The notes under the pieces were generated by a model, which saw only the letters and a program-made list of their open reading frames with translations, did no database searches and was not told the DNA's origin. 64,000 nucleotides of DNA from Tomocerus qinae. Lineage: Eukaryota > Arthropoda > Collembola > Entomobryomorpha > Tomoceridae. The stretch lies in the NCBI GenBank assembly GCA_020055645.1, contig CM034547.1, positions 53,136,909 to 53,200,908 of the forward strand. The letters run 5' to 3'. The position numbers and the translations under genes were made by a program. Positions 1-64,000 of the stretch are shown one piece after another; the stretch's first letter is position 1; each line of letters starts with the position of its first letter.

Positions 1-555
1 TTCCCTTCCGAGATGTTAATAAGCTTTATAACAATGATTGATACAAAAGGAACATTCTCATTTATACAGAGATATATCAGGAGTACCCGGTTTACAATCA
101 TTTAACTCCAACTCAACTGTAAAGTAAGTTTTGTGTTCTAACATATATGTAAATATTCGTAAACCATGCACATAAGTAGAATATGGCCAAGTCCATCTTT
201 AAATTGAATATTACATGTCCACTCACAATCAATAAATGGGTGGAATCGACTTTGTTTAGTATACTAATAGGATATGGTGGCTGCTATCCTAAAATTCAGA
301 TTTGGTATTCAGAATTGGATTTTAGTACAATACTAGACAAATCATGTATATAATATTTTGTTTAATGAACATCTTCATATCAGCTTAAAAGAAAAGCCAC
401 CAATATATTGGTATGTTGAAAATATTATCGTTTAACAATCATTGATACGATCTTTCGATTGGTACAAGCATTGCTAAATAACTCGGGAAGTATTTATTTT
501 TGGTTGAGACAGCATACAATCATCATAAGCGAAACATGTACAATAAGTCATTTCT

Positions 556-986
556 GACCATATGATCATAAGCGACAATTTTCATATTTTCCCAATAATA
601 TATCCTTCAAACGTTGTATAAAAAGGTTGAAACTATAAAATTGTATTGCTAGAGATGTCTGTTAATTTTTCAAACATGATGGATTACTATGAAAATGGCT
701 TTCAGATTTAGATACATGTCAAAAGCGTTGTACATCATATGCGCAGGTAGCCCTTTAATTACAATTATAGTAATAATTTAGCCAAACAATTACCTATGTA
801 AATATGGGTTATATCAAAAATACTTAGACTAACCACCTATATACTGCAATATTTAAAGTCACATACTTAAGAAATCACGAAAATACACTAAAATCAAAAG
901 TGTCGCTTATAATAAAATGGCCTTTGTCACTTATGATAAAATGGTCCCAATTCATTTTAAAAAGAGTCGCTTATGATTATATGGCC
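556..986. repeat. Inverted pair of a 21-bp motif around a possible non-autonomous element
   Basis: The 21-mer at 556-576 reads GACCATATGATCATAAGCGA plus C. Its reverse complement recurs at 966-986 with two mismatches. Related forms of the GTCGCTTATGATNATATGGCC motif also lie near 901-920 and 928-950. The inverted pair about 410 bp apart, plus degenerate internal copies, suggests the remnant of a small non-autonomous transposable element. No target-site duplication could be defined, so the boundaries are approximate. Confidence 0.4.
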
Positions 987-1560
987 TTCAAGTTTCGACC
1001 TCTAAAAGAAATACTTTCAATTTAGCTAAATTAAAATGTTGTGTACCGTTTGAAAGCCCGTTTCAAGAACTATTAGCGGACATATAACATTTGATAATTT
1101 CAACCCACAACTAAAATGACAACATTTCTGGTGGCCCATGTCTAAAATCGAATCATTGAGAAACTATAAATTACAAAATGTGATTTTAGTCTAATATTAT
1201 TTTCTAAGAGCTCTGTTTATTTTGGTTATCTATAGACATGATATGTAGTCTTCGACAAAAATTCGTACTGTGGTCCCAGAAGACTCAGGCCTATGTCACT
1301 TTGATAAAACTTACGAAATTCGTCACAAATGATGTCGTTTATGATAATGTGACCTCTCCACTTTCGAACCCTAAAATAAATACTTACCGTGTAGTGTAGT
1401 CACATTAAGATTTATACCATTCGAAAGGTCGTCTCAAGGACTATGAAATAAAACCTCAATATTGTAAACGCTGAATCCATCAGTAGAATGGTAGCATTTC
1501 TTTCAACCCAAGTCAGAAGTTCATTAATTTTATTCCAAAAAAATTTCCGTGTCTATTTTG
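966..1560 (+). repeat. Diverged tandem duplication, period about 368 bp
   Basis: A segment starting at 966 (GTCGCTTATGAT, then ATGGCC, CTTTCGACC-like, and ACCGTTTGAAAG with CAAGAACTAT) is repeated from 1334. The second copy carries the corresponding GTCGTTTATGAT, GTGACC, CTTTCGAACC, ACCATTCGAAAG and CAAGGACTAT blocks in the same order. Similarity is patchy, so this is an old duplication or two copies of one mobile element. No coding potential is visible. Confidence 0.5.
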
Positions 1561-4500
1561 GTTTAATTTCGAAATAATATTATGCTAAATTAACCCAGAG
1601 TCTAGTTTGTACCTATAACATAGATTACATAAACGCTTGTGCATTTTGGATCACCCTAAAACACGTACATACATATAAATACATACTAATACGGCCATTA
1701 TAATATAGAGATTCAGAATTCTAATTATTTGCATAATTAGTGCCAAAATTTACTTCATCAACCTACGGATTTGTAATACAGCCAATTTTAATTTAGCTAC
1801 TAACTATTTGTGAATGATGTGTAAATGTGTAACCTACATTTTCCTTACACAAGTCTAAATAGAGTACAATATTATGCAATGCAATGGGATTTAACATGCA
1901 AATGTTTCTTTTTCAGCTTTATCAGTAGTAGGTACGCTCATGCAGGGAGGCTTTGTAAGTTTTGAGTTGGGTATTAGCATACAGAATACAAAAAGCCAAT
2001 TGTAGTTACAGTGTCATGTTTATATTACATATTACTATTTACCTTGCGTAGTAGAATTAGAATCATCAATTAATGCAAACAAAATTTTATGATGTCCCCA
2101 GTCTGTGTGTTCATTTAGTAAGGCCAACTTGTTCATCTCTATGTGTATTGTGATTGAATGTGTTGGTAGCTCCTTTTCAGTATTTGAAGGGGCATATAGG
2201 AATAAAAATGAATTGAATAGATAGAACCCTTCAGTCCCAATGGCATAATAGTAGGATGACTTCTGGTTCTCTTGTGCTAAGTTACGTTAGGTTACTTGGC
2301 CCATGAAATGAACAAACCCAGCCAAGCCATCTAAAAGGAAATCCAAACAGTGCTCCACTGTTCTACGTAACATTTGTGTTTAGATTAGCCATCTTTATGA
2401 TCTTGTCTCTCTCACTATATATAGCCATTTGTAAACTCCTGTTCTAGCTGACAAAATAACATAAGCAAAGCTAGTCCATAACATACCCGACATAATGTGT
2501 TCTAATATTATACATACACATGTATTAGACATGGCATAATACACAATCAAAACCAAATCTCGCATCTCTATGTTCTACGAATAATAATATAGCACATTAT
2601 TTCAATGCAAAGGTTTTACAATGTACTAGGGAATATTGAGGGTATGGAAGTATATAGGATGGATTAAATGTTTAATGTGATGTGTGTCATCGTCGTTGGG
2701 GAAAAGAGATACTATTTTTCCTAATCTTCCTTATAGATGATGATGAAAAGGGTAGGATCGGAATAACAGCGTAGAAAAACATATAACTTCTCCCATTTAC
2801 ATTTGACGGGGGAATCGAATTTCGGTTATTCAACCAAGTCCAGTCAGTCGTGTCAAGTCTGTTGCTCAGAGTCAATCTTCTTTCTCTATTTCTTTATTAC
2901 ACAACTTGAACAATTTGTACAAACGAAAGGAATTAGTTCTAAATACCTCACTACAAACATACGATGTAAAATAAGCTAGACGAGAACGTGGGTGTAGTCG
3001 TTTTAGTACAAGAATTCAAGTTACTACTGCTGAAGAAATAGTTTTGGTCTTTTCCAAGTGATTAACAACAAGAACAAAATTCTCGTTTCTTTGCGAGAAA
3101 AAAGACCTGCCCCTACATAAAACAATAAATAAAGTCAAATAGTCATTTATACTATTCTACATCTATGTACACAGTTTGAAAAGTTACAACTGGCAAAAGC
3201 ATACAATAAAGTATCAGGAAACCAATTGGAAGTTTCGATGAGATGCCGAGTTATTTGTCTCGCAAATTCACCCGAAAAATCCTCCGTTCGTTGCAATTCT
3301 TTCTAGAAACAGAGTGACTCACATCCAAAGTGCTAAATAGGTAAATTGTAATTCATTGTTTACGTTCCTTTCTTTTAAGTGATTGTTTTAAGAGGGTTTC
3401 TAATTTCCGCTGATCTTGTACGGTAAACGACATATCGACCAAGAAATATGAAAGTAACGGCAACCCTCCTGACTTCCTTCTGCTTTAAGAAATGAAGTGT
3501 CTATCATATCAAACAAAGCAAGCATTCAGCGATTAGTAGTTAAGATTGGCAAGCGTTATATTTAATCTTTCGCAGGGGAATTCAAGTATAAATGATAATT
3601 TCATAAATAGTTAGGTAACTAATATGATTAATACCTTAACATTTATTCTACACTTGCTTTCTTGACATTTACAAAGGATAGTTATACGTGACTGATTTCC
3701 AATATAAGTGAGTCACCGTATGCCGTACAGACATTGTCACATGGTAAGGGCTAACTTTATATCCCACTGCGTGAAGCAGTTGTGAGGTTATGAATACATA
3801 GCTATGTCCTACATAGCTAAGCTTGATACAAAAGGATAATGTCAATTGCCATACTCTAATTTTGTAACTAACTATCCAGTACGACCTGATAATGTGAATT
3901 TGGTCTTGGATTTTCGCCTTGAAGCTCTATTAATTGATCAAAAGAGCTCTATTAAGTAAAATAGTACGGAACTAGTGTCAATTTAAGTATGAAACGCATG
4001 CTTTACGCATTACTAAACTCAATTAAATAGTCCAAGTTCGCTGATTATAGTAGTGCCATAAAACAGGAGACATTTTCACTTTGCATATGCGAACAATGGA
4101 AGTCTTTTAATGTCAATTTTCTAGTGGATACTTTTCCAAATTTGCGTGTGACTCACGGGACTAACTCCATTAAAGGCTTTCAACGATTTGTCCTGAAATG
4201 CTAGCAAACATAAAATTTTGTTTATTGTGTCCATACAAACCCTATATTTTTTGCTAAGTTATCTGCATAATGTATAGGAACAATTATTATAATTTCTTCG
4301 TTTATATTATATCAATGGGATCTGAATTATTCTTCGAAATATCAATTTATTCAATTATTTGTGAAATTCTATTGCTTAGAGGAATTTCTGTGTTTCAAAA
4401 GTCTAAATTCTGTCGTTATATTTCGCACATCAATATTAAGCATTAGAAAATTGATTTTTAACGTGGACTCTATCCAGGAAAATCTAAGCTTCAGAAATAC

Positions 4501-5961
4501 ACAATTAATGTTTCTCTCAATGTATTCTATTAGTATAACTCGGTATAACGAATGAGGCATTTTTTATGCCAATGGGGTACCCAAGGAGAGACATTAATCG
4601 CATTCTTTTTTACCAATTCGGACGCTTGGTTCTAAATAGCTTAGCAAATAGTAATAGCGACTTGTACATACTTGTTCTTGTTCGTTCATATATCTTTGTG
4701 TAGGTATACCCCTTAATTTATCGAACTGTTACTGTGAGCTGTGAAAAACCATTTGCAAAAGTTGGCAATCAGCAATACAAGGTAGGTGTGTGGCTGTCTA
4801 GGTTAGGTAGGCGCTGGGTTATGTGATGCGAGTGACGTGATTGAGCTAAAATAAAATCAAGAGTAACACAACGTAAAATAGCGATTGAACAAAACACGGT
4901 ATTTGGACAAGATTGAATCTCAAGAGCCCTATAAACGATACGAAAGTTTTCTGGGTGATTATTATTTCTCTTTAGCTGGTTGTGAGTGTGTTAAACTCTA
5001 GAGTATTTTTATGAGTTTAGCAGTAAATACGCCAGTTTAGCCAACTGGGCTGCCTGCTAACAAACTAATGCGAACAGCGCGAAGTTGCTTTAAGTGCATT
5101 GGAGTATTAAAATAAAAGGTACTCTCTATTTCTCGTAAAATGTGATAGATTTGAAACTATATTGCTGTACTTGCACTTTATGATGGTTTTTGTTCCCTCG
5201 TTCTAAACATTATGTCAAGATGTTAACTAAAATGAGCTGTCCCACTCCCACGCTTTAGTTCATCCTACATATATGAATCAAACTATTACTTACTTCTAAG
5301 TCATTAACAGATACACAAAATTATCTTCCCCTGTATCAAAGATAAAGTATTGTTATTTAATCTCGTTGATTTATTGTGAAACGTTGATATATTTATTGAT
5401 GCGCTGCAAGAGCAGTTAGATTTATTTAGGTATTCAATTATTTTGTAATTATAGATCTATTGTAGGTGCCTGGTTGGTTGTATCGTTTCTTTAAAATCCA
5501 AAAAATTTTAACCACTTTAGAAAATTTTGATTTAGAGGTTTAAAAACGATTTATTTAAGACGCCTGAATTCCAACTGGAGTCGAAGAATAAAGGATTGTT
5601 ATTCTATGCTATCAACAGGCAGGTGGAAAGAAAAAAGTTCAGGATGTGTATTAATTATAGAGGAAGTGTTGATTACCTTACATTTCTTGGCTTGTTTACA
5701 ATATGTTTGGACAATTGTTATATCTGATATCTGGAATAGAAACTGAATTGTAGCTGGGAAGGGTCATGCTCCGGTGGCAATGAAAGGATATTTTTGGAGA
5801 TTCTTATGACAGGAACAAGGAAAGAGGGAGAAAGAACTCTATCATTGCCTAAGTATACAAGATATATCTATTATAGTGTTCTCTGCTATTGCTAACAGAA
5901 TCTTCTCCTTATTCACAGCCCATATCACTTGACTAGACGGGAAAATAAGTAGAAGCGAAGA

Positions 5962-6336
5962 ATGAGAAGTGAATTAGGGTGTTCTGATAGTGATGCAAGT
6001 ATGAGTGCAGCGAGAGCTCCTACGCCGAATGTCTCTGCTGGCTGTAGCCATACGAGCAATAAAGAAACCAAAAAGAAGCCGTTGCCGAATCCTAAGCCAA
6101 AGAGACTTCTTCAGCTCTCTCCAGCCTCGGCGACAATAACAAACCCTGTCCGAGCACTAAGGGAGCCTGCACTAGTCCTACCATCACAATCAACTTTATC
6201 ATCATCGCCGTCCTCTTCTATATCTTGCTTCACGTCAATAACGACAACAACAACGACGAGGACGGCCGTCATTGAACTCGCAACGAAATTCTTAGAGGAA
6301 AATGTACGGAAGAGCATGAAACCGCGGATATTTCCG
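5962..6336 (+). CDS. KIF26/CG14535-like kinesin, coding exon 1 (N-terminus)
   Basis: First coding block of the atypical kinesin gene that continues at 7779, 41560 and 62412. The ATG at 5962 is the first start in frame after a TAG at 5950-5952. A strong acceptor at 5917-5918 leaves 43 nt of 5' UTR in this exon. The 125 codons end in phase 0 at a CCG|GTGGGT donor, and the next exon also starts in phase 0. The product is low-complexity and rich in Ser, Thr, Pro and Lys, with a K-P-L-P-N-P-K-P-K basic patch around residue 40 and a run of threonines near residue 95. It ends in a short, possibly helical stretch (ELATKFLEENVRKS). Base composition is visibly more GC-rich than the flanks. The N-termini of this family are poorly conserved, so assignment rests on phase, strand and order rather than on homology. 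It could be a separate small gene, but that is less likely. Confidence 0.6.
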
Positions 6337-7778
6337 GTGGGTGTTCTATTCAATGTTATGTTCTGCTTTCTTTTCTCCCGTTTCTTCAGTTCCCTTCTGT
6401 TCTGTCATTTTATTACTCTTTCATGTGATATAATTTTTCATGACATTTCATCAATTTCCTTAGGGAGTTGACTTGCTACTTACATACATACTTAGGGAGG
6501 TACGTACGCTGTAAGAGTACTGCTGTAGGTTTTTTAAGTCAAAACGTAGCTTTATGCTATGATACTGCTATTACATAGGAGCTTTACTGTATATGTTCAT
6601 TCATACCATTGGTTTCAGTACTACATAGGTTGATACATAGTAGAGGCACTATAATTCTGTCGAAGAGCCATTTCATTACATACACAAGTTCCTAGGATCA
6701 TGATGCATTTTATATAATATTTCCTGTGAATTCAGGTGTATAGTTATACCTACTTACCATTGCACTCAGCACATACTGCTAATAAATTAAAATGTAATTA
6801 TCTTTATTTCATATCAATTATGAACTTTTCTTTGCATATGACTGTCAAAACAGTAAATATGCTTTCAGCATCTTTTAAAATGATTTTGGTTAAACTTTAT
6901 TGAACAAGAATGAGAAGAGATGGTTTTGATTTAATGTATTTTTATTTAGATTGATGAAAGAAAGGTAGTAAAATATGTGTAGTGGTAGCACAAAGCTGAT
7001 TGATATTGGTATCCAAATACAGAATCCCCTATGCTAAGCAAAACAAACCTAAAAATTGCTTATGCGTTTGGTTCTGTCCACTACTTTTCTTGTTATTGGC
7101 AATTGAAAATTTGAAGATTGAGAAAAGGTAGTGCTATTACCATAAAATAAACCATCGTCCGCTCAAGTGTTTGATGCTAGTTGAATTGCACCACCATTGC
7201 AATATGCCATAGGGAAACGTAAAATAACATTAGATTGCTACTGGCTCTTGATAATAAAACGAAATTGTCTACTTAATCCTTTGAAAGGGAAGAAAAGAGA
7301 AAACTGCTCAGAAAATGACAGATTCTGTACTCATAAAACTTTTGTATTGACCAGATTGAATCTAATCCCTTTACAATGCCTCTCATACATCTGGCAGTGA
7401 ATTCAATTAAAATGTGCATAAAACAGCATCGAGACTCGAGACATTATACACACATTCACAGCTGGTGTTAAGGAGTAAGAATTTCGTAGACTATATATTT
7501 AATAGAAGGTACTAAAAATATAGCATATTTTAGACTTGCAATCATTGCACTACTGCAAAAATTTTCTTGATTTTGTCAGATCATCTTACATCATTTAATT
7601 CTCCATGTACCTGAAATATCTGTTGATCAGTTTATATTATGTAGGTCTATGAAAAGAAGCATCAGTGTAGCACGTATTTATGATTGTATGTGTCTGGTTA
7701 GCTATTTTCGTTGAAGGGTTTGGAGTTTTATTTTAACGGAGCACTAAAGTGATACTTATTTCTACGATGTCTGTTTAG
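6337..7778 (+). other. Intron 1 of the kinesin gene (1.44 kb)
   Basis: AT-rich spacer between the GTGGGT donor at 6337 and the CTGTTTAG acceptor ending at 7778. A frame read through the donor from exon 1 runs to a stop at 6469-6471 and turns hydrophobic, as expected for intronic sequence. Nothing else recognisable was seen. Confidence 0.55.
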
Positions 7779-7930
7779 ATGGAAAGCACGTCCGTTCCTG
7801 AAAGGGTGCCGACGCCTTTCGTTTTCACATCGGACAGCCACATTCGACATTCGACAGGATTTAAAAAGAGTCTGGACGAATTTCTTGAAAGAAGACCATC
7901 ACTTGTCAATGCCAGCAATGGTCAGTCCAG
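7779..7930 (+). CDS. KIF26/CG14535-like kinesin, coding exon 2
   Basis: A 152-nt exon bounded by a TGTCTGTTTAG acceptor and a strong CAG|GTATGT donor. It enters in phase 0 and leaves in phase 2 (final AG, completed to AGA/Arg by the first base of the exon at 41560). It encodes 50 full residues starting M-E-S-T-S-V-P-E-R-V-P-T-P-F, then a mixed-charge segment (KKSLDEFLERRPSL) that could be a short helix. No named domain is visible. The exon begins exactly with ATG, so a transcript starting in intron 1 could initiate here. GC content is well above the surroundings. Both flanking junctions keep frame, which supports its membership in the gene. Confidence 0.7.
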
Positions 7931-10900
7931 GTATGTGAAATAAATTTACAAATTCCTCCTGCATACCTTACATTTTTTGAAGCGTTTATTACGTCGACCA
8001 CATGACCATTGCACATTAGTTTGCAAAATTGCTAAAAGTGACCGTGTATGTTTACATTTACATACATGGCATAAAATAGTTATAAATGTATCAGTAATTT
8101 TAATGTGGGTGTACACGGTTCAACTTTTAAATGAATGTAGTACGATTGCATAACAGTTTGTGTTGAGTAAGTTACCCTTCGTGGCATCTGATATTGCACA
8201 GAACGCACTTAAGTGAAATTCAAGAAAAAAGGTTGGAGTAAGTTGCATGTAACGGAAAATCCAAACTATTTTATCGCAAACCTTCTAATCTGGTTTGAAT
8301 TAGAAAATAGTTTCATTTCTAACGGAATAAGTGCCTGTAAGGCACTTTACGAACATTTATTATCCCCTTCATTGTTCCTTTCATACCTCTTAAGAGCTCA
8401 TTTGTGTACATAACTAAACAAAAATCCCTACTGCACGTGCATTGCGAAATGTTGATGTTGCTACACATTGATATGGTACGTATGAATGAACTTATGCACA
8501 CATACACATGGTATATTGTAAGTATTATATAACCTATAATGTCACAATGTTTACACAGCCTTAGGACACACACGTACAAATAGTATAGAATTGTGTGTGG
8601 TGGAATAACAATGCAAACTGGTGAATAAATGGTAAGATAATATTCATATGCATGTGGATGCATTATGTCATACTTAATGTTAAGCACTGTAGACTAAAGC
8701 AGTGCACAAAAGTATATTTAGTGGCTTACTTTGTATTGTGTCTTTTGGAATGAGAAATTCCGACGAGCGTGTTCCCAAGTCATTTTTCAACACTTTATCT
8801 CTTGATTCGTTATACGGGAGCAAGTCCATTCATATTATCATTATTATGATTACTTAAAGGAGTGACACGGTGATTTTGTGTGTTGATAACGACGAAGCAT
8901 TCAGGAGCGGCAGTCCGACACGGAAACACAGCCAGTTATGAGCAGCGTCATGCAAGAACCAAACATAGACCACATGTCAAAAATCGCATGATGAACTGTT
9001 CTCTCTATTTTCAAACTTATTTAGTAATGCTTTCCCCGCACCACCCCACCTATATCCTTTTTACCTACAGGGCAGATATGCCAATATGCACTCGTAATTA
9101 TAGGGAGCTGAACAATGATACTTTCTCCTGCCATTTCTTCTCATTTTTACTTTAATAGGTCTTTATGCTTCATTAACTTCAGTTTTCTTGTTTTCCATCC
9201 TTTTCTCCATTTGGAAACTTCAGACTTCCGGAGAATTCCATTCAACTTTTACTGCTCCCATCATCATTATAATGAACTATTTATGCCGAAAGGAATTTCA
9301 CGAATAATACGAATATAAACTTACTCTATTGCTTCGACACGCCTCTTCCATTTTAACTGCTCATTCTAGTTCTATGAATATACTGATGCTACAACCAAAT
9401 TGGATCACAAAGATTTTTTTACTATCAAGCTGTAAACAACACCAACATCGTAGCGTAAGGGCAATATAAAAATATTTATGGCTTGCTGCATGTACTATGT
9501 ACTCGATTCAATTCAACCCAGTGCTAAATGACTGCAGTTGCCAAATATACTTTTTGGATTGCAATAACATTTGTACGATGCGCCAGCCTAAAATTTGGCC
9601 TAAATCATGACAGTTATGTTTAGATTTTATCATACCAGTTCCTGTTTGTTTTTATGTATGTATATTTCACCTACATTAGAATTCCTATCCAATTGGGACT
9701 CGGAAAATTATTTAGGTCCATTTGTAATAAATTCATGTCCACCAACAACGTCTTTCGTCTCACGAAATCGTCTTGGAATTATATCAGTTATGTCAACATG
9801 CATTTAACTATAGAATCATCTAAAAGCAAGTTATACACACGTTTTATTTCTTTATTGTTTGTTAAGGATTAACTTGAAATACTTTCCGTTTCGGGTCCCA
9901 GTGTCTACTTAGATATATGTAGTCAATTTCATTTTCTACGATGATAAACTTGTTTTAATTCATGTTTTATTATTTTGATTACAATATCCTGAAAGACATT
10001 ATATAAAGGTTGTCAATAATCGATTTAAAACCGACCATGCAGTTGTTGAACTTAGAACCTCACTTTAATTTGGCTGTATACGTGGAGTATTTATTGCAGT
10101 GAATTGTCCTCAATGCATTATCCTAGCTTATCGACAATAAAATAGAATTTATGACATCAACATAAAAACATGGTAATGCTATAATAGCAAGTCAACAAAG
10201 TCAATGGAAGAAAGAAAACAGCTCGGTTTTTATTTTGACACATTGTATGAAATGCTGCCTAAAGTAAGCTATATTATGATATGTGAATTATTATAAGGCT
10301 ACCACAATCAAGCAGATATTTTCCAGAATTCATAAAATCTAGTGTATGACTCTATTTCTCTATGAAATAATAACTAATAGGCTTCTGAGATGAGGAAATG
10401 ACATGATTATAATTGAAATGATAAGCCAATATGAAAATACACGGAATGAAGCAAAAAATATCGACACCCTTTCTTGCTTCCTTGGGTATTCAGGTATTCA
10501 CGTTATTTAAAGTATACATATTATTTGAGTGAATTGATGTCTCTAAATCCAATTATTCCAGTATATTCCTATTTCATCAATTTCTCGTATCTTCTCGCTG
10601 ATGTGACAGTGGCAAGTAATTGAGAAATTTTTAATTATTTCAAATACTTTCAGATGTGTCACTAGTACTTAATTACAGCAAAATAGCACCACCTCTATGA
10701 ATATCACAAGACAATAGTTTAACCAGGAAAAAGATATGATATCTACAATTTTACTTTAATTATAATTATTGTACCTAGCAAAAAATTACGGAAGGACGGA
10801 CAATTTGATGCTTTAATGCGAGCCATGTAGAATCTGAGGAAATGGTTTTCACTAGTTTCGCATTGGACGAAGGGCAGAATAAGTAGTCGTAAGTATCCTA

Positions 10901-13900
10901 ATAATAATGCGTCTGGGTGAAATTGATAGCAATTAGATAGAACAAACTCTATTAAATTTTTCTGTCTTTATTGACTCCCATAAATCATTTGTGTAGAGAG
11001 GTAATTACTGTCCTTGTGCGAGTCCAGCCTTAGAACCTCCCAGTCGGTTTCCACCCATGTAGATAGACACGTATGTGTACATAGATATAAGTAGTAAAGT
11101 ATCTTAACGTATATCGCCCGTCTCGTCTGGCTTACCATCCGAGAAATCGGTAGGGGGTTTATGGACTCATGGTTTCCTAATATAAAAATTTATTCTGGTC
11201 CAATATGGGACTTTACGGGCGACTCTATCAACGATACGTTTCGCGGTGTGTATTGAAGCCACAGTCATAAGCCAAACACAGGAAGATGCTTTTCTTTCAG
11301 TTTTATTTCTTTCTTCTGTTCAGTTGGCGTGCATTCGGCTTGGCAATGTCATTGTATTATGTACAACTTTAAGCGGACATGAACACGAGGAGAGGGAATA
11401 AGGACCGGCTGTTCTTTCCACCGCTTCACTTTTCCAGACTCGACGATTATACTCTGTCCTGTTGGATCTTATGTCTTTTATTATGAAGCTACGATGCAAC
11501 GATATTATGCGTGTCTTTTGCTTCGTGACATTTTCCCTTCAATGCAAGTTGACTTCACTGAAATATATTTTCATGGTTTTCTCTCATTCTAATACAGAAT
11601 TCTAGTAGTACAAGGTTTACTGTTGTAAAAATGGTGCCCTCTGTATATTGATAGAGAGATTTTGGGAATTCAAATCTACTAAACAGATATAGTTGGACCT
11701 ATTGGTATCAGGATATGCATTGATCTAGAGTGTATTTATGTTATGGCTTGATTGAGTTTGTCTTTAGTGCTTGCTCGTGTTATGGAGTTTTAAACTGAAC
11801 CCATACACAATAGTACAGATGTTTCGTAGAATAGTTTCTAGCCCTATGTATAGAAAATGTTGATGTGAAATGAAAGCTTTTTTCTTTGTTGAGCATTACT
11901 AGAAGGTATTACAGTAAGCACTAGCAGAGAGAGAAAGGGTTGTGGATGAAAATCACATTCATTCAGTGAGTGGAAGTGATCCCTTGCCTATTCTGGGTGA
12001 CCAAAATGAATGTAGTGGCACATTCTATAGCTAATCCTGTATATAATGCTTAGCTATATAGAAAAAGTTTAAACATCTTGTTCGTACATACTTTCTCTTG
12101 AAAAGAAAAAGTTTGGGAATGGGATACAGTTGAAAACTATTTTCTACTTCGTACAAGGCATCATTTACATACGTTGCCTCCTAATACAGCAGGAAGGCTA
12201 AACTGTACCTAATTGTTTGTTTTTTTACAAACTGTATGTTCAAGGCTAATCCTACTTCCCGTCTCATTTGAGAATTAGGCACAATTAAGAAAATGCATTT
12301 TTGAAGAATGCCCTCGTTTAAATAATGCGTACTACTCATAACAATCTTTTTATATCCCAAAGTGCATTCTGAACATCTGTGTTTTTATGTAAAGAAATTG
12401 CACGTAGAATTGGGTAGTGCAGTTTGGAGTGGAAGTTCATTTAGTTGCATATTCCCGAAGCAGCGATAACTTTCCTTTAGCCATTTAAATGGGGAGGTAT
12501 TATTCATGTATAAATACTGTATATAGCCAAACACATTATAGACATATATACCATTAGGTAGACAGCCTCATTTCTGTACAATTTTTGTATCATCAGTGTA
12601 GATATAAGATTACGTATAGATATATATAAACACAATGGCAAATGTGCACTACCAATGTAATGTCACTCTGTATAAAAAGAGAAAAAGAAGAGTTGTCGGG
12701 GCACTCGGCGGACGGGGTGCTTACTCAAGTGTTACGCTCTCTGGGAAAAAGAGAAAGAAAAGTGAGTGAGTGAAAGTCAAAGGGAAAGGAAGGCAGACTA
12801 GGGAATGTTCGATGGAGACGTGACTAGATGCAATGTAATGTAATGGAACATTGAGAGTACGTTTACGTATTGCAGCAATGCAATGGATTTGAAGAACGTT
12901 GAAAATGTTGATGGTGACGAGATGCAGTTTAATTCAAGTGAAAAGGGAAAGAGACGAGTAGAAAGTTGCATCGCACTGCAGCCACTCGTTTCGACAAACC
13001 GACAGAGTAGATGAGCCTTGTTCTTCCATTCTAAACCAAACCAAAAGATCACGGACTCAGAGTTACTACACTCAAGTCACAAGGTGCCTAGTACATTACA
13101 TACGTCCGCCTTCTCTATTATATAACATCACGTATACATATACACTAACTATAGATATAATTTAATATATCTCCACTCCTGTATTGCTATAAGGAAGAAT
13201 AAAAAATCCCCTTGACTTTTCGTCTTGAAAGATGTCATGAAAATTATCGCTGTAATACTCTAATACTTTTAACTCTAACTCGTAACTTAGGGTCCTCTAT
13301 AGATTCTTGGATTAACTGAAATGCTTACGATATAACATTTCCTATAATATACTCCCGAGATTCTCTCTCAATACGTCATGCAATTTAACTATGACTTTCT
13401 CAAGTGGTTTGATCCTTCCTGGTCTGTCCCCATTGATGAGACAGTGACTTCAGCACGATCCGCAACGAATTTCTCAGCCCGCACTCTTCATTTTGATTCA
13501 GTGTACCATCATATAATTGTCCGTCCTTGTCCATCCAATTACTTCAATGTTTCTACCTACTTTAGGCTTAATGAAATATTGACAATATATTCAGTTAAAA
13601 TAACAAAACAACGGCTCTTTTACATAATCTTTTCTTTACAGACAACAAAACACCCTTAGAAAACCTAATTAAGAACACTAGATTAATATTTCCCTCTGTT
13701 AATAAAATGGTTTGGAATTATGATGTACTTAAATATACTTATTTCTACAGTACCAAGTGACTTTTTCCACATCACGTGTTAACTTATGTTGTCTTAAATG
13801 AATTTCCCAAAACTAGCGCTTTAGAAAAAGTACTTACAAATATGACAACGATTTCGTGAATGTAAATACCAAATGTTTTGAAAATTGTAACGCTAAAATT

Positions 13901-16900
13901 GAGCAGTGAAAACGAGGTCTGAAAAATTAAAGCTATAGGACAAGAATAGGTTCAGTTCAGACAGAGTGAAGAATTTGTAAGTTTTAGAAACGAGCACGAT
14001 AGGAAACTCCATGCAAATGTAGCTTGCTCTTCATTACTTATTTAAAATATTGTTAAACTTATCCCATTCATGACGCCCGACTTTTGATGTGTTTGCATTA
14101 ATTATATGAATAGAGAAGGATCTTCTTGTGCTTATTTGCAGTTTAAAATCTTTTGTTTCATGCCAACAAAATCTGGGAGACTCATCGTCAGAGATTACAA
14201 ACTGCAGAGAGATAGATGTGTGTGAACTCTGTATCCTATGTAATTGCGTAGATATGAATATAATTTTATAATGTGTATGCATAAACGCCAGATACGTCAA
14301 AATTTCGGGTGTAGAGATAGTGGGTCGTGCTTTGCCTCAAGTTAGTTACTTACTTAGTTAAATTACACGCAACTCCACTCGATAGACTTTCTCTTGTTTT
14401 CTCCTTCCAGTCTTTAAATGATTGCATACGTTTGCTTTTACTTTCGTCTTCATTTTCGGCGAACAAGGCAGTGGAAGAGAGCGGGGGGTAAATAAATGTG
14501 CCTACAGCAACCCAGACTCTGATATCTTCCCTCCCGTGCAGAACCGAGTGGTGTATGTGTAAATAGAGTTACATTTCACAATACAAGACCTATATGGGAA
14601 TTTACAGACGACATGTGATATATTCTTGCCTATGCTATACATATATACATTGTTATTATAATAGGCTTCCTTGTAGCCCTTTGTATTGTGAAGCTACGTA
14701 TTTCTTCCTTCATATGTATTAAATTACTATTGTAGGTATATATGGATGCAAAAGTGAAAGCACGTTAAATAAGAGTAAGAGAGACGACACCCCATCTAAC
14801 TCATTTCCATAATTTCGTTTAAAATTCCGCATTCCTTTCCACCCCATCACCTCTTATTAATTTCAATACTCTTCTATTCACTCTTGTTCTTGGAGGAAAA
14901 CAATCAACTCGAAGAATCACATTGAAAGTGTTGAAACGCAGCTTTTACTATTTATACTTGTATCGTGTATAAATAGATGCGTGCAGTAGTAAAGAGATTA
15001 AAAGTCACCCTCTTACGACTCTGTTGCTTAAGTGCATAAGTGAGTTACTATCTGTTACCTAATCTTTACTCATTCTCCCGTTTACGTTTATTTGCACTAC
15101 GGGTGAAAATTGAAAACATTATCATTTTTCAGACGCCTATTAATCTTCTGTGCCGATTTTGAAAGTACTTAATATTCTAATTATCTAATGGGCCAACCTA
15201 CCAAAGTTACACAAATGACCATCAGAAACTTTAATTAATATCTCGCTTAGACCAACATACGGAAGTATTAACACTTAGTGTGTTCGATTCGAGGTAGAAA
15301 GCTTCAATTCAAAATCGAAATCACCTTTTGCTAATCATTCCACCTAGGTACCTCAGTTAAAGTAAATATGAAGTGCTCAACTAAAGTACATCCATCAAAC
15401 TGACAACTGATTATGGTGCATTACGCATTGTACCCAAAATTACTTAGGAATGCACTGTGTTTTTGACAAATTCACAACGGTTTACTGTAAGGGTGACTTA
15501 AATGGAAGTTCTCTCAAATAAGATTGAAAGGATAGGAAAGGTTGTTGAAAAATTAAGGGGATTCCACAAACATAACAGTCAAAGTAAATTATATTATCAG
15601 GGTATAAGGATAGTTCTCTGCCTATTTGTCTAATATTATCAGTTCAGTGTGTTGTGGCCTTCTATTCAACACTGCACACTATTACATTATCGGAAGGGTA
15701 GTGGAGTTAATTCTCAAGAGACTTGAGTCAAATGCCAACCACAAAAAATCAAGCATCTACTAGCGAGATCTATTATATTATTATCCATTCCTTACCCCTA
15801 GCTTTATATGAAGCTAAGCCAAAGCCCTTTGCTGACTGTCCTTACATAATACTATTGAAGACTAAACCTATGTTTGAGAAGTACGACCAATAAGCTCTAT
15901 ATTGAGTAAATGAAGTAGGTATTCACATAATATACAATATACTTTTGGCAATGCAGTTAAGACAAATACATTTAGTGGTATTAGTGTATTTTTTCCAATA
16001 TAAGAATAGCTAAAGAAGGTACTCGACAAAGCGAGGAAAGTCGAGCCCCTCTGCCTGTCTCAATACATAATCTCAAGGGTTGTCCTTGTCACTAGTAAAA
16101 GTTGCAATAGAATATCTGCCAACCACTCCAAGTCATTGACTGGTGAGCACAGAGCTGTCTAATCTCTATAGTAGTCAAGTGAAAGTGAACTCAAGCTATC
16201 TAATACGAAGTTGTCAACCGAACTCTTTCACTTTTTAAGACAGGCTACCATATCAATGTCATCCCTTTTCATCACATCCCATCCTTACGAACACCGAACA
16301 GGAATTTTACTACATTCTACAAAAGTTGTAGGTAACAGTTTGGATTCATATTATTAGCCAGCCTACTCGATACGTGAGTCTTGGGAGACAAAAGAATTAT
16401 TGGCTCTGCTTCTAAACCTGATTTGACAACATGTATCCACTTACACCTAAGTATTTGAACGGAAACTTTTCACAAACTTCAATACCGATCTCGAAGAGCA
16501 CTCAGCTTTTCACTTCGTGATTGATTCATTGACAACTTTGAAACTGAGTCATAAACTATTTAGCCAAATAACCTAATAGATCACAAATATTATCAGAACT
16601 ACCTAACTTGTATTCGTAAGCAAAATTTTGGACAATTAACTCCATTGTAAAGTAAAATTATCTTCTACAAATAAATTGAAATACTAATTTTACCGACCAA
16701 TTAATAAACCTAATAGGACTTCGAAATGATGTTATTTGCAACGAGTAAAACTTACTCTATTAAATAGAGGAACAAAAAACATACCATGACCATAATGCAT
16801 TTATGGTACTACTTAGCGAAAATGCGTATTTTACTCCTAATTTACGCATTTCTTTCAGTTTAAGTTCAACTCAAAAGAGTTTAAACATCATTATAAGTAC

Positions 16901-19900
16901 AGGATACAAAGTGACAATCATCTCGGTTACTTCAATTTGGCTGTAGATGTTGAGTACGAAAATTAAAGGTGTTTATCACCAATTTACGAGTATGGATGTG
17001 AGTGAGAAAGATGGCAGTACAAGTAGCTGATAAGGTGTATCTATTCTAGTACAATGGAAAAGAAGTAATCTGTTTCCCTGCTGCTGGCCTGGCATGTGGC
17101 CAATATCATCATTGTAATTATCAAGGGAGTAAAAATAAGAGTAGAGTAGAGTGGGATTGAAAGAAAAGAGCCATTAGTATGCTCTGGAGTTTGTGGTGAT
17201 GGGATGGGAGCCTCCACAGCTTCCTCTCCTCTCTCCAGTTTTGATCTCCCACCCTGTAATACCCAGAAAATATGCTATTTCACTTCCTTTGCTTTCTGTA
17301 CTGATACTACTTGATTTGGGCTTATAAGGAATATGTTTACACCAAATAGTTCTATCAATATAGTAGCATCTTCCTAACTACAACTGCACTGTGTACAGTA
17401 GCCAAAGAAAGTCAAGTGAATTCCATTGCAATCGAACTTAACTGTTGGCCTTACTTAGCAGTCAGAGTAAGAGACGAAGTTTCTCGCAGTCTCTAATCTT
17501 AAACTTCTTCCCAATTTCCACCACAAACGGAATGAGAGAGTGTCTGTCCCTTTGGTTAGCCTCACAATGAATCTAACATGATCTGTTCTCTGAAGTTAGT
17601 CGAGACGTATACGGAAAGGGCAACTGATCGAGAACGTGATCACCCAAGATGAGTTGACTTACAGTGTGGCAACTCATTTCAACAAAACTGTAGCAGCCAA
17701 TCTAAACCGCATCACATGACTGGAGATTATTATCAGTTTCCTCGCTCTCCTCCCAGAGTATTATGAATCCCACACTGATTCTACTGTTGACAAAGTGCAG
17801 GAACGTAATGTCATCTATGTGCTTCGTCAATTGCCCCCAATAAGATAAAAGCTGTGAGAAAGTCTTGTGCCATTGCATTTTTCCATTATAGGCCACTATC
17901 ACAGATGCACAGAACACCCTGGCAATTATTAGCATTGCATTTCTCTATTTTCTTCGATTTTATCTACATAGTTCAGTCAGGCAAGTGGTAAATACCAGCA
18001 CCGTGTGTGTCTGTTCCCCACTTATTAGTACCCACCTACTCTCTACTCGGAGTCATAAAAGAATTGACGTGAATGGGGAAAGTTGTCTGGACTCTTTCTT
18101 ACTGGTTCATGGTTCGTTTGTATTGTATTATTAGCTGTGCAGATGCAATGAACTCAGTCTCACTTCCCCCTTCTGTTTCTAAGTGTCCACAGGAGATTTG
18201 TCCCATTCATATTGCTAATCAACTTTTACACTGCTAATAACAAAACATACACTTCTCCAATTGCCTCCTAATGAACAAAGATCTATAGACAATTTTATTA
18301 CACACACACCATAGTGCAACGGCTATGTACACAATTGTACGATGAAATTAGACATTAGTGTCAAAACAAGTATTGGCATCTTCTATGTGGCGATACACAC
18401 TACACTAGAATAGAAAAAGTAATGATCATAAAATATATATAGCTAGAAATAGCAATTAGTTAACGTAAACTCCTTCCTTGGATATGAAATGGCAGTGCAA
18501 GAGTTTGGTTTTGTTTGGTTTAGCGGTGAAAGAAGCGAGATTGAGATGGAATGACTTGCAGTGCAATTGCAATCAACTGATGATAGTGATGAAGATTGGA
18601 AATGTTAGTAAAAGGGCAAACAATAACAAGTCGAGTGGAACAGTCTCGAGTCAAGTATGGCGTACGTGCGCTAATAAGGACAAAATGAATTTAGTCTGTT
18701 CCGTCTAGTTGCCTGAAGTTTCATAAGCACTACTAAAGTAAATACTAAGGCCATCTTTCATTTACCAATTTCTGGATAAATGGTTCCTTTAAGTGATAAG
18801 TACCAATATGCTATATGGAAGGAAAGAAGTAAAATTTTTCATATCTAAAAATAATTAGATCACAGAAAGTGAAAATTAAGGTCTCAAGTATTTTATCTGT
18901 TTTGGATATCGATGTCTCTTTTACATAATTTATATTTAGTGCAACATTATAATGGTATTTGAAAATGAAAGTATGATAATTAAACTCATAAGATTGATAT
19001 TTATCAAAACTGTATGCTATGGCACAATTTCGACCTATTAATATATCAGGTTTAAATTTTTGATGCATTTTGTATTTACTGCAACGTTATAGTAAAACAT
19101 ATTTTGGAGAAAGTAGTGAAAGTATTGTAAAGGAAGGAAGAGTGTATGTGTCTGATGTGATCGATATCCGTTGTGATGTTAGTTGGGTAGAGTGATGTGG
19201 TCTCGTGTAGATGGATGGAAGAAAATTCTTAGTCTTCTCTCGTTCTTTGTTAGAGTCAGAGAGATGAGGGATGAGACGGAGTATCGCGCTGTATTTATAT
19301 TCCACTCCTCTGTACTTTTACTTACTGTACTTACACTATCTCTAAAATACTGGGCTACACTTACTTACACGCGTCTAAAGATGAGTTGGTGGGACTTGGA
19401 TTACTCTCCTCTCTGCCTATAAGCATTAAAGCTGTATTGTACGGATTGTAAGTCTTGAGTTAGAGGACACAGTTGTAGATGTATGTAGACGAGAGTAGGA
19501 TGTGCGTTGGCTTCTTAGCTTTTCCAGTATGAACAGGGAAAGGAAGAAGAGAAAGCTGGAGCGAAGGGTTATCCCGTCTTATTACCTCCCACCAACAACG
19601 TGATTCGAATTGTTATGTGCTGACAATCAAAAACTACTGAATGTCTAGTCTACTGCGTTACATGGGAGTAAAAAGAGAAAGTACGTATTTCCATTGCACC
19701 ATGTAATATTATACATTAGTATATGGTAGAGTAGACGACGAGGAGATTCTTTAAATCTATATAGGACTGCATCACGAACTTGTCCTTTTTCAGCCGATCC
19801 ACAATTCCAGGTTTCACACTGCACAATATTGATGAATTTCCCCTGACTTGTCTTTTTCTTAGAGAGTGTCTCAAGAATACGCGATTCTTTTGCTTTCTTT

Positions 19901-22308
19901 TCTTGTAAGTGTAAGTAGGAGTGAGGGCAAGTCGCTCAAGTGAACTGAAACTTCTTCAACTGAACTACTAATAGAGAATACAAAAACTTGAGCTAACAAT
20001 AAGAAAGCACTAGGATGCAATTCAACTTTTCTTATTGCAATCTACTTACAGTCTATACCAATTGGGGAAACTTTAACTGATACTTTTATCCTATAGCTAC
20101 TCAAATGCATTGTGCACCTTTTACCTACAGGCACTACACTACAGTACAGACGATTGTTTGCAGTGAAACTTTATTGATAACTTGACTGAATATAAGTGTT
20201 TTCTTATATAATAAAGTACATAGCTTATGTACAGGAAATGCAGCGGAAGAAAACTCAGTTTCTAGAACTACTCTAATGTAGTAGAGTCCTATTTCAATGC
20301 AACTGCATTCAATGAAAAGTTTCGCAGGTGATTTCCTATATAGTCAATGCCTTACTTACAAACTTGTGACCTTAACCTTTATTCCTACAGTTTGCTTCAA
20401 GTAGCTACAGAATAATTTATCTGCCTTACACGGAAAAAAATTTATAATTTATTCTGCAGGGCACGCTGTGTCAAATATTATTAGTGCAAAAGACTTTATT
20501 ACTTTTTCAGAGAAGACAAGTTGCTTTAAAATGTAAATAAATTGTACAGTTCACAAAGATGAAGGTGTAAAAGTATTTCCGGACTCAAAACGATGAAAAA
20601 TTGCTATTTGCACGAGAACCTAAGTTCAGCAAGTACCAGTACATGGACTAACTGAAATTCTAAATGTATTTCTGACGTACGAAATATGATTTGCGAGCTA
20701 GAAATGTCAAGTCAAATAATGTTATGCTCTCAGACTAGAGTTACTACTCTTTACTCCATTCAAAGCACAGTTACTAGAAATCTACCTGTATATAGCATAG
20801 AAAATAATAGTAGCTGCGTAAAATACAAGACGTGGCAATATTGTAAAACAAGAAACCTTTCTCAGTGCTTGCTGAGATGCTATCTGATTTCATGATCTGA
20901 TGATGGTGTTTTGGTTTGCGAGGTTTTATTACTATACTTGGTTATTATGTTATAATATGGATAATGTAACCTAATATGCATATGCTGTGAGCTAAACTTA
21001 ATGTTCATGTACCTTATGCGGATGAAATACTTACTTGAAACGCATAGGTATACACTTTGGTTTGCCTGGAAGGAATGAGGCAATCTGTTATTTTAGAGAA
21101 AATATGGCAAGGTTGGCTTAGGTTAAAAAACTAACGTTAGGAGAAACGATGCGAAACTTTATAACGACGAGGGGGCAATATGAAACTGTCACCGAGAATG
21201 ATTAAGGGTGACTTCGCAGTTACTATCTCTGCGACTCGCAATAAGTTAACGATCAATACTGTGAATACTGAAATAGAGGTAAAGGAAGGAAGGAAAGATC
21301 TACTTACACAATCTTGCGTAACTACTTACTAGCTCCTGCTTATTTTTTAAAGAGTTGCTTTAGTCTTAAGCAACATTACACTGTGCCTTATAACTAGTTA
21401 TGTACTTGTGCCCCTTTCAAGCAACGTCCCTAATACCCTTTATAATCTCTGCTACAGAAAAGTAAGTTATAGAGTATGACTTAACGTTAATGCTGTATTT
21501 ATGTATACCTCGTGTCATTCTCTCCACTGTGCCTTGGAGTTGCCATAATAAAGAACTGGCTTATTTAACCCAAGTCAACTCATTCTAAAGATTTTCTTAT
21601 ATAGCTAGTGAATGGAATACTTAACCTTACGTACTATACTAAGTAGTACACTTTCTTAGTAATGTGCTATGACTTGTATGGTTCTTATTTGTTAATAGGT
21701 ACACGTTGGCAATAAGCTTGAATGGAGCAATAAGGAAACGTATAAGGTACTCCAGATCGCTCCTCGTGGTTTATGTTCGTTGGAGACATGAGGAAAATAA
21801 GTGTTATATGAAAGAAAGATCTACAGCATAAGGCATAACAGACTCACTTTCTCATTAGCATGCAGCCGATGCAAAATCCGAATGTTTTATGGCACTTTTC
21901 AAACTACACTTCTTCAAATTTAAGTAGTAAAACTTAAAGAAAGAAACGTACAGAAGCTAATAATGGCAAATGAGGAACGAAAGACTAATATGCTACGCTT
22001 CCATTCATGCACTTGACTTGCATCCCAACTAAATTTGAAAACAATAAGAAACCTAACACTAATGAAAGAAAATGCAGCTGAAATGCATTCACTGACATCG
22101 ACACAAGTGTGAGGCACTTTTAATACTTTTAGTTTCCTAATCATAGCCGACACTTGGTTTAAACAAAAACATCATATTATATTATTTAAATCATGCCTGC
22201 CATATGAAAGTGCCTTTAAGTAGCATTTTAGTTGTACCTGTCCCATAATAATTTTTCTTTGGAACATCTAGTAAAATACACCGTCATGTCCAAATATTAA
22301 ACGTTTTT

Positions 22309-23743
22309 AGCTCGCCTGATAAAGCGAGCTTATAGAATCGCACAGTCCGTCCGTACGTCCGTACGTCCGTCCGTCCGTCCGTCCGTCCGTCCCCACGCTA
22401 ACTTTCGAAAGCAATGACGGATATTGACCAAACTTGGCAAAAACAATGCCTACGGACCACTGACGATCCCTATTGAATTGGGGGTAAATCGGTCCATTGG
22501 TTACCGAGATACCGCGCGCTCACTTTGTCTTCATTTTGATAGTCAAAGTGATAATTTGCCATTAAATGGACATTGGAAAGTTCAAAGGCGTTTCCTATAA
22601 ATTGTTAGCGGGATAGTATAAAATATATCAATCCGCTTCTACCAAATTTGAGATTTTATAATAAAGCAAATAAAACCGGAAAATAACTATTAGACGATGG
22701 AAAAAAATCTATTTTGGATTTTTATTCTATTTTATAGTCAAATTTTAATTTTTTGATTTCCTCATTTTTAGCTCGCCTGAATAAGGCAGCTTATAGAACC
22801 GCACAGTCTGTCCGTACGTCCGTACGTCCGTCCGTCCGTCCGTACCCACGATAACTTTCGAAAGCAATGATGGATATTGACCAAACTTGGCATAAACTAT
22901 GCCTATGGACTGGTGACGAACCCTATTGATTTTGGTTCAAATCGGTCCATAAGTTGCTGAGATACCGCGCGCTCACTTTGTCTTTATTTGATAGTCAAAG
23001 CAGAAAATGGGCCATAAAAATTTCAATTGTGTTTCCTATTAATTGTTAGCGAGATAGTATAAAATATTTAACTCTGCTTCGACCATATTTAAGATTTTAT
23101 AATAAAGCAAATTAAATAGGAAAATAACTATTATACGATTGAAAAAATCTTTCGCATAACTTTCGAATGCAATGACGGATATTAATTAAACTTGGTAAAA
23201 ACCATACCTATGGGCTGGTGACGATCTCTATTGATTTCGGGCAAATCGCTCCATTAGTTGCTGAGATGCCGTGCGCTCACATTGTCTTCATTTTGATAGT
23301 CAAAGTGAAAAATGGGCATTAAAAAGTTAAATTGCGCTTCCTATAAATTGTTAGAATGATAGTATAAAATATTTCACTCCGTTTCTACCAAATTTATTTT
23401 GAATTTATGTTTCATCGATTTTGATTTTGTATTGATTTTGATAGTAAAGATTAATCAAATTTGATTTACTGTTGATTTTGATATTCAACATTAATCAATT
23501 TTGATTTTCTGCTGATTTTCATAGTCAACAATTATCTATTTTGATTTTCTGTTGATTTTTCAAATGATATAGGTTCGTTTCCTTATAATATCAATGTCTG
23601 AATTTTTAATATGTCGTAGCTACATATATAAAGACTCAATTCTGAAAGCTTGATCAAAATCCATACGTTCGGTTTTGTGTTACGTGCGACTTTTCCTCTA
23701 CCAAAATGTGTACACGACACGGTAACCTTTACTCAGGCGAGCT
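22309..23743 (+). mobile_element. Non-autonomous Helentron-associated-like element (HINE/DINE-1/pearl-type architecture)
   Basis: The element starts with AGCTCGCCTGA (22309-22319), and the exact reverse complement TCAGGCGAGCT lies at 23733-23743. Just inside the left end, AGCTCGC pairs with GCGAGCT to form a 7-bp hairpin. A GTCC/GTAC microsatellite follows (about 22346-22393). Then comes a core beginning AACTTTCGAAAGCAATGACG and ending in an AT-rich stretch. The whole unit, left end included, repeats from 22770 (period about 461 bp, its own microsatellite at about 22806-22845). A third, headless core copy starts near 23155. Short inverted ends, a GTCY-type microsatellite and tandem cores are the known layout of DINE-1/HINE and molluscan pearl elements, which Helentrons mobilise. 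The family assignment is inferred from architecture only. No transposase is encoded. Confidence 0.6.
22346..22393 (+). repeat. GTCC microsatellite inside the HINE-like element
   Basis: Tandem CCGT/GTCC tetramers, with GTAC-containing variants in the first part. A shorter matching run occurs at about 22806-22845 in the second unit. Such tetramers are a hallmark of DINE-1-like elements and are prone to length change. Confidence 0.85.
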
Positions 23744-25371
23744 TCTGTTACGGCTTGCTGTAGGTTTTTAATATTATGAGAATTTGATGACATTTATTAT
23801 CAAAAAAGTTGCGTTTGCGACCTTTAAAGTATATTTAAATACTTTGATTTTAGTAAATTAAAAATTGAGTCGTCTTGAGCAAGAGTTTCAACATGCAAAC
23901 GAGCTTGCGAGACAAAATAAATATGCAGTCGTTATTTTTTGGCATATTTTCATAGGCCTATTTGAAAACCAGCAAGACTTGTATCTTGCTGAAAACAAAG
24001 TACAACAATAAAACATTGATATGATAAGTCCGATGGGCCTTCTTTTACAGATTAATTTCTTTCATGACCCTAAAGAATGTCATTTTTTAGAAAACTGCAT
24101 GCTGATTTTTGAGCAATTTTTCTCAAATTACCATTGGCCAACGGCCAACATAATAGTTAAATTCATCAAGGCAGAAAAGTTGAATCGTGCTGGTATTCAT
24201 TTTAGTGGAGCAGTGCTTCATTACATTTAAAACATGAACAAGTTTGGTTGGTGTAGTCCAGAAGTTTAGAATTTCTATTTTTAGGTTATATTAGGTAATA
24301 TCAGATTACGTCAGGTTAATATTTTTTCGTTTTTTCAATACTTGGTTTCAGGTTATCTGTAAAATAACGTCATTGAAATAGGTGGAGGCATAAAATTTCA
24401 CTAAAAACGGTCTCAAACTAAATAAAATTAATTTTACAATAAAACAAGCAATGCTGCATAAAACGCAAAGTTAATATTGCATCAACAGGGGGTTTGACAT
24501 AGATGGTAACTATAATATAGTTTCCGGCAAGTGTAGTGCCTGTATTAGAGTATAATAATATTATTAGCACCTACGTAATCGAGTGTTGCCTTTCTCACAC
24601 ATATTTTGTTTGCGTGCAGTTATGTCTGGACTAGGCATGTAGTAAGCTGTTTTGGAAATGAATTCTTTTAATTTTACGATGTTTTAGAATCAGAAGCGTG
24701 AAATTAGATATGTGGTTAGGTTTGTAAGGCAATTTCATTGTACGCATGAAAATGAAACACATTTCTACATTCTGTTCATTTTAAAAGGCAGATAACCGAA
24801 GGAATGCGTTTAAAACTTGAACCATTAGGGAAAGCACAGAAATAAAGTTGGAATAGCTCTCCAAGTTGAGATGCAACATGCAATGCACTAAACTTCACAC
24901 ACAACATTATAATAGCGTGGCAAGGCAAAGGCAGGTAATTCCTTGCTTAGTAACTTTGGTTTTTCATTATAATAATAAATGTTAACTGTTGAGAATAGCT
25001 CAGTAAAGAAAAGATGTAAAGATTGGGTTAAAAATACTTTCAATTTTTCTACTTTGGAAGTTCAGAAATGATAAAAGTGGTTTATAGGAGGAAAATAAAG
25101 TAATATTATTTGTAGGTAACCACTACACAAATAATTTAGAGGTTCACGTGAATTCTAATGATAATCATAATTTTCAGATTATTTACATATAATTCATCAA
25201 TTGTCATTTCGGAATTTTTTGAATTTAGTAAAATTCCAATTTTATTTGTGCCCAGTTAGAAGCAATTATCCCTGAAATGGTAAATATCAAGATGACATTT
25301 CGCTTTAAAGCATTAACGTGAGGGTGCATGGAAACTCAAATCATATCTTGACTATCATATTCCATGTTAAA

Positions 25372-25700
25372 TTTCTTTTAGCAAAAGCGATATAAGTGGA
25401 AGAATACTGGACCGAAAATTACAAGATTGGTATCGCCAGAAAGCCCGATTCTTCATTGACAACGACATTAAGAGACATTTTCATTTGATAGCCTAGGTTG
25501 GAAGTAATTGATGTTTCCCTAAAAAATGGCATTTTTTGGCTATATTTGATGGTTAAAATATCAATTACTTCTAACATAGACCATCAAATGAAAATGTCTC
25601 TTAATGTCGTTGTCAATGAAGAATCGGGCTTTCTGGCGATACCAATCTTGTAATTTTCGGTCCAATATTCTTCCACTTATATCGCTTTTGCCAAAAAAAG
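25372..25700. repeat. Long foldback hairpin, about 141-bp arms
   Basis: The left arm (25372-25512) and right arm (25560-25700) are reverse complements with only scattered mismatches. GCAAAAGCGATATAAGTGGA at the start of the left arm matches TCCACTTATATCGCTTTTGC at the end of the right arm. CATTTGAT...GAAGTAATTGAT near the loop is mirrored by ATCAATTACTTC...ATCAAATG. The spacer is about 47 nt. If transcribed within the pre-mRNA, this would form a long double-stranded stem. It may be a foldback MITE or an inverted duplication. No clear target-site duplication was found. Confidence 0.85.
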
Positions 25701-26641
25701 TGGTCATTTATGCAACTCTCATTCTCGGTCATAGGGCTTATTGAGAAAAGTGTCTGTCCTTGGTAACAATGTGCTGTTGCGCTAAATTTGAAATAATACA
25801 TCTCCATCTAATAACTACAAACTACTATGATCAGACTTTCATTGTCATTTTCATGCAATCCAAATCTGAAATCTGACTGCCTGTGCTGTGCGTATATGGT
25901 GTTCTATAAAAAGGTGAATTTCTTTCTTCTATCTCAGTTAGTCCGACTGTTTTCAGTGTTTTTTGAGAAGGACAATAGGTAGGGCACAAGGGGGGGTACA
26001 TGCATAATAAACTATTGTAATGGAATAACTAGCTTGCGAAAACCTCAACATTCCACCACCGCACATGCACGCATAGTGCATCTTTGTATATCTTGTCTAA
26101 TGTCTTGCGGTTACATAGTGTATGGAATCAGTAAAAAAGCAGCCCTGGGGCAAAATGGGACGGATTTCATTGGCAAAGTTCTTTTTAAGTAGGGAACACT
26201 GGCTAACCAATTTTTTATCACACATTTATACAAATTTGTCTGTAAATTGGATTGCCCACCCGATGATTGCTGATCTTACACATAGCATACTAATTGTTAA
26301 CAGCAAAAAATGGACTTTTGTCATTTTTGTCTCTTCTGTGTGTATCAGTGTATCTTTTGAAGTAGTGGCAGCTGGAGTTTTTTTCAAAATATTCTGCCAA
26401 ATGTTACCATTTTTAAGCCGAATTAAAATGGTGGGTAGTGGTGGGGTTATATATGGAATTGGGAAAATTTTGTCTACAGTAGGACAGACTGTTAGGGCCG
26501 TTCACAATAGCTTACGATATTTAGTAAGCTAATAAATTTTAGATGATTGTGGTGATATCGGATTGGTATTTTTATGTGTCATTTATACAGACTGGCTTTC
26601 ATAAACAGACCCTGGACGGGCTCTGTGAATCTACATTGACT

Positions 26642-26913
26642 TACTGTCGAAGGAAAAGTAAATAGAGCCCTGGGAGCCCGAATTTCCATAAGCGAATTTT
26701 GAAAGGTTTTCAGAAAAACGCAAAATTTTATTGGCAACTGTCTTGGCAACTACCTCTATTATCCTAGACAACCGCATAATGTCACTGTTGAATACTGTTT
26801 ATTTCCATATTTATTTCGCATAAAACAACTTCAAAAATGATAACAATGAAATTCGCGTGCCAAATAACTTACAAAGAAATCCCAGGGCTCTATTTACTTT
26901 TCCTTTTACAGTA
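26642..26913. mobile_element. Mariner-style MITE, 272 bp, TA target site
   Basis: The left end starts TACTGTCGAAGGAAAAGTAA and continues ATAGAGCCCTGGGA. The right end carries the reverse complement (TCCCAGGGCTCTATTTACTT then TTCCTTTTACAGTA). This gives about 34-bp terminal inverted repeats with two mismatches. Both ends are bounded by TA (26642-26643 and 26912-26913), the target duplication of Tc1/mariner elements. The interior is non-coding and AT-rich, so this is a non-autonomous miniature element. Superfamily is inferred from the TA target and CTGT/ACAG termini. Confidence 0.7.
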
Positions 26914-29900
26914 GTTTAGTTGTTTACTTTTTTTGTTAGATACATAGCAACATCCCCAATTGTGGCATAAACAATCAGAGTATTTTGTGTATGCACTATG
27001 ACCTTAAGTGCGATATTTCCTTAATATGCAGGTATAAAGTTGAGACAAAATGTGTCCCCAACTGAAAACGTTATGATGTGTACTTATGCTATGTGGATTT
27101 CCTTACTAAGGTTTACATTAGCTAAAATCGTTCCGTTGTGTTAGTCTGGAGTTGTTTTGAGCCATGCGCTTAGTAAGAGTGTTAGTGGGAAGCGTTGGCT
27201 GGGTCTAAACGTTGACTCTGTATAGGAAGAGAAGGAAGTTTCCTCGCATTTCTTCCGTGATCTAGCTTTACTCGTAATGTTCGAGTGTCCGTGAGCATAC
27301 ATCCCCGCTCTGCTCTCTCTCTCTCTCTTCGCGACATTCTCGGGACAAAGCCTTTTTCGTCTCGTCTCAATCTCAATCTAAATCACGTCCCACTCGCAAC
27401 TCACAACTGTCATCCCACCGGATAACTCAACAAGCCAGGGAAGAAATACTCTCACAATCATCATCACACTCTTTCCTATATCCAGAATTACTACGCAGCC
27501 CTACAATACATAAAACAAACAATTCGCTGATATCAATGTGTCTGTGCAGTATTATTACAGTAACTTAACGTGCCGTGGCTTGTTTGGTTTGTCATCTATT
27601 ACAGTACGAACTGTTTTTGTGGACCTTGTCTCATTCTAAAGCGTATTACATTTCATTACATCAACACATTGTGCGGTTTAACTTTGCTTCAGTTATTATT
27701 TAATATCGTGGCCTATCAAATCCCATCTGATTCTCTTTCCTTCCCAGAGAATCTTCCTCTCACCATCTAAATAACAATATCAGCAATACTATCTGTACGA
27801 ACTATTCTGGCTTGAGTCGAGTCTTCTGACTGATCGTTGTGTACACCATAAAACATTACCCACAATATTTTACGTGTTATTATACTTCCTACTATGACAC
27901 TTCATTCTGAGTTGTGAACATAGCACTCTGTTATTTTATTGTCATTGTCATTCTGGAAAGGATTTTACGTTTAGCCACAGCTTGGCTCTCCACTTCTGGA
28001 CTCGAAGGATTAGCTATGTCGTAATATCTCCAATTCCTGTCGGGTTATTTGCTCATACAAGGTGAAATTGAAACTCTCCATTAATCACTCTTATTGAAAA
28101 TGACAGTTTTGCTATAGTCCAGTTTGTTTACCTTTACATGGGTATAGACACAACAAAATATTTAATACATTTTCAATAGCAAGAAATGAAGGAGATATGC
28201 CCATCGTTTTCAATTTAATATACTTGGGGCCATTGGGTGTATTTAGCAGTGCAGACGTGTGTGACTTGGGTTTTGCGGTGCATGCCGCACGTGAAAAACC
28301 GTATTAACTTTTATCATCTTTCTTGACTCGTGTGACATTGTATTATGTAGCCGGAGTACATTCATTTCTTCATGAGACATTTTTCCTGCTACGAAATGTA
28401 CATACTCCTACTGTAAATAAAACAGTGAAAAACTCATTGACAGCTGCTCTCTCGGAATATTGCTCCGTGAACAAATATAGTTCGTAGGAAGCTGTATGAG
28501 AGTCTAGTGTTGAAGTGAGGTTGGCACAGACACACAGAAATATGTACATAAATAAATTTACAGATAGTTATGTAGTGCGCTGTAAGTAGGAGGACTTTGT
28601 TAGTATACTACTCAAGTCATATTACATAATCAATTTGACTTTGCTTCATCCGATAACTTTAGTACAGCGAAATCATAGCGTTAGCTGCTATTCTATCAGG
28701 AAAAGGGATTTCCAGATTAAAGGATTAAACTCTGTGGTAAGGTTTGTTTTGAACAACGAAAATAGCACGCTTTAAATCTAAACTTATGATCACGCTCATC
28801 ATACTGCTAGGAAGTTATAACATAAAAATAGTTTGATGCACTTTTAAAAGTCAAACAATTTTCTATAATGTGCTAAAAATTCAAGATCACGTTGTAAAAA
28901 AGTAAAGAAAGACAGTTGTGATGATTAAGTGAATCAACAGCTACAAAAGGCTTTTTTTCTATCTTTAATTCAGAGATAGTAGGAGTTTAATTATTAAGTG
29001 GTGAAAGGGAATTGGACATTAGTGGTAGAGAGTAAGTGATGTAAATTATTACTCAGAAATAGTTATTGCGATCTTTTTTAGTAAAAGGCTCCCTGTGTTT
29101 CGCGTGAAGAGCATTTATTGAACTCAGCAGAAGCACTCGGCAATTGTACAGAGTGCATTTCCAGCGTAATTGATAATTGGACGAGCATTTCTGAAGAAAC
29201 TGAGGACTGCCACTGTCTCCATGCTGAATGCACTCAACTGACACAGTAAGTATCATTGTTTCCACAGAATAGTGTCCGTATTTCTATTGTAATTACTTTT
29301 GTTACTTACGGGGACAGCTTAACTTACTATGAAGCAGTACTGCGGTGTTTTAGAGTGATCATTTCACTTAAGGACGACGTGATGCAGTTATAATCTCATA
29401 ATGTATAGTAAACAGTTCGACGGATTCACAATTCTAAGAAATATCCCAAAGGCTGCTATGGGATGCACAACTATATTTTACGTACCTTAATAGTTCATGT
29501 ATAACGGCAGAATAGAATTCAAGCTGATTCTGATGTGCTTATTAGGGCTCCTGGGTAGATTTAATGCGAGCGTACCATTTCATTTTCTGAGCCTAGTATC
29601 TGTCTATTTACTTACGATGCGTATATGTAACTAACTACCACAGACTGCTAAACCTTTTCGGCTATATGCACTTAATGTGTGTATAAACAGTTGCAAGGCA
29701 TTAGTATTACTGCTAGCTAGCTGGGTTTCCCTTTTTTGCAGGGTGGCTTTATGGCCGGATTAATTTAATTGGGATCTCTCTTGCTTCCTCCGACTTTCTC
29801 TCCGCGCAATAGCTTCTCTCTCCAAAGATAAATATGGCCATTTTAACACAGAATTTATCATGAGAAGATTAAAGCCCAACTTGACTTTGACTCTGATCGT

Positions 29901-32900
29901 GAGTTGTCTTGTCTTGTAGCTACAGAATTCCTTTTACCTATCTATTTACTCACGAAGGACACTGATACCATTATTTTAGTGTGAAATAAATCCTGCTCTA
30001 ATCCTCCTCTAAACCAACGTAGTATTAGTCTTTACTTGCTGACCTAACAAGATCCATCAAACTGATTTCACTTTATTGGACATTACGTCTTTGTGCTTAT
30101 TTTCTTTAATTAATATAACTTTTGTCCGCTAAATTAAATGCATAATCATAATACTAAAATGTACCCTTCCTCCTTAAGAAGGGCTTTGTCTGTAACGATA
30201 CCTATAACTTAATCTACCTAGATACTTTAGCATATTGACATCAATTGGAGACACTGAAACTCCGAACTCTAATAAGTGATTGCATGTTTCTACTCTCAAG
30301 TCTCGGATAATTCAATTCGAATTGGTAGTATACATTTTCGAAATCGGTACAACAATCTAGAAATAACATGGAATACATTAATACCAAGATGTGGTAATAA
30401 ATTATTTGGCACTGGGCTTTGTATGGAAATAGTTGTGACTTTTACATGTACAACTTTCATAGTAATTACAAATACAACGTTGACTTTTGACGGAACAAAA
30501 TCTAGCTTAATAGAGCAGAACAGATTTTCTAAGTGTAATACGAAAGTAGTTAAGTGTAGTATTTAGGCATCTAAATATGCTTATGTTGTGGAGGGAGAGA
30601 AAAAGTTCCGAAGACAATAAGTTATGTTTACTTTTGTTTCTGTCACTCACTAATTTACTTTTGTGAGTTGGCTTAGGGAGGTTGGTGCTCGTTCAGTTGG
30701 CCATGTCATGGCATTCCATAGAGGCCAGAGTTATAGGGAAGGAAGAAAGAGAAGCCAGGGGAAATGGAGAGAAGTGGAAGACAAGGGCAGAAACTTCAGT
30801 TGTCTTCCTCATGTATCATCTAGTAGTTCTGCCGGGTAGGAAGTGTTAGAAGTTTAACACTTAACACCCGAAGATGTTAGTCACTACACGCTCAGTTCCT
30901 TCTATAATAGTGTTTGTTGTATAGGAAGTAGACTTATAAGAATGTGCAGTGTAAGGGAAAGAGTCATGTATATAAAAATAATGGTGGCGGATGACAAGAA
31001 GGCAGAATTTTCTTGGGCAGAGATAAAAATTGAGCCTAGAGTGACATTAGAGAAGTGGCTGAGAAGACTAAAAGTAAAACTGCCGACTGTCTTTTGTCTG
31101 TCCTAATGGGAAGAGAAGTAGGGAATAAGGGACTCTGTCTAAAATTGGAGTAATTGGAACATGCGAGAGAAGCATCCTAATAAATGGCCGTTTGTTTAGG
31201 AATTTTTTAATAAGGAAAAATTGTCCTACTGAAAATATACGGCAGGACGGAAGCGTAGCCATTGAGGTTTATCATTGCAGCAAAAAAGTATGGTTTGGGG
31301 GATGGAGCAATAACACAGTACACATGTGGATGTAAATATTTCGCTGTGCAAAAATAGTTTTATCTCTTCTGTACAGTTGGGTAGAAATATATGTAGTTAC
31401 AGGATTTTCCTGTCAGAGAAAGTATTTCAGACAATAATGCAAAGCAATGCAGACGCTAGTAAGTTGTAAATAGTAAAGTAAACCAGACTTCTCCAGCATT
31501 ACATTTACAACATACTTCCTATTCCATTAGAGATATCACTTGAGTCCCAGTCCTGGAGAGAGCAGTCTGACTCTATTGCAAAACCCATTGCCATACATAT
31601 CAAGGCGGACTGGTAATAATATTTCAGAATTTGGAACTGACTTGACTCATTTACTCGATTGTCGTGTTGGACTGCTGTGGTCCTTTTCCGTCCTGACGAA
31701 AGACAACTCCACTCCTACCACTGCAGCAAATAAAACCTAAATACTTTCCAGTCCCTACTAATGTAATAATATGCGATTGAAATGTTCCATGCTCCATAAT
31801 GTCTCCGTCGTGTTTGTCAACTATGTACTACAATAAAATCCATTGTGCCCATAGAAAACAGACTTGACTTGACTTTTAGAGAATTTCTTCATTAGTGGGT
31901 AGTAGTTTTGTTGTTGGCTTCCATTGGATTGTAAACAGAACAGACCGAGGCTGGACGTATGTACCTAATATAAAATTACATGGCATGGACAAAGAACTGC
32001 TCCAGATTATTTCAGCATGTCCTTCTCTTGTACATACATAATAATTCCACTGTGTGTTTTTCCTATTGTGTAACTAGTTGTACTACATTAGGTGTATTAT
32101 TTGATAAGCATCGCTATTTATATAAGAGCAAGCAGAACAAAGGGACATAAAGAACAGAATTTAAGGAATTGCAAGTCGAAAGGATATCTACGTAAATGTG
32201 TAGGCTGTAGGATGCGATGAACACAAACCCTAATCTAATTTCGTGTCTGATGAGAATGAGATTGAGAAGTCTGAATTGAATGCAAAAGTCTACTGATTGC
32301 GAGAATAAAATCCGTTTTATAGCAGAAGGCATTCATCCTACATTTCGCGACACAAGAGCGAAATGTAATAATATAAAGAGGACACACAGGATTCTGTTTT
32401 ATGTGTCTGCGTATGTGTATCAGAGTGACAGAGGATTCGTTAACTCGATAGATTTCCACTATTTCAATTTCAGGACTGAGCCAAGAGAGTCAACGGACTG
32501 TAACAAGACTGAGAGAGAGAGAAACTTGAATCATCATGGTTAGTCTACTTGTGTCAGATATAAAGGAATAAGTAAATCCGAATGATTGTAACTTTCCAAG
32601 TTAGCGAGATCTGAGGGAACTGATCTGAAGTGAAGTGTAGACAGTCCAATAGTAAAATAAATAGTCCTACATACAAAACTAAGAAAGAATCTGATAGAAA
32701 TTTCCGGGTTTTAGTTTTTAGCCCAATACTGATACTACAGTTTAGTTTAGTGCTTTACTTGGACACTTACTTGCCGTCAGCTCCCTTCATCCACCCTACT
32801 AACTATATTACAAAGACTGAATCTATCTTACGTACTGAAACTGAATTACTCAACTGATAGTCTAATCGCAAGACTATGAAACTGCCAAAGTAGATGAGTG

Positions 32901-35900
32901 TAGTTTTATATCTGGAACAGTCCAGCCAGCCAGCCAGGAGTCGCCGGAGGAAGCTAAACAAGAGTAAGGGTAGATAATAACAGATAGCAAAAGAAGAATA
33001 GTACCTTCGTGGGTATAAGGCTAACCGAGAATGCAGATTGTGAAAAGCCTTTTTACGATCCTGGCACGCGGCGCAAGGAAACACAAGAGGAAACAGACAG
33101 AATTGCACTTACCATACAGAACATCCTCAGTTTAGCCTTACGTAAAAAGAAGCACATTTCACTCTCCCATGTAGTATTTTGGGTCGGATGTCAGTCTGAA
33201 TTTGTCAACAGAGGATTGAAATTTTGATGCTACTCCTCAGATAAAAAATGCCTTTTAGCCAATTTCATAAATGGGATTTTGATGTTTCCACATCTTATCT
33301 TCCACTTCTAGCTTTATCTTTTCTCAATTTTCTTGATGTTGGTTTTCCATTCTTTGTCTATCTTATTTACAGTCTAGTGTTTCTGTTTTCCGATTCTAGT
33401 GCACTGTTTTTACTTCCTTTGTCCTAAATTTGTGTTCAAGCATTCGAAACACATTTATCTTTTGAAAATGACCTGATTGATATATCATTAATTCAACATT
33501 TATCTTGGAGTTTATTCAACTAAGTGCGGGTTTAGTCAACAATTAATTCAGAAATAACTGAGAACCATAAAACGAATCCAAAATAATCAGAAATGTATTG
33601 TATATATTATACCAATTTTGGTTACAAAAAATTTGACAAAAGACTGTTGTTGATAAAAAGGAGGCTGAGGGACCGAAGAATAATAAAAAGTGTGACAGAC
33701 AATGACAACGAATCCATTAGCCATTTTGGCAAAGAATAGTAGTGTAGAGGAAAATTGGAGAAGATTTTCTTGTTGAACTGACTGTGCAGCTCAGCATTGT
33801 AGTGCATAATGGTAAGCTAATTTGGAAGCAAGTCTCGCCAAAAGTCACACATGACACAACAGATCATATCAGTGTTATCTGGAACACTCCAGTGAAATGT
33901 ATCAGGGACACGAGAAGGGTTTTGTTATTACATTGCCAACCAAAAAGTCTCCAGATGAAGATGATTCACATTCAGTTCAACGTTTCGTCTATTTATGTGG
34001 TGCTTGTTGTGAATAAAATAAAGTCTGAGCTATTGGATGAGTAGAGCAAGACCACAATTCGCTGATGGTTTTCTTCCAAGTTCTCCCTGTTGTGATAATA
34101 TTTTCAAAAAAGTGTATATATAGTGTTTTGTATATCTTTGTTGTGTATATTGATATTATTTGCACTTTAGACTGAATTTTCCAGTTTTGGTCTGTGATGT
34201 AGGTATTCTCTATGTTTTGCTAGGCAGATGGATCCATTAAGTTATGTGTGTAATGTAGTAAGAAGATGAAGATACCTCATTTCTTGTGTAGGAAGAAAAG
34301 TCATTCTCATATCGTTTCTATCACATCGTCTACTCTGGTTTGAACCAAAAAGCCATTCGGTTGTCTTGCTCATGTCGTTATGCTATCACATCTTCCTTTG
34401 CCACTTACTTTACTACTGTAAACTGCTTAGATGCGTTTCGAACGTTGCGTAAAGTTGCATTATGCTACATCTCTTTACTGTTGTGTAGTGGATACAATGC
34501 AATTCCAGACGACTCAATTTGGCGTGACTTTCCTTGCCTTGGCATGCCAAACCTACACTTGGCTCCTCTTTCCTACTTACTTCGCTTTTTCCCATTTCCA
34601 TCTTCAAACTCAATCTCTATCTCAGTTTGGAACTTAACTGAACTCTGCAATTTTCTCTTTTTGCAGTTTACTCACTTCGTGCCCTGTCAAGTCATTTGTG
34701 TTTGCACACTTCGTTCCTGTCGTTTTCTCTACCATCTTTATTGTACTTTGTAGTACCTAAGTGTAAAACCTATGTAGATAGGTAGTAATGATATTATCAT
34801 ACCCAAACCATTTCTGAGAACACTTACACGCTTTTTAACTTGCATTTTTTCCTTCTCGCCAAACATCCTTTCTTGTTCCCAGTCAACTTTGACAGCTTAG
34901 CAAAAGACCAAATTGGCATCTAGTTTCATGAATAATTTCGTCTCTTGCTTTGCTTATGCTTAAAAATTGAACTAGGGAGGCATTACCAAGTCTTTGTGTA
35001 AATTGATTCTATTACTTATACCTATCCTTATACGTACACAAGTTTATCATCTGCCTTGTTGGGTACAGATAGAGATACTACGTGCGAATATCATATCCAT
35101 ATCAGTATGATCATAAAAAATCGCAGATTTTACCAAAAACACAAACAGTAAATTAATTATAAACTATAACTTCCTTAAGTCAATATTTATTATCGAAAAT
35201 TTATTTTAGCTGGTTCGATATTAATAGGTATCAAGTAAGACAGGTTATACAATTAGAGTGTGATGTGTGAAGACAAATAAAAATAACTGCCATTAGAAAA
35301 GATATATTTTCTATACAACTTTTTATTTCATTTACATCTAATTTCTGATTACATTCCTGCTGTTAGTTGATAATGATAAAGAGTACTAATGAATGTACAA
35401 TAGTACTAGTAATCAATCACCCTTATGTAGGTTACTTTAAAGCATTCTATTATTCGTTCCATCTAAGAAGTTTGTTCCATCCATGTATTTGCTACAACAA
35501 AAGCTAAGAAATAATATATGAATAGTCTGTTAAACATTTTTGAATTGTAATACTGTAAAGCTTTAGGCCATTATCTTCGTGCTGCTAGGAAGCTTCCTTT
35601 GGGTGACAATGTTAACTCAATTCGGCAGTCTAAAACGTGATCAAAATCAAGTTAACAGCTTATTCAATCCCTGTATATATTATTATAAAACCAGGCCCAC
35701 TATGTCTATATACTAGAAATATGTATATGAAGAAATTCAAAGCTAATGCGTATTTAGACGAATTCTTGTATAGTATGCTTGGAATTTTATCATTATAGAA
35801 CCTGACAATAGAATCCATTACACTGCATAATGAAACAGCTACATAGCTGTGCACTGATGATACCAGGGACATAAAAGAAGAATGACGGAATTATTATAAT

Positions 35901-38900
35901 ATAACTATTTGGTATACTTGAGTAAAGATAAAGTCTTAGATTTAGCAATAAATATATAGAAAACACATTATGCCCTTATTTTGACTATACTTTAGAAATT
36001 GGCATTATATTCACACCAACGTCTCAGCATGAGGTGCATCTTCCTAATCTTATAAAGACATTCGCCATCACTAAGTACACAAAGTAATAGAGTTTCAGTT
36101 GTGGTTTACTTTTTGAACTAGCGGTTCGTTTGTAGTATGGCTTAGTTTGGGTAGGAATTTGTGGCTAATCTATATGTGCGTAGTGTAGGGTTTGCTTTCT
36201 TTTCATTAAGACACGTAATACAAGGCAATAAATGTATTCTTAGTGAGGGAAAGTAAAAGCAGTTAGTTAAAGCAGAGTGGAGTTCTGTAGTGAACACACA
36301 TGACTGAATCGGTAGGTAAGGATAAAGGGACCGAAATAATAGAAGAAAGAAAACGAGGAATTCGGTAATGTCTTCTTTTAATTCTTTACTAGTATTGTAT
36401 AACTCTTAAAACTATAAAGAACTTATACCATCTTAATAATAGCATCGTGGGAGTGGGAACTACTTAGATTCAGTGATATAGTGGGAGTATTTTAGTATGA
36501 CTTAGGGGAAATAGTATCCTTTAATTGTTCAGAAAATTTAGAGGAGGGAGAAATAAGAATTTGACTTTCGTTTACCTTTCTGCATTTAGAAAGGTTTCCC
36601 CTTTCCCTACTTATTGCCTTCAGTTGACTTTCTCCCCTTTTGCGTTTTAGTAGTTTAGAGGTTCTTACCATTTTTCGAATGTTTCAAATGGTTTCTTAAG
36701 AGATGCATCTTGAAAATGGATGAATGTTGATGTGATTTTATACTGATGTGATAGTCTGAATAGAACCAACAAAAACTCCACCTTTCTCCCCATAATATTT
36801 TGAAGAAAGAGAGAAATCAGGAGAAAAGGACGGTGAATGGCTTACTATTAAGATTTCCTTCAATATTAAAGTTAAGTACACAAGGTATCTCTACCTTTAG
36901 GAAGAAAGTAAAACAGGACAAGTAAAACTTTAAGCCAACACATAAGTGAAGTTTGTAAAATGTTTAATGTTTTAGTAACGTGGTTTCCTTTGGTTTAGCT
37001 TACAGCTGAATATTGCATTTCAGCTGGCAGATACCAAAGTACACCTCATCCCTTCCTTTTTGTGTTGTGGAAATAAAGTGGAAAGTACGCATAGATGCAC
37101 TACTCTGTGTATAAACGAGTGCAATTTAGTTATTGAAGGTACATATATAGTTTATATACATTTATTTAGGTAGTTTGGTAACGTATGTGCTTATGCAGTA
37201 TGCAGAAAGTGCGAGACAGGGATTTTGAGTCAAGTTGAGCTTCCGCGAACTGAAAAAGCTATTTTCTCTTCTCGCCCTGCAACTCAGAGAGCTTTGTTGT
37301 AAATCCCGGTTGATATTTATCTTTCGGTGTGCCCAGGGGGTGTCATCGCTCCTCTTTTTCCACTTCGACTTTGCATTCACGTTTTCCTAGTGCATTCTCT
37401 ACACTCAGATGACTTAGATTGGGACACTCTCTATGCTTTCCCCCATTTTATTATAAATGAACGTATTTTAGTTTAAACCACCGTAAAATCCGGTATATGT
37501 CTTGTGTTCCTTACCTTCTCGCTTAAGTTTGTCCTGTCTAATGTAGAGAAATACATATGCACTCCTCGATTCCTTTTCATATTATCTCCTGTCCTGTCTT
37601 TGTATTTTACTGTTTGTTCTTTAGCTGCCCTTTATCCAACCAGACTTTAACGAAGTCAGATTTGGCTAGCTTTACATACGTTCTAGAGAATTGGTCAAGT
37701 CTAGCATACAAATCGGGAAAAGGATTTAGAGGATAAAATACAAACATTACTTCTCCATGCGGTCTGTCCAGAGGGTCGAATGTCGAATAGTCAGATCAAA
37801 TTTGACGTGACGGTCATTGCACATGCAGAAAATCAAAATGTATACCCAATCTTCCTCTATTTCCTGCACATCTCTTATCTAACTTGCATTGGTGTTGGTA
37901 TGCATGTGTTAGGGAGAACGTATGGTTCTTACACTAGAATCACGCACATCGCTCTAATATTGTTTTTATTCTTTACTGTAAACTTTTACTTTGAGAATTT
38001 AAAACGACTACCTTTTAGATTTTCTGTGTTAGAATTTAAAGTTATTAATAATTGCAGATACTCACGCTTTCTAATATGTAACAATATTATTATCTACTAC
38101 TCACTTCGCTAATTTAATAATAATTTATTCTTATCGCTGTGTAATTAGGCTATGGTAGCTTCCTTGGTTCATTGTACTGCTCTCAATACTGAAGATATAC
38201 TTTGTAGCTCGATGAGTATTAGGCAATGCTGAAACCACGGAAGTAGATATAATAGTGTTGATAAAATAATAAAGCTGAAACTGAAATAAGTTAGCCATGT
38301 AAAGATATTTATTTATTGGTTTATGACACCGATTCATTGACGCTAACTAATTGTAGTATGATTGATATCGCAATTTAGTAGACAAAAGATTGGATTAGAA
38401 TCAGAATTGTAACCTGAGGTTCCGAAAAGTAATTAAACCAAAGAAATGTCACCACAGGTCTTAGGTTTAGTACAAAGTTCACAAAATAAAATGTAACTGG
38501 GAATGTCAGAGGCTCCAGCTTCTGATCTCTACAGTAGGATTAAGGTAAGGAGGTGCATAAGTATCTATACAATATATCTTGCCTCTTTAGTTTGCTCTTG
38601 AAATCTTCAACAGTTTCTGCATCATGTAACTTGTCGGATCATTCAAGACACCTAAAAAATGCCACATAATTAAAGCAAATACAGATTGGTATACGTTTGC
38701 CTCTGCTACTTTTGTGCATTGCCTTAAAAGTGATAAGCCATTGTAAGAAGAACGTTGTTCTGTTGTAACGTATGTTATCAGGAAAGCACAATTCTTTTCT
38801 TTGGTTGCATTGAGACGGGAGTCATTTATGAAGCGTGAAATTTTAATTGGCACGCTACGCACTCGGCTCAAAGATACTACAACCGCACTTAAAATAGAAA

Positions 38901-41559
38901 ACAAAAGTGGGAGAGACGCTTTACACTTGTACGATTTTTCTACTACATACTTCAATGGAGTTTGTTTGTCTATGAAAATATTTTGGGAGTCAGCTAACGA
39001 TAAGTACCTGTAGCGACTTTTGCATGTAGTATACAAATACTACAGAGGCATTCTTTTTTAACTTCTGTATCTGTAGTAGTATCTAAGAATGCAAACTATG
39101 AGTATTACTGAATCAGGAATCACTGTACTATAAGCAAATGGTGAATGAATAGAGTCTGCCTAGCCTTAACTAAACATGGAAAACAGAGGAAACGGATGTT
39201 ATTTTGTGCTACTATACTTTGCCAGCAGTGATTGTACATATTATTAGTAGTATTATTAGAACCGTAATTTTATAGGTAGTACTTATTAGTATAACTTGGT
39301 GCAAATCATTTTTATTCATGTCATTTATTCATTCTCATGTGATTGGTATAGTACATGTGAAATGAAATAACACAAGAATTTCCACTTATCCTTCATATCG
39401 CTTCATCCTAATCTACATATTCATCTTTCATATCAAATAAGGAACCTCGTGACTAATTACCTCGTAACTAACCTCGTAATACGGATCACAAAGCAAAAAA
39501 ATACATAAAATTACAATAGCTGAAGAATTTAAAATACTTGTTCTATAGCAATACGAATAAACGACAGAAAGTACACGTACAATGCAATAAATTTTGAACA
39601 AGGAAAATATTACAAGAAATTCTACATTGAATGATTACAGATGTCATTAAATTTTTGATGCTATATAACAATTAAATTCAATCATTAATAGCAATAGATT
39701 TTGAAGAGACCATTTGTTTATTCAGTACTTGTAGGAAAAAGGGAACAGAATCAACTACCTAATGATTTTTGAATTTTTAGAATATCTTCAAATGTGTAAA
39801 TCCAATAGTCATAAGTGCATAAAACATACGGACTCTAATAATATTAAGTTTGACTGTAGCGTGTTGATTTTTGTAATTTCCATTCATTAATACTGACATG
39901 ATCCTGACTCATAGAAAGAAGTGTAATGACACGGCACGACTTGTAAATTTTTAAGTGTAAGAACATAAGTGTCGTTTGTCATCGACTCCATGGTTCGCTC
40001 CCTTTCTATTCATAAGAACACTTCTCGCTATTCAAATCATTTGAGTCGTCCCATAGATTTTTTATTTTGTCCCCTGGTTGTCTGTTTCATCTGTCTGATT
40101 TAGGTCTGAGGCAAATCTGTGTGTCTGTCTGGCTCTGATACGTAGTATCCCACATGTGTAAGCATAATTACTGCTTTATAAAGCTGCAGTTCTTCAATGT
40201 TGTCATTTCAGTGGGAAAATACATTAGCAGCATTCCCTATTCCATATAAAATAGAATTACATATTGCAGAGTTGTGTGAGTCACTAAATGAGAATAGTAG
40301 GAGTTCATTGTGTAAGTCGGTACTTAGACATTTTTTGTAAGAAAACATTGGGAAGAGGGAGAGTCCCATTCTTAGTCTACTAATGAATGTAACGCTTTGA
40401 AAGATAAACACAAATATTTGGGAAACGATTTTGTCGATGAGTAAAAACAAAACATAAATTCACCACAACTCCATTTCTGTCTCGTCGAATGCCATCACAC
40501 AAGGCAACTGTTGACACTTTCTTTTACATCATGTCATGCATCCGAACACTTGACTGCCTCTTTTCTTGGTTAGTAATGGTAACTACCCATGTCCTCTTAC
40601 AAACTTCCAAAAAACATACCTTGTCTTTTTAAATTCCGTACTAAACCCGTTTTATATATTTTCTAGTTTAGTTACCATATCTATAAATATAATTCTGTCT
40701 GGCTGTATGGATATACCTACTTACTACGTTTCTTATAAAAGACAGTGCGGGTAGTGTATGCTGCCACTTATTTTGCTTACTGCAATGAGTGAACTCATGT
40801 GAACTTTGTCTGTGACAGTCGTTTCATCATTTTCTATAAACTTTGCAGTTAAAGGTTAACCCATGTCTTATACACAAGCGTAGCTGTGTCAAGTTTCTTT
40901 GCAGACTGTTGACAAAAAGGTACATCCTTGTCCTCCTTTATACTTACGGGTTGTGTTTACGTGTTTCGTTTTCTTTATGTGACATAAAGAATACAGAGTT
41001 AAACAAAATCAACAGTGACTTTTAAAGTTGCGTCATACTAATAGTGTACACTTTAAGTATTGCTATTTAGCATTATCGATGTTACTTGTGTCACTTGGCT
41101 TTACAGTGTGAGTTTTAAGACGGGGGAAAATAGGTACGCAGTTGCTGTAATGTTGTGGTTTGGAGTTTGGACATCTCTCTAAGGAGCAATAAGGGTGATG
41201 AGAGATACGTGGAAACATATGCCATGTACTTCCTTCAAGTGTGGGGACTACTCGCTATCTGTATTTAACTTGAGAAAGTGATATCGTATTTTCCTTTAAG
41301 TGTGTATTTTATAGTTCACCTAATACATTGTAACATGGTATGTAATGTATGTGTACTTACTATTTAAGGGTAAAACTTCCAGGAAAGGAGGAATAAAGTA
41401 TTAGCTACTCGAAATAGAAATGTACACAAGACATGAATTATATATTTAGAACGTTTTTCAAAACATTATGAGCTATTACTTATTGATATTCTATTGCTAA
41501 ATAATTTGCAACGTAAATCATCAAGATTATTAATGAAATATTTGTTTGTTTCATTTCAG

Positions 41560-41767
41560 AAATTCTGTACAGCCATTTTTCAATAAACTTTCGGCAGAAT
41601 ATATTGAAAGGACGATCAAAATGAGTTCCCCTGCAAGGAAACCTCACAGTCAGAATCATCACAACAGCCGAAGTGATTTTGCTTCGACATTGAAGAAATG
41701 GAGTGCGCCCATCCCACCTGTGCTCTCTCGAAAACTTGGACGGGCATCAGATTCTCCCTTGGGAAAG
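41560..41767 (+). CDS. KIF26/CG14535-like kinesin, coding exon 3 (pre-motor linker)
   Basis: A 208-nt exon with an excellent acceptor (TTTGTTTCATTTCAG) and donor (AAG|GTGAGT). Its first base completes the Arg codon begun in exon 2, and it leaves in phase 0. The 69 full residues open N-S-V-Q-P-F-F-N-K-L, run through a basic, polar stretch (SSPARKPHSQNHH), and end KKWSAPIPPVLSRKLG then RASDSPLGK. In KIF26A/B and fly CG14535, as I recall them, a P-x-P-P-C-L-L-R...LGK/GMGK motif sits immediately before the KVKVMLR start of the motor. The P-I-P-P-V-L-S-R...L-G-K here matches that position and joins in frame to exon 4. This linker is the best evidence that exons 3 and 4 belong together despite the 20.6 kb between them. 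Confidence 0.88.
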
Positions 41768-42046
41768 GTGAGTTCCAAGTTCTATACGCTCTTGAGTGAT
41801 TACTTTGCAAGTAGGGGTGACAATCTTTTACGATAAGTATATCTTGGCAATTCCAAATAGAAATTTCCTTTGACATGGACGACACACTCGTCTCCCATTT
41901 ACAGAGACAGATGGATAAACAGGAATACAAAAACTTATCTTGCTAAAAGAATTACCATTATAAATATATCTACAACAGAGTTATAGTCTATTCAGTTGAG
42001 ATCATCCTACATTCAGTAATGAAACGTTTTCTTTTTCACTGTGAAG

Positions 42047-42050
42047 TTAT
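42047..42050. repeat. Left TTAT direct repeat (putative target-site duplication)
   Basis: TTAT immediately precedes the TGTCAACGTG start of the foldback element. The same four bases follow its other end at 46436-46439. A 4-bp match could be coincidental, but both copies abut the exact ends of the long inverted repeats. Confidence 0.55.
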
Positions 42051-42324
42051 TGTCAACGTGAAACAGTCCCAAGCCACACAGAGCTGACTGTACCACGTCT
42101 TCCCCATACTCACAAGTCAAACACAAATGTCCATTCTAATTACTACACCTTATTCCTCTTCCTTTCCTACATTACACATGTAGTTCAGTGGTCAGAACAA
42201 TTGCCCGGTTTGCGATAGACACTGGTTTCGATTCCAGTCGTGTGTATTCAATTTTTGCCTTCCTTTACCTATCTAACTTCCTAATTTATTCTAATTTACC
42301 TTAACTCACCTTCCCTCATTCTGC
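42051..42324 (+). repeat. Left terminal inverted repeat of the foldback element
   Basis: 274 bp from TGTCAACGTG to CATTCTGC, nearly identical to the reverse complement of 46161-46435. It contains the first tRNA-like unit. It carries a private G (AAATGTCC) where other A modules have C (AAATCTCC). Confidence 0.85.
42173..42246 (+). pseudogene. tRNA-like Pol III unit, copy 1
   Basis: It folds as a complete cloverleaf. The acceptor ACACATG pairs with CGTGTGT (one G-T pair, extendable by an outer T-A to 8 bp). TA fills positions 8-9. The D-arm is GTTC/GAAC around AGTGGTCA. The anticodon stem ATTGC/GCGAT encloses the loop CCGGTTT. The T-arm ACTGG/CCAGT has an 8-nt loop TTTCGATT. Box A (TAGTTCAGTGG) fits the Pol III consensus, and box B is close (GTTTCGATTCC). 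A TTTTT tract at 42252-42256 would terminate Pol III. Against a working tRNA: position 33 is C rather than T, the T-loop has one extra base, and the nominal GGT anticodon (Thr) is normally absent from eukaryotic sets. I read it as tRNA-derived, possibly transcribed, not decoding. Confidence 0.7.
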
Positions 42325-42714
42325 TCATATACTTACCTCTGAGACATCCATCCTGGAGAACTTATAAGCTCACTTACAAGACCGCGGGGTAATAATGTAT
42401 ATCACTTCGATATACTTCGGTGTATGTGATGTGCTCTGTGCCCTTTCCTGTATCTTTCATTAGCATTAGCGAGTAGCCTGACTGACCTCCACCATAGGCA
42501 GTCCAATGGCATATATAACTAATCTCTTCAAACCCGACTAACAGTATCAAACCGTACCTAAGCACATCAAGATGCGAGGGGACCGGGGGGAATGTCAACG
42601 TGAAACAGTCCCAAGCCACACAGAGCTGACTGTACCACGTCTTCCCCATACTCACAAGTCAAACACAAATCTCCATTCTAATTACTACACCTTATTCCTC
42701 TTCCTTTCCTACAT

Positions 42715-42788
42715 TACACATGTAGTTCAGTGGTCAGAACAATTGCCCGGTTTGCGATAGACACTGGTTTCGATTCCAGTCGTGTGTA
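42715..42788 (+). pseudogene. tRNA-like Pol III unit, copy 2
   Basis: Identical to copy 1 over the whole cloverleaf, followed by the same CAATTTTT terminator context. Lies in the second, complete A/B unit. Confidence 0.7.
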
Positions 42789-43255
42789 TTCAATTTTTGC
42801 CTTCCTTTACCTATCTAACTTCCTAATTTATTCTAATTTACCTTAACTCACCTTCCCTCATTCTGCTCATATACTTACCTCTGAGACATCCATCCTGGAG
42901 AACTTATAAGCTCACTTACAAGATGCGGGGTAATAATGTATATCACTTCGATATACTTCGGTGTATGTGATGTGCTCTGTGCCCTTTCCTGTATCTTTCA
43001 TTAGCATTAGCGAGTAGCCTGACTGACCTCCACCATAGGCAGTCCAATGGCATATATAACTAATCTCTTCAAACCCGACTAACAGTATCAAACCGTACCT
43101 AAGCACATCAAGATGCGAGGGGACCGGGGGGAATGTCAACGTGAAACAGTCCCAAGCCACACAGAGCTGACTGTACCACGTCTTCCCCATACTCACAAGT
43201 CAAACACAAATCTCCATTCTAATTACTACACCTTATTCCTCTTCCTTTCCTACAT

Positions 43256-43290
43256 TACACATGTAGTTCAGTGGTCAGAACAATTGCCCG
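43256..43290 (+). pseudogene. tRNA-like unit, truncated copy 3
   Basis: Only the 5' half is present: acceptor strand, D-arm and anticodon 5' stem, ending in the anticodon loop at GCCCG. The next unit starts there (GTCAACGTG at 43291). The break shares a GT with the joined sequence, consistent with microhomology-mediated or slippage joining. Box B is missing, so this copy should not support Pol III transcription. Confidence 0.75.
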
Positions 43291-43411
43291 GTCAACGTGA
43301 AACAGTCCCAAGCCACACAGAGCTGACTGTACCACGTCTTCCCCATACTCACAAGTCAAACACAAATCTCCATTCTAATTACTACACCTTATTCCTCTTC
43401 CTTTCCTACAT

Positions 43412-43485
43412 TACACATGTAGTTCAGTGGTCAGAACAATTGCCCGGTTTGCGATAGACACTGGTTTCGATTCCAGTCGTGTGTA
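43412..43485 (+). pseudogene. tRNA-like Pol III unit, copy 4
   Basis: Full cloverleaf identical to copy 1, with the downstream T5 tract. It lies in the unit that carries three consecutive B modules. Confidence 0.7.
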
Positions 43486-43615
43486 TTCAATTTTTGCCTT
43501 CCTTTACCTATCTAACTTCCTAATTTTATTCTAATTTACCTTAACTCACCTTCCCTCATTCTGCTCATATACTTACCTCTGAGACATCCATCCTGGAGAA
43601 CTTATAAGCTCACTT

Positions 43616-44224
43616 ACAAGATGCGGGGTAATAATGTATATCACTTCGATATACTTCGGTGTATGTGATGTGCTCTGTGCCCTTTCCTGTATCTTTCATT
43701 AGCATTAGCGAGTAGCCTGACTGACCTCCACCATAGGCAGTCCAATGGCATATATATATAACTAATCTCTTCAAACCCGACTAACAGTATCAAACCGTAC
43801 CTAAGCACTTACAAGACCGCGGGGTAATAATGTATATCACTTCGATATACTTCGGTGTATGTGATGTGCTCTGTGCCCTTTCCTGTATCTTTCATTAGCA
43901 TTAGCGAGTAGCCTGACTGACCTCCACCATAGGCAGTCCAATGGCATATATATATAACTAATCTCTTCAAACCCGACTAACAGTATCAAACCGTACCTAA
44001 GCACTTACAAGACCGCGGGGTAATAATGTATATCACTTCGATATACTTCGGTGTATGTGATGTGCTCTGTGCCCTTTCCTGTATCTTTCATTAGCATTAG
44101 CGAGTAGCCTGACTGACCTCCACCATAGGCAGTCCAATGGCATATATAACTAATCTCTTCAAACCCGACTAACAGTATCAAACCGTACCTAAGCACATCA
44201 AGATGCGAGGGGACCGGGGGGAAT
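43616..44224 (+). repeat. Triplicated B module, period about 196 bp
   Basis: Three B modules in a row. The first two end at CTAAGCAC (43808 and 44004) and fuse straight to TTACAAGACC of the next. The third runs on into the normal CATCAAGATGCGAGGGGACC tail. The joint uses CAC, which is shared by the B end (AAGCAC) and the A/B border (GCTCAC), as expected for unequal exchange at a short homology. The first two carry a longer TA run (GGCATATATATATAAC) than the third. Each B module contains the small hairpin GTATATC-acttc-GATATAC. Confidence 0.85.
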
Positions 44225-44345
44225 GTCAACGTGAAACAGTCCCAAGCCACACAGAGCTGACTGTACCACGTCTTCCCCATACTCACAAGTCAAACACAAA
44301 TCTCCATTCTAATTACTACACCTTATTCCTCTTCCTTTCCTACAT

Positions 44346-44419
44346 TACACATGTAGTTCAGTGGTCAGAACAATTGCCCGGTTTGCGATAGACACTGGTT
44401 TCGATTCCAGTCGTGTGTA
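44346..44419 (+). pseudogene. tRNA-like Pol III unit, copy 5
   Basis: Full cloverleaf identical to copy 1, in a unit that has the A module only (44225-44552). Confidence 0.7.
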
Positions 44420-44673
44420 TTCAATTTTTGCCTTCCTTTACCTATCTAACTTCCTAATTTATTCTAATTTACCTTAACTCACCTTCCCTCATTCTGCTCA
44501 TATACTTACCTCTGAGACATCCATCCTGGAGAACTTATAAGCTCACTTACATGTCAACGTGAAACAGTCCCAAGCCACACAGAGCTGACTGTACCACGTC
44601 TTCCCCATACTCACAAGTCAAACACAAATCTCCATTCTAATTACTACACCTTATTCCTCTTCCTTTCCTACAT

Positions 44674-44747
44674 TACACATGTAGTTCAGTGGTCAGAACA
44701 ATTGCCCGGTTTGCGATAGACACTGGTTTCGATTCCAGTCGTGTGTA
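44674..44747 (+). pseudogene. tRNA-like Pol III unit, copy 6
   Basis: Full cloverleaf identical to copy 1, in the unit followed by two B modules. The downstream A sequence has the extra-T variant TAATTTTATT. Confidence 0.7.
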
Positions 44748-44879
44748 TTCAATTTTTGCCTTCCTTTACCTATCTAACTTCCTAATTTTATTCTAATTTA
44801 CCTTAACTCACCTTCCCTCATTCTGCTCATATACTTACCTCTGAGACATCCATCCTGGAGAACTTATAAGCTCACTTAC

Positions 44880-45291
44880 AAGACCGCGGGGTAATAATGT
44901 ATATCACTTCGATATACTTCGGTGTATGTGATGTGCTCTGTGCCCTTTCCTGTATCTTTCATTAGCATTAGCGAGTAGCCTGACTGACCTCCACCATAGG
45001 CAGTCCAATGGCATATATATATAACTAATCTCTTCAAACCCGACTAACAGTATCAAACCGTACCTAAGCACTTACAAGACCGCGGGGTAATAATGTATAT
45101 CACTTCGATATACTTCGGTGTATGTGATGTGCTCTGTGCCCTTTCCTGTATCTTTCATTAGCATTAGCGAGTAGCCTGACTGACCTCCACCATAGGCAGT
45201 CCAATGGCATATATAACTAATCTCTTCAAACCCGACTAACAGTATCAAACCGTACCTAAGCACATCAAGATGCGAGGGGACCGGGGGGAAT
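44880..45291 (+). repeat. Duplicated B module
   Basis: Two B modules joined through the same CTAAGCAC-TTACAAG junction as in the triplication at 43616-44224. The first again carries the long TA run and the second the short one. The shared pattern suggests one segment was copied from the other. Confidence 0.85.
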
Positions 45292-45412
45292 GTCAACGTG
45301 AAACAGTCCCAAGCCACACAGAGCTGACTGTACCACGTCTTCCCCATACTCACAAGTCAAACACAAATCTCCATTCTAATTACTACACCTTATTCCTCTT
45401 CCTTTCCTACAT

Positions 45413-45486
45413 TACACATGTAGTTCAGTGGTCAGAACAATTGCCCGGTTTGCGATAGACACTGGTTTCGATTCCAGTCGTGTGTA
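45413..45486 (+). pseudogene. tRNA-like Pol III unit, copy 7
   Basis: Full cloverleaf identical to copy 1, in a complete 542-bp A/B unit (45292-45833). Confidence 0.7.
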
Positions 45487-45954
45487 TTCAATTTTTGCCT
45501 TCCTTTACCTATCTAACTTCCTAATTTATTCTAATTTACCTTAACTCACCTTCCCTCATTCTGCTCATATACTTACCTCTGAGACATCCATCCTGGAGAA
45601 CTTATAAGCTCACTTACAAGACCGCGGGGTAATAATGTATATCACTTCGATATACTTCGGTGTATGTGATGTGCTCTGTGCCCTTTCCTGTATCTTTCAT
45701 TAGCATTAGCGAGTAGCCTGACTGACCTCCACCATAGGCAGTCCAATGGCATATATAACTAATCTCTTCAAACCCGACTAACAGTATCAAACCGTACCTA
45801 AGCACATCAAGATGCGAGGGGACCGGGGGGAATGTCAACGTGAAACAGTCCCAAGCCACACAGAGCTGACTGTACCACGTCTTCCCCATACTCACAAGTC
45901 AAACACAAATCTCCATTCTAATTACTACACCTTATTCCTCTTCCTTTCCTACAT

Positions 45955-46028
45955 TACACATGTAGTTCAGTGGTCAGAACAATTGCCCGGTTTGCGATAG
46001 ACACTGGTTTCGATTCCAGTCGTGTGTA
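45955..46028 (+). pseudogene. tRNA-like Pol III unit, copy 8
   Basis: Full cloverleaf identical to copy 1, in the last direct unit. This unit pairs with the inverted arm to form a long hairpin. Confidence 0.7.
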
Positions 46029-46160
46029 TTCAATTTTTGCCTTCCTTTACCTATCTAACTTCCTAATTTATTCTAATTTACCTTAACTCACCTTCCCTCA
46101 TTCTGCTCATATACTTACCTCTGAGACATCCATCCTGGAGAACTTATAAGCTCACTTACA

Positions 46161-46435
46161 GCAGAATGAGGGAAGGTGAGTTAAGGTAAATTAGAATAAA
46201 ATTAGGAAGTTAGATAGGTAAAGGAAGGCAAAAATTGAATACACACGACTGGAATCGAAACCAGTGTCTATCGCAAACCGGGCAATTGTTCTGACCACTG
46301 AACTACATGTGTAATGTAGGAAAGGAAGAGGAATAAGGTGTAGTAATTAGAATGGAGATTTGTGTTTGACTTGTGAGTATGGGGAAGACGTGGTACAGTC
46401 AGCTCTGTGTGGCTTGGGACTGTTTCACGTTGACA
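46161..46435 (-). repeat. Right terminal inverted repeat of the foldback element
   Basis: 275 bp, the inverted copy of the A module from TGTCAACGTG to TTCTGC. It has the TAATTTTATT variant (extra T) seen also in the units starting at 43291 and 44553, which suggests it was copied from that subfamily rather than from unit 1 or unit 8. Confidence 0.85.
46240..46313 (-). pseudogene. tRNA-like Pol III unit, inverted copy 9
   Basis: Reverse-complement copy of the same 74-nt cloverleaf, in the right terminal inverted repeat. Its T5 terminator appears as AAAAA just to the left on the + strand. Pol III transcription from here would run leftwards, towards and antisense to copy 8. Confidence 0.7.
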
Positions 46436-46439
46436 TTAT
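46436..46439. repeat. Right TTAT direct repeat (putative target-site duplication)
   Basis: Second copy of the four bases that precede the element at 42047-42050, directly abutting its right end. Confidence 0.55.
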
Positions 46440-49400
46440 GAACAACTTTTCTCATGCGGGTGGTAAATGCACATCTTTAAAATTAATTTTCTATCATCAG
46501 CAACATTAGGTGAACCATCGCAAATGAAATGTTTCGATTACAAAAAATAAATGTCAGCGTTTTAGGGTACCATCTTCGGCTTTCTTTGGCTATGGTCCAG
46601 CAGATATGAAAATGAAAGTTTGGAATTCGTAACAGTAATCCATTGACTTCTTTATTAGTATTTCTGTCAACGAAAGATATATAGATCCCAGAGGATATGA
46701 GCCATGAATGAACGACTGTATTGTATGTAATACAGTAAAACACGGTTATTTGGCAATGGTTCTTGTAGTAAAAAATCTTAATCTCAGTTCAAAAATAGTG
46801 ATTCGCACATTCTTATGGTAAATACAGAATTTAATTGAATTCTCGGCGGTTTCAACCCTTTATATGAAAAGAACTTATATGTGAGCATTACAAATAATAA
46901 TCTTGTGTGATAATTTGAAAAGTATAAGTAGTAGTATTTTATAGTAGTCGTGTAGAGAAATGAACAAAAATAAGAACAAAGATACACTACATAGCTTTAG
47001 ATGTAAATATTTACTTTAGTGACTATTGTTGCTGGCAATTATTTAGCACTACGACTACAAGTGCTCTCAAATGAACCCTACAACTTCATAGACATTAAGT
47101 TTTAAAAAATATATAATAATAATCAAATCGTCAGTAATGCTAAATTTTGTTTGAAATAGTTTCTGTCTTATCTTAGAAGTACATTTTTATATGCTTTGAA
47201 ATAACTAGTAATATGAATATGCCGTGTCTCCAGAGAAGAGTACTATTTTGGTGTATTGTACTTAAAAGCCATATTGAAGCTGTTTTATGGTAAAACTTTA
47301 CCAGACATCCTTTAGCTTGACTCATCATTTAATACCATGAAAAGAAAGACTAAGTTTATTTCACATCGTTACTATTTCTATGCAAACTCTTTCAGTTGCA
47401 AACTTATGACACTATGATTTAAGCATAAAAGCGATCTAAAGTTTATGAGTTGATGCATGTAATCCCCATAACTCTGAAATGTAAGTTACTCGCATTGTAT
47501 GGAATACCTAGCTGTGTTACTACAGTCAAATATATCTAGTTTGATGAGCATTAATACATTTTATTGCACTTACACTCGAGTAGTATAAAATAAAATATCT
47601 ACGTGTAAACCCTTAAATATGTGATATTCTATTTAAAATATGTCGTGACTATTCCAATATTAAATACTTAGATAGTAGACGCTTTTGTTTAGGTTATCAG
47701 TTTCACGGTGATTTTCTTCCACTCCATTTTACAGGTATACCTGCTTTCATTTTACTGTAACTTATTTGTGCAGAAGACGAAGAGAAGCGAATGTATTGTG
47801 TATCTCTACTATTTCCGCAGTTGCTTTGTTTTAGTATATCATTTGCATTGTCTTTATTGTTCAGTGATTTAATCGCTTTATGCCATGCCACTGCTCGCTG
47901 CTATTTCAAACTACTGCTGGTGAATCAGGAGGGTATCTTTTGCTATTTTAGTTTGTCCCTATAGAACCTGTATAGATTCTGTATAGGGAAAGTAGTGCAA
48001 AATTTTGGACAGACGGAACACATTTACGAGTGTAGTGGAAGTTTTAAGGTACTTTTATGCAAGAACATTGAGTTCCAAGTTCTGTTAAAGATGGTCATGC
48101 ATAAACTCGTGAATTTATATAATTTGAGGAAGAGAGTTAGTATGTCTAGTTAAATGTGTAGTGCTTTGTATGTGAACCCGCTGAGGATGATGACACGATG
48201 AAAAGTTTAGATTTGGAGATAAGTACCACAGAAAAGAATAACAGGGAGAGTAGTGGATACATTTAAGGTTACGGTATACGGATAATGTTACGATTACTAT
48301 GATGCTGGGTTTGTTAGGTACAGTAAAACGTAGGAAAATGGTAAGGCGAGGCAATCATAATAACAGACGAAATGACGACGACGCAATGTCGTGACAGGAG
48401 AGGATGGGAATGCAGAGGAAGACTGTGGCTATTACGGAGAGTAGTTCATGTGGCGTGTCATGTTGTGTATGTTGAACGAAGTGGAAGAAGTAATAGGAAA
48501 TCTCCCATCAGATTTTAGCAAAATTTTTTATGGCTCGTAAAAATTTGCGAATAAATGTCATCTACTTTGAATGCCTTTCGTTTTGCTGCTGATGTTGCCT
48601 GAGCAGAGACGAAATTGAAGTTAGGGAGAATTTTAGACGAGAGGAGACTTAAGCCCAGCCCGGGCTGGCACATCTCGCTCGTGTCGGTGGCACTTTAGTG
48701 TATGGATGTATAATATTACGGTATGACACATAAATAGAAGAGGAAAATCCTAACCTAACCCTAGTCAAAGTCAAAGTCGTTGCTTAAATCTGCCTCTCTC
48801 ACAAAATACTCAACTCCAGCTCACTACATTATTGTTTAGCCTTATACGATATGATATACTGCACTACTTTTGGTTAAGTTACGTAATGTAGTAATGTATG
48901 GTGTAGTTTGTGAGAAAGAGAGCGTGCATGATCATTACTGTACTTAAGTTAGTGAAGCGGGCAGAGTGCTAAAATTGCACTTACATTTATTAGAAAGGAG
49001 AGAAAAGTGGAAAGCAGGAGGAAATAACAAAAGAGAACCTACTCGTCCTTTTTCCCTTTAATATTATGACTTTGGCTGTGGCCAGATCATAAAATGCAGA
49101 CAGAAGCTATACACACACATTGATAATAATCTAGAAATAAACACTAAAGCATAAAATTTAGGACTATTTCTTCCCAATATCTTCAGTGATAGCAGTTCGG
49201 TTAACGTGGACGTACTAAATTGACTAAGCTTTATTTTTAATTGACGATGAATCCAAAATCCAATTATGTAATTCTATTATATACATATCTATTCTAGAAA
49301 TAAATCGGTTTTTGTGTTTTAAATAAATATTAGACTAATTGAAATCCCATTGTACAAGTTTTTTCAGGTTCATTTTCTGCGGTCTAGGGCTAAAGTTTAC

Positions 49401-52400
49401 TTCAAAGTTAAGATCGGTGAACATATTACCGTGCAGTCTGATCACCTTTAAGACTATGTGTTTTGAGTTGAGACTTGAGTTGAAGTGACGTTGACTAACA
49501 ATAAATTGGAATGGAGCCTGTGACGGCCGTAAAAGTGAAAAAGTGTAAGATAAGAGTTGAAGGGATGGAAAGAATGAAGTGAGCCGGGCTGAATTGATCT
49601 AAAGAAAGGATGAAATATGTAATCCATTAGATTGGCTTGGGCTTCACAGTTTCAGAAAATTAGTGTGTTCATGTCGTAAAGTTGGGCGAAGGGGTGAGGA
49701 GAGTTGAAAGGAGTTTGAGCTATGGAATGAGATGATGATGTTATGGGATGGTGATAATCTATAAAATAAAATAGCATATAATAAGCTAGATGAGAAGGAA
49801 GGGTGAAGATATTCCTGTATTATATATTATTATCGCACGCAGTGAGCTGTGCGGGTTGACTCTGTTAAATTTTGTCAGGGTTGCTTTTTATGGGTTATGC
49901 TTGCTGAATCTAATCAGGTATGAGTGTATTGTATGCGTTTTGCACTTTCTCATTCTTTGTATATATTTTCCAATATAGATTTCACGCTATCACAGAACGG
50001 TGGTGGGATTTTGAGTAATGCCTTTATTACTCCAACAATTTTCTATTCAGATTTTGAATATTCCAGGCACATCTTGTCAATAAGTCATAAACTTGAGTAT
50101 GCGTGCAATTTAGCCTTTATTATTACAGATAAGGCTATGTAATCTTAATAGGTTTGTACTAAAATGGGGTCTTACGCATTGTACTTCAGTTATGAAAATT
50201 TCAAAAATTTGTTAATACTATATAGGATTTCGATCTCGGAGATAGTTCCATCATTTTGGGATCGCTTTTTCAAAGTTTTATGCTTAAAAAAAATTTTGGG
50301 ATAATAATAGGTCCTTTGGTTTAGTATCCTTCAATTGAGATCAAAGTGTAGACTTGAATTGGATAAGCGGTTGTGTATACAGAAACTACATAACTTTGCA
50401 CTAGCATAGACCATCACGTAGCTATCCTGTATTTTTTAAGGAGCAAATAATGGATGAAAGACTCAAGCAAGTGGTAATGCAATGTGATGTATTATTAGCA
50501 GTAATGCAATGCGATGTGTAAAGGAAAGAGGAATGCCATGTTTGATGTGAGATGTGTGCGGTTGATTTTTTCCCTTTTTTCTCCAAATTAAATTTTTGCC
50601 TGCAAAACTCAAGACAGCCTTACATCAGGTTTCTGACACCCAAAGAGAGAAAGAATGAGAGAAAAATAGGAAAGTCTTCTTGCAAGAGACATTTCCCGCG
50701 AGAGATTGAGGATCGATACTTTCCACATTATTCCTTCCTCCTTTCTCTTCGTGATACATTACATGACATTACTTACTAGGCTACACGGTGTATTGCATTA
50801 CATCATTTACTATTTGTGAGTAACTATAATGTATTCTAAATAAACGTGTCTGTCTTCTAGTATGGGAGTTGGATCCTTTGTTGTCTAATGCTCGGCTTGA
50901 TCGAATTTATATGTCTTCGGGGTGTTGCAGTTTCTTTGTTTTCTGCTTTTGTTTATTATGTAACACACACTCATATTCATTTCCAAAAACAAGCTCCCTT
51001 ACTTGGCAAAGATGAGTTGTCGTTACTTTGACTTCATAGAAAAGAATTGTTGGAAAGTTGGAATGGGAGTTGGTTTCACTTGGCACAGACTATAACTGCT
51101 TGACACGACACACAAAACAAAGAACCAGGCTTGTTTGTTATGTATTCAGCTTTGCATTCCTCATCACCACTACATTAACATTCGGATAGACCAAACCAAC
51201 TTTGCATACACAATTCACTTTCAAATGATGCCTGTGGAAGATATCTTTGTATGCATAAAAATAATCAGTAGCTTACTGCCAATACTAAAACATTTCTGTC
51301 ACACTTACAATTTACTCTAGAAATACTTTTGCGTCGATATTTTTAAAATATTTAGTACTATTTAATTCAGTATCTTATTAGTAGATTAATATGTCCAATT
51401 TTGCAAAATCTCAACTAAAATTCAGATTCTATAAAATAATCATTTACATTTTGTTGTAGAGCAGTGGACACAAAAACAGTAATAAAACATTTTTTCATCC
51501 ATCCTAGCAGTTCCTAACATTATTAATTTCTCGTAAGTTAAAACAAGGAGACTAGAATGTCCATTAGCTACAAAAACATTTATGTTCAGTTTGTGTATGA
51601 ATGGACATAAGTAAATGGGATAAATAATTTGCATAGATACAGTTGACAAAGAGTAATGAAATGGTCCTAAATTGCATAAGCGTGGGATGCATAAGACCTC
51701 ATGGTAGAATTGATCTGACCACTCTCATAGGGCAAGGTCTAGGATGATGATGATGACTTTGCTGATGATGAGTGAGTTGAGCTAGAGCTATTCACATAGC
51801 AAATCAGAGCAGTTGTCATAGTCAGACAGAAGAGTCAGAGCCAAAACGAAGTAAAAGAGTGCGTTGTGTGTGTGTGAAAGTGACCCTCTCGCTCCATTTA
51901 GTAAGAATGCAATATACTATCCTATGAAATCCAGAGATCCCCCGCTCCATTACCGAGTTTCCCGGATCATTTAGCTCATAGCCTATGCAACACAATGCAG
52001 TGGCATTTCAGATTGACTTTCTGTCCTCTGCTCTCTCTGCCATGTGTCCTCTTCCCTTTTCTATTTTGCATCCCACACACTCTGCATGTCCAGCTTTCCC
52101 CCAAATTCGTAAATGGACAATGATAAAAACATATCCATCTATTATTAGATTACATTACGCTTCTACTGCCGGGTCAGTCAGAGGGTCGAGTTCAACTACC
52201 TTCTTCTAGAGTAGGCAAAGTTGAAACAAGTAGGTACAGAAGGAATGTGGTTTATAACGTAGACTTTCTATTGTAATCGTTTTGTACTTTAAAAATTATT
52301 GAATTATAACATTGATTTTATTATTTTGAGTTATTTCGTTCTTGCATATTTTTATATTTCACTTTTGGAATTAGTTTAAATTGACAAATGAGGTAAAAAG

Positions 52401-54859
52401 AAAGACGGCTCTAATTGTTAAGCGTTTAAATTTCAAAATGGGACGTGAAAAGTAAAAGTAGGGATTGAAAGTAGGATATACGGTGTTTGTAGATTGTAGA
52501 TACTTGAGAATGCCACACCACGCATCAAAGATAGATGCAGATTTTGTGTTTCCACACGAAAGTTCAATTCCCAGACTACTACTGCAGAGAAAGGAAGCAA
52601 ATGTAATGTAACAAACGTGCTTACCTACAAATACTTTGAGGGAAAGGGTATCAGTTACATTAGAGTGAAACTGTTCCATCCACGCACATTGTATGTGGGA
52701 GACACAATGCATGAAAACTCTGTATGTTGAATTGTCGGGCATAGGATAGGAATGGCTGTAAGTTGTAACGTAAATAGAAGGCTAGTCCATTGTAATGGTT
52801 GAGTATGAATCTGTGGAATAGTCACTTGGAATTGACTGACTGAGACAGAATACAGGAGTTCTCTCTAGTGTTTTGTGCTCCAGTCAGTTCATGTGAATAC
52901 AGAATATTGTATTCATGAGATTCATTTCGTAAACATGAGGTTAGAGGCAGAGAAAAGGGAAGCGAAAAACAGAATCATTTCCACTCTCTCTAAAGTCACA
53001 TCACAATGCACAGAGCCTATATAAAGTATATAAAGAATCTTCCACAACAATACAATTCTTTCAATGCTTAAGTTACATTACACTCTCATTGCCTTCCTGC
53101 CTCTAACTTTGTCAGCCTACTTAAAATTCCCAACCGTTTACATCTCTATATTTTTACGTGCATTCCTCTAATGCAATCCGCTGGCTCATCCAATCCACAA
53201 CATACCACCACCAAAAAATCACAATACGACAACACAATATCCACGAGAAGTCATATGCCGCAGCTTATATCACGATTTGCGCCTTTTCTTTTCAAATAAC
53301 CACTATAAAGCAATAAGCAGAGTCTATGGGAAAGAAATGGTTATGCAAAAAAGCTTTTCTTTGCCTTTCTCAGGTCTTCCACCATTTCTGTGGAGAAGAA
53401 AATCCCCTTTCTTTAAAAGCTTCTTTGTTACCTCCCGTGCATACAGAGAGCTACTGAGATTTTTAAATTGAGAGTTCTACAGCCAAAATCTAAACCAAAC
53501 AGACTCACTGAATATGTAGGTGGTTCCTAGACTACCTATCACACACATCCACATACTTACCTATTTCTTACATACAGTATTAAACTTTGCGTGAGATGTG
53601 TTTCAATGCTTTGTACTCTACGATTAGTTCACATACCTACATGCGTGATACTACTGTACCTACCACTACTAGTACCTTAATGCAGAATGCCAACGACTTA
53701 CCTACTAGAACCACTATTACAACCACTTTCTTACCTTCTTGACTTTCCTCTCTTGAATTTACGTCCTTCTAGAAAATAAAATCGCATATGTATGCATGCG
53801 ACACGATTTTGCATTTAAAGAGCCCAGAGAGCCTTATGCTAGACTCTAACTTCATTCTTCTTGGTAACATATCAAATACACGTAATCCTAAAGTTCTATG
53901 CTCCAGTATACTTTTACGCAGAGCGGAGAACATGTGTATGCAATGAAACCCAATACGTGCTTGCGTATGATTCTTCACAGAACTCTCTAAGGTTACACAG
54001 CTTTGCTTACCGTATTTTTAAGATTCAATATAAAAATAATCACGTTTGATGTAATTATGTACGATAAAACTCATAATGTAGTAGTAATGTACCCATCGAT
54101 AGCTACAAAACTTATTTCGTGATTAGTGACTACAAGGAATTTAAACATCATACCCTTTGGATAATCGTAAAGTAGAGTTGCGCAATGGAAAATTTCCGTG
54201 ATAATGAATAAATGTAAAAGATGAACTTCGTGTAACTACGCAGGCGCAAGAATAATTACAATATTTCGAAATTAAACCAAATGCTGCGCGGGTGATAAAA
54301 GAACTTTAAACAGCAACTTTACAAAAGATTTCACTTTTTGGTAAAATGATTGGATTTGGTGTTGTTAGAGTGGGTAGTGTTGATAATTTACCGTCCGTAG
54401 GACGGACTTATTTCTAGTTTTAACATATGGCTCTTGTGAAATGATAGAAGCCTTGCTCAGATTTTTGAAACATTTTTAATTCCACATACCATTCACATAA
54501 TATACCTCCTTTACAGTTACTTGGACCTTGCTTGGTACAAAAATGACTAATTGTAATGCATTGTAATAGTAAAAGCAAATATTAATAATATCTTAACAAT
54601 AGATTTATAGATTGATACCATGCATGTTCGATGTACGTGTGTGTTATATGCAGCCAGCTAAATAACATTCGTTGGTTATATTACATTCTGTTTCGCCTCA
54701 TAAGAGTTGTAATTTTCTTGGACTCTGGAGCACTTGTTTATTAGATTTTTCTATGGATTTCTTAATTAAGAATTCGGTATTCCACGCATATAGTAGTTTG
54801 TGTATTTGCTAAAATAGGTTATTTTACACTATTTCCCTCCTTCCGTCGTTTCACCTCAG
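46440..54859. other. Intron 3 middle part, no gene seen
   Basis: AT-rich intronic sequence. Frames are short and unrecognisable on both strands. Minor structures are a 14-bp perfect palindrome CCAGCCCGGGCTGG at 48655-48668, a short direct repeat of GTAATGCAATG at about 50475 and 50500, and a GAT run near 51742-51755. Confidence 0.6.
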
Positions 54860-55012
54860 AGATGAGTCCAGTCTTTACGGTTAACTCGCCTACCTACTCT
54901 GTCTTTAATAAAAGCACGATGATTTCCATTTTGAACTGCAAGGGATTCAACGCTTTGGTGAACATGAAGCCCTCATTGAAATTATTACCGAGTATATCTC
55001 AGTCGAGGGAGT
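54860..55012 (+). other. Exon-like segment with strong splice sites (possible cryptic or poison exon)
   Basis: A pyrimidine-rich acceptor (CCCTCCTTCCGTCGTTTCACCTCAG) ends at 54859 and a consensus donor (AGT|GTAAGT) follows at 55013. The segment is 153 nt, a multiple of three, and lies in the intron between two phase-0 exon borders. Read in the gene's phase 0, its second codon is TGA, so inclusion would truncate the protein before the motor. In a different frame it is open from an ATG at 54862, with no recognisable domain. It is either a chance pair of splice sites or a non-productive alternative exon. Confidence 0.25.
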
Positions 55013-57878
55013 GTAAGTTAGTCCCCACAAGGAAACCACAGGACAGAAGTCAAGAATAAGAAGGAGTCGTGCTTTCTGTATTCCATGACACAACATGCAT
55101 AACATACTATTTGGAAATGAGCAAGGTGTTGTGTAGATTCAAGGTGACATTGTTTGGTATGCATTCCTCGATTCCAAAGATAATCAAGTTGGGCAAGAGC
55201 CGTGGAATATAAAGGAAAGGCAGGGAATAAAAGCTATTTAATATACACATGACTAACTATTATAGCGACTCCATTTCATCTGCAGAGACATTGGAATCTG
55301 TTTATAATACACGGAAGGATATAAAGCTAATAATACAACAGAATGACTCGCCTGGCTCACTACATTAAACAACTGGGAGTTGGATTTGGGAGTAGAATAC
55401 TCAATGTAAATATATATGTGTGAATCCATCCATACCAAACAAGACTATCTTTCAACACTCACTATCAGACAATATCGTGCAATCTCTAACTACTGCTCAT
55501 TTAGATATACTTCCTTGAAATACGTTTTCTACAGAGCAAATGTCCCTTGCGTTATCTCTGCCACCTGAAATGAGTTCTTATAGCCCCTGCACGTATTGTA
55601 TCTGTATCACTGTGTAGAAATAGTTATACCATATCTCAACCATTAAATGCAACCCTTGTGTAATGATATAAGTAACAATAAATTAGGAAGTCGTCGAGTG
55701 TAAATGGCATTTAATCAAGCATGGTCCCACCGTGAAATTAGCATTACCATCGCCATTCACCAGTTCTTGTCTCGGATGGAATTCCTCTGGTGTGCTGGTG
55801 ATGGTATGATGATTTTGATGATATGTGTGCTCAAGAAAATATTCTCAGGAGATACAATTATAACTTAGATACATATTGCAGTAGCAATGTAATAGCAATA
55901 GGTCGGAGGATGCTTTAAGTGTTACAACTTTTATTTCGTGTATACTTAGATCTATAGGTTTAACACTTTCATTGACTTGTAGTTACCTACCGATATATAG
56001 AAAATTGATCGTATTTATTTACAACTCAGTCAGGTAAAGAATTTCGAATTAATCACGTATGAGCAAGAGTGTGAAAAGTTTTGAAAATTCTCCATCCCTT
56101 TGTACGGTTAGATATCTAGACAGGTATACTGATTCGAGGAAGAGTTAGCAATGTATCTTCTGGTTCTGATTCTTTGGTATTTCTGACACTTTCATCATTT
56201 ATTTCTATTCTTTCCATTCAAGACTGTTTTTGATAGTTCCTTATTCTTTCTATGGCTGAAATAAAGCATTTCTGATGAGATGTGTTCTGTTGACGATGGG
56301 AAAAGCGTTTCATCACTGCGGCTATAGCTGCAGTGAATTGAACTCCATTTCCACGATAAACTAGAGTGAATAGATTTGCAATTACTCATACAGGATGAGT
56401 TTCCAGAAGGAAATTGCGAGTTTGTCAGTTTACGATCTGAATTCAAATTGAAATCAGAGAGAGAGGATAGCTTTCTTGTTCCAAAGGGCAAAAAACTAAA
56501 GAAAGGTATTTAAGATATAGGAATGTGTACACCTTAAAAGTATACTACTCCCTACTTTATAGCACTTACCTAGATTCTAGATGCATGACTAGATAAATTG
56601 TGCAATGCGGTATGCGGAGGTAGTAAATTCGAAATGGTTCTATTCATTCAGGCAAGAGATCCCTCAGATAGACATAGAATTCTCATCCGAAACCCATTCG
56701 TCTTCTTTTGGCTCAGTTGTTTTCAACCCGTTGACTTAACTTTAACGGTTTGGCTTCCTTCTTAAACCTCTCCTCACACGCCTTCCTTGGATTTTTTCAA
56801 TCACCAGAAAACTCCTCAACTTGTTTCTCCGCTATCAGTGCAGGAGGTAGACGAACTACGATAAACTATAGCTTAATGTTAACGTAAAAGAGAATCTAAC
56901 GTACAGAAAGGAGTAGAAAATAACTTTGATGGGAATGTGATGTAAAATAGAATAGGACGGACTTGCTTTTGTTGTGCATGGTCGCGTCTTGTCGTGAGTC
57001 GTCACCCTTCTGTTTCAATTTGAAATATAATAGCATGCTAACTATAGACACTAATATTACATTTACTATACAATACATACTTCTTAGGTATGCTAATATA
57101 ATATATGTACTAGTAAATGGCAATAGACTTGAGAAAGACATCAATCTATCCAGAATAGTATAACCCAGTACATTATGTAAATTTTTTAAACATATTCAAT
57201 TTTCAAACTCAAGGATTGATGCTAGCATAACCAATCAATACGTGGATGTAAAGTTGGAATTGAACTACATGTAAATTAGGCAGCCAAGAAATTTAGGGAT
57301 AGAAATATTCAGTGTCATTCGGGAGACGTAGGAACAAGTGCACTTGCAGTTCGTATTCGTATGGGAAGTGAAAAGCATTGTGTATCTCTATAAATAACCC
57401 AATGTTTTCCCAAAAGTACATATTATTTTATGTACATAAGTACATATAAGCAATATTTGTGCCTGGTTTAATTTGAAATGCAGTGGTTCGATTTTGAGTT
57501 AGTGAACAGCTTTCATGCTGTCTTTCTCCTGTAGGATTTTTCCTGTAGTGATTCATCGCAAAGCAGAAATGTGACGTAAAAATGAATGGAGAAAATTCGA
57601 CCATGACAGATGAGAAGATGAAATGAAAAAACGAGTTCCTTTCCCTATTTTACTGTAATACATTTAGCAATGCCTAGCCCTACACTATTATATGATATAC
57701 CTACACTGTGCCAATCTTCTCCTTCCAATATTCAATAGAGCTACTGCAAATGCACTTTGATAAATAGTTGACTGAAGTGCATTCTAACACATTTCCATAT
57801 TTCTACTCCATACCTTCATGTAATAATAGTATGTGAGATTGGTACTAACTGGTAAGGAAAGCCATTCTTGGTAAATAG

Positions 57879-57933
57879 TTACTACCGTCGACCTAGATAT
57901 ATGTGACGTCACAGGTGCTTTCGACGGTAATAA
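57879..57933. repeat. Hairpin enclosing a perfect CRE palindrome
   Basis: TTACTACCGTCGA (57879-57891) pairs with TCGACGGTAATAA (57921-57933), 12 of 13 positions. The loop contains the perfect palindrome TGTGACGTCACA (57902-57913), whose core TGACGTCA is the full CREB/ATF site. It could be an intronic regulatory site or the remnant of a small palindromic element. Confidence 0.5.
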
Positions 57934-60900
57934 GTTAGCCAAAGTAGCAGATTTCCTTATGATTAGTTCAGGTTATTCCGTTTCTCCTACAAAATTAAAG
58001 TTGCACATCATATTTTTCTGACATAAATTTTCGTAACCAGTTCGGATCAAATCAGAGAGACTCTTGTTACATGTCAGGAAGCATATGAATAGGATATTAC
58101 TCCTATTGTCAAAAAAACTCCGGCGATCTATGGCTGTAATAAGTTTTACCCAAAATGCATTTTCTCTGGTGCTACGCGATATTTCTGTGGAAATTATATG
58201 AGTTTACTAGTTGTGAAGGGCATGTGATATATTTTGACAGTGACTGGGTAGTATTTTCACCGAGGGTGTTTTTTACTGTAGAAAACTTTCCAAGCGTACG
58301 AATGCAGTGTGAGAAAAGTAATCGGCATAATATTTCAATGTTATACATTGGATTGCATAGTGTGACAATGGGTGTTTGAATTATGTTGTGATGCAATATC
58401 TGAAAATGTGCCGGATGCAGTTGCATTCAACTGCATATAGGTATGCACTTACACATACAAGTGCATCTTTTATGGTTATAAATAATATAGAAAAAAGCTA
58501 TAAATTGATGGTACAAATAGTATTGTCTATACCCTAGAATAATATTTAGCAATAGAAAGCGTTTCTATTTGTGGTACATGTAAATAGGTACATAAACATG
58601 ATACTGTTCCATACAATGTAATGTTGGGTATGATACTAGTGAAATAGACTTGGATGGATAGAAGGCAATAGAGAAAGTGTGGTGAGGTTGTTGAGATGAA
58701 GATGATGAAGAAAGAGGCGGGCGGGCGTCAGCGATGAGTAAGTTGAGTTTGCTTTGTCTACACAAGTGTGTGTTTGGGTAACATAACAATGCACTGCATA
58801 TAGTAGTAGTTAGTAGACACTCCTTCCTGATGTGTAAGCATTATATTAAGTATAGTGAGGTAGATGCAAGTGCGTTGGTAGAAGTGAAACCGAAGAAAAT
58901 GCCTGGACGTGGATTTGTCCCATAAAAGCGGGTGCACTTCTCTCTTAAAGCTCAGACAGCCGGGTCCCAGATGGTCGTAATCTAGAAAGCAGGGGGTCTC
59001 CCATTTTATGGTCTCAGATTGAAAACTTTTTTATTCCTTTTCGCTCCCACTTTTCAAGAGATATCGATCAGAAAATTCTCAGATCCCTATTTACTCAAAA
59101 GCGTAAGGAGTAGCAGAAAGAAGGTTTTCGCTGCAGATCCATCATTTCGAGTTGTTTAGTCATTTTCGTCAATATTTGTGTCTCATTTGTTGTAAGCCTT
59201 TGCATAGCTTGATAAAGTTACGTCAGCATAATATTTGTTTATAGCTGCTACTTGAAATAAAGCCGAAAGTTAAATGCACAGATGAGATAAAGAAAGATGC
59301 TTTCTGTCTATAGATAATACAAGAATCACCACCCGACATCTGATGCTTATTCTTTTATTTCCTTCCTACATAGAACGAACTTCCTGTATTGTGTTCAGAA
59401 TTATATAAGACTGCTGATCTCTATCTAGCCCTTATAAAACAAAGAGTATTACCGAATAAGCAATGAAAACGTGTGTATCTGTCTTTGTAGTGTCTAGATG
59501 GATGTATTGAGATAAAGCCGAAGTGCACCTTCTGCAATTTCTTATTTTCTCGGCTTGTTTCCTCAATGTATTATGTATGTAAGTCATGTTGTCGTTTTCG
59601 GTTGTTTTGGTTCCAACAACTATAGATACGGCACAATATAGAAGTACATGTGTTTCTGTCGCATTGTATTTACACTTAGGAAAAATATCTTTATCTATAA
59701 ATCTACATTACTACATACAAAAGGAAACTTTACTGCATTCTCCGTAGGTGGTAGTCTAGTGAGTCTAGTGAAGTTATGTAGGTTTTACGCATCTGTACTT
59801 TATGCATCTAAATGTAAATAGTAGTAAATACACGGAGTTGGAATATATTCAGAAACGTGATTGCAACCAGTTCTATATATTTTCCTTGGTGCACTGTAAT
59901 GTAGTCAAGTTGGAGTGCAATGTGTTGGTTGTACGTGACAATTGTGTTGACAAATCTAGCTAAGCAGTTGTTTCTGCTCGGAGGCTAATGCGATAGCATG
60001 GGAGAAAGCACTTATGAGTGAAAGTGCGTGAAGGGAACAAGGATTAGATTTTAGTACAAAATGTCCTGCTCCATTTATAAGTAGCTGTGGATATTGTTCT
60101 CTACATTTATATAGAACAAATATCAATATTATTCATGAAACCCTTATGAAAGAGCCTTGTCACATACCTGCAGTGCTTTATACGACTCTGCACACAAGGA
60201 TTTGTACACATCCACTGAATAATCTAATACTTCCTGATGAGAAACAGAAATGGGCACATGCACATTATTCTCCTTACACAGTTAACACTTGGCAAGTCCC
60301 TTAACAGTCTATCTACTTAACTGTAACCCGTTCTAAACCACGACGTATTATTTATTAATTACATACATGGCTCGATATTTATTAGCTGCAGTAGAGAAAA
60401 TTACAGAAATTAGACATTTGCCTAATCCTAATGTTATAATTCAATGATACCTAAGTACAAAGTACAATTGCTTCTGAAGGTAATGCTTGTTTTACATGGT
60501 TTATAGTATAAATAGGTACATACAGATTGTGATTGTATGACATACTTAAGTAAAACAGGGCGAAACAAGTAATACATCATACACTTATCTATTCCCATCT
60601 AAATACATGCATATATGAGTTTCCAAAACAATAGAAACGTAAATTAAATGTACAAGTGCATAATTGCATAGTAGATGCATTCCATATTGAAATTAACTGT
60701 CAAAACGTACGCTGTAGAATATGGTACGAACGTTATCAGTGTATATTTTGTAGAACAAAGTGAAATTGTGTTTGTATCTACTGTGTAGGGTTTTCATTTT
60801 GTTTGTACAAAGTACAAAGAGCAATGGAAACGTCTGTCTGTAAATAACTGTAGTGGGAGTACGCGTTAAAGTACTTCAAGTCGGTTCTTGTAGAGAATGC

Positions 60901-61698
60901 TTAACGAGTGCCGCTCTTATCTGTGTACTTATCAACGTACTAATTGTAGGACTGAGCATTCCGATGGATACGACTGTGACGTGACGTAACTATAACTACT
61001 TACAATGACAATGAGGATGTTCATTCTGTGACTGACGAATGCGGTAGTGGGAGCGGATTTTATAATTATTGGGAAAGTCGAGAACACCATTAAGTTCAAG
61101 TTGAAGAGCGAGACAGATGCTTTCCAAATTCAATGTCGCATCGCATTCTACCATACCACAACATTTACGCGAGGTCTATAGCAAATGTTCGAGTGCATCT
61201 GCTTGGTATAAAGCACTAGAAATAGAAAGCTCTTACTTTGTGTACTTTATGGGACTTCCTATTTCACGCCGGATAACAATGGTCCAAATAGACAGCAGAG
61301 ACAGTCACTGCTAAAGAGATGGAAGTGATATTGTTTTCGTTCAGGCGGATACATACATAGAGACGGCGAATGTATTCGTTAGATCCACACAAAACTAACA
61401 CTTGCTATCATTAGAATCAATAAATGAGACAAGTCAATGTTGACTCTCAGCTATAAGAGTAAATCTTGAGAAGGGAGTTGCTTTTGCTCTAATTCTTGAA
61501 CAGCCAGAGTTCTACAATATCCATTCACTCCGTCTGCTATACACTTTAGCTATTTACCTTAATTTAACTTCCGAAACTCCGTTTTCCATTACAGAATACT
61601 ATAACTGTTACTATTCCTGCAGTTTTAGTTACAATATAAGGTTACTATATCCCAATGCTATGGTGTTCTGTTTTCCATGCATAATGTGCTACCAGACT

Positions 61699-61800
61699 CG
61701 GTTTATCCGTGTTAAACCGGATAGAAGACACTTGACTGTAATTGACTAGTGCAGTACCTATTATTGTAAAGCACCATGAAACTTTGAATTTCACGGTGCT
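61699..61800. repeat. Two adjacent short hairpins
   Basis: CGGTTTA (61699-61705) pairs with TAAACCG (61713-61719). A second hairpin pairs AGCACCATGAAA (61770-61781) with TTTCACGGTGCT (61789-61800) with one mismatch and a 7-nt loop. The stems are too short for a typical animal microRNA precursor. Confidence 0.4.
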
Positions 61801-62411
61801 ATTTGGGTCTATGAAATTTCTATAATATCTGTTTGTACACAAAGATGTTCTGTACACCCACATCTTTTCATTTGCATTTCGTGTACCCTGCTTACCCTAC
61901 AACTACTACTTTTGCTTTTGCTTAGTTGACAGTGTTTTACCTACTGTTTTCTATGATTTTGTATCTTCTTGTTTCTTAGGTATAACACTCATATCATAAA
62001 TAGTAACTACATCGAACATCTGAGTATATTAGTACTAAGTACATATCCGTTATAATATAACGCTAGTCTGCAAACCTTCTGCTATGAATCCGCAATGCAG
62101 AGTAATTGAGAATTCTGATCTCTTGACTCCTCTATCATAAGATACATGCAATGGGAGGGAAGTCGGGTTTGATTGTTGTATTTTTGGGGAACCACTCGGC
62201 TGGAATCAAATACTTCGTGGTTATAATGTCAAGACATTCGGTTTGTACACACACAGTATTAAATATAGGATAACATTAAGGAATGTAGATACCTTTACAA
62301 ACCAAGTACATAGTTTATTCCACACTATTATATAGTTGTGTGATGTTATTTAAGAGATTTCCTCGTGTCCTTTTCTGTTTTACTGAACTGGCTTTTCTTT
62401 TCCCTCCTTAG

Positions 62412-62615
62412 GTAAAAGTGATGCTGAGGGTGTGCGACAATGCGGAAGAAGTAAGCGGAAGTGGCATCCTTGGGGTAGACCAGAGGAGAAAACAAGTGAC
62501 CCTTATAGATCCAGGAGGGAGTGGACCTGGGACTACACCAGAAGAACGACGAGTTGGAGTTTCTGCACCGAAAATGTTTGCGTTTGATGGAATCTTTGGA
62601 GAAGATGATGATCAG
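62412..62615 (+). CDS. KIF26/CG14535-like kinesin, coding exon 4 (start of motor domain)
   Basis: A 204-nt, 68-codon exon in phase 0 at both ends, with a strong acceptor (TTTCCCTCCTTAG). It starts V-K-V-M-L-R-V, the first motor strand, then shows RRKQVTLIDP and ends SAPKMFAFDGIFGEDDDQ. The FAFDGIF block is the family form of the conserved kinesin F-x-F-D-x-x-F motif. The KQVTL...APKMFAFD combination is typical of KIF26A/B and fly CG14535 rather than of conventional kinesins. KIF26 and VAB-8 proteins are atypical kinesins that bind microtubules with little or no ATPase activity and act in cell migration, axon growth and signalling. The P-loop and switch motifs should lie on later exons outside the window, so ATPase competence cannot be judged. 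The donor CAG|GTCCAT is weak after position +2. Homologues continue past this Gln, which supports the boundary. Confidence 0.92.
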
Positions 62616-64000
62616 GTCCATAAGAAGTTCATTTTTTCTTTTAGCTTTTTACTTTCTTAGTTGAGATTACATATAATGAGAAAAATGTCCTTCCAGTCAT
62701 AAGATTATTCAGTATCAACTTTGTACGAAATGGGAAATTGAACTCAAGTAATATATTGATAAATTAAGAGAAATTTTGCACACAATATTGGTGGATACGA
62801 TAATTTAGGGTTTTGTATCCCTCTGATTCTCAGCATGAAACAAAGTATATTGGGTCATAATACTTCTAAATGGTTCATTCATATCGGTATAAATCTGGGA
62901 GACACATGGGAAGAATGGGAAGATAGATAGACGGATGACTCGACGATCATAATAATATCTGACAAAGCTGGAGAAAATCCCGTATGATTGGATAACGCTC
63001 AGTTCAACTGTAAGCTGGAGAAGAAGAAGGAAACTCAAAGCAAAGTCAACTAAAGCTCAGTCAGTCTCACCGAGAGGAATCCGTAATAATAAGAGAAGCT
63101 TATTTCCTCCTCGTAGCTTTTCTGTTCATTCAGACGACCCACGATCAGTTGCTACATACATATAGCTGCAAGACTGATTTTTATGCTTGTGAAGGAATCC
63201 AACAGTAAAAGAAACGGAAGCAATACATACCGCTTGAATGAAAAGAGTATTTGAGCCTGGAGAAGTGGAGAATATAGAGTAAGTATCGTATCATCAGCAA
63301 GTCAAAATAAGGTCCCCATTGTTTCTCGTAAAAGAATGGAAGGATAAGTATGTATAAAAGAAAGAGTGGCATTCACCGAGTGAATATCGTTGGAAAGAGC
63401 AGAAGGCTGCAATAATGCTAAGGTAGAAATAATGGGAAAAGCAGAGAAAAGCGAATATTGAATGGAAAATCAAATCTTTTGTTTTCCCTGCTGCTTATAA
63501 GCCATTCATCATGGACACAAGAGTTTTATGGCCTTTCCAAGCCAGCTGACGGGACGAGTTGAGCCTGATGCATCCGACAGCAGAGAAAGACAATGACAGA
63601 CTGACTCATATCATACCAAATCTTGTGCTAAGAAAAGACTGTAAAAAGGTCACGTGAATTGTCCATTATGCTATAAAACTGTCTGTTACTATCTGGATGA
63701 GTGTGATTGTACCTTTTCCATTAGATTCTTCTGTACAATAGCACAATGCAGATATATTGCCTCCATTCGCTGAGATTATTACTGTTTGTTTTGTACAGAT
63801 ACGATGAACAGCTGAGATCCATTCTTCTCAATTTTTATTGTTCCGATTTTGAGTCACTTTTGTTTACCATTTGTTCAAGGTAGAATGAAAACAAACATTA
63901 GTATTTACATAAAATGCCAAGAATGCTGATATCATTGAAAAGCCAAAGGACAAATAGTTGAGTCACGAGATAAGAAAATGCCTTTGATATTTCAAGTTCT
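62616..64000 (+). other. Start of intron 4; gene continues beyond the window
   Basis: From the GTCCAT donor onward the frame adds only VHKKFIFSFSFLLS before a stop at 62658-62660. The rest is AT-rich with no frame matching the kinesin motor (no P-loop, no switch I or II). The next motor exon must lie beyond 64000. Confidence 0.7.

Follow-up and report, generated by a model that had tools for sequence, protein, structure and literature searches.

Why does an intron of a springtail gene hold eight complete tRNA-like units in a single array? The window in which this question arises, the whole stretch of 64,000 nucleotides of Tomocerus qinae DNA that was analysed, contains a KIF26-like gene, and the array sits in the intron after its coding exon at 41621..41767 (+ strand, placed by splice sites and reading frame). 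The tested part of the gene's next coding exon lies at 62412..62612 (+). Compared with Folsomia candida LOC110843535, its product is 87% identical across 67 residues, and the products of both exons are adjacent in the Folsomia candida protein P0001. The host exons alone gave no Pfam or NCBIfam family above the cut-off, and the one exon tested matched no solved structure.

An earlier note on this DNA had proposed the eight units from the letters alone, and both ARAGORN and the Rfam model RF00005 recover the same eight. Seven lie on the + strand (42173..42247, 42715..42789, 43412..43486, 44346..44420, 44674..44748, 45413..45487 and 45955..46029) and one, within the inverted module at the right end, on the − strand (46239..46313). 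Each scores 48.3 bits (E=3e-07) with the Rfam tRNA model, and the proposal is confirmed. The eight are letter-identical and thus represent a single observation copied eight times, not eight observations. ARAGORN reported tRNAs in 0 of 5000 dinucleotide shuffles of the repeated module that carries the unit, in 0 of 50 shuffles of the window, and none in the unshuffled window once the array was masked. The claim that all four stems pair was confirmed: all 21 pairs form, as G-U in two cases, and folding without constraints gives the cloverleaf as the minimum-energy structure, with an unremarkable energy (z = -1.0; 28 of 200 shuffles fold equally well or better). Box A reads TAGTTCAGTGG, and box B, GGTTTCGATTCC, is near consensus as described, with one T more than the consensus. 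In the anticodon loop, CCGGTTT, position 33 is occupied by C and not by T, and the T-loop, TTTCGATT, is 8 nt long. The T5 run announced within six bases of the unit begins 6 nt 3' of the Rfam-matched sequence; behind the first unit, a T-run scan puts this Pol III-type terminator at 42252..42256 (+).

The array is built of two modules: A, of 328 bp (TGT...ACA), and B, of 214 bp, which ends in a polypurine tract. We call A the long terminal repeat (LTR) and B the internal region, for reasons given below. Reading along the + strand, the array opens with a complete variant-1 LTR, TGTCAACG...CTTACA (42051..42378), an internal region (42379..42592), another complete variant-1 LTR (42593..42920) and an internal region with the start variant AGATGCGG (42921..43133). 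A ninth LTR module follows, which is cut off within its tRNA-like unit (43134..43291) and abuts a variant-2 LTR without its first one or two bases (43292..43618). Three internal regions (43619..44223, with starts at 43619, 43814 and 44010) lead to a complete variant-1 LTR (44224..44551) that is joined end-to-end, CTTACA to TGTCAACG, with a complete variant-2 LTR (44552..44880). Then come two internal regions (44881..45290, with starts at 44881 and 45077), a complete variant-1 LTR (45291..45618), an internal region (45619..45832) and a last complete variant-1 LTR (45833..46160), with the inversion junction at its 3' end, ACA. Beyond it lies, on the − strand, a variant-2 LTR without its last 53 or 54 bases (46161..46435); base 46160 is assignable to either LTR, and on the right the insertion terminates with the U3 end of the inverted LTR. 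This corrects the earlier note, which placed the units in inverted repeats: most modules of the array are direct repeats, and only the last is inverted. The outer inverted ends are about 99% identical over about 276 bp, with 274 matches among 275 aligned bases and a single gap of one base.

A polypurine tract, GGGGACCGGGGGGAA, stands immediately 5' of an LTR at 42578..42592 (+; 13 of 15 purines, a richness reached by 1.6% of 15-mers outside the array), and further tracts end at 43133, 44223, 45290 and 45832. It is missing from the internal regions that start at 43619 and 43814, which fits loss of the intervening LTRs by deletion, and from the first of the pair starting at 44881. The whole array is flanked by TTAT (42047..42050 and 46436..46439); when two flank positions were drawn at random, their 4 bp matched in 0.56% of trials.

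A search of the genome gave at least 42 matches to module A and at least 22 to module B, and 18 stretches were fetched. Four of them (L009, L011, L013 and L014) each consist of one A-B-A copy of 870 bp, with an LTR pair identical over 328 bp in all four; two are longer (L015, ABABA; L012, ABABABA), and three are solo LTRs (L016, L018 and L020). Perfect 4-bp target-site duplications were found at 10 of the 11 insertions having both outer ends intact (TTAT in the window, GTAC, GTAG, ACTT, ATAT, CTAG, GTAT, GAGT, ATAT and ATAT), the only miss being L009. The LTR termini, TGT...ACA, follow the TG...CA rule. The B end with its polypurine pattern (GGGGACC, 5-7 G, AA; one change in L017) precedes 12 of 12 B-to-A junctions in L009-L015, the single one of L017 and five in the window. 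Direct LTRs, a short internal part and a total length below about 1000 bp agree with a miniature LTR retrotransposon (TRIM), and three reading frames of the array gave no Pfam family above the cut-off. One of these frames had three sub-threshold Pfam matches. Exact-pattern scans of viral contigs (three patterns) and of prokaryote contigs (one pattern) gave 0 matches.

Because identical A modules enclose B, A also occurs solo and in A(BA)n arrays, and 4-bp duplications flank 10 of 11 insertions, we consider the array to be made of LTR-retrotransposon copies. More specifically, with a probability of about 0.88, module A is the LTR and B the internal part of a non-coding TRIM that carries a tRNA-like unit in its LTR. 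The springtail copies appear young, since their paired LTRs are identical, and the family has probably been active recently. Two points speak against the TRIM reading: L009 lacks a clean duplication, and no canonical primer-binding site for reverse transcription was found. No TGG occurs in the first 60 nt past the LTR (+ strand) in the 7 B copies checked, so that a standard 3'-end primer site is missing from them, though a site matching an internal part of a tRNA may be present; nor was TGG seen at the other B end (− strand) in the one copy checked. Self-priming by the tRNA-like unit was considered and rejected, as its pairing with B did not exceed that of shuffles (49% of 300 match it).

Two other identities of the array must be weighed against the TRIM. 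The earlier note had assumed a DNA-type foldback transposon, with long inverted repeats made of tandem modules, and foldback elements do have inverted ends composed of repeated modules. The window insertion itself resembles one, in that its nearly identical outer ends are inverted and flanked by a 4-bp duplication. However, most copies are direct (A-B-A, A(BA)n) or solo A and have target duplications likewise, left and right ends of A both act as outer ends and so behave as LTR ends, only 2 of 8 multi-LTR insertions are foldback, and the three reading frames tested show no protein domain above the cut-off. We thus rejected this identity, whose probability seems very low; of the earlier proposal, the Pol III-type tRNA-like sequence inside a mobile element stands, while the DNA-type host falls with the A-B-A, solo and A(BA)n copies and their duplications. 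It is just as improbable that a genuine tRNA-Thr(GGT) gene cluster, amplified by a mobile element, yields functional tRNA here. ARAGORN does call tRNA-Thr(GGT) with complete stems, and T5 directly follows the unit, but a working tRNA needs U33 and a 7-nt T-loop, in place of which we find C at position 33 and 8 nt. Moreover, five older copies with stem changes retain 19, 20, 19, 16 and 17 of 21 pairs, which does not exceed what would be left by random change (P 0.12-1.0), although these are dead copies, which makes it a weak test; there is therefore no sign of selection on the cloverleaf. Position 33, the T-loop and this decay led us to reject a functional tRNA, and the claim that the unit is not a decoding tRNA is probably right, even if a few Helenus families could, according to Kojima (PMC10886601), encode tRNA-Thr.

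What, then, might the unit do in the TRIM? Judged from its sequence, it is fairly likely to be an internal RNA polymerase III promoter in mid-LTR with its own T5 terminator. The terminator occupies LTR positions 202-206 and is the sole T run of 4 or more in the variant-1 LTR; variant-2 LTRs have an extra run, TTTT, at LTR position 235, and module B has none. We dropped the depletion of T runs as proof of Pol III selection: 9% of dinucleotide shuffles of the variant-1 unit also lack other T4 runs, which makes the support weak, and variant-2 LTRs break the pattern. A4 runs are likewise absent from the variant-1 unit. In the scenario we propose, a Pol III RNA would start at the unit of one LTR and read past T5 as far as the T5 of the next LTR. 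Such a read-through RNA would carry the unit at both ends, as the R region, and this repetition would meet the need of reverse transcription. Enzymes of an autonomous LTR element, a presumed helper, would then copy the TRIM and insert it with a 4-bp duplication; for a Helenus element, such a helper is expected to be of the Gypsy type and to have the primer site in common with it. A point against read-through is that T5 in the 5' LTR should stop most transcripts, to which variant 2 adds TTTT.

The flipped last repeat calls for an explanation of its own. Two insertions, the window array and a copy on contig C4 (duplication GTAC), end in an inverted LTR; eight insertions in all have at least two LTRs. 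Both are flanked by a 4-bp duplication, and as the terminal LTR is inverted, a U3 end forms the outer boundary on either side. In each copy the inversion sets in right at a complete LTR end, ACA (in the window copy, within one shared base), and the partner sites differ (LTR position 276 and B position 172). LTR variants are mixed in 3 of 4 arrays with at least three LTRs, as against 0 of 4 single copies. The chances seem about even that the window and C4 copies, with their two junctions only, go back to several cDNAs that became linked to one another, prior to integration or in its course, in a manner resembling autointegration. The complete U5 end of one cDNA would have been joined, inverted, to an internal site of another, and the product would have kept two U3 ends, integrated together. 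If integrase accepts two U3 ends, autointegration-type products could re-enter the genome as foldback arrays, and we put forward, as a tentative idea that is somewhat less probable than the joining itself, that joined and self-attacked TRIM cDNAs are not dead ends. Matches to microRNA precursors at the inversion (MIR7533, mir-5583 and MIR815) were discarded, being far below gathering scores and explained by the perfect inverted repeat.

Joining of cDNAs competes with growth in place, in which unequal crossing-over, or else recombination with incoming cDNA, enlarges single TRIM insertions, and a local inversion or repair-template switch after insertion produces the inverted end. Plant TRIM arrays (Cassandra) have been tied to recombination (PMC7215508), and the three junctions at which a B without polypurine end meets the next B resemble, by eye, LTR deletions across the short match CAC. 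We nevertheless find growth in place rather unlikely. Three of four arrays mix LTR variants known from other insertions, whereas the LTRs of single copies are identical; one junction consists of two complete LTRs end to end; and both foldback copies have an exact U3 right end plus duplication, an outcome that an inversion after insertion would have reached only by coincidence, and in two cases. The mixing of variants could be accounted for by recombination with incoming cDNA, though not by simple in-place duplication. That the inverted LTR is instead a separate nested insertion of a second TRIM in opposite orientation is suggested by its orientation and its different variant. Such an event should have left the other part of the split LTR, and its own duplication, on the far side, but the left outer end directly adjoins the same TTAT, and the C4 copy is alike with GTAC; a nested insertion thus seems highly improbable.

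If the joined-cDNA reading holds, an integrated LTR element can have U3 at both outer ends, and these two natural insertions preserve a step that usually stays hidden in retroviral autointegration. Re-entered foldback arrays would contain tRNA-like Pol III units facing both ways, and a class of foldback elements would arise from LTR retrotransposons instead of DNA transposons. With its long inverted repeat on the right, the array may also be a source of dsRNA. For annotation, the array is a warning: in genomes with such elements, programs that search for tRNAs will report spurious tRNA-Thr genes. Another springtail genome has 548 serine tRNA copies, for which SINEs were suspected (PMC5644144; the main text does not contain the word TRIM), and it is a speculative thought that tRNA-carrying TRIMs might explain these copies as well.

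The kind of element has already been described elsewhere; unusual here is the tandem array with the flipped last repeat. A tRNA head outside a SINE had seemed odd in the earlier note, yet TRIMs whose LTR contains a tRNA-like sequence have been published under the name Helenus (Kojima 2024, PMC10886601). Judged by the published description, the array fits a TRIM of the Helenus/TRIMp3 type, for which transcription by RNA polymerase III is a mark. Animal Helenus elements are given with a 4-bp duplication, LTRs of up to 323 bp and a total of 311-1263 bp, and tandem arrays are noted for one family, LTR-11_DR (PMC10886601). Ours is likewise a non-coding LTR element of less than about 1.3 kb (LTR 328, A-B-A 870 bp), whose LTR contains boxes A and B (here with one extra base in box B), with 4-bp duplications, a polypurine tract, tandem arrays and a probably non-working tRNA. 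It differs in having no recognisable 3'-CCA primer site, a defining Helenus feature, in its springtail host and in its two foldback-ended copies. Arthropod Helenus are tabulated from Hymenoptera only, and the words Collembola and springtail are absent from the main text of PMC10886601; the present array would extend tRNA-carrying TRIMs beyond the tabulated hosts. Our literature search, which covered few subscription journals, found only Kojima's paper on Helenus from 2024 on, and no foldback TRIM by title among works on LTR-LTR junctions, autointegration or inverted LTRs.

Cassandra also has the Pol III promoter of a small RNA gene in its LTR and forms tandem arrays of LTR and internal region, but that gene is 5S rRNA, not tRNA, the hosts are plants, and the quoted search pattern includes a primer site starting with TGG (PMC7215508). 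PbTRIM of the harvester ant, likewise a TRIM of an arthropod, has AT-rich 4-bp duplications and solo LTRs and has been active recently; it differs by a leucine-tRNA primer site (plant TRIMs use methionine tRNA), and in the main text of PMC3532108 the word tandem does not occur, nor does the account of PbTRIM mention a tRNA-like sequence in the LTR. For the foldback end, the closest likeness is retroviral autointegration, in which the processed 3' end of the LTR attacks an internal site of the viral DNA and rearranges it (PMC3148978; according to its title, reference 11 of that paper describes an inverted segment). In that source the process is called suicidal and makes circles, whereas here the rearranged DNA would integrate via its two U3 ends.

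The insertion at 42051-46435 lies between two TTAT repeats and is built of two modules: A, the LTR, which is 328 bp long in variant 1 and 329 bp in variant 2 (TGTCAACG...CTTACA), and B, the internal region, which is 213-214 bp long when complete and whose terminal GGGGACCGGGGGGAA abuts A. The modules follow one another as A B A B A(cut) A B′ B′ B A A B′ B A B A, where B′ denotes B without its polypurine end, and the series closes with an inverted, 3'-truncated A. The 3' end of A is sharp, as what stands past ...CTTACA is B in five cases, a complete A in one and an inverted A in one.

A search for further copies across the genome that the window comes from, 115 contigs with 334 Mb in total, gave at least 42 matches to A and at least 22 to B. 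Eighteen stretches were inspected; the weak A matches at C1:72975782 and C1:51176299, both fragments, were left out. A single A-B-A is present in four of the 18 (L009, L011, L013 and L014), ABABA in L015 and ABABABA in L012; L016, L018 and L020 hold a solo A (L020 at 76% identity), L010 a foldback array, L017 B with one A, and the remaining seven partial copies or fragments. Eleven insertions, that of the window among them, have kept both outer ends, and 10 of these are bordered by a perfect 4-bp duplication. The sole miss is L009, which has no perfect duplication, and its ...TTACATGTCAGG could conceal ACAT, given loss of one of two adjacent ACA. In all four single copies the two LTRs agree at every one of 328 positions, a sign of recent insertion. 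By its copy forms, duplications and identical LTRs, the element is built like an LTR retrotransposon and unlike a DNA transposon, and the earlier note was thus wrong in assigning the host element to the DNA-type foldback class. The copy at L017:1047-1331 is older and lacks the 5' LTR; the start of its B is abutted by unrelated sequence with repeated GGCC-type motifs.

The same note's description of the tRNA-like units proved accurate on box A, box B, the T5 terminator run, the 8-nt T-loop and the lack of T33. ARAGORN and Rfam RF00005 both detect eight units in the array; the first seven lie on the plus strand, the eighth on the minus strand, and each occupies the centre of an A. The stems of the unit pair at all 21 positions, two of these pairs being G-U. 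The covariance check gave 48.3 bits (E=3e-07) for each unit against the tRNA family, while a tRNA was found in 0 of 5000 shuffled modules and 0 of 50 shuffled windows; the units are therefore real and not due to chance. As the eight are letter-identical, they count as one fact in eight copies. The minimum-energy fold of the unit is a cloverleaf, yet its z is only -1.0.

Two insertions end in foldback: the window array and a second array on contig C4 (L010:501-2957, with GTAC duplications). The window's final complete A, ending in ACA, runs into an inverted A from position 276 to the U3 end (the LTR start) and then into TTAT, with one base at the inversion junction compatible with both sides. 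In L010, the last complete A, again ending in ACA, runs into an inverted B from position 172, then a complete inverted A, and then GTAC, which is present at the left end too. U3 ends on both sides together with perfect duplications thus occur in two of the eight insertions with two or more LTRs. Both inversions begin at a complete LTR 3' end, though their partner sites differ, and each sets an inverted variant-2 LTR next to a variant-1 neighbour; LTR variants are mixed in three of four arrays and in none of the four single copies. Because of the two U3 ends with duplications, the inversions at LTR 3' ends and the mixed variants, we read the foldback arrays as products of cDNA joining and integrase-type attack before integration. 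On this reading, cDNAs of at least two source elements would have been joined together, the U5 end (the LTR end) of one cDNA would have attacked another, and the joined molecule would have undergone concerted integration via its two U3 ends. Internally rearranged DNA is a described product of retroviral autointegration (PMC3148978). A competing account for the direct repeats is in-place recombination, which may also have produced the inverted ends, of which there are two examples.

At the inversion junction itself (46067-46200), 41 bp form a perfect inverted repeat around a loop of 52 nt; interrupted by a gap of a single base, the repeat then extends over another 234 bp. The inner 104 nt have 26 pairs (z = -9.6), and their matches to microRNA families are sub-threshold.

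How might such an element be transcribed? Cassandra transcripts are reported to start in the 5S sequence of one LTR and to end in that of the other (introduction of Kojima, PMC10886601). By analogy, we infer that the RNA would start in the tRNA-like unit of one LTR, read through, and end at the T5 of the next, so that the unit itself would be the repeated R region. T5 is the sole T run of four or more in variant-1 A, and B has none; no other T4 run occurs along the 537 nt that would be read through in a variant-1 unit. This absence lends weak support to read-through: 9% of dinucleotide shuffles likewise lack T4, A4 runs are missing too, and TTTT is missing from 10 of 1172 windows of 537 nt outside the array. 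Against the argument, variant-2 LTRs carry an additional TTTT. In older copies, stem pairs have been lost at the rate of random change, with significant retention in none of the five copies with stem changes, and of the six rows with changes inside the unit relative to the main form, four have box A unchanged and five have kept the T-loop. Thus, these older copies offer no evidence of a structured RNA product and modest evidence that the promoter was kept. Dead copies, in turn, are a poor guide to the active source element.

The array is located in sense orientation inside an intron of a KIF26-like kinesin gene, since in the Folsomia candida protein LOC110843535 the product of exon 41621-41767 immediately precedes that of exon 62412-62612. 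The latter exon is 87% identical to this protein over 67 residues, and the second protein by E-value shows 56% identity at 99% query coverage; matches to the exon number 32 among 53 candidates, many of them named KIF26 or CG14535 kinesins. On the evidence of this one exon, the source genome is probably that of a springtail close to Folsomia. The two exons are consecutive, with an intron of about 20 kb between them. Elsewhere in the window, about 330 bp at 25373-25699 match their own reverse complement at 88%, possibly a palindromic or MITE-like element. Diverged repeats with copies 80-83% identical and (GTCC)n stretches inside occupy 22304-23396, and a separate 40-bp tandem repeat of 3.7 copies follows at 23414-23559.

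The nearest known system is Helenus, which Kojima (PMC10886601) describes as miniature LTR elements whose LTRs contain a tRNA-like sequence, with 4-bp duplications in animals, a polypurine tract and a primer-binding site, an LTR of at most 323 bp and a total size of 311-1263 bp. Tandem arrays are reported there for one zebrafish family, and the arthropod members tabulated come from Hymenoptera only. The element agrees with this description save that no canonical primer-binding site was found: TGG is absent from the first 60 nt past the LTR in seven B copies. Where this site would be expected, B starts in two forms, AGACCGCGG at 42379 and AGATGCGG at 42921, the second being similar to the CAAGATGCGAGGGG that precedes the polypurine tract. 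Most fungal Helenus members are said to have a primer site for an internal part of a tRNA (PMC10886601). Pairing of B with the element's own tRNA-like unit does not exceed that of shuffles, and Kojima likewise found none in Helenus. As the fit holds save for that site and concerns anatomy, the label Helenus-type refers to structure. The kind is already known; what is new, within the literature searched, is the occurrence in a probable springtail, the lack of a canonical primer site and, most notably, the pair of insertions that end in foldback.
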